Shown here: in pieces, positions 1 to 28,840 of the stretch
How the letters are laid out: each line of letters starts with the position of its first letter
Numbering within the stretch: the first letter of the stretch is position 1
Virus record (IMG/VR): IMGVR_UViG_3300034523_000150
Span: 1 to 28,840 of that record
Direction: 5' to 3' (one strand)
Origin: a virus
Length of the DNA stretch: 28,840 nt
The notes under the pieces: model-generated
Told to the model about the DNA's origin: nothing
Databases searched by the model: none
Seen by the model: only the letters and a program-made list of their open reading frames with translations
Program-made: the position numbers and the translations under genes

Positions 1-56
1 AACTATTCCAGCCCCCGGCGTTCTGCCGACCGATTCCCCTTCCTTTATATAGCTAC

Positions 57-263
57 TCACAGATCGGCGCCTTCCAGCGCCCACAGCCTGGCCGACTCGA
101 CGATCTCCAGCATGTCGACCAGGTCGCCATCATCGACCTCTCGCCGCCGGCGTGCGGCATAGGCCATCTCATCGAGCACTGCCGCGCGCCCATCAGGATC
201 AGCCACCAGGGCAACCTGGTCGTTCAGCTCGGCCAGCCAGGCGCCCGGCAGCTCAGTTGCCAT
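57..263 (-). CDS. Small hypothetical protein, second gene of the LexA-box unit
   Basis: This encodes 68 residues starting [10 protein letters not shown], acidic overall, with a basic patch ([11 protein letters not shown]) in the middle. I recognise no family and see no signal peptide or membrane segment. I chose the ATG at 263 because it overlaps the end of the upstream gene (stop at 255-253), which suggests translational coupling. A longer reading of the same frame would run back through the upstream gene and is unlikely. With that upstream gene it forms a two-gene unit behind a LexA-type operator, so it is probably made on DNA damage. The function is unknown. Only 56 bases remain to the window edge, so a third gene of the unit could lie outside. 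Confidence 0.6.
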
Positions 264-561
264 AGTCGCCCACCGCCCGGCACCACCACGACTGGGCGTA
301 AAGGGCACCGTCGATTTCTTCAACCCCGTTGATGTTGAGGCCGAGCTGGGCCATGCCATTGAGCTTGGCGTCGTGCAGCCGGGGGATGATGTCGGGACCG
401 GGGGACGGGTTGAATACCCACGCCTGGGTCGAAACCCGGCCCAGCGGCTCACTGTGATGGTCACCGATGTGGATGTCCGCCCTTAGGGGCTGGATCTTCC
501 TGAGCTGATCCGAAGGGATGGCCACGCCATTCACGCGGCGGCGAACGAGGAGGAAGTACAT
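253..561 (-). CDS. Hypothetical protein, first gene behind a LexA box
   Basis: This encodes 102 residues starting [10 protein letters not shown]. The sequence looks like a compact soluble domain, with a central [13 protein letters not shown] stretch and a C-terminal tryptophan pair ([11 protein letters not shown]). I cannot place it in a family. The ATG is at 561-559, and a LexA-type palindrome ends only about 12 bases upstream of it. The leader must therefore be short, and the promoter probably overlaps the operator. No strong Shine-Dalgarno sequence is visible. The next gene starts inside the end of this one. The position at the far end of the late region, under apparent SOS control, suggests a role at induction or a host-directed accessory role. 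That is inference. Confidence 0.65.
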
Positions 562-572
562 GCTGCACCAGA

Positions 573-592
573 TACTGTATATGGATACAGTA
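573..592. promoter_or_regulatory. LexA (SOS) box
   Basis: The sequence TACTGTATATGGATACAGTA is a near-perfect LexA operator. It has the CTGT-N8-ACAG core at 575-590 with an AT-rich spacer and extends as TA...TA on both sides. It lies 12-31 bases upstream of the minus-strand ATG at 561, where it would block a promoter for the two genes to its left. No gene reads rightward from it with a convincing start. The rest of the 562-680 interval holds no gene that I can support. Confidence 0.82.
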
Positions 593-680
593 TTTCAGCA
601 TCAGGCAAAGCAATCGCGCCAGTACCGCTCGGCGGACTATGTTCATATGCTCAGGCATGAGGTCGACGCATGTGGCCCAA

Positions 681-887
681 TTAGTGAACCGGGCCAGCAG
701 GGCCACCTAACGCTTTGAGCTGGTAGTCGGTGACCGCCTGGAACTGCGACTCAGCGATCAGGCGCAACCGCTCGACTTCATCGGCTGGCCTGCCGGCTCC
801 CTGGGCCTCGTGATAACGCCTCATGGCGTCCACGGCGTCGGTGTACATGGGATGGTCAGGGTAAAGGATCGGCGGCTTACACTTCAT
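681..887 (-). CDS. Small hypothetical protein, paralogue of its upstream neighbour
   Basis: This encodes 68 residues starting MKCKPPILYP. The core, from about residue 17 on (DAVDAMRRYHEAQ ... ERLRLIAESQFQAV ... DYQLKALGG), looks like two or three amphipathic helices. It is clearly homologous to the gene immediately upstream: about 26 of 45 aligned residues are identical. A GGATGG ribosome binding site precedes the ATG at 887, and 24 bases separate the two genes. The family is unknown to me. The helical pattern would suit a small protein-binding or DNA-mimic protein, but nothing in the sequence proves that. Confidence 0.65.
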   Translation of the reverse strand: MKCKPPILYPDHPMYTDAVDAMRRYHEAQGAGRPADEVERLRLIAESQFQAVTDYQLKALGGPAGPVH

Positions 888-911
888 CGGGGTTCCATCC
901 TAAGGACGTCA

Positions 912-1190
912 TCACTGAATGGTAGCCGGTGCGCGTCCTGCTTGGATCAACTGATAATCGAGAACCGCTTGGTATAGCGAATCCGCCAATAGGCGTAGGC
1001 GCTCGGCCTGTTCAGGCGGCGCGCCATTGTCCTGGGCTTGATGGTACTCCCGCATGGCGTCGATGGCCTGCTGAATCAGCGGCTCGCCGGCCTCGACCAT
1101 TCCTATAAACGTGCGCTTGTCCAATACCGTGCCCTGGGCAATTGAAGGACAGAGTATAGGACGCGTTGCGTGTGGATATAACAGGAGCAC
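912..1190 (-). CDS. Small hypothetical protein, upstream copy of the tandem pair
   Basis: The frame opens with GTG at 1190 (92 residues), but the part conserved with the downstream paralogue begins near residue 39 (QAIDAMREYHQAQ). The ATG at 1100 (MVEAGEPLIQQ, 62 residues) is an alternative start. Neither start has a good ribosome binding site, so the true N-terminus is open. Its helices ERLRLLADSLYQAV and DYQLIQAG match ERLRLIAESQFQAV and DYQLKALG of the neighbour. A GATAAT hexamer at 1222-1217 on the minus strand could serve as a -10 element, but no convincing -35 goes with it. The function is unknown. Confidence 0.6.
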   Translation of the reverse strand: MLLLYPHATRPILCPSIAQGTVLDKRTFIGMVEAGEPLIQQAIDAMREYHQAQDNGAPPEQAERLRLLADSLYQAVLDYQLIQAGRAPATIQ

Positions 1191-1263
1191 TAGTGACTCC
1201 GAGATCGAGCGCTGGTATTATCCGGCTACGCTAGCTTGCCATTCATAGGGACCAAGGTAGCTA

Positions 1264-1300
1264 GAAGCCCTGGACACCAGCATCCAGGGCTTCGTTTTTT
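1264..1300 (+). terminator. Rho-independent terminator pointing rightward
   Basis: A ten-pair perfect stem (GAAGCCCTGG at 1264-1273, CCAGGGCTTC at 1284-1293) is followed by GTTTTTT on the plus strand. On the minus strand no T run follows the stem, so as written it stops rightward transcription. It lies just past the end of the minus-strand spanin gene. I see no plus-strand gene feeding it, so it may block antisense transcription into the lysis genes. The rest of 1191-1311 holds no supportable gene. Confidence 0.75.
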
Positions 1301-1311
1301 CTGCGGGTCAT

Positions 1312-1845
1312 CTACGGCCTCTTCATCCGTTCAACCACAGCCTCGCAGGCCAGGCCGGCTATTCGACTTCGCTCAAGCGCTTCCGCGAGGCCTCCCGCCA
1401 TTCGGTCAGCTTCCTCAAGCAATCCCCCGAGCACCACGACGGCAGAGGTTCCTGCCTGGCGCTGCTGGGCAGCGATGGCGTCGCAGGTGGCTCGGTGGCC
1501 ATCCCGCAGTCGGGCGATTTCCCCACGCAGCCCGCCAGCAGCAAACTCAGCAGCATCGGCCCGGCCTTGAGCCAATTCCAGTTGTTGTCGTGCATTCTCA
1601 CCTTCCTCGTCCGCCACGGCTTGGCGGCGCTGCTCTTCGGTTCTGGCCTGGGCGGCTGCGCGCCGGTCGCGCTCGGAAACCTCCAGGCGGTAATCGGACA
1701 AGGCCTTATCGGCTCGGGCGGTATTCGCGCGCGCATCAGCCGCAGCACCATCAGCGATCACAACCCGGTACTGCTGGCCGCCGGCAATCAGCACCAGGGC
1801 GATCAACCACCAGCACCAGGCCGGCACTGCGCCGAGCCAGGTCAT
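1312..1845 (-). CDS. Rz-like inner-membrane spanin (DUF2514-like)
   Basis: This encodes 177 residues. An N-terminal membrane anchor (about residues 8-24, AWCWWLIALVLIAGG) is followed by a long, charged, alanine- and arginine-rich coiled coil in the periplasmic part (about 30-125). That is the i-spanin layout. I-spanins span the periplasm with an outer-membrane partner and fuse the two membranes in the last step of lysis. The composition fits the DUF2514 spanins of Pseudomonas phages. The ATG overlaps the endolysin stop (ATGA at 1845-1842), so the two are translationally coupled. The Rz1 lipoprotein gene lies entirely inside this gene in another frame. Confidence 0.85.
   Translation of the reverse strand: MTWLGAVPAWCWWLIALVLIAGGQQYRVVIADGAAADARANTARADKALSDYRLEVSERDRRAAAQARTEEQRRQAVADEEGENARQQLELAQGRADAAEFAAGGLRGEIARLRDGHRATCDAIAAQQRQAGTSAVVVLGGLLEEADRMAGGLAEALERSRIAGLACEAVVERMKRP
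1359..1595 (-). CDS. Rz1-like outer-membrane spanin lipoprotein, nested in Rz
   Basis: This encodes 78 residues starting MHDNNWNWLK. I chose this start because GGAAGGTGAG lies just upstream of the ATG at 1595. It also places the signal sequence correctly: a hydrophobic stretch (MLLSLLLAGC) ends in a lipobox with Cys23 as the lipidation site. The mature part is short and rich in proline and serine (EPPATPSLPSS), as is usual for o-spanins. The gene is completely embedded in the Rz-like gene in a different reading frame, the classic Rz/Rz1 arrangement. It would form the outer-membrane half of the spanin complex. A longer reading of the frame to 1751 is not needed. Confidence 0.85.
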   Translation of the reverse strand: MHDNNWNWLKAGPMLLSLLLAGCVGKSPDCGMATEPPATPSLPSSARQEPLPSWCSGDCLRKLTEWREASRKRLSEVE

Positions 1846-2273
1846 GCTGTCTCCAGGAACAACTCGCGCTCAGCGGCGCGGCGCCGGGTCAGGCCGGCCA
1901 AAACCTGCCCGCCAGCCTTGTTCCAGCGCGAGAACTGTTCGGCAGCAGATTTGTAGTCGCCAGCATTGATCAGCCGGCGAAGCGTGGACGATTCGAGATT
2001 GGCCGCACCCAGGTTGTAGGTGAAGCTGATCAGCGCATCCCACTGGTTCTGGTTCAGCGGTGCGGTGATCAGTCGCTCCACCTCAGGCTCGAAGCGCTGC
2101 ACGTCGTTCAGCAGCATGCGCTCGGCCTGTTCCTTGCTGATCTTCATGCCGGCCTGCACGCCCCTGGTGGTTCCGTAGCCAATCGTCCAGACCCCGACTG
2201 AATCTTGATAGGCCTGCAGGCGCAGGCCCTCGAATGACTTGATGAGGCTCAAGCCGCGTTGCGATGTACGCAT
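1842..2273 (-). CDS. Endolysin, GH24 lysozyme
   Basis: This encodes 143 residues of the T4/P22-type lysozyme family, which cleaves the glycan strand of peptidoglycan. The catalytic triad is present with the spacing of T4 lysozyme: Glu15 (SFEG), Asp24 (YQDS) and Thr30 (WTIGYGTT). Later conserved parts such as NQNQWDALISFTYNLG and the TRRRAAERELF tail are also present. There is no signal peptide or signal-anchor segment, so export should depend on a canonical holin. A GGAG site lies 6 bases before the ATG, directly after a terminator hairpin. The two spanin genes follow with an overlapping start. The holin candidates are some 25 kb upstream. Confidence 0.93.
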   Translation of the reverse strand: MRTSQRGLSLIKSFEGLRLQAYQDSVGVWTIGYGTTRGVQAGMKISKEQAERMLLNDVQRFEPEVERLITAPLNQNQWDALISFTYNLGAANLESSTLRRLINAGDYKSAAEQFSRWNKAGGQVLAGLTRRRAAERELFLETA

Positions 2274-2288
2274 TGGGTTTCTCCAGGC

Positions 2289-2313
2289 AAAAAGAAGCCC
2301 GCACTTGGCGGGC
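2289..2313 (-). terminator. Terminator hairpin joined to the endolysin RBS
   Basis: Read on the minus strand, GCCCGC and GCGGGC enclose a CAAGT loop and are followed by TTCTTTTTGCC. The endolysin ribosome binding site and ATG come immediately after. It belongs to a recurring hairpin family in this window and is almost identical to the copy at 2592-2618. Confidence 0.75.
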
Positions 2314-2373
2314 GATGTGTCCTCACCGGCTCAGATGCGTCATAAAGGCAATGAACCGGAATGGAATTAAGTG

Positions 2374-2559
2374 ATGCGGAAGGAAATTGCAGTGATGCTA
2401 ATGCTGTGCGCGCTCTTCGCTGGGTGCTCAGCTATGTCAAATGGGAAAATTCGCGACACCCAAGCGCAGGGAATTCCTTGCGATGCCGATCCACCTAACC
2501 AACCTGGATGCTACTCCCGGGAGCCACGTGCTGGTTGGTGGAACGACCGCAGTTACTGA
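2374..2559 (+). CDS. Small lipoprotein, plus-strand accessory gene
   Basis: This encodes 61 residues starting MRKEIAVMLM. It has a typical lipoprotein signal: basic n-region, hydrophobic core, and the lipobox FAGC at about residues 15-18. The mature part is about 44 residues, polar, with two further cysteines (GIPCDADPPNQPGCY), and ends in GWWNDRSY. I chose the ATG at 2374 because a TGGA site lies about 8 bases upstream and the start gives a clean signal. An in-frame GTG lies at 2371. It stands alone, opposite to the phage operon, between two near-identical hairpins. That suggests a separately acquired gene whose envelope-located product could act in the lysogen, for example in superinfection exclusion. 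Its function is not known. Confidence 0.65.
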   Translation: MRKEIAVMLMLCALFAGCSAMSNGKIRDTQAQGIPCDADPPNQPGCYSREPRAGWWNDRSY

Positions 2560-2591
2560 GGGCTGTTTATCCTGCCCATGGTCTTCTCCAG

Positions 2592-2618
2592 GCACAAAGA
2601 AGCCCGCGCTAGGCGGGC
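2592..2618 (-). terminator. Terminator hairpin after the YfbU-family gene
   Basis: The minus-strand stem GCCCGC/GCGGGC (2618-2613 and 2607-2602) is followed by TTCTTTGTG. It begins 38 bases after the stop of the YfbU-family gene and probably ends that transcript. On the plus strand no T run follows, so it does not obviously serve the lipoprotein gene. Confidence 0.6.
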
Positions 2619-2655
2619 GTGGTAGAGGTGCGCTGCGGTATCAGCGCGAAAAGGC

Positions 2656-3201
2656 TCAGCGATTATTTGGGTGTATAGCCGCTCGCCACACTTTGACGAA
2701 TTCCTCGAATGTCATTCTGCGTCCGTCTAGGGTTGCTCGGATCGGCAGGAAAACTTCAACCATGCGAGCGTACATTGGTGCGAGAGGAGCATGCGAATTG
2801 GTAGATACCGAGCCGTGCAGACCAGTGAATTGGTTGAGGTCACTCACCAGATAGCGTGCCGCTCTTGAGTACTCGACCTCCGTGCCTCCATCGTATCCAG
2901 GGAATTCAGGAGAGGTTCCAAGGCCAATCTGTGAAATCAGTGCAATCTGATCTTCATCGAATTCTGCGAAGGATTCCTGCAGGAACTGATACATGTCGAG
3001 CGTATCTGATACCGCAGCGACATGCGGAGGCATAGAGCCATCGCCGTCCCGCAACCCATATTTCACATCGAGCACCCAGCAGTCCTGGGAGCCTATTGCT
3101 CGAACAACAGTGTCAGGGTCGTAGCTGTCCGTGATCTCGAGCTTTTTATAGATTTTGCACAACATTTCAATGATGAGCCTTTCGGTAGCCGTCGGCTGCA
3201 T
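2656..3201 (-). CDS. YfbU-family protein
   Basis: This encodes 181 residues starting MQPTATERLI. The start is supported by TAGGAG 7-8 bases upstream. The length and order of features match the YfbU family of E. coli: an N-terminal ERLIIEMLCKIYKKL helix, a DTLDMYQFLQESF helix at about 90 (YfbU has IMEMYHALHVSW), then PGYDGGTEVEYSRAARYLV (YfbU FDAATEARYLGYVRFMV). After that come a glycine/asparagine loop and APMYARMVEVF (YfbU TPMWEKYQRMLNVW). The biochemical role of YfbU proteins is not established. The gene is on the operon strand but is isolated by intergenic DNA and followed by its own terminator. It sits in the accessory patch, so it is probably a host-directed passenger rather than a virion gene. 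Confidence 0.75.
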   Translation of the reverse strand: MQPTATERLIIEMLCKIYKKLEITDSYDPDTVVRAIGSQDCWVLDVKYGLRDGDGSMPPHVAAVSDTLDMYQFLQESFAEFDEDQIALISQIGLGTSPEFPGYDGGTEVEYSRAARYLVSDLNQFTGLHGSVSTNSHAPLAPMYARMVEVFLPIRATLDGRRMTFEEFVKVWRAAIHPNNR

Positions 3202-3530
3202 GGCCTTGCTCCTAGCGAACGATTGCAGTGATCCATAAAGGCGGTAACAGGCAGTGCCAGGTAGCCACCAAAGAAGGAAATTGGGTCCCATTTTAGGCTC
3301 CAGGCCGCGAAGCTTACTGGCCGCGGCCGGCCGCAGGTTAGGAATTATGCCATGGATTATTCCGGCGGCGCTCCAGTATCATCGCGCATAGCGCGCCGCC
3401 CCATCGACGCTTCAGGGCTGCACCCGATTTTTCGTGTGAGCGGCCAGTGAGGCGCCTACCATCTTTATTGCTTTTCCACTCATGGTTTCAGTAAGGTTGC
3501 GGCCTTGGATGACAATTAGAGGAAATCTGG
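3202..3530. other. Intergenic region with divergent starts
   Basis: No convincing gene lies here. The region separates the minus-strand YfbU-family gene from the plus-strand WcbI-like gene, so it must hold promoters in both directions, but I see no clear -35/-10 pair. It contains the GC palindromic stretch GGCCGCGGCCGGCCGC near 3320. It also has an eight-pair inverted repeat (GGCGGCGC at 3364-3371, GCGCCGCC at 3393-3400) without a T run. Confidence 0.5.
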
Positions 3531-4892
3531 ATGACGGCAGCCCTGTTGGAAGAGGTGGTGGTCCGGCTGTATCGGTCGATTCTCGGTCGAGGCGTGGGCG
3601 AAAAAGAGCTCGCAGATCGCGTCCGGAGAGCGGAAATCGCCGATAATGAAGTTGGCGTACTTCTCGATATGGTTGATGAGCTACTAGCTTCCGAGGAGTT
3701 TGCACTCCGATACGGACATAATAAAAGCTTCCAGAAAGTCACAGACTCGGATATCTTTTATGCCTTTAAATTCCTTCTTGGTAGATTCCCAGAGAACCAA
3801 AGTATTTACACAGGAAAGAGAAAAAAAACCAGCACCACTTCTTTGATTGAAGAAATCGCCGCCTCAGACGAATTCAAAAATAATAAAATACTGAAAAATA
3901 TTATATCAATCCGAAGAAAACCCAAAGGATTTGATGAGATTCAATCAGGGAATTCTAGAAACAATAAAAATGTCCTGATTATTAGTGGTTGCCAAGGGCG
4001 AATGATCGCAGACCTTATGCAATCTGGCGGAGGGTTTGGATATGTGGAAAACATATTCCTAAGCAACGATCAGTTTAATAATTTCATAACCAGCAAAGGC
4101 AAAAGCCATGAAACACTATTGGCTTGGGCAGACATAATCTACACGCAAAAGCCTCGAATTTTTGATGTGCTCCAGGAGGATAAATCCTTAGCGCCAAAAA
4201 CTAGATTAATGCCACTGGCCGAGTATGTAGGGCTACAGCCAGATCAATGTTACCTCACGGACATTAGATCCGGGAAGGCTATCGTAGGGCCAATGGGTGA
4301 GTATCAGTCTGCAATACTGGCAGCGTCTTTCTTTGCTGGCCTGGACGTTGATACTGCTGTAAAAGCGTTCAATCGAGACGTTTACTCACAATTTGGTTAC
4401 GAGGAGCTCGCATCAGAATCTAAAGCTCGATTCTTATCTCAAGAGGAAAGCACTGGCTATCCATTGCAAAGTATGCTTGATCGATGGGAATCTTCTGGAA
4501 AATGGATGCGCACTATAAACCATCCAAAAAAAATGGTGCTTACCGACCTGGTGCGATTTGCTCTTGAGCAAGATGGAATTGAGCCAATTGCTAGCTTTGA
4601 TGAGTTTGTTATTGATGATTTAGCTGCAAACGTTGACTGGCCGCAATATGGCGGCTTTTATAAAGCTGAATCTGAAAACGAAAATCTTGACTTTAAACTT
4701 CCCAAGGCTTTTTCGCCTACAGCTAACTCAGCGGCGTTTCTAACCTTGAGGGAATATGCAAAAATGTTTTATCGAAGCATGGATGGATATTCACTTGACA
4801 TGATACTTTGCCATCAGATCGGGCGCAAAATTGATCTTGAAGTATATGTTGATTACCTTCGTAACAAGTTCTGCGCCAATAATAGCCAATGA
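3531..4892 (+). CDS. WcbI-like polysaccharide-modifying enzyme with DUF4214-like N-terminus
   Basis: This encodes 453 residues. The first 120 hold two DUF4214-like repeats (YRSILGR ... LLASEEF, then FKFLLGR ... IAASDEF). From about 148 the sequence follows the WcbI family: VLIISGCQG with Gly153-Cys154-Gln155, and a later NHPK at 330-333. WcbI proteins act in capsule or O-antigen biosynthesis and are thought to be acetyltransferase-like. The DNA is visibly more AT-rich than its surroundings and lies on the opposite strand, pointing to recent acquisition. GAGG lies about 9 bases before the ATG. Placed next to the tail-fibre genes, it may alter the host surface polysaccharide in the lysogen (lysogenic conversion). 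That role is inference. Confidence 0.72.
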   Translation: MTAALLEEVVVRLYRSILGRGVGEKELADRVRRAEIADNEVGVLLDMVDELLASEEFALRYGHNKSFQKVTDSDIFYAFKFLLGRFPENQSIYTGKRKKTSTTSLIEEIAASDEFKNNKILKNIISIRRKPKGFDEIQSGNSRNNKNVLIISGCQGRMIADLMQSGGGFGYVENIFLSNDQFNNFITSKGKSHETLLAWADIIYTQKPRIFDVLQEDKSLAPKTRLMPLAEYVGLQPDQCYLTDIRSGKAIVGPMGEYQSAILAASFFAGLDVDTAVKAFNRDVYSQFGYEELASESKARFLSQEESTGYPLQSMLDRWESSGKWMRTINHPKKMVLTDLVRFALEQDGIEPIASFDEFVIDDLAANVDWPQYGGFYKAESENENLDFKLPKAFSPTANSAAFLTLREYAKMFYRSMDGYSLDMILCHQIGRKIDLEVYVDYLRNKFCANNSQ

Positions 4893-4916
4893 ATAACCTA
4901 GCACATTTCTAGGTTG

Positions 4917-4955
4917 TCTAAAAAAGTGAGTAGCTCAGATCGAGTCTACTCACTT
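4917..4955 (-). terminator. Terminator of the tail operon
   Basis: On the minus strand a perfect ten-pair stem, AAGTGAGTAG with CTACTCACTT, has a 12-base loop and is followed by TTTTTTAGAC-type sequence. It starts 16 bases after the stop of the LamG-like gene. It should end most late transcription before the accessory patch. On the plus strand the stem is not followed by T residues, so the convergent WcbI-like gene would not stop here. A weaker five-pair hairpin lies at 4897-4913. Confidence 0.85.
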
Positions 4956-4970
4956 GCCCAGGACGCCCCT

Positions 4971-5729
4971 CTACACTGGAAGCTCTCGCGACGTCAGCAT
5001 CACCTGCCGCAACAACAAGACCTCGGTATCGCTGAGCGCTCGGGAATATGCCTTGATCTCCGCAATATCGCCGTTCATGTTGGATGCACCGACAGCGTTA
5101 GCACCAAGCGATACTCCATCCCAAAAAGCAGAAGACGTTTCACCTTCGGCCTTCACTTTCTCGATGAACAACTTCGACTTTGGGCCATCAAAGATGCATG
5201 CGAAGAAGAAGAAGCTTCCCACCGGGACTGCAACGGCAGAGAACATCTGCTCAATGGCTCCGCCGCCCATGCTGATCCGGCCAGAAGCGCCTCGACGCGC
5301 ATAAACGTATCCCCCGGCATCCCCTGTTCTGCCAGAAAAGATGTTTTCAGATCCGCTCGCCGGAGGTGTGGAGTTGAACTTAACAACTCCAGCCACGCTG
5401 ATTGGTGTGTTAATCCGAGGATCAACAGCGATGGCAGGATTCGTCCTCAGGGAGGTTGCTGGCGAAGTGGTAAACCGCACGGAAGCATGCCCGGAGGAAA
5501 CTCCATTAGCAGCGAATTTCGGCCGGTTCGATGATGCAATAACCAGGTTTACTTTGCTTCCCCAGCTGCCATCTGAGTTATTCCAAACGACTACGTCACT
5601 GCCATCGGCCGCAGCAATTCTCTCCGCGTTGTAATCAAGGAGCAGATCTGCCACAAGGTTTGGCAGGCTCGGAGTATCTTCGAGCGGGTCAGTCATTGCC
5701 TCAGTTGCCTGAATAACCAAGCAGTCCAT
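4971..5729 (-). CDS. LamG/concanavalin-like tail protein, probable receptor binding
   Basis: This encodes 252 residues. After a short N-terminal region (about 1-30), LVADLLLDYNAERI ... NNSDGSWG leads into a beta-rich fold. The C-terminal half resembles LamG/laminin-G-like lectin domains: FSGRTGDAGGYVYARR, SFFFFACIFDGPKSKLFI, and the typical ending GDIAEIKAYSRALSDTEV. Such domains at the end of tail-fibre modules usually bind host-surface glycans. AGGAGGTG lies directly before the ATG and overlaps the stop region of the fibre gene, so the two are co-translated. It is the last gene before a strong terminator. It could be a second fibre subunit or a capping adhesin for the preceding fibre. Confidence 0.7.
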   Translation of the reverse strand: MDCLVIQATEAMTDPLEDTPSLPNLVADLLLDYNAERIAAADGSDVVVWNNSDGSWGSKVNLVIASSNRPKFAANGVSSGHASVRFTTSPATSLRTNPAIAVDPRINTPISVAGVVKFNSTPPASGSENIFSGRTGDAGGYVYARRGASGRISMGGGAIEQMFSAVAVPVGSFFFFACIFDGPKSKLFIEKVKAEGETSSAFWDGVSLGANAVGASNMNGDIAEIKAYSRALSDTEVLLLRQVMLTSRELPV

Positions 5730-5740
5730 ACAGCCACCTC

Positions 5741-7456
5741 CTATTCATACCATCCAAGCCCAAGGATGAAGAGTCTAAGTTTTTCCGCAACAGCAGCTCT
5801 GGCAGTTGCATTCATGTGCGCTGAATTATCAATGGTCAGGGATGGCGGAATGTTCCCCATCGCCTGTTGATCCAAATCATCCTGAGTTGGAGTTATTCCG
5901 GTATCAGTCCATATTTCGCTTCCGGTCAAATACTCGGCAAGCTCGAAGAACTGCGCCCCGTATCTGGCTCTGTTAGCCGCGTTTACCGTAATAATGGCGA
6001 CGGACGCTGGGCTCCCTGGAACAGTTCCAACATTGGGGAACTGACTGAAGACAATGGCCCTTTTGTTTAAGGGCGAAAGGTAGTTGTAACAGGTGTCAAT
6101 CCGATCAATGATGCCAGCCGTGTCTAGCGCCTGGTTTATGTCATTCTTGCCAGGGTAAATGAATGTGACATCCGCCCGATGATCCGCCCCCATGATGGGG
6201 CTGAACGCGTACTCGCCCGGGCTAACGACCTCATCACCAGCGCCGGTCCGTGTGAATGTGAAAACCTGACTCGTTGATGTGATTCTGCCAAGTACGCCAT
6301 TCAGGTACCCGTCGGTTGGCTTGAATGATGCGCTTGGTCTCACGTTGCTACATGAGAGCTCAACCGAAGCCCCGACTGTTGCAGGTATTGATCCGCCGAC
6401 AACGGTCATCATCGCTGGAATGGCGCCCATCCTAGCGGCGACATGCGTTGAAAGTTCACTACCCTGGCCACCGTTGTAGTAGGTGGCACCGAAACTTTGA
6501 GCAAGATCGCCAAGCTCGTGGAACTGAGCAATTGTGGACGACCCCCACCCTGCCCAACTCAGCATGTTTGTGAGTATTGGTACTACCTCGCCGTCTTTGT
6601 TGACATAGGTATCAGTGCCAAGGATTTTGTATGTGGTTCCTCGCTTGTCAGGCGCGTAGTAGAGCTTCTTGAACGGTTTAAGAATCATGGGCCCAAGGCG
6701 TTTAGCCCAGCGCACCATTACGAATTCGGCCATTTGACCGTCTGAAGACCGCACAGCCAGATCTGTCAGTTTTCCGTACTTGTCGACGATGGCAAACAGC
6801 ATGCCGGGAAAGCCACGGAGCACAGTTCCAAGCCGCTCGCGGATCAAGTGCAAGGACCAATCCGTTGGACCGCCATCGCTCGCCCGAACACCAAGCCAGG
6901 TCAGGCGCCTCAGAAAGTCTATGAATTGGAAGAGTCGCTTCTCTCCTTCGCCAGGGACGCTTTCAATTTTCGAGCGCGCCGGATCATTGGCCAGCGCATC
7001 CAGCTTCGACGAAGATGCTGGCTGCTCTTGAAACCTGATCCATGCTCCAGCCGACAGGCTCCAGAAGTACCATCCATTGAGACTCTCATCGGGGTCTGCG
7101 TCCACGATGCCGACAACCGCATCGCGAGTTTGAGGCATGCCGAGCAGTTCTTCATACGTGTCGGCATGCTTGTTGTTCAGGTCATCGCCCAGATTGGCGG
7201 CCGTTTCCTGCATTTCCTCAATGGCCGCGTCCGCCGTCGAGTTGACGGCCTCCTTGGCAGCGTTGACGGTTGGGTCTATCTGGGCCTTCGTGTCGATAAC
7301 AATATTGTGAAATGCCTGAACCGTGTATCGATCTCGCTCGAAACGATCTTTGGCAGTTTCCTCCAGGCTGTTCATGATCTCGTCGAGGATGAGCGCGTTA
7401 TCGTTCAGGTCCCGCGGGTCATTGCTAGGTGCCGGGTTGTTTGTGTTGTGGCGCAT
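5741..7456 (-). CDS. Tail fibre with SGNH-hydrolase-like domain
   Basis: This encodes 571 residues starting MRHNTNNPAP. The start is fixed by CCGGAGA just upstream. The N-terminal 100 residues are helical with an alanine-rich coiled coil (DPTVNAAKEAVNSTADAAIEE), fitting virion attachment. A middle domain (about 100-290) is unassigned. From about 295 the blocks of an SGNH/GDSL esterase appear: GWGSST (Ser306/Ser307), the YYNGGQG glycine block near 330, GKND at 436-439 and DNSAH at 543-547 with the catalytic-type Asp and His. The usual Asp of GDS is a serine here. Such phage domains deacetylate or cleave surface polysaccharide. The gene is preceded by a terminator hairpin. Confidence 0.8.
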   Translation of the reverse strand: MRHNTNNPAPSNDPRDLNDNALILDEIMNSLEETAKDRFERDRYTVQAFHNIVIDTKAQIDPTVNAAKEAVNSTADAAIEEMQETAANLGDDLNNKHADTYEELLGMPQTRDAVVGIVDADPDESLNGWYFWSLSAGAWIRFQEQPASSSKLDALANDPARSKIESVPGEGEKRLFQFIDFLRRLTWLGVRASDGGPTDWSLHLIRERLGTVLRGFPGMLFAIVDKYGKLTDLAVRSSDGQMAEFVMVRWAKRLGPMILKPFKKLYYAPDKRGTTYKILGTDTYVNKDGEVVPILTNMLSWAGWGSSTIAQFHELGDLAQSFGATYYNGGQGSELSTHVAARMGAIPAMMTVVGGSIPATVGASVELSCSNVRPSASFKPTDGYLNGVLGRITSTSQVFTFTRTGAGDEVVSPGEYAFSPIMGADHRADVTFIYPGKNDINQALDTAGIIDRIDTCYNYLSPLNKRAIVFSQFPNVGTVPGSPASVAIITVNAANRARYGAQFFELAEYLTGSEIWTDTGITPTQDDLDQQAMGNIPPSLTIDNSAHMNATARAAVAEKLRLFILGLGWYE

Positions 7457-7469
7457 GGGATCTCCGGGC

Positions 7470-7494
7470 AAAAAAAGGCCCGCACTGGGCGGGC
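7470..7494 (-). terminator. Terminator hairpin joined to the tail-fibre RBS
   Basis: On the minus strand GCCCGC, loop CCAGT and GCGGGC are followed by CTTTTTTTGCCCGGAGA and then the fibre ATG at 7456. It separates the TipJ hub gene (stop at 7513) from the fibre gene and belongs to the recurring hairpin family. Confidence 0.8.
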
Positions 7495-7512
7495 TTGCTC
7501 GACAGGGTCCGG

Positions 7513-10500
7513 TCAAGCCGGCGGGAATTGGTCGTCGTAGGTGTAAACGCGGGCATCGTAGGGCATGCCCTTCATGGACACGTTCCCGTTTTGACCGGGG
7601 TCAGAACTGGTGATCAACACCGGATATGCCCATCTGGATGCAGGCCCAAACAGGATGTGCGGCGGCTCCAGTGGGCCATCGACTACGGGCATGAAATCGA
7701 GCGCGTCTACACGGACCGTGTACTGATCCACCTGCGTGGCGGTCCACGGCCCAGACAGCGTGCCGTCCAGCTTGCGCACGCCAATCAGGTGCTCGCCGCC
7801 TGCGCTGAAATCCAATGGCTCTGATGCGATCAACATGGTCCCCAACCCGGTAACCTGGAAGTCCAGCAAGATTGCACTCTGGCAACGCTTTGGGGCGTCA
7901 TCTGCGACGGCTGCGAAGCTGAGGTAGCCGCTGTTGCTGCCGTCCATCTCGGTTTCCCAGGTGTATGTATCGGTTCTGAACTTCTGGTGGCCGCGCCGGC
8001 GCATGCCGATGCGCCAGGCCCTGGTCCTGTCGCTGATTCCAGGCATTTTGACCTTCTCGACCTTGTTGCCCAGGTCACCGGGCCAACGGCACTCGACCGT
8101 CTCCCATGCCCAAGTGGTGCGCGAGAAGAACTCCACATCCACCCCGTCGAAGTCGTTGATCGACGGCATGGCGCCGCTGATCTTCAGCATCTTGGTCATG
8201 TTCTGTGGCGAGTAGGTCTGGGTTTTCGGGCCGTAGGTCACATCGAACGCGGCGCGGGCACTGTCACGAACCGGGCGCAGCAGGCCCCGGAAAGTCACAA
8301 GTTCCGCGAAGCCGCAGGCCAAAGCGTTGTTCACCATGTCCTTGACGGTGATCGTCGAATCCAGCGTCTCGTCGTAGGTGTCACCCCTCGCTACACACAG
8401 ATCGTGGAAGGCGTGCCATTCAGGCAGATCAAGGTCTTCATTGGTGTAACCGCGCTGTTTGAGCTGGTGGATGCACCAAGGGGCGATATCCCGGGTAGGG
8501 CCCTTGCTCGCATCCATAAGCGGCAAGATGCGGGTTGCTTCAACATTCACCTGACTCTCGGACTGCGCAGATAGCCTGTCACCACCCCTGATGTTGCAGG
8601 TCATCACAGTCAAACCGGGATAGCTGATGGGGGAGTTCAGCATGCGCCCACGCAGATCTGTCCAGGTGGCATCGTCGCGGGCTTCGTCGTTTATCCGCCC
8701 TGGGCGATCTTTGTACAGTTTTCGCACGCGGGCCTCTGCGCGCATCGCATAGGGCAGGAAGATCCTCTCAGTGAAACCCTGAGCGTCCAGCGAGCCGCCA
8801 ATTTTCTCCAGTTCAATGACAGTCCATGCTCCGGCCACGTCCATGTCTCGGTACTCGAACACGTAGTAGGTCGGAATCTCGTATATCTGCCCTTCCCGGC
8901 CGATACCAGCCAAGCCGTTGGCGTAGGTGACCGTCCACTCCAGTTCGGTGACCTTCTCGTTCTCCGGGCAGCAGGCAAATGGCCCCCGGTATCCGCCCTG
9001 CAGGTTTGAAGCGTCCAGCGTAATGAGGCCGTTCACCGTCTGCATGGCGTTGAAGCCAGGCCAGCCAGCGTCAGTCGAGCCAGAGGAGGTCAGGCGCTCC
9101 ACCTCGAGCAGGCTGGTGCTGAAGGCCGTGATCCGGTAACGCAGCCCGCGTGGGCCGATGGTTGCCAGCCCCTGCCCCAGCGCCAGGCCGACCACCGGTG
9201 CACCACCGTCATAATCCAGCGTCATTTCCGCTGGCTGCTCTGGAGTGCCGCTAGTGGTTGCTGCACCGGTGACACCTACCGGGGAGGAGCCGAGGATGGT
9301 TGAAGCACCGGTGGCAGAGATGGCCTGGCCACTAAACGGTGTCAATTCCACGAAACGCAACCGACCACTGCTCTGCTGAGCCTCGAACGGCAATCCGCTG
9401 AGCTGAGTGTTCAGCGCTGCTACCAGGCCAGCCAGATCGGTTGTGGCCGTGGTCAGCGTGACGGGATAGGTAGAGCTTCCGCGCACCAGGTTGAAGGTGA
9501 GCGGCGTGACGTTGAAGTCGTAGCGAGTTGGCGCCGCCGATCCGGTGCGTGTCGATGCTGCGCCAGGGTTGGCCGGTACCGCCGGTGTGTATGGGGTGTA
9601 GCTGTGCACCACGTACAACCCCGCGTTCGCACCCGCTACCTCGATGAGCATGCCCGCCGTGGGGTTCAGCATTTCCAGCGGGCCACGGATGATGTCGCGT
9701 CCGGCACCGCCGTCGATCACCGTGTAGGTGTAAGGCGCAAGCACGCGGATGATGATCCCGTTCGACCAGTCGGCCGGGAACTGGCCTGAGCCCGCCGGAA
9801 CGCTGATGGTGTCGCCAACGAACTGGTAGGCAGAGGCCGTGGCCGAACGGGTGAGCTCGGTAGCCATCGTCAGTTCCAAACCGGCCGAACCGCTCGAGCT
9901 GGCCCCTACCTCTGGCACGTTGAACCAGTTGATGTGAGCCGGATCTGCCGAAAGGTCAGCACCTGGCGGGTAGATCGTGAACGAAGCGTCTGCGCCGAGG
10001 GATATCAGTGGGGTTTCGCCAACCTTCACCTTGGTCGATGGGACTTCGTATTCGCCCTCACCGATGTAGAGCAGCATTTCGACGCGCTGGTCACGGGGAG
10101 CCAGGTGGTATCGGCGTGGTTGGGTCAGATACGACGGGTAAACCCGCTGGTGGCCGGCGATCTGCCGCACCGGGTCGCCCAGCTTGACCTTGTTGCCCTT
10201 GGCGCTGGCCTCGGTCAGTGGGTCGCCCTGCTGGGTGCCGGCGCTGGATGGCATGCCGGGCATCTTGGGCATGATCGACTTCAGCACCGCCTTGGCGCCT
10301 TTGAACAGGGCGAAGGTGATGGAGAATGGATCGGTGCCCTTCGGCTCGCGGTAGATCTGCAGCAAGTCGGCAGGCTTGAACTTCACCTTGTGCCACAGGT
10401 GATGCTCGATCACCTCATCATTGAGGACAACGCTGATTGGCGGGCTTTCCCGGCGCTCGTAGGACGGGGCCAGGGATTTCAGCCACGCCTCAATGGTCAT

Positions 10501-10569
10501 GCGGCGGTCGGTCTTCCAGGTGCCGAGCGGCGCCGTGTTGCTCAGCTTGTTCGGGTAAAATTCGATCAT
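7513..10569 (-). CDS. Tail tip hub, lambda J / TipJ family
   Basis: This encodes 1018 residues starting MIEFYPNKLS. The start overlaps the stop of the C40 peptidase gene (ATGA). The N-terminal 110 residues (SVVLNDEVIEHHLW ... KPADLLQIYREP ... FALFKGAKAVLKSI) resemble the beta-grasp tail assembly protein gpI. Beta-rich modules follow, and then the conserved hub region, with FEYRDMDVAGAWTVIEL, a long helical part DMVNNALACGFAELV ... LRPVRDSARAAFDVTYG, and a C-terminal beta region. Length and position match TipJ-type host-specificity proteins, which form the central baseplate hub and contact the host. No separate gpI gene is present. Confidence 0.88.
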   Translation of the reverse strand: MIEFYPNKLSNTAPLGTWKTDRRMTIEAWLKSLAPSYERRESPPISVVLNDEVIEHHLWHKVKFKPADLLQIYREPKGTDPFSITFALFKGAKAVLKSIMPKMPGMPSSAGTQQGDPLTEASAKGNKVKLGDPVRQIAGHQRVYPSYLTQPRRYHLAPRDQRVEMLLYIGEGEYEVPSTKVKVGETPLISLGADASFTIYPPGADLSADPAHINWFNVPEVGASSSGSAGLELTMATELTRSATASAYQFVGDTISVPAGSGQFPADWSNGIIIRVLAPYTYTVIDGGAGRDIIRGPLEMLNPTAGMLIEVAGANAGLYVVHSYTPYTPAVPANPGAASTRTGSAAPTRYDFNVTPLTFNLVRGSSTYPVTLTTATTDLAGLVAALNTQLSGLPFEAQQSSGRLRFVELTPFSGQAISATGASTILGSSPVGVTGAATTSGTPEQPAEMTLDYDGGAPVVGLALGQGLATIGPRGLRYRITAFSTSLLEVERLTSSGSTDAGWPGFNAMQTVNGLITLDASNLQGGYRGPFACCPENEKVTELEWTVTYANGLAGIGREGQIYEIPTYYVFEYRDMDVAGAWTVIELEKIGGSLDAQGFTERIFLPYAMRAEARVRKLYKDRPGRINDEARDDATWTDLRGRMLNSPISYPGLTVMTCNIRGGDRLSAQSESQVNVEATRILPLMDASKGPTRDIAPWCIHQLKQRGYTNEDLDLPEWHAFHDLCVARGDTYDETLDSTITVKDMVNNALACGFAELVTFRGLLRPVRDSARAAFDVTYGPKTQTYSPQNMTKMLKISGAMPSINDFDGVDVEFFSRTTWAWETVECRWPGDLGNKVEKVKMPGISDRTRAWRIGMRRRGHQKFRTDTYTWETEMDGSNSGYLSFAAVADDAPKRCQSAILLDFQVTGLGTMLIASEPLDFSAGGEHLIGVRKLDGTLSGPWTATQVDQYTVRVDALDFMPVVDGPLEPPHILFGPASRWAYPVLITSSDPGQNGNVSMKGMPYDARVYTYDDQFPPA

Positions 10570-10943
10570 CGGTAATACACCACCCTTGGGTGAGCGGCCT
10601 CGAACTCGCCAGTCGTCCGGAGGCATGCGCCGCCGGGGTTTGTGTCCAGCACCTTCAACCTGCCCTCGCTTTCCACCACCACGCCGACATGCAGACACAG
10701 GGAGCCCCGGAACACGGCGGCAATCGCCCCGGGTTCTGGTGCGCACTCCTCCATGCCCTGCCGCAGGTCGTGATAGGCCTCGGTGTTGGCCCTGAGCTTG
10801 TTCTTGCCCACGGCACCGAGGCTTGGCAGCAGCGGCAGGCCGAACAGCTCATGGCGCACGGCGATGCACAGCCCCCAGCAATCGAAGGCAATAGGCCCCC
10901 GTGCACCCTCGCGATACGGGGCGCGCATGAATTTCTCGATCAT
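10566..10943 (-). CDS. NlpC/P60 (C40) tail-tip peptidase
   Basis: This encodes 125 residues. The catalytic cysteine is in FDCWGLC (Cys22) and the histidine in CLHVGVVV (His85), the normal spacing for C40 peptidases, with a polar third residue expected in the following strand. It corresponds to the C-terminal half of lambda gpK. These proteins assemble at the tail tip and are thought to cut peptidoglycan cross-links during DNA entry. It follows the DUF1833 gene by 2 bases and overlaps the hub start. A second ATG lies at codon 6. Neither start has a strong ribosome binding site, so coupling to the upstream gene is likely. Confidence 0.9.
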   Translation of the reverse strand: MIEKFMRAPYREGARGPIAFDCWGLCIAVRHELFGLPLLPSLGAVGKNKLRANTEAYHDLRQGMEECAPEPGAIAAVFRGSLCLHVGVVVESEGRLKVLDTNPGGACLRTTGEFEAAHPRVVYYR

Positions 10944-10945
10944 GG

Positions 10946-11425
10946 TCAGATGTACTTCAGGCCTGGTGCTAAGGATGTGGTCAGGATGGTGCGGAGACCG
11001 TTGGTATTGAGCAGGTCGAAGAAGCCGGCGGTGAGCTTGGCCACGTCGTCCTCATACTCCCGGCTGAGGAGCGTCATGCGGTACCGCTCTTGCGGGAACG
11101 ACAGGTCTTCGGCAAGGTAGCGGCGGAAGGTGATGATGAAGCGGTCGTCGGCTGCCTTCGCATCCTCCACGACCTCCTGCACCTCTCCGGTCACGTTGTC
11201 CAGGCCGAGCACCAGGTTCTGGAACGCGCTGTTGTCGTTCTTGGGCAGGGCCAGGTCCATGGCCATCGCAATGAACGTCAGCGTGCGGCCGTCCTCGGTT
11301 GTGCACACCCGGTCTTCCCATCCCGAGCAGTACAGGTGGGAGACTGTGCCGCCCTCCTTCCTGGCTTCGATGGTGTCGACCAATTCGCCCCTGCCCGAGG
11401 CATAACACTCCTCGATTAGGCTCAT
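10946..11425 (-). CDS. DUF1833 tail-tip protein (lambda L position)
   Basis: This encodes 159 residues starting MSLIEECYAS. The sequence fits the DUF1833 family: an N-terminal segment naming the tail protein, a central FIITFRRYLAEDLSFPQERYRM region, and a C-terminal LLNTNGLRTILTTSLAPGLKYI. In lambda-like tails the equivalent gpL lies between the M-like protein and the K-like peptidase and helps form the tip below the tape measure. There is one notable cysteine pair (LYCSGWEDRVC). The ATG overlaps the stop of the preceding gene (ATGA at 11425-11422). The function is assigned by position and family resemblance. Confidence 0.75.
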   Translation of the reverse strand: MSLIEECYASGRGELVDTIEARKEGGTVSHLYCSGWEDRVCTTEDGRTLTFIAMAMDLALPKNDNSAFQNLVLGLDNVTGEVQEVVEDAKAADDRFIITFRRYLAEDLSFPQERYRMTLLSREYEDDVAKLTAGFFDLLNTNGLRTILTTSLAPGLKYI

Positions 11426-11874
11426 GCTTCAGGCCACTCCACGTTGATCGCCACGTCGATGATGTTTTTGTTGAGCCAGTACTGCGGGAACTGCTCCCAG
11501 CCATCTGGGATCAGCGGACGCTCCTTCAGCTGGACCACTGCCGAGTAGCGCCAGCGAGTGATCTGCGTCAGGTCGGGTCCGGCAGGGATGCTCTTGAAGT
11601 GAGCCTGGTAAGTCGTGAAACCGGCAGGCGTCTGCAGCTGGATCTCGAACCACTCCATGCCGTTGTTGATGGTGCGGGCATACCAGGCCTCGAACAGCCC
11701 AGCCTCGGCCTGGCTGAAGTTGAAGTTGAAGCGCACCTCGGTCGGGACGTAGCGGTGCCGAACCCGGTACCGCGTCCGCCCGGTGACCATCTGCGTTGCC
11801 CGCATCGGATCAACCGTGCTCAGGCCATACCCCTCCTGCAGAGGAAGTGGCAATTCTGCCGGGTATTGAATCAT
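11422..11874 (-). CDS. Minor tail protein, lambda M position
   Basis: This encodes 150 residues starting MIQYPAELPL. It is a beta-rich small protein with conserved-looking YRVRHRYVPTEVRFNFNFSQ, FEAWYARTINNGMEWFEIQL and a C-terminal segment with WEQFPQYWLNKN. This type lies directly after the tape measure in many lambda-like tails and forms part of the distal tail. GAGGAACGGC lies before the ATG, and only 12 bases separate it from the tape measure stop. Its last codons overlap the DUF1833 gene. The specific family name is uncertain, while the tail-tip assignment by position is firm. Confidence 0.72.
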   Translation of the reverse strand: MIQYPAELPLPLQEGYGLSTVDPMRATQMVTGRTRYRVRHRYVPTEVRFNFNFSQAEAGLFEAWYARTINNGMEWFEIQLQTPAGFTTYQAHFKSIPAGPDLTQITRWRYSAVVQLKERPLIPDGWEQFPQYWLNKNIIDVAINVEWPEA

Positions 11875-11886
11875 TGCCGTTCCTCG

Positions 11887-14800
11887 TTAGGAGCCAGTTC
11901 GTCGGGACCCGTATGCGCCCTCATATGCATCCACCACTTGCCCGTAGCCAGAGGAGAACTGACCGGCTACTTCCTCAACGGCTGCCTTGACGATCACGTC
12001 GATATCGCCGTTGGATCGCTGGCGGGTCTCGACCTGGCTGCTGGTGTAGTTGTGGACGTTGATGTTCTGCTGGAACCCGGCCGCACCAGATGAACCGGAC
12101 TGGCCTTTTGAGTTGCCGGCCATGCGCGCCGCAGTGATCGGCGTGACGTTGCCAGTGCGCAGCCCCTCTACCGCAGATACGCCACCGAAACGCCGGATAT
12201 CCTCCTGGGACCAGACCACTTCTCCCTTGTGCACCACGCCGGCCGGCTCATACTTCCCGCCAGAACCGGTGTAACCGCCCTCCGAGAAGCCTTTGAGCAG
12301 GGCATATGCAGCGACCAGCGCAGTACCACCTACCACGGCGGCAGCACCGAAAGTACCGATCGACGCTGTCAATGCGGCAGGAGCCCAGGACGCCAGGGTT
12401 TCCGCTGCGGCCGCCAGGTTGGCGGCCAGTACGGTACCGATCGACGACAGGCTGCTGGCGGTAGTTACCGCGTCCGTGGTCAGCTTGGCCGTGGTTTTGA
12501 CGCCCTCTGCTGCAACGGTCTCGGTAGCCTCCATCTTGATCCCGGCAAGCTTGAGGGCCTGCATGACCAGGAACCGGGCCGTGATGTCAGCGAATGCCGT
12601 CAGCATCGAGTTGGCGATAGTGCCGGCCAGGTTGCCGAACGCATCGCCGAGGCTTTCCGTGCCCTTGACCATCCCTTGGATGCTGCTGGAGATAGACGAG
12701 GTGGTATCTCCAAGGATTGACTCGGTAGCCTGCCTGGCCTGCTCGTTGTAGTTGGTGGCGATGTCGACGTAGTTCTGCCACGACTCCGAAACACCGATCA
12801 GCCACTCGCCGCGCATCGCATCCTGCGCGGCGTAGTAGTTCTGCTGGTCAGCCATGCGCGTGGCCAGGGCGGCACGCAGCGCCTCGGTCTCGCCCTTGTA
12901 CAGATCGGTGTCGGCAGTCGTCGGGTTGTCGATCCGGTTGTAGTCGCGGGTCAGCTTGTCCAGCTGCTTCTGATAGTCCTGACGGATTTTCAGATCTTCC
13001 TGGAGGCGCCGACGCAACCGGTCGCTCTGCCCTGCCCCAGCCAACTCTACTTCCTGCCCCTCGCGCGACAGTTCAAGCTGGGACTGCAGGTTCTCCCTGA
13101 ACGCCTTCAGCTTGGCCTCGTTCTCGAAGCGCTCCTTGGTCAGCTGGTTGGCCTTCTCAAGCTCAGCGTTCTGCTTCTGCTGGGCCAGGTTCAGCTCAGC
13201 CATCGCTAGCACCTGCTTCTGCGACGTAGTGAGGGTTTTCTTCTCCTTGAGGTTGGCGATCTCGGTTTCGAGCTCGATAAGCTTCTTGGCTTCGGTGCCG
13301 AGTTTCTGGGTCTGGTCGATCTCGCCGGCAATGACGCGGCTCTGCTGTTGCAGGACGGCGTAGCGCTGGCGGGCCTCGTCCAGCATGCGCTGGCCGGCGT
13401 CGTCGCGGACTGCAGGTGTTTTGGGGTCCTTGAACTGATCCGCAATGTTCGCCTTCACCCTTGCTACGGTGTCAGGCGCCAGGCGCGAATCGCTAGGGTT
13501 GTTCTTGCGGATGACCTCCAGGGACTTCTCGTACTCTTTGAGGGCTTCAGTACGCTTCTTTGCGTTGGTCCATGCGGACTTCTCAAGCGCATCCACCTTG
13601 GCCATGGCCTTAACGGTACGGTCGTTGGCGTCCGATTCGTCCTTATCGAGCTTGGCAATCTCCTCCTGCGCAGATTTCTTGTCTTTCAGGAACTGGAGCT
13701 CGTCGGTGTAGAACTCGACCATCTTGTCTTTGTCTTGGAAGAACCCGACGTCCCCCCTTTGGGCGCTGGCCAGATTCGCCTGGGCCTGCGCAATGTCATC
13801 GTCGATGTTTGCGCGTCCGATGTCCTTGAGCCGGTCAGCGGCTCTAGCGACAGCGTTGTAACCCCTCTCCCAGAAACTCAGGTTTTCGATGATCTTGGGC
13901 GTTCTGTTGTTGATTGCATCAGCGAAAGCGTCAGTGGCCAGCTTCACCGCATCAGCGTGCTTTCCCTGCTGCTCAAGAGCGGTGATCTGGGCGTAAACCG
14001 ACGCTGTAAGGTAGTGGTACTGGGTGTTGAGAGCAGCGGACGCCTTCACCGGCTCGTCGGCCAGTTTGGCGAACTCAGCAACCGTGTCGGACACTGCTTT
14101 GCCAGTCGCTTCCTTCATCGACACTGCTGCTTGGGCTACCTGCTGGAAGCTTTCGCCAGCGATCTTGCCGCCGCCTGCTATTTCAGCCAGAGCGGCCGCC
14201 GCAGCCCCGGTAGAGCCTACCGTGGAGCTGATTTGTCGCGCCATGGTGCCAAGCTGGTCTGATGTAACGCCCGCTGAGTTACCAGTGAGGATCAACGAGT
14301 CGTTGAACTTGTCGGCCTCCTCGGAACCCTTGTAGAAAGCGAAACCCAGCGCAGCCGCGGTTGCTATCGCCACATTAAGCGGGGTGACCAGGCTGAGCAA
14401 ATACCCACCCAAAGCCTTAGATGCCTCTCCAATGCCGCCGAACATGTCCTTCAGTTGGCCGCCCTGTTGTAGCGCAACCATGGTTATTGGTTGCCCGGCA
14501 GCTATGGATGTGAAGATGTCGGTTACCTGCGCGGGAACCATGCGCAGCGCTGCTGCGTTCTGCTTCGCAGTGTTTCCCGTTCTGTTTAGGCTTTCGTCGA
14601 AACCGCCCAGCGCAGCCCTAGACTGGTCAATCCTGGCCTTGTAGGTCGAGAAGGTTTCCGCATCCAAGTTCCCCAGCTTTTTCTGCTGAGCCAGCTTTCG
14701 CTCTTGCTCATCCAGCTTGCTCAACGCTCTGGTCGTAGGGTCAATACTGGCCAGAAGGTCTTCCAAGCTTTCGACCTGACTGGCTGTGGCAGCCTCAGCT

Positions 14801-15462
14801 AGTTTCGTAGCAGTAGTCACCTTTTGAGTGGAATCAGCAAGGCGGACCTGGCTCGAAGACAGGACCATATTGCCGGACAGCAGGCCCTGCTCGGCTTCGG
14901 ATAAGCCGGTAGCCACGTTGGCCAGGTTTCGCTGATCCTGTGCTGCTCGAACGGAGGCGTCAGCGATCGCCAGGATCCGTGACCTTGCCTGCTCAGCAGT
15001 TTCACCCACTTCCGCCTGAGCTCGGGAAACGCCAGCCAGCGAGCCCAGGGACTCTTGAATCTTCCTGTTGTAGGCGTCGTACGCTGCGCTGTTTATCTGA
15101 CCAGAGTCTCTGGCTTGGGCAAGAGCTGCTTCCTGTGCTGCGAGGTCGTTGAGCTTCTTGGTGAGCGGATCAATCTTCCCCAGCAAGCTGTCGAGCTCTT
15201 TGCGCTGGTTGGCAGCCGCTTTTGCAGCAGCATCAGCACTCCTGGCTGCGGCATCAGTCGCCGAAGAGGCCTTGTCGTTCGCAGCCTGAACCTTGGAGAG
15301 GGCCATCGCAAGATTGGAGTAGTCGCCACCCGATTTGCGCAGAGTGGAGCTTGCCCTGATGCCTGCCTGCTCAAGGGCTTCGAGAGCAGCTCGAACATCA
15401 GTTACTTGCTGCTCTGCGCTGCGACCATCTACCTCCAGCTCCAGGCGGGATTTGAGTGCCAT
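11887..15462 (-). CDS. Tape measure protein
   Basis: This encodes 1191 residues starting [17 protein letters not shown] lies before the ATG at 15462. It sets tail length and is extruded during DNA injection. Most of the protein is long charged coiled coil. Two hydrophobic stretches lie near residues 350-372 ([21 protein letters not shown]) and 1014-1057. The segment [20 protein letters not shown] and the C-terminal [20 protein letters not shown] match the lambda-type tape measure C-terminus. Residues about 90-142 and 232-286 form an internal repeat starting with LLxxIDPxT, about 19 of 53 identical. It is the longest gene here, as expected. Confidence 0.93.
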
Positions 15463-15477
15463 GCTTTTCTCCGGGCA

Positions 15478-15502
15478 ACAAAAAACCCGCACTTGGCGGG
15501 TT
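15478..15502 (-). terminator. Terminator hairpin joined to the tape measure RBS
   Basis: On the minus strand AACCCGC, loop CAAGT and GCGGGTT are followed by TTTTGTTGCCCGGAGA and the tape measure ATG at 15462. It lies 22 bases after the stop of the superinfection-immunity-like gene and belongs to the same hairpin family. Confidence 0.8.
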
Positions 15503-15523
15503 TCAGTGTGGTTGTGCTGTTGG

Positions 15524-15937
15524 TCAGGTCGCTGGTAGCTCACTGCCGCAGTGTTTGCACTTGATGGCTGCTGCCATCACCTGTTCAGCGCAGAATGGGC
15601 AGGTCTTCTTTTCGGGGGTGTCAGCCAATGGCATTGGCTCTGCTGTCGACGCCTGGCCGACCACCACGGCCTCTTCTGGTTTCTTGAAGGCCCAGATGAG
15701 TGCAGCAACCCACCCAATGATGGTCCACCCCAGAAAGAGGTTAAGCACGGCGATCGACTGGAGATTGCTCTTCTTCCTGATCCACGCCTCAAACGTCGGC
15801 AGCAGGTACAGCGCCGGCACAAAGAACAAAGCGCTGAACGCAATGGCTACGCCAAGAGAGTTAAGCGCTGGCTCTCTGCCCATGGATACGCTGTAGGCGG
15901 CGAAGAAGGCCAGAATTACGAATCTGACAAAGAACAT
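15524..15937 (-). CDS. Superinfection-immunity-like membrane protein with zinc ribbon
   Basis: This encodes 137 residues. It has three hydrophobic segments (about 1-18, 28-47 and 64-84). The last, [21 protein letters not shown], carries the signature of the T4 Imm-like superinfection immunity family. A linker leads to a C-terminal zinc ribbon, CPFC (113-116) and CKHC (127-130). Imm-type proteins sit in the inner membrane and block DNA entry by related phages. GGAG lies just before the ATG at 15937. It is placed on the operon strand between the tail chaperones and the tape measure, where virion genes are expected. It is therefore either expressed late or from its own promoter, and no clear promoter is visible. 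A generic membrane role is an alternative. Confidence 0.72.
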
Positions 15938-16000
15938 CCCTGACTCCGAAGTATTCGACTATGCGGCAATTTACCATCAACTCGCCGCACAGCGAAGAGA

Positions 16001-16159
16001 TCAGGTCAGCTTCGACAGCCCCGCAGCCTCTTCAAGCCGTGACAGCCGGCGCTCAAGCAACTCATCTGCCCTGCGCTTCTCCTCGATCAGCGCTTCAGGC
16101 GAAAGCGGGGCATCATCTTGGCTCGCGTCCTCGGTACCTTGTTCCTGCTGCTCAAACAT
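16001..16159 (-). CDS. Small acidic coiled-coil protein after the tail chaperones
   Basis: This encodes 52 residues starting MFEQQEQGTE. An acidic N-terminus (TEDASQDDAPLSPE) is followed by one long charged helix, ALIEEKRRADELLERRLSRLEEAAG. GGAGAGAAGG lies directly before the ATG at 16159, which begins 10 bases after the chaperone stop. I recognise no family. Its place between the tail chaperone and the tape measure suggests a helper in tail assembly, perhaps binding the tape measure coiled coil. That is inference. Confidence 0.6.
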   Translation of the reverse strand: MFEQQEQGTEDASQDDAPLSPEALIEEKRRADELLERRLSRLEEAAGLSKLT

Positions 16160-16169
16160 ACCTTCTCTC

Positions 16170-16487
16170 CTAATCCTCTTCCTCGGCCAGCGCGGCCTCA
16201 TCCAAGGCGAATATCACCTCGTCGACAAGTCGTCGTGGCAGCGGCAGCGGGTGCACCTCAAGCCAGTCAGTGATCTCCCGGGCAGACAGCCTCAGCGGCT
16301 GCACTGCCGTAGCACCAACCAGGTATCGTCGGCCGCGCGCTGCGTTGCGAAACGCGCTCAGCAGGCTGCCCGTGATCACATCCAGCTCAGGCTCATCGGG
16401 CACCGCGATGCGCAGCTTCTGGTAGATCAGGCTTCGCTTTTCGGTTCGCTGGCCCCAGGCCCGCTCCCATTCGAAGCGGGCGACTGC
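16170..16487 (-). CDS. Tail assembly chaperone, T part of the G-T frameshift product
   Basis: This is the -1 frame portion entered by slippage in the upstream G gene. It adds 105 residues beginning KAVARFEWER and running through IAVPDEPELDVITGSLL to DEVIFALDEAALAEEED. The frame is open across the whole overlap with the end of G (stop at 16427). The first possible independent start, a GTG at 16403, has no ribosome binding site, so independent translation is unlikely. The fused G-T protein would be 243 residues. In lambda, G and GT coat the tape measure and recruit tail tube protein, and the ratio of the two forms matters. It belongs with the upstream G gene as one locus. Confidence 0.85.
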   Translation of the reverse strand, partial: AVARFEWERAWGQRTEKRSLIYQKLRIAVPDEPELDVITGSLLSAFRNAARGRRYLVGATAVQPLRLSAREITDWLEVHPLPLPRRLVDEVIFALDEAALAEEED

Positions 16488-16900
16488 TTTCCCTTGATCT
16501 CGTCCTGCTCTTTGCGGTTGTCGGCGGCAATAGCCGCGGCGCGGCGCAGAACGAAGTAGAAGAAATCGGAATCACCGCGCAGCATCTCGGCGCAGGTGTT
16601 TTCGCTGTAGGCCAGCGGCTTGCCATTCTCGTCCTGGGCGCCCTGCCAGTCCTGAACGATGAACGAGGCCAGGAGCAGGCAGTGGTTGTCGTGCTCGGAC
16701 TTCTCGCCCTCGATCACCCCTACCGCATCCTGACCGAACTGTGCGTCGTTGCGCGCCAGCCGGCGGCGCATGCGCTCCAGAGCAATCTGGTACTGCTGGT
16801 TGTCCAGCGGCATCAGCAGAATCTTGGTATCGGCATCGAACTCTTCCCAGCGCGCCTCAGCGTTCTTGCTGGTGTCGATCTTTTTCAGCTTGAGAGCCAT
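16427..16900 (-). CDS. Tail assembly chaperone, G-like
   Basis: This encodes 157 residues starting MALKLKKIDT. It is a mostly helical protein with acidic and polar segments: a globular part (about 1-130) ending FFYFVLRRAAAIAADNRKEQDE, and a disordered glycine/serine/proline tail (SPASNGSGPGASEPKSEA). The position between the tail tube and tape measure, and the frameshift site near codon 138, identify it as the lambda G equivalent. It would bind the tape measure while the tail tube assembles and is absent from the mature virion. A terminator hairpin precedes it, and a GTGAGGATGA stretch lies just before the ATG. Confidence 0.85.
   Translation of the reverse strand: MALKLKKIDTSKNAEARWEEFDADTKILLMPLDNQQYQIALERMRRRLARNDAQFGQDAVGVIEGEKSEHDNHCLLLASFIVQDWQGAQDENGKPLAYSENTCAEMLRGDSDFFYFVLRRAAAIAADNRKEQDEIKGKQSPASNGSGPGASEPKSEA
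16459..16493 (-). other. Programmed -1 ribosomal frameshift site
   Basis: The heptamer GGGAAAG lies at 16493-16487 in the phase G_GGA_AAG relative to the G frame, the canonical X_XXY_YYZ slippery arrangement and the same heptamer used in lambda G/GT. After a 5-base spacer (CAGTC) a seven-pair hairpin follows (GCCCGCT at 16481-16475, AGCGGGC at 16465-16459, 9-base loop). A -1 shift leads exactly into the frame of the downstream chaperone part. Sequence, phase, spacing and structure all agree. Confidence 0.9.
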
Positions 16901-16923
16901 GAATCATCCTCACGCCACGCCAT

Positions 16924-16963
16924 AAAAAAGGGCCGGCCCGGGCGGCGTTATCCCGGGACGGCC
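16924..16963 (-). terminator. Strong terminator after the tail tube gene
   Basis: On the minus strand GGCCGTCCCGGG pairs with CCCGGGCCGGCC (12 pairs with one U-G) around a 9-base loop and is followed by CTTTTTTATGG. It starts 14 bases after the tail tube stop. It is longer than, and different from, the common GCCCGC hairpins. It should reduce read-through from the abundant tube gene into the chaperone genes. Confidence 0.87.
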
Positions 16964-16977
16964 AAAGGTGATGCTGC

Positions 16978-18141
16978 TTACGCGGTGACCGTGATCGCCG
17001 AGGTGGCGGTCTTGGTTGGATCCGACACGCTGGTGGCGGTAATGACGGCCGACCCCGCGGCCACCCCGGTGACCAGGCCGGAAGAGTTGACCGTAGCAAT
17101 CGAAGGGGCCGAGCTGCTCCAGGTGACGTCCTGAGACGCGCCCGATGGAAGCGCAGAGGCGGACAGCTGGCGGGTCGCTGCTACGGCAATCGAGGCAGTG
17201 GTCGGGGTTACCGACACGCTGGCAACCGGAACGAACGGCACGCGGGTGATGGTCGGGGCCTGCTTGGCGACGGTGTAGTTCAGCGTGACCTCGATAAGTT
17301 CGCGCTTGCCGCCGCTTGGCAGGTCGCCATCGACCTCAAGGGCTGGGAACGACAGGTCATAGCGGTTGCCCAGGCTGTCGATGATCGGGAATTCAACCGC
17401 TACGGTTTTCCGAGTGAAGGTGTTCTTCCAGATCTGCCAAGCCAGCGGTGACCAGGCCAGGGTGATGGAGCCGGTGATCGCCGCCTCGGTGGCGATCTGT
17501 GCGCCAGGCCCAAGCTTGCCGTTACCGATGCAGCGCTGCGCCTGCAGGCTGTTGTCGAGGTTGACGGTCAGAGCAGACACACACGCCTGGCCTTCCAAGC
17601 TCTGGCCATCAACCGTGATGGAGCCAACGTTCTGATTGCTCATGAACGGCGTGGTGGTCGGCGGGCTGATGGCTGCTACGGTATTGGTGTCGCCATCGGC
17701 GTAGTCCAGGCCGGCCATGGTGAAGGTGGCAGTGATCTTGCCGTCGGACGGGATGTCCAGGGCGAAGACCGATACGTGCATACCCTTGAACAGGGCGTAC
17801 ACGTTCACATCGTTGAAGTTCTTCGCGACGGTGAAGGTCCGGCGCGTGCTGCCTACAGTCAGGACGTCATCGTCCCAGGTTCCGTAGAAGGCCGCTTCCA
17901 GCAGCTTGTCGAAGGTGCTGTAGGACAGTTCTCCTACCAGGTCGCCCTGGATGTCGGTACTGGAAACGACAGAGCCCTGGCTGATGCGCGATTCGGTGAT
18001 TTCGTCGCTGACCTGGGTGTTCACGGTAGGCGACAGGGTGTTACTGGTCAGGCGCAGGGTATCCCAGGCGCCGGTGGTTGGGGTGACGCCCGGGGTGACC
18101 TCGGGAATCAGGTAGCTGGTTACTTGTGCGCCAGACGACAT
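16978..18141 (-). CDS. Major tail tube protein with C-terminal Ig-like domain
   Basis: This encodes 387 residues. The first 300 match the phage tube-2/lambda V-type tail tube proteins: YLIPEVTPGVTPTTGAWDTLRLTSNTL at the N-terminus, then ELSYSTFDKLLEAAFYGTW, FTMAGLDYADGD and IEVTLNYTVAKQ. About 305-387 form a group 2 bacterial Ig-like (Big2) domain with VASVSVTPTTASIAVAATRQ ... VTWSSSAPSIATVNSSGLVTG. The tube polymerises around the tape measure, and the Ig domain decorates its outside, probably for weak surface binding. AGGAGAC lies before the ATG at 18141. Hairpins lie on both sides of the gene, consistent with separate control of a highly expressed protein. Confidence 0.92.
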   Translation of the reverse strand: MSSGAQVTSYLIPEVTPGVTPTTGAWDTLRLTSNTLSPTVNTQVSDEITESRISQGSVVSSTDIQGDLVGELSYSTFDKLLEAAFYGTWDDDVLTVGSTRRTFTVAKNFNDVNVYALFKGMHVSVFALDIPSDGKITATFTMAGLDYADGDTNTVAAISPPTTTPFMSNQNVGSITVDGQSLEGQACVSALTVNLDNSLQAQRCIGNGKLGPGAQIATEAAITGSITLAWSPLAWQIWKNTFTRKTVAVEFPIIDSLGNRYDLSFPALEVDGDLPSGGKRELIEVTLNYTVAKQAPTITRVPFVPVASVSVTPTTASIAVAATRQLSASALPSGASQDVTWSSSAPSIATVNSSGLVTGVAAGSAVITATSVSDPTKTATSAITVTA

Positions 18142-18165
18142 GCGAATGTCTCCTTTCTGCGGGCA

Positions 18166-18189
18166 TAAAAAAGCCCGCTCATGGCGGGC
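18166..18189 (-). terminator. Terminator hairpin upstream of the tail tube gene
   Basis: On the minus strand GCCCGC, loop CATGA and GCGGGC are followed by TTTTTTATGCCCGCAG. It starts 19 bases after the tail terminator stop and 24 bases before the tube ATG. It is a member of the recurring family. Confidence 0.8.
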
Positions 18190-18208
18190 AGGATCAGGGT
18201 TTTGCAGG

Positions 18209-18622
18209 TCAGCCGGCGCGGAACCGGATGTTCACGTTGATCTGGTGGTAGCTTTCGAAGTCGCCCACATCCTGCTGGGATGCCTCAAGGCACTCGATGT
18301 GGCCGCTTTGCCAGGACTGGAAGTGCTCAGACAGGGCGTCGGCCAGCTTGTTGATGGCTGACAGCCCGGTTGATCGGCGGCAGAAGCACTGGATCACAAC
18401 CTGACCAGGCCGGCGGTAATGCGGCTTTTCTGCCATGCCGGCGAACCCGGCTGTGGCGTACTGGATCTCGAAGGCGCACCAGAGGCCGGTTGCGGGAGGC
18501 TTGAACACCCCACCATTCGGATATTCGGCGTTCGGGTACTCAATCCGGCCCTGCTCTATTCCCGTGAACGAAGCCATCCGGGCCGTGAGCGTCTTGCGGA
18601 CTGTCTCGAAGGGTACGGTCAT
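18209..18622 (-). CDS. Tail terminator protein
   Basis: This encodes 137 residues starting MTVPFETVRK. It fits small tail-terminator (lambda U-type, DUF4128-like) proteins. An N-terminal helix is followed by a beta sheet with LWCAFEIQYATAGFAGMAEKP and RRPGQVVIQCF, then the helix GLSAINKLADALSEHFQSW, and a final strand INVNIRFRAG. These proteins form a hexameric ring that caps the tube and joins it to the head. The ATG overlaps the upstream gene (ATGA at 18622-18619). Position directly before the tail tube supports the call. Confidence 0.78.
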   Translation of the reverse strand: MTVPFETVRKTLTARMASFTGIEQGRIEYPNAEYPNGGVFKPPATGLWCAFEIQYATAGFAGMAEKPHYRRPGQVVIQCFCRRSTGLSAINKLADALSEHFQSWQSGHIECLEASQQDVGDFESYHQINVNIRFRAG

Positions 18623-19038
18623 ATCAACTTCTCGGTGACGGCGATGAAGGAAATCCCGTACACGCCTTTGGGTGCCATTCGGCTGTAGCCGTCAGGCGTG
18701 ATCTTTACGCTTGGGCCGCTTGGATAGCCGCCGAACTCGATGATCTCGCCGTACACGCTGTTGTTCTGCACGAAGACCGTGCTGAAAGGCTTCAAATCAG
18801 TCAGTGCAGCACGGGCCGCACTTCTGGTCTCGGTACCAAGGATGTCCAGCTTGGTGTTGACGCTGTAGTCCTCGGCGCCTATCGACACGATGTTGTTGGC
18901 CATGTAGTTGCCGCTGTCAATCGGCGCGCGGACCGTAATCTCTTCGACCAGCTCAATGACGATACTGCGTTGCATTTCCACCAGGTCCTCTTCGACCTGG
19001 TCGGCGAATAGGACAGGTGACAGCGACCAGCCGGCCAT
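18619..19038 (-). CDS. HK97 gp10-like head-tail joining protein
   Basis: This encodes 139 residues starting MAGWSLSPVL. The N-terminal helix QVEEDLVEMQRSIVIELVEEI is followed by TVRAPIDSGNYMANN, a pattern typical of HK97 gp10-type proteins (a helix, then APVDTG and R/N residues). Its C-terminal part, with YGEIIEFGG and APKGVYGISFIAV, also fits. They act at the head-tail junction. I chose the ATG at 19038, overlapping the upstream stop (TGATG), with AGGAGG 5 bases before the GTG-ATG pair. A GTG one codon earlier is possible. Confidence 0.75.
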   Translation of the reverse strand: MAGWSLSPVLFADQVEEDLVEMQRSIVIELVEEITVRAPIDSGNYMANNIVSIGAEDYSVNTKLDILGTETRSAARAALTDLKPFSTVFVQNNSVYGEIIEFGGYPSGPSVKITPDGYSRMAPKGVYGISFIAVTEKLI

Positions 19039-19424
19039 CACGACCTCCTGAGCTGCAGGCGGTATGTGGCCGATGCTGGATCAGCCCGAGCCGTCTTGAC
19101 TTCGTAGGTGAGCTGCTGCGTACGGTCCATCAGGTCAGGCGCAGTTACCTTGTGACCAACATCTGGCACATCGTTTATTTCGTTGGCAAGAACCGTCAGG
19201 CGGAGATCGCCGACCAGGATGTTGATGTTGTCGATCCGCCGGTCTTCGTAGCGAGACAGCACGCCACGGCCCGTGTACGTCACTGGCTGCGCCGTGCTGA
19301 CCTCCTCGACCGGATCCCAGTCGCCAGGCCCCATGTACTCGCCCGTGAAATCCACGACCGCATCAGCCAAGTCTGTGTCGAAAGCCTCGGCCAGATCGGC
19401 TTGCAGCTCGTCGCGAAGTCCCAT
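19038..19424 (-). CDS. Probable head-tail stopper or joining protein
   Basis: This encodes 128 residues starting MGLRDELQAD. A short helical N-terminus (LQADLAEAFDTDLADAV) is followed by a small beta domain with VTYTGRGVLSRYED, INILVGDLRLTVLANE and a final strand YRLQLRRS. The barrel-like layout and its position between the gp6-like connector and the gp10-like protein match head-tail stoppers, but I cannot assign a family with confidence. GAGGGG lies before the ATG, which starts 1 base after the upstream stop. Overlaps on both sides indicate one tightly packed connector operon. Confidence 0.6.
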   Translation of the reverse strand: MGLRDELQADLAEAFDTDLADAVVDFTGEYMGPGDWDPVEEVSTAQPVTYTGRGVLSRYEDRRIDNINILVGDLRLTVLANEINDVPDVGHKVTAPDLMDRTQQLTYEVKTARADPASATYRLQLRRS

Positions 19425-19425
19425 A

Positions 19426-19797
19426 TCAGCCCCTCACGATCTTGGTCTGTCCACTGCTGTTCAGGTAATGCGCCAGCAGCGCCAGGGCGAATGACTCGCC
19501 AGCGCTGATGGTGCGCGAGGATTCGGAGTAGGTTTTGCTGCTAGACACCCCGTCAGCGTTGACCGACTTGGCCAGCACACCGGTTTCCTTCCTGCCGTAG
19601 ATGTTGCCCGCCGCAGCCTCCCGGGCGATCTCGGCGCCTGCCTGAATCACGTCATCCGGAACCGGATCGAACTCAGGAAGGCTGAGATTGGTGAGCCAGG
19701 TGTTGGCCATCAGCACCGCCCGGGCCTTCTGGTCGTCGGGCGCCCAGTTCGGCCCAAGCAGGGCGTCTACCTGCTCGACGGTGATGTAGATGGTCAT
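19426..19797 (-). CDS. Head-tail connector, DnaT-like/gp6-like
   Basis: This encodes 123 residues starting MTIYITVEQV. The sequence is mostly helical: VEQVDALLGPNWAPDDQKARAVLMANTWL, DDVIQAGAEIAREAAAGNIY, and the serine-rich segment VSSSKTYSESSRTISAGESFALALL. Phage proteins of this kind are often labelled DnaT-like single-stranded-DNA-binding proteins. Their position and helical layout fit adaptor proteins that attach to the portal. The start overlaps the upstream stop (TAATG). I take a structural connector role as more likely than DNA binding, on context alone. Confidence 0.68.
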   Translation of the reverse strand: MTIYITVEQVDALLGPNWAPDDQKARAVLMANTWLTNLSLPEFDPVPDDVIQAGAEIAREAAAGNIYGRKETGVLAKSVNADGVSSSKTYSESSRTISAGESFALALLAHYLNSSGQTKIVRG

Positions 19798-20093
19798 TAC
19801 TTGGCCTCGTCCAGCAGCTTCTTGAGGTCTTCCAGGCTGGCGTCAGGGCTGAATTGCACGCCCTTTTCGTTCAGGGCGGCCTGCAGCTTTGCCTTCAGCT
19901 CGGCTTCTTCGGCAGCCTTCTTGTCGGCAGCGGACTTGCCAGCCTTCGAGCCTTTGGCCTCCTTCAGCGGCTCCGGGTGCTCGTAGTCATCGGGCGCGAA
20001 ACGCGCATCGATGATTTTGTACCCCTTCTGCCGCAGCTCGGCTTTACGCTCAGGGCTGACCGGGTGTTTCTCGTAAATCACTTTCTCGCTCAT
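19797..20093 (-). CDS. Small protein with C-terminal HeH/LEM-like domain
   Basis: This encodes 98 residues starting MSEKVIYEKH. The N-terminal third (KHPVSPERKAELRQKGYKIIDARFAP) is followed by a charged lysine/alanine linker. The C-terminal helix-extended-loop-helix segment (LKAKLQAALNEKGVQFSPD, then SLEDLKKLLDE) resembles the HeH/LEM motif found in phage head-joining proteins. AGGAGA lies 6 bases before the ATG. It sits between the capsid gene and the connector genes, where HK97-like phages often place such a protein. A structural or assembly role in the head is likely but unproven. Confidence 0.72.
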   Translation of the reverse strand: MSEKVIYEKHPVSPERKAELRQKGYKIIDARFAPDDYEHPEPLKEAKGSKAGKSAADKKAAEEAELKAKLQAALNEKGVQFSPDASLEDLKKLLDEAK

Positions 20094-20106
20094 GACGATC
20101 TCCTGG

Positions 20107-20126
20107 GAAAGCGCCCCGGAGGGCGC
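20107..20126 (-). terminator. Hairpin after the capsid gene, weak terminator or attenuator
   Basis: On the minus strand GCGCCC, loop TCCG and GGGCGC form a tight hairpin followed by only TTTCCC. It starts 8 bases after the capsid stop and 13 bases before the next ATG. The short T run suggests partial termination or protection of the capsid mRNA 3' end. Confidence 0.5.
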
Positions 20127-20134
20127 GGTACCGG

Positions 20135-21103
20135 TTACTTGGTGGCGTCACCGATGGTCAGCACGCCGGCCGAGGCCTTGATGCTGTTCGCCACCAGGTC
20201 CCAGTTGGTGCCGGTGGACAGCTCGGCGTTGGTCGGCGACTTGCCGCCGTTGGCGGTATCCCAGGTGAAGCCCTTGAGGCCCAGGCCGAAGGTGTAGTCG
20301 GCCTGCATGGTGGTCTCGATGCGCTCCTTGCCGTTGGAGGTCTCGATGTTGGTGATCAGGTCAGAGCCATCCATCACCACCGCGGCGCCGTCAGCCAGGC
20401 TGAGCACCTTCTGCTTGTTCGGGGTGCCGGCCTCGTACAGCGCAGGGGCGTCGGTGATGATCACAGCCTTGCCGAGAATGTCGACCACCTGCACACCGGA
20501 GAACTGGAACAGGCGCTCGGCGTTGGCGAGGTTCTGACCGACCAGCTTGTGGTACATGGCACCGGTCATGACCTGGGCCACCAGGCGCTGGGAGGCATCA
20601 CCGAACAGGGCGTGCGCGTTGTTGATCGCCACATAGGTCACGCCAGCAGTCGCCGACACGTCGTTGGTGGCGGTTGGCTGGTTGCCGATGGCGGCGGCCA
20701 GGGCCGAGATGGCGGTGTTCAGCTGGTCCGACATGATGGCTTCGGACAGGTTGCGGCTGATCACTTCCAGCGCTTCTTCCGGGTTCTTCTGGATCCAGGA
20801 GAGCTGCGAAGGCTCCCACAGGATCGGGCCGAATCCGCCGGCGATTTTCACCGAGTCGTACTGCTTCTGAGCCAGCGGGGTAGACGCCTGGTTGCCGTTG
20901 GCAGCGTAGCGGTCGACACGACGCTGGGCGCCGTGAAGGCCAGCCCAGAACGATTCCTGCAGGAAGTCGCCGTCGATGCCTTGGGTGGTCAGGCGGATGG
21001 CACCGGCCGAGGACGCGTTGAATTTCTCGACGTCCTGGGCCAAGGTCTCGATGGTGGTGCGCTTGAGGTATTCGTTGAACACCTTCATGTTCGAAAGGGC
21101 CAT
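20135..21103 (-). CDS. Major capsid protein, gp13-like
   Basis: This encodes 322 residues starting MALSNMKVFN. It has the layout of gp13-like major capsid proteins: N-terminal FNEYLKRTTIETLAQDVEKFNAS, then FLQESFWAGL, GGFGPILWEPSQLSWIQKNPEEALEVISRNLSEAI, HALFGDASQRLVAQVMTGAMYHKLV, and a late KERIETTMQADYTFGLGLKGFTW region. It would form the HK97-fold shell. GGAGG lies 5 bases before the ATG, and only 9 bases separate it from the scaffold-like gene. A hairpin follows it. Confidence 0.9.
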   Translation of the reverse strand: MALSNMKVFNEYLKRTTIETLAQDVEKFNASSAGAIRLTTQGIDGDFLQESFWAGLHGAQRRVDRYAANGNQASTPLAQKQYDSVKIAGGFGPILWEPSQLSWIQKNPEEALEVISRNLSEAIMSDQLNTAISALAAAIGNQPTATNDVSATAGVTYVAINNAHALFGDASQRLVAQVMTGAMYHKLVGQNLANAERLFQFSGVQVVDILGKAVIITDAPALYEAGTPNKQKVLSLADGAAVVMDGSDLITNIETSNGKERIETTMQADYTFGLGLKGFTWDTANGGKSPTNAELSTGTNWDLVANSIKASAGVLTIGDATK

Positions 21104-21112
21104 TGGGCCTCC

Positions 21113-21859
21113 TTATTCGCTTGCGGTCAGGCCCTTGATGGCTTCCAGGCGCTCTGCCTTTGAGCCACCGAAGTTGCCCTTCGTGGGTTTGTGCTGGCCA
21201 CCGCCATTTGGAGCGCCGCCACCATTGGCGCCGGAGCTCTTCAGGATGTGGTCACGATGGGGGTACTGCGAGACGAGGGTCTCGAGCGCTTCGTTGAAGT
21301 CGGCCAGTTCGCCTGGGCGGGAGCGACTGAAGACCTTCTGGCCCTGTGCGTCATAAGCGACGACCTTGCCTTCCTCGATCTTGAAGTTGCTGCCAAAGGT
21401 GGCCTGCACCATGTCAGCGGGAACAGCCATCTTCTCGGCGATGAACTGGGAGCGGGCGAAGCTGCCGCCGATCTTCTCGGCATACAGCTGCTGCTCGAAG
21501 GTCTGCGCCTTGGTGTTGGCTTCGTCCAACTGGGTCTGGAAGGCCTTGCTGATCTCGCCCTTCACCTTCTCGATCTCGCCGGCATCCACCAGCTTCTTGG
21601 CGTCGAGATTGGCGACAGTTTCCAGGGCCTTACGCGCAGCGGCAGCATCCTCGATGCCCTCGAAGGCCTTGGCGACCCTCTCGAACCCATCGGCACGCTC
21701 GCGATGCGACTTGGCCTCGGCGTTCAGTCTGGTGATGGTGTTACGGGTGCCCACTGCGTCGAAGGCGACTTCTTTGCCGTCGTCTTCCACATAGACTGGT
21801 TTCCCGTCTTCGATCACTGCGTACTGCTTGCCATCCACTTCAACGGTTTTGAGTTTCAT
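21113..21859 (-). CDS. Capsid scaffold-like protein (DUF6651-like)
   Basis: This encodes 248 residues starting MKLKTVEVDG. A small N-terminal beta part (VDGKQYAVIEDGKPVYVEDDG) is followed by a long charged helical region (about 40-140, rich in Glu/Lys/Ala), typical of scaffolds. A more globular part follows, with FEQQLYAEKIGGSFARSQFI and QATFGSNFKIEEGKVVAYDAQG. The C-terminus is basic and glycine-rich (GANGGGAPNGGGQHKPTKGN), as expected for shell contact. It lies directly before the capsid gene, where scaffolds are encoded. GAGAGACGAG precedes the chosen ATG; longer in-frame reading would run into the upstream hairpin and is rejected. I see no protease motif. Confidence 0.82.
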   Translation of the reverse strand: MKLKTVEVDGKQYAVIEDGKPVYVEDDGKEVAFDAVGTRNTITRLNAEAKSHRERADGFERVAKAFEGIEDAAAARKALETVANLDAKKLVDAGEIEKVKGEISKAFQTQLDEANTKAQTFEQQLYAEKIGGSFARSQFIAEKMAVPADMVQATFGSNFKIEEGKVVAYDAQGQKVFSRSRPGELADFNEALETLVSQYPHRDHILKSSGANGGGAPNGGGQHKPTKGNFGGSKAERLEAIKGLTASE

Positions 21860-21935
21860 CTCGTCTCTCTGGGCCATCCGGCCTGTTGGTGAGCCATCCG
21901 GCCCCAGGTCGCCCCGTCCATCCGAACCGCAGGCA

Positions 21936-21962
21936 TGAAAAAGCCCCGCACTGGGCGAGGCT
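21936..21962 (-). terminator. Terminator hairpin upstream of the scaffold gene
   Basis: On the minus strand AGCCTCGC, loop CCAGT and GCGGGGCT (eight pairs including one U-G) are followed by TTTTCATGCC. It lies between the head morphogenesis gene (ends 22010) and the scaffold start (21859) and follows a separate inverted repeat. The leader from 21860 to 21935 holds no recognisable gene. Confidence 0.8.
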
Positions 21963-21972
21963 CTGGAATTGC

Positions 21973-22009
21973 GCGCCACGAAATGGCGCTTGGTGTTTTG
22001 TGGCGCGGG
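21973..22009. repeat. GCGCCAC inverted repeat, copy 1
   Basis: GCGCCACGAAATGGCGC at its left and TTTTGTGGCGCGGG at its right offer two competing hairpins. One is a short GCGCCA/TGGCGC stem with a CGAAA loop. The other is a longer GCGCCAC/GTGGCGC stem. It begins immediately after the head morphogenesis stop (minus-strand reading). A second copy lies at 27234-27274. There is no T run, so it is not a standard terminator. Confidence 0.6.
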
Positions 22010-23086
22010 CTATAGCAGTCGATCCCGCAGCTCATCGAGCCTCAGGAAGTTGCCCTTGTCGTTGTAGAAGTCCTGCAGCTTCAACTTGCCCTGGCGCATC
22101 AGCTTGCCGCGCCCAGGCCCGAGGATCCGATCCTGCCTCGCTGCTGGCTGACGCTCCAGCCACTCCCCGAATGTCGTCTGCTGGGGCGACTGGCCGTCCA
22201 TCAATGCCATGGCCTCGGCGTCGGTGATGCCAAGCTCTTTTGCGCTCTTAAGCACCGGCCACTTGGATGACCGGCAGCAGAAGTGCAGCCTGCCCGGGCC
22301 GGCTAGCCATGGGATCTTGTGACCGATGGGCTTGTAGGTACCCAGCGTGTAAGGCAGCCGGTCACGGATGCGGCACATGACCGTGGTCCTGCTATCCAGG
22401 ATGCTGATCCACTCGACATGGCTTATGAGGACGCTGTTTGCCTCGAATACCTTGTCGCTTGCCACTTCCGCTGCGCTCGATACCGCTGAACGCACCACCG
22501 ATTCGAGATCGCGGCGCGACTTCTGCAAGACGCCGTCGGCATACCGCTCTGCCCTTGTTCCCATGATTGACCGGACGATTTCAGCAGCGTGCTTGCCATC
22601 CACAACGCCTGCTCGCACAGCATCGCGGATAGAGGCCGCCCGCCCCGACTCAATGCCGGCCAGCCATTCGCTGATCAACCTGCCCTGAAATGGCAGAGAT
22701 CTCGCGGCTGACTGCACCGAACCGAAATCGGCTGATTTGACCGGGAATTGATCCTGCACTAGAGCTGGGAGCACAGCTTGAAGCGCACTGTGAACGAACG
22801 ACAGCTCGTACCTGATCAGGTCGTCTGTTGATTGGGTTAAGGCCTGCCGGACTCGAGCGAAGACGGCCCGGTTGATTCCCAACACGCCGGCCAAGGCGAG
22901 CGCTACGGCTGATTCGGAGAGGTCAGGACCGATGCCGTCGATCTCCTCTATCAGCGCAGCCCGCAATTCCGCATCCTGGCTGTTCAGGATCTTGATGATT
23001 TCGACGACCTGGGCATTGCTCAGGTGCGTAAGGTCGACCTCATGCCCGATCAGCTCATCCAGCAGCTTCTCGTTGGCCGTCTTCAT
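22010..23086 (-). CDS. Head morphogenesis protein, SPP1 gp7-like
   Basis: This encodes 358 residues starting MKTANEKLLD. The N-terminal half is helical and belongs to the portal-proximal minor head protein type. The central EWLAGIESGRAASIRDAVRAGVVDG and the conserved C-terminal block (SVLISHVEWISILDSRTTVMCRIRD ... YKPIGHKIPW ... GRLHFCCRS) mark the SPP1 gp7/Mu gpF domain. These proteins are packed in few copies, bind the portal and affect DNA ejection. I chose the ATG at 23086, overlapping the portal stop (TGATG); a GTG one codon earlier is possible. No clear ribosome binding site is seen, so coupling is likely. Confidence 0.88.
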   Translation of the reverse strand: MKTANEKLLDELIGHEVDLTHLSNAQVVEIIKILNSQDAELRAALIEEIDGIGPDLSESAVALALAGVLGINRAVFARVRQALTQSTDDLIRYELSFVHSALQAVLPALVQDQFPVKSADFGSVQSAARSLPFQGRLISEWLAGIESGRAASIRDAVRAGVVDGKHAAEIVRSIMGTRAERYADGVLQKSRRDLESVVRSAVSSAAEVASDKVFEANSVLISHVEWISILDSRTTVMCRIRDRLPYTLGTYKPIGHKIPWLAGPGRLHFCCRSSKWPVLKSAKELGITDAEAMALMDGQSPQQTTFGEWLERQPAARQDRILGPGRGKLMRQGKLKLQDFYNDKGNFLRLDELRDRLL

Positions 23087-24492
23087 CACAGCGTACCGAG
23101 AGCAGGGCCCTGGGCCTCAATCTTCGCCAGCTCCTCTTCCCAGTCGTATTCGTCGCTGATCACGCCGCGCCGCTGCATCTCGGTGAATAGCGTCTCCTTA
23201 CTGATCATCCCGGCATTTGCCATGGAAACCAGCGTCGGCAGCGACACCTCCGGCATGTAGTCGACATCGAAATTGCCGCGCATCTCGACGGTTCCGCCAT
23301 CGCCCAGTCCGCGATAATCGGCCATGAACTGGAGCAGTTGCGCCAGGCAGTCGGCGAAGTGGTGAGCCATGCGTGCCAGCGGGGACAGTTCCTGCGCCGC
23401 CTCCTCCTCCGCCTGGGTGGCGGTCTTGGTGGCTGTTTTGTCCGGCGTCAGCAGCTTGGCCCCGGCCGTGCGCATCTCGTTGATCAAGTCCTGCAGCGCG
23501 GTGCGACCCGCATCGACGGCTTGGCCGGTGTGCTCGACATACTTGAGGTCACCATCCTTGGGCAGATCGGTCAGCTGGCCGGTACCCACCTTGAACTCTG
23601 GCGGAATCACCTTCCCCTGGTTGTCGTACTGGGTCTGGATGCCGATGCGCACCAGGATCGGCACGCGGATAACGTGGAGGATGTTGTCCTGGTCGCTCTG
23701 GCTTTGCCAGTGCTTCACGTTCAGGTGTGCCAGTTCGATCAGCGGCGGCTTGGCCGTCATGAAACCGGTGCGCCCCGTGTAGAAGGTGACCCAGGGGATC
23801 GCGGTCAGGCTGTTGGTGCCTTCCTCGTGCAGCTCCCAGGTACCGCCAGATGCGGCGTGCTTACCGCGCACGGCCTTGGCTGACCTGCGATAGGTTCGCC
23901 AGGCGCCAGGTTCCAGCACGCGAATCTGCTCGACGCACTTGGCGCCGAACTCGCCATCTTCCTCCTCGACCACCTCGATGTAGCGGACCATGGTCAGCAC
24001 GCCGCCCTTGGAGCGCCAACCCAGCACCTGCTCAGGTCTCACCAGCACAACGTAGGGGCGAACACCGGCGGCCTGCTCGTCGGCCTGGGTTTTCAGCTCT
24101 CCAGCCGGGGGGTGATCGACGAAGGCGTGGCACAGACCGTGGCTCAGTCCCTCGGTGAAGAAGCCAACAGCCCAGGAATTCAGGTCGTTGCCGGCGTGAT
24201 CGATGTCCGTGGTCATCTGGACAATGGCCTCTGGCACATCGTCACCAACCTGCAGCGGCTCGGCGAACACTCGGGAGGTCATGTTGCCCACGGTCTCGGA
24301 GTACGCCGGCAGCAGGGTTGAAAGACGCAGGCGCTCTTTGTAGGCCTCGTCGTCTTCGGCTGGGTACTGCGGCAGCAGGGCCTTGCCCACGGCGCGCATT
24401 GCCATTGTCCCGTTCATGAGCGGCGAGATCACGGCCCAGTAAGCGCGCATCGCGTCGACAGCGGGCAGCGTAATGCTCGGGTTATCGCTCAT
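23086..24492 (-). CDS. Portal protein (DUF4055)
   Basis: This encodes 468 residues starting MSDNPSITLP. The sequence follows the DUF4055 portal family: MRAYWAVISPLMNGTMAMR near the start, LPAYSETVGNMTSRVF, the ITRVHP-like stretch YVVLVRPEQVLGWRS, HLNVKHWQSQSDQDNILHVIRVPIL, then a helical C-terminus with LARMAHHFADCLAQLLQFMADY. Twelve copies would form the DNA channel at one capsid vertex. I chose the ATG at 24492, with GAGA 8 bases upstream. A GTG at 24498 overlaps the terminase stop but has too short a spacer. The terminase stop lies 2 bases upstream of the ATG. Confidence 0.9.
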   Translation of the reverse strand: MSDNPSITLPAVDAMRAYWAVISPLMNGTMAMRAVGKALLPQYPAEDDEAYKERLRLSTLLPAYSETVGNMTSRVFAEPLQVGDDVPEAIVQMTTDIDHAGNDLNSWAVGFFTEGLSHGLCHAFVDHPPAGELKTQADEQAAGVRPYVVLVRPEQVLGWRSKGGVLTMVRYIEVVEEEDGEFGAKCVEQIRVLEPGAWRTYRRSAKAVRGKHAASGGTWELHEEGTNSLTAIPWVTFYTGRTGFMTAKPPLIELAHLNVKHWQSQSDQDNILHVIRVPILVRIGIQTQYDNQGKVIPPEFKVGTGQLTDLPKDGDLKYVEHTGQAVDAGRTALQDLINEMRTAGAKLLTPDKTATKTATQAEEEAAQELSPLARMAHHFADCLAQLLQFMADYRGLGDGGTVEMRGNFDVDYMPEVSLPTLVSMANAGMISKETLFTEMQRRGVISDEYDWEEELAKIEAQGPALGTL

Positions 24493-24494
24493 GG

Positions 24495-25793
24495 TCACAT
24501 TCTCAGGGACTGGGTCGTGAAGACCGGTCGTTCAATTGGGTAGTCGTGGCGGATGAAGTAGCCACCCGCGTCGTTCGCGTGGTCCACGCCAGATTTCTTG
24601 TCGGGCTCACCGTTGGCAGCCCATACCTGCTGCTCCAGGCCGTCTGCATAGGTCGGGCAGCGCAGCGGGTTGATCAGGTAACGCCGCTCGCCATTCGCGT
24701 TGCAGAACATCGCGTTCATGGCGTTGATCCGGTCCTTCACTGGCGGGTTGGCATCGGGCGCGATGACGCTGAACCCGGCCTGGCGCAGGATGGCGATGTC
24801 CGTCTCGCTGGCGTTCACCGACTTGCGCGATCCTCCCGAGGCATCGGGATAGATCCTGATCTCGCAGGTCTTCTCATAGTCCCTGCCGTTGTGCCGCCAG
24901 TAGCGCTCCTTGATGCGCCGGATCATGTCCGGGGTATCAAAGCCGTCGATCAGCTCATCCACGGCCCTGGGCTTTCCGTCTGGCCGTTTGACATGGACGA
25001 TCGCCGCCATCTTGCCGACGTTGAAGTCCATGCCGATGAACAGGGGCTCTCCGGGCTCTACGGTGTCGAAGCAGGAATTCAGCTTGCGGTCGTAGGCGTG
25101 GTAGATCGACCCGGAGTTCAGGTTGACGAACTGGCCGTTCAGATAGGCCAGGATCAGCTGGGCTGGGTAGGACTCCATCAGCGACGGGATGTAGTCAGAC
25201 GGCAGGTTCAGCTCGTTGTCGAACGTGCTGGCCTGAACCAGGCCGTACATGCCCTGCAGGGCCGGTTTCTCCCTCAGCTGCTTCACGAACTGCTGATAGA
25301 CGAACTTGAACCCCTCAGGGGTCGTCGTCACATCCACGCCGTTCTTCAGCCCAGGCACGTTGTAACGCATCCGTGCAATGATCTTGCGCCAGGCGTGCTC
25401 GGCCTTCAGCGCGGGCAGAACATCGAGCTCGTCAACCAGAGCGTGCCCGATCTTGAAGCCCACGATGGTCTGCGGCTTCTCCATCGAGCGGCAGATGGTC
25501 GTGCTGCGGTACTGGCCGCCGCTGTAGAACTCGACCTCTTTGTCGCTCTCCTTCGTCTTGACCTTCAGGCCCCAGTCGAAGGCGACCTCCTCGATGGTCG
25601 GGAAGAAGATGTCGCGGATCTGCGGGTACGTCGGAGCAAAGTAGCCGGAGTCGATCCGGGGCCACTCCCATACGTGCTTGCACAGCGCTGCGCAGCCTAC
25701 CCAGGTCTTGCCCGAGCCGAACCCGGCCACGAAGCCGCGGAACTTGTTCTCCATGCGGAGGAAGCTAGCCTGCGGAACGTTCAACGACGGCAT
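24495..25793 (-). CDS. Terminase large subunit
   Basis: This encodes 432 residues starting MPSLNVPQAS. GAGGA lies 8-9 bases before the ATG. The ATPase domain has Walker A GFGSGKT (24-30) and Walker B with ALVDELD (Asp121, Glu122), followed by a VTTTPEGF coupling motif near 155. The nuclease domain has acidic residues in GMDFNVG (Asp256), YPDASGG (Asp317) and DHANDAGGY (Asp404/Asp408). It packages DNA into the prohead and cuts concatemers. The gene overlaps the small subunit by 29 bases. Cos or pac packaging cannot be decided from this sequence. Confidence 0.95.
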   Translation of the reverse strand: MPSLNVPQASFLRMENKFRGFVAGFGSGKTWVGCAALCKHVWEWPRIDSGYFAPTYPQIRDIFFPTIEEVAFDWGLKVKTKESDKEVEFYSGGQYRSTTICRSMEKPQTIVGFKIGHALVDELDVLPALKAEHAWRKIIARMRYNVPGLKNGVDVTTTPEGFKFVYQQFVKQLREKPALQGMYGLVQASTFDNELNLPSDYIPSLMESYPAQLILAYLNGQFVNLNSGSIYHAYDRKLNSCFDTVEPGEPLFIGMDFNVGKMAAIVHVKRPDGKPRAVDELIDGFDTPDMIRRIKERYWRHNGRDYEKTCEIRIYPDASGGSRKSVNASETDIAILRQAGFSVIAPDANPPVKDRINAMNAMFCNANGERRYLINPLRCPTYADGLEQQVWAANGEPDKKSGVDHANDAGGYFIRHDYPIERPVFTTQSLRM

Positions 25794-26241
25794 CAGGCTT
25801 CCTCGCATCCACCACATCGACCTGCACCCGAGTGGGCGGCACGTTGTCGTGGGGATTCTCGTTCTTGGTCTGGCGGTTCACGTAGACATCGCCGACCTCT
25901 TTGGCCGCCTGCTCGAGTAGCTGGGCAGTCAGGGCCATGTTCTTCATCGACTCGGCCTTTTCCGCCATCCTGCCCAGCGCACGGAGGCGATAGGCACGGT
26001 GCGCGATGGGAATGTCGGCGGTCTCGGCAGTGAATCGTGCCCGGCACTCATGAAAGAGGTCAGCCCAGCGCTTGGCCAGGCCTCGGCCGGCGTACTTGGT
26101 TGGGTCGTGCCCCTCACAGGTCTGGCGACTCACATCCAAGCCGAATTCCTTCTTGACAGCCTCCACCACCTGACTCGGTGTATCGAAGCAGGCCAGAGCC
26201 TGAACAATGAAGGCTTTGACCTCGCTTCGTAGTGCTGCCAT
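25765..26241 (-). CDS. Terminase small subunit (DUF2280)
   Basis: This encodes 158 residues starting MAALRSEVKA. The N-terminal part, AFIVQALACFDTPSQVVEAVKKEFGLDVSRQTCEGHDPTKY, is a helix-turn-helix of the DUF2280 small terminase type. The central helices (WADLFHECRARFTAETADIP, AEKAESMKNMALTAQLLEQA) would form the oligomer. The C-terminus is a short acidic-basic tail (VDVVDARKPDAVVE). It recognises phage DNA and delivers it to the large subunit. GGATGA lies before the ATG. The packaging site is often within or near this gene, but I cannot point to it. Confidence 0.88.
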   Translation of the reverse strand: MAALRSEVKAFIVQALACFDTPSQVVEAVKKEFGLDVSRQTCEGHDPTKYAGRGLAKRWADLFHECRARFTAETADIPIAHRAYRLRALGRMAEKAESMKNMALTAQLLEQAAKEVGDVYVNRQTKNENPHDNVPPTRVQVDVVDARKPDAVVERSAG

Positions 26242-26272
26242 TTGAATGTCATCCGTCAGGACCTGTCAGGAT

Positions 26273-26896
26273 TCAGGCCGACTTGAGCAGGCAGGTTCCG
26301 CAGGCCCTCGAAATGTTGATCTTGGCCACCTCGGGCGGCCGACTTGCAGCTTCGACCAGCTGCTGGACTTCTTCGCTCGCACCGTAGCGCCTCACCACGC
26401 CGACGAACTCCTCCACATCGTGTCCACGTAGCGTCAGGCTGGGCAGCCCGTCCTGGGTGAACTTGGGCGCGCCGTACTGATCGAGCTTCTGGGCGATGTG
26501 ATAAAGCTCGTGCTCGACCAGAGCGCAGAACTCAGCGTCGGAGCACTGGGAGCAGTAATCGGCAGCCAAGGTGATGACGAAGCCCGGCACCTCGCCGAAC
26601 CAGTCGATCATCTGCTGCTCTTGCCGAGCCTTCTGCCATCCGCCCGCTCGGAACATCACCGCTTCGGCCTGCCCTACCACGGTTCGCCCTTGCTTCTCGA
26701 AGCAAGCTGAGGCCCACAGGAAGCGCAGCGGCGCGTCGATCAGGTGAGCATGGTCTGGGTTATGCAGCTCGCCATCCTCGCTGAGGATCACAGACTGCAC
26801 CCATTCGCCAATCTCGGGCGCCGGCTGAAGCCTGGTGCCGAGCATTGATAGCTCGGTCAGTTCCAGCAATTCAGGTGGTGGCATCGGCCTGGCCAT
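26273..26896 (-). CDS. Putative phage metallopeptidase (HExxH)
   Basis: This encodes 207 residues starting MARPMPPPEL. A zinc-metallopeptidase motif HELYH (His129, Glu130, His133) lies in CALVEHELYHI. It is preceded by WFGEVPGFVITLAADYCSQCSDAEFCA, which fits the phage metallopeptidase family annotated next to terminases. An LRGHDVEEFVGVVRRYG segment follows about 33 residues later and may carry a third metal ligand. The C-terminus has ACGTC. The start is uncertain: a GTG at 26914 and an ATG at 26884 are alternatives, and no site has a strong ribosome binding sequence. The substrate is unknown; either a host or a head protein is possible. Confidence 0.75.
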   Translation of the reverse strand: MARPMPPPELLELTELSMLGTRLQPAPEIGEWVQSVILSEDGELHNPDHAHLIDAPLRFLWASACFEKQGRTVVGQAEAVMFRAGGWQKARQEQQMIDWFGEVPGFVITLAADYCSQCSDAEFCALVEHELYHIAQKLDQYGAPKFTQDGLPSLTLRGHDVEEFVGVVRRYGASEEVQQLVEAASRPPEVAKINISRACGTCLLKSA

Positions 26897-26904
26897 AGCT
26901 CCAC

Positions 26905-27096
26905 TCACTTGCACACCATCTTGTGCGTTTCGGCGTGGGCATGGCCGTGCAGCAGGCCAACCAGCAGCCCCTGTGGAAGGCCGGCTTCCTTTGCGGCATA
27001 AATCGCTTTCACCAGGGCAGCATCGAACTCGGCCACCGCGTGGACGATATCCAGGCTGACCGGCAGCTCATGGCGAATGCGGGTGACGTTGCTCAT
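26905..27096 (-). CDS. Small hypothetical protein, histidine-rich C-terminus
   Basis: This encodes 63 residues starting MSNVTRIRHE. A helical region (DIVHAVAEFDAALVKAIYAAKEAG) is followed by LPQGLLVGLLHGHAHAETHKMVCK, rich in histidine with one cysteine. The ATG overlaps the stop of the 41-aa membrane protein gene (ATGA at 27096-27093), and the metallopeptidase gene follows 8 bases after its stop. I do not recognise the family. The histidine cluster could bind metal, but its function is unknown. Confidence 0.62.
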   Translation of the reverse strand: MSNVTRIRHELPVSLDIVHAVAEFDAALVKAIYAAKEAGLPQGLLVGLLHGHAHAETHKMVCK

Positions 27097-27218
27097 ACCA
27101 GCACCACTCGGAAGTGGGATAAGACCCAGATCAGGCCCTCGATGAATGCCCAGCCGGCTACGGCACACATCAGGCCCAGCATGATGAAAGCGCCGGTCAT
27201 GTCAGGAAGCTTGCCCAT
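27093..27218 (-). CDS. 41-residue single-span membrane protein
   Basis: This encodes 41 residues starting MGKLPDMTGA. A hydrophobic stretch (AFIMLGLMCAVAGWAFIEGL) makes one membrane span, with a short polar N-terminus and a basic SHFRVVLV end. GGAG lies 8 bases before the ATG at 27218, and the stop overlaps the next start (ATGA). The tight packing and good ribosome binding site support a real gene despite its size. Next to two holin-like genes, it may act in lysis timing as a small holin or antiholin partner. That is inference. Confidence 0.65.
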   Translation of the reverse strand: MGKLPDMTGAFIMLGLMCAVAGWAFIEGLIWVLSHFRVVLV

Positions 27219-27233
27219 CTGGGGAACTCCATA

Positions 27234-27274
27234 GTGGCGCCACGAAACGGCGCATCTCGAATTTGTGGCGCGGG
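27234..27274. repeat. GCGCCAC inverted repeat, copy 2
   Basis: It shares GCGCCACGAAA, GGCGC and TTTGTGGCGCGGG with the copy at 21973-22009. The palindrome GTGGCGCCAC lies at 27234-27243, and the outer stem GTGGCGC closes a longer hairpin. It follows directly after the stop of the holin-like gene at 27275 (minus reading) and ends just before the ribosome binding site of the next gene. Confidence 0.6.
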
Positions 27275-27556
27275 TCAGTCAACGCGCACGATCTTGGCCA
27301 CGTTCCCCTTGGCCCGGCACACCAGAATGGCGGCCAGCAGGTAGAACGCAGTGTTGAACCAGGACGCATCGGCGAACTCGTCATGTAGCACCATGCGGCC
27401 GATGAGGCTGACACACTGCATGCCGGTCACCGCGCAGGCAGCCCAGGCCATCAGGGATACGCCCAGCTTGTAGCGGGCATCGGGGTATGGCCGGTAGCGC
27501 AAGCCGATCATCACGAAGATGACGGCGCACAGTGCGGCCTGGATAACGGCAACCAT
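27275..27556 (-). CDS. Holin-like protein, three membrane spans
   Basis: This encodes 93 residues starting MVAVIQAALC. Three hydrophobic segments (about 3-20, 31-52, 66-81) and a basic C-terminus (RAKGNVAKIVRVD) match the three-span phage holin family (Phage_holin_3_7-like). Such proteins form inner-membrane lesions that release the endolysin. The ATG directly abuts the stop of the upstream gene, with GGAAGGAGGG before it. The endolysin lacks its own export signal, so a holin is required, and this is one of two candidates. Confidence 0.75.
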   Translation of the reverse strand: MVAVIQAALCAVIFVMIGLRYRPYPDARYKLGVSLMAWAACAVTGMQCVSLIGRMVLHDEFADASWFNTAFYLLAAILVCRAKGNVAKIVRVD

Positions 27557-27931
27557 TCAACCCTCCTTCCTGGCTCGCAGGCGGAAGACCCATTGCAGCC
27601 ACCGGGGCATCTGCCCGGTCTGCATCCACTCCAGCAAGCCAGAGAACGTGACGACGCAGAGCACGCCGCACACGAAGGCGCTGAAGCCTGCGGTTTGCGT
27701 CCAGGCCCTGCCCAGCATCTCAGCAGCACCAAGGTAGCCACCGATCCAGCCGGCCAGCAGGTAGCCGATGCGGCGAAGCATGCCGATGTCCTTGGCGTAC
27801 ACGACGTAGAAGAAAGCCCCGCCGAACGCGCCCACCAGGGTGGCTAGGTCCAGTTCAGGGAAGAAAGCACCCAGGCCGACGCTGGCAAGTACGCCGGTCA
27901 CTGCAAGGGCGCCGGTACTCGGTTCGGCCAT
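27557..27931 (-). CDS. Holin-like membrane protein, about four hydrophobic segments
   Basis: This encodes 124 residues starting MAEPSTGALA. I chose the ATG at 27931 because GGAG lies 6 bases upstream. Four hydrophobic stretches follow (about 8-24, 30-46, 56-70 and 79-97), with a short amphipathic basic tail (MPRWLQWVFRLRARKEG). It resembles putative holins placed upstream of terminases in Pseudomonas phages. The pair with the next gene may be a holin/antiholin or two-component holin. A terminator hairpin precedes it. Confidence 0.7.
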   Translation of the reverse strand: MAEPSTGALAVTGVLASVGLGAFFPELDLATLVGAFGGAFFYVVYAKDIGMLRRIGYLLAGWIGGYLGAAEMLGRAWTQTAGFSAFVCGVLCVVTFSGLLEWMQTGQMPRWLQWVFRLRARKEG

Positions 27932-27944
27932 AGGGTGCTCCATA

Positions 27945-27971
27945 GAAAAAAGAAACCCGCACTCGGCGGGC
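27945..27971 (-). terminator. Terminator hairpin joined to the holin-like gene RBS
   Basis: On the minus strand GCCCGC, loop CGAGT and GCGGGT are followed by TTCTTTTTTC, then the TATGGAG ribosome binding site and the ATG at 27931. It starts 5 bases after the stop of the coiled-coil gene. Confidence 0.8.
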
Positions 27972-27976
27972 TGTAT

Positions 27977-28585
27977 TCAGTAGCGATGCAGGATACCGCC
28001 CGGTTTCAACTCCTCTCGGAGCAAGCGGCGAACGTCTTCTTCCAGGCTGGGCCCGAGCTTAAGGCCGCTGGCACCCTTGATGGTCGCGTTGCTGATACCT
28101 TTCATTTCTTCGTCGCTGGGCACGTCAGCGGCCAAGGTGACTTTCACGGTGCCGGCAGAAAGCTTGCATTCGTAGGACCCGATACGCTTAGCAAGCGCCA
28201 GATCGGCCGCGGCGCGGGAAGCCGCTTCCTCCATTGCTTGTCGGGCTTGCTTCTCGCCCGTGACGTATCCGCTGTGATCAACCAATGGCGTGCTTTCGTC
28301 TTCGCTGGCAAATCTTGAGGTCAGCCGCGAAACCGCTGTGCATTCCGCCTTGCTTCCTGGTTCTGCCACAGCATGACCCAGTGCAGCAATCGGCGCGGCC
28401 TGGGCTGAGACCTGACTTCCGCATGCGGCAATCTGGGCTTCGCAGGCGGTGACGCGGGATGCCAGCTCTGAAACGAAAGAGGCTTCTGCTTTGCTCGAGG
28501 CCATCATCTGCAGAGTGACGCTTAAGCTGTGCAGCGCTTCGATGCTGGAGCGCAATGACGCGATTGCTTCGTTGGTTTCGGACAT
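27977..28585 (-). CDS. Coiled-coil hypothetical protein
   Basis: This encodes 202 residues starting MSETNEAIAS. The first 90 residues are helical and heptad-like (IASLRSSIEALHSLSVTLQMM ... FVSELASRVTACEAQIAAC). A polar linker and a second alanine-rich helix (QARQAMEEAASRAAADLALAKR) follow. The C-terminus is SLEEDVRRLLREELKPGGILHRY. GGAG lies about 9 bases before the ATG. I recognise no family. It sits upstream of the holin-like genes between two terminator hairpins, so it may be its own transcript. Its function is unknown. Confidence 0.65.
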   Translation of the reverse strand: MSETNEAIASLRSSIEALHSLSVTLQMMASSKAEASFVSELASRVTACEAQIAACGSQVSAQAAPIAALGHAVAEPGSKAECTAVSRLTSRFASEDESTPLVDHSGYVTGEKQARQAMEEAASRAAADLALAKRIGSYECKLSAGTVKVTLAADVPSDEEMKGISNATIKGASGLKLGPSLEEDVRRLLREELKPGGILHRY

Positions 28586-28603
28586 TTGCATGCTCCAGAT
28601 ACG

Positions 28604-28629
28604 AAAAAGCCCCGGCATGTGCCGAGGCT
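28604..28629 (-). terminator. Terminator hairpin upstream of the coiled-coil gene
   Basis: On the minus strand AGCCTCGGC, loop ACAT and GCCGGGGCT (nine pairs with one U-G) are followed by TTTTCGTATCTGGAG and then the ATG at 28585. It has the same hairpin-then-RBS design as the other family members but a different stem. Confidence 0.8.
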
Positions 28630-28684
28630 TGGAGTGGGTGCGGAGGGCCGGTGCGTACCCGGCTTGCTGGTCTGGCTCGCTGGG

Positions 28685-28786
28685 TCACGTACCCCAGACT
28701 CTCATCGCGTAGTCGATCAGGGAGCGCACGGCTTTGATCGACGCCACTACCGACTTAGCCCAGCTGCCTGAGCGTGTCATCCGCAT
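28685..28786 (-). CDS. Possible 33-residue peptide
   Basis: This is a short frame starting MRMTRSGSWAKSVV and ending RSLIDYAMRVWGT, with one amphipathic basic helix. It begins right after a terminator hairpin. A second ATG lies at 28780. No good ribosome binding site is visible, which leaves it doubtful. The space from 28630 to 28684 holds nothing that I can support. Confidence 0.3.
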   Translation of the reverse strand: MRMTRSGSWAKSVVASIKAVRSLIDYAMRVWGT

Positions 28787-28809
28787 AAAAAAGCCCGCAC
28801 AGGGCGGGC
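28787..28809 (-). terminator. Terminator hairpin at the right edge
   Basis: On the minus strand GCCCGC, loop CCTGT and GCGGGC are followed by TTTTTTATGCGG. It ends a transcript that comes from outside the window. It is the ninth of the family seen here. Confidence 0.8.
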
Positions 28810-28840
28810 AAAGAGGGATCGTGCTTTTTTAAATCTGGTG

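What the first reader, a model, noticed from the sequence alone, without database searches (positions are those of the whole stretch)
3531..7456. Possible eraser/writer pair: SGNH esterase fibre beside a WcbI-like enzyme
The tail fibre carries the block pattern of an SGNH hydrolase, a fold that phages use to deacetylate surface polysaccharide. Across one terminator sits an AT-rich, opposite-strand WcbI-like gene of a family tied to capsule/O-antigen modification. The phage may remove a group to infect and the lysogen may add or change one to exclude relatives. This functional link is inference from adjacency and family.
Basis: partly seen in the sequence, partly recalled or inferred. Interest (0 to 1): 0.7.

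Follow-up and report, generated by a model that had tools for sequence, protein, structure and literature searches.

The report
WcbI gene in prophage seroconversion slot
This Pseudomonas prophage has an esterase-tipped tail fibre and, in the exact gene slot where related phages such as D3 keep enzymes that re-coat their host to keep other phages out, it carries a capsule-modification gene of a family (WcbI) not seen before in catalogued phages; the two enzymes are probably neighbours because of the slot, not a matched remove/add pair.

Summary
Both parts of the observation are real. The fibre (5741-7456, -) ends in an SGNH esterase domain: all four catalytic blocks are invariant in five homologues, and the predicted fold matches carbohydrate O-acetylesterases (Z about 16). 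The opposite-strand AT-rich gene (3531-4892, +; 43% GC against 61%) is a WcbI member that keeps the CoA-binding Cys and His.

The location explains more than the pairing does. In 50 dereplicated loci, the interval between fibre and lysis genes is an exchange slot. It holds unrelated surface-glycan enzymes: AT3, AT3-SGNH, hexapeptide acyltransferases, an O-antigen polymerase and, here, WcbI. All 7 AT3 genes in 50 records fall in it, although it makes up 3% of their bases. Phage D3 keeps its experimentally known seroconversion genes (iap, oac, wzy-beta) in the same slot. So the WcbI gene is most likely a lysogenic-conversion gene that changes the host's surface polysaccharide and excludes relatives.

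Acyltransferase cargo is not enriched beside esterase fibres (odds ratio 0.26; one-sided p 0.99), and the three relatives with this fibre and a visible slot carry no recognisable acyltransferase. This is a new cargo type in a known kind of locus.

The parts
3531..4892 (+). WcbI-family gene, 453 aa: about 147-aa N-terminal extension (weak PBS-linker-like match) plus WcbI domain (res. 148-351) with Cys154-Gln and His331-Pro; AT-rich; slot cargo
4971..5729 (-).
5741..7456 (-). tail fibre, 571 aa: conserved N-terminal anchor (res. 1-155), low-confidence linker, C-terminal SGNH esterase domain (res. 295-571) with a strand-rich insertion at about 345-420
4915..4958 (-). intrinsic terminator of the fibre/LamG transcript (13-pair hairpin followed by U6)
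7513..10746 (-). J-like host-specificity tail protein, 92-94% identical to close relatives; with the fibre, the anchor of the slot on one side
2656..3291 (-). YfbU-domain gene (PHROG 6084), also inside the slot
1842..2273 (-). endolysin; anchor of the slot on the other side
1312..1845 (-). Rz-like spanin

Best explanation
The WcbI-family gene is a lysogenic-conversion (seroconversion-type) moron lodged in the fibre-to-lysis exchange slot of a lambda-like Pseudomonas prophage, the same slot that holds iap/oac/wzy-beta in phage D3. Expressed from the prophage, the enzyme most likely uses acyl-CoA (probably acetyl-CoA) to alter the host's O-antigen or another surface glycan, so that phages with similar receptors adsorb poorly. 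Independently, the phage's own fibre binds a surface glycan and probably de-O-acetylates it during adsorption. The two genes are neighbours because the slot lies directly downstream of the swappable fibre, not because they act on the same group. Shown: both families, the catalytic residues, the fold of the fibre domain, the slot and its cargo spectrum, and the foreign composition. Inferred: enzyme activities, glycan target, expression in the lysogen, exclusion.
For: Pfam WcbI far above cut-off. Cys14 and His201, which hold CoA in B. pseudomallei WcbI (PMC4104973), correspond to Cys154 and His331 (alignment; profile hit to 4bqn E = 3.7e-9). Slot cargo in relatives: AT3 in L008/L048, L019, L062; AT3-SGNH in L031, L041, L056, L083; hexapeptide transferases in L038/L039, L049, L057/L059; Wzy-like in L030. 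All 7 AT3 genes above cut-off in 50 relative records (2.19 Mb) lie in the slot, which is 3% of the bases, chance about 2e-11. D3 places iap, oac (AT3-SGNH) and wzy-beta between fibre and endolysin, and D3 Oac is reported to alter LPS so that phage cannot bind (PMC11436027). PAJU2 has an AT3-SGNH gene in the same place. A second, unrelated phage contig (L114) has WcbI convergent to its fibre gene. 43% GC and no WcbI in 299 Pseudomonas genomes indicate recent import.
Against: WcbI has never shown acetyltransferase activity in vitro and may need a partner (PMC4104973). No sigma-70-type promoter was found upstream of the gene. Its structure could not be modelled with confidence (pLDDT 40). About 7 of the 18 cargo genes recognised in slots have no evident glycan function, so the slot is not exclusively for surface modification.
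Confidence: 0.75

Rival explanations
1. Matched eraser/writer pair: the fibre esterase removes an acyl group needed or tolerated for infection, and the lysogen's WcbI adds the same or a competing group to exclude relatives; the two co-evolve.
For: Both enzyme types are present within 1 kb, and both plausibly act on acylated polysaccharide. SGNH fibres of Klebsiella prophages are proven esterases, and prophages there often encode predicted acetyltransferases (PMC13123978). Two other esterase-fibre relatives carry hexapeptide acyltransferases (L038, L049).
Against: No positive association across 50 dereplicated loci: 3 of 28 esterase-fibre against 7 of 22 other-fibre loci, one-sided p 0.99, and 0.86-0.99 in the other codings. 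Relatives with the same fibre lack any recognisable acyltransferase (L013, L047, L086). D3 and PAJU2 pair acyltransferases with beta-helix/pectate-lyase fibres. L114's WcbI has no detectable esterase fibre. An eraser of the same group would undo the exclusion.
Confidence: 0.12
2. Passenger or host-benefit moron: the WcbI gene changes a surface glycan for host fitness (immune, protist or stress reasons) with no role in phage exclusion, or is a decaying import.
For: The slot also holds cargo without obvious surface function: trypsin-like protease (L082), asparagine-synthase-like protein (L016), alpha/beta-hydrolase-like protein (L024, by inspection). No promoter recognised.
Against: The ORF is intact at 453 codons with its key residues conserved, and identified cargo is dominated by glycan modification.
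Confidence: 0.13

Closest known systems
Pseudomonas phage D3 seroconversion cassette (iap, oac, wzy-beta; AF165214) and PAJU2 ORF024
   Same: Same slot: J-like protein, fibre, surface-modifying gene(s) often on the opposite strand, then endolysin; tail J protein homologous at 44-46%.
   Different: D3 and PAJU2 use membrane AT3-SGNH acyltransferases (and Wzy-beta in D3) beside beta-helix fibres; here a soluble WcbI-family protein sits beside an SGNH fibre.
WcbI of Burkholderia pseudomallei capsule (PDB 4bqn)
   Same: Same Pfam family; Cys14/His201 CoA-contact residues conserved as Cys154/His331.
   Different: Low identity, extra N-terminal ~147-aa extension, phage-borne and solitary instead of inside a capsule cluster. 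Activity unproven in both.
SGNH-domain receptor-binding proteins of temperate phages (Klebsiella prophage fibres; coliphage G7C gp63.1)
   Same: Tail fibre with a C-terminal SGNH domain; proven esterases in those phages (PMC13123978).
   Different: Different anchor and SGNH subfamily (PHROG 11419); here with a strand-rich insertion and a DxxxH spacing in block V; activity untested.
L114 (IMGVR_UViG_3300047496_000230)
   Same: WcbI gene immediately past, and convergent to, the fibre gene of a phage contig.
   Different: Unrelated tail module; WcbI without the N-terminal extension, next to a GT/GSCFA protein; fibre has no Pfam domain.

Membership tests
WcbI (PF18588) | Profile match above the curated cut-off | tested here: met
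   79.9 bits against 29.2, E = 2.6e-22
WcbI (PF18588) | Cys in G/S-x-CQ motif and His of NHP that contact CoA | tested here: met
   Cys154-Gln155 and Asn330-His331-Pro332 aligned with homologues; residues from PMC4104973
WcbI (PF18588) | WcbI fold | tested here: inconclusive
   AlphaFold2 model too poor, pLDDT 40
WcbI (PF18588) | CoA binding / acyl transfer to a surface glycan | not testable with these tools
   needs biochemistry
SGNH hydrolase / esterase tail fibre | Four blocks with Ser, Gly, Asn, Asp-His | tested here: met
   Invariant in 5 homologues
SGNH hydrolase / esterase tail fibre | SGNH fold | tested here: met
   Foldseek top hit Ape1 O-acetylesterase E = 5e-5; VIA-align Z about 16 over about 170 residues to GDSL/carbohydrate esterases
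SGNH hydrolase / esterase tail fibre | Esterase activity on host glycan | not testable with these tools
   needs assay
D3-type seroconversion locus | Gene between fibre and lysis genes of a D3-related tail module | tested here: met
D3-type seroconversion locus | Encodes a surface-glycan-modifying enzyme | tested here: met
   By family only: WcbI
D3-type seroconversion locus | Changes host O-antigen and blocks adsorption | not testable with these tools
   needs lysogen comparison
Eraser/writer pair | Esterase fibre and acyltransferase cargo co-occur more than chance among relatives | tested here: not met
   Odds ratio 0.26, one-sided p 0.99

The most novel reading that the evidence does not exclude
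In this phage the fibre esterase and the WcbI enzyme act on the same acylated glycan at different positions, so that the lysogen is re-coated with a modification the esterase cannot remove: a genuine remove-and-rewrite module, and the first phage use of a WcbI enzyme for exclusion.
Probability: 0.12. Interest if true: 0.75.

Novelty: new variant of a known kind. Interest (0 to 1): 0.42.

Why it matters
It extends the D3 seroconversion slot to a large group of environmental Pseudomonas prophages as a general exchange site for surface-glycan enzymes. It also adds WcbI, an enzyme family of disputed activity known from bacterial capsule clusters, to the phage lysogenic-conversion repertoire. A small solitary phage WcbI could help to find out what WcbI does. 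Reading the slot in other prophages gives an easy way to find new serotype-converting enzymes.

Tried and rejected
Close relatives of the WcbI protein: none in viral contigs, genome contigs or 50,697 phage records; an 11-sequence profile found one distant phage case, L114. WcbI as a normal host gene carried over from the chromosome: rejected, since none was found in 299 Pseudomonas genomes, and the same search did find the window's own copy. A further search of 369 genomes of the class with the single protein P0001 was empty but had no positive control, so it is not used. Gene lying outside the prophage: rejected, since endolysin and Rz follow it. Pairing by co-variation: rejected under the main coding and four others. 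AlphaFold2 of the WcbI protein from two sequences was too poor to search with. The simple terminator scan missed the main hairpin; folding recovered it.

Full report
The window is a 28.8-kb virus record holding the late genes of a lambda-like prophage, mostly on the minus strand: terminase, head and tail genes, tape measure, a J-like protein at 7513-10746, a tail fibre at 5741-7456, a LamG-like ORF at 4971-5729, then, on the plus strand, the gene in question at 3531-4892, then a YfbU-domain gene, endolysin and Rz. Its J protein is 92-94% identical to that of close relatives, and the relatives with named hosts are all Pseudomonas.

The fibre. Residues 1-155 are an anchor shared (65-79% identity) with fibres that have quite different tips, so the tip is a swappable module. 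The C-terminal part has no Pfam hit, but in an alignment with four full-length homologues (37-40% identity) all SGNH blocks are invariant: W304-G-S-S, G329..G332-x-E334, GKND at 436-439 and D543..H547. AlphaFold2 from this shallow alignment models residues 300-570 moderately (block means mostly about 60-90, with weaker stretches). Foldseek's best PDB match is the peptidoglycan O-acetylesterase Ape1, followed by PAF acetylhydrolase, sialate O-acetylesterase and acetylxylan esterase. VIA-align gives Z about 16 over about 170 residues for many GDSL and carbohydrate esterases.

The WcbI gene. The 453-aa product matches PF18588 at E = 2.6e-22. The WcbI crystal structure paper (PMC4104973) names Cys14 and His201 as contacts of the CoA thiol or acetyl; the corresponding Cys154-Gln and Asn-His331-Pro are conserved here, and a profile of eleven members recovers the B. 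pseudomallei structure 4bqn. Note that WcbI has shown CoA binding but no transferase activity in vitro. The N-terminal ~147 aa are an extra extension. GC is 43%, against 61% for the phage. No WcbI was found in 299 Pseudomonas genomes, while 14 of 398 genomes of the phylum have one. The protein was absent from 50,697 phage records with three different WcbI queries, and no paper in the open library mentions both WcbI and phage.

The slot. I collected 84 loci with a related J protein and read the interval between fibre and lysis genes. Many have nothing there but a ~250-aa ORF; at least 18 of 50 dereplicated loci have larger, mostly AT-richer cargo, commonly on the opposite strand. Pfam identifies most of it as surface-glycan enzymes of unrelated families: Acyl_transf_3 (L008/L048, with a glucuronyl C5-epimerase-domain protein; L019; L062), AT3 fused to SGNH (L031, L041, L056, L083), hexapeptide acyltransferases (L038/L039, L049, L057/L059), and a Wzy-like O-antigen polymerase (L030, weak). 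The position is specific: searching 50 whole relative records for AT3 gave seven genes above cut-off, and comparison of their coordinates shows all seven inside the slot, which covers about 3% of the bases; chance about 2e-11 if placement were random. A WcbI search of the same 50 records found none.

The link to known biology. The J protein of the P. aeruginosa phages D3 and PAJU2 is 44-46% identical. D3 has fibre orf27, then iap, the O-antigen acetylase oac, wzy-beta and orf30.5, then endolysin orf31; PAJU2 has fibre, then an opposite-strand AT3-SGNH acyltransferase and two further ORFs, then endolysin. D3's O-acetylase is reported to modify LPS so that phage can no longer bind (PMC11436027). 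The WcbI gene of the window therefore occupies the D3 seroconversion site. A second phage contig with an unrelated tail module, L114, has WcbI (E = 1.6e-22) plus a GT/GSCFA protein immediately past its fibre gene and convergent to it, an independent arrival of WcbI in an equivalent position.

The pairing. I classed fibres by Pfam, motif and cluster membership and cargo by Pfam, and dereplicated to 50 loci. Esterase fibre with acyltransferase cargo: 3 of 28; other fibre with acyltransferase cargo: 7 of 22 (odds ratio 0.26, one-sided p for enrichment 0.99). Other codings, including D3 and PAJU2, give 0.86-0.99. Relatives carrying the window's own fibre type have an empty slot (L047, L086), an unrelated, apparently secreted protein (L013) or a cut contig (L002). 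So the adjacency is explained by two independently exchanged modules lying next to each other. The esterase class of one fibre cluster rests on weak SASA similarity, and loci are not phylogenetically independent, so the apparent negative association should not be over-read; the positive association needed for the pair is absent.

Mechanism. Most likely the enzyme modifies a surface glycan of the lysogen from acyl-CoA and reduces adsorption of related phages, as D3 Oac does, while the fibre esterase serves entry. If both acted on the same acyl group the fibre would undo the protection, so a true pair would need different positions. None of the activities has been tested for these proteins.

Noticed in passing
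L114:583-3669: Unrelated phage contig with WcbI next to a glycosyltransferase/GSCFA fusion protein, convergent to the fibre gene; possible two-gene conversion cassette.
   Followed up: partly
L008:15563-18373: Slot of a Pseudomonas taiwanensis prophage holds a glucuronyl C5-epimerase-domain protein plus an AT3 acyltransferase, beside a pectate-lyase-type fibre like that of D3.
   Followed up: partly
L013:15697-16923: 408-aa, AT-rich, apparently secreted protein without Pfam hit in the slot of a prophage with the same fibre type as the window.
   Followed up: no
L023:13231-15309: Fibre with 79% identical anchor but a different SGNH (GDSL) tip: several unrelated SGNH tips are swapped on the same anchor.
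   Followed up: partly
window 2656-3291 (-): YfbU-domain gene (PHROG 6084) in the same slot; not found in the related loci.
   Followed up: no
window 15524-15937 (-): ORF matching a PHROG annotated as immunity to superinfection (phrog_1039, E = 5e-20) between tape measure and tail assembly genes.
   Followed up: no
L045:15832-17109: Slot cargo is a second SGNH/GDSL hydrolase beside an SGNH fibre.
   Followed up: no
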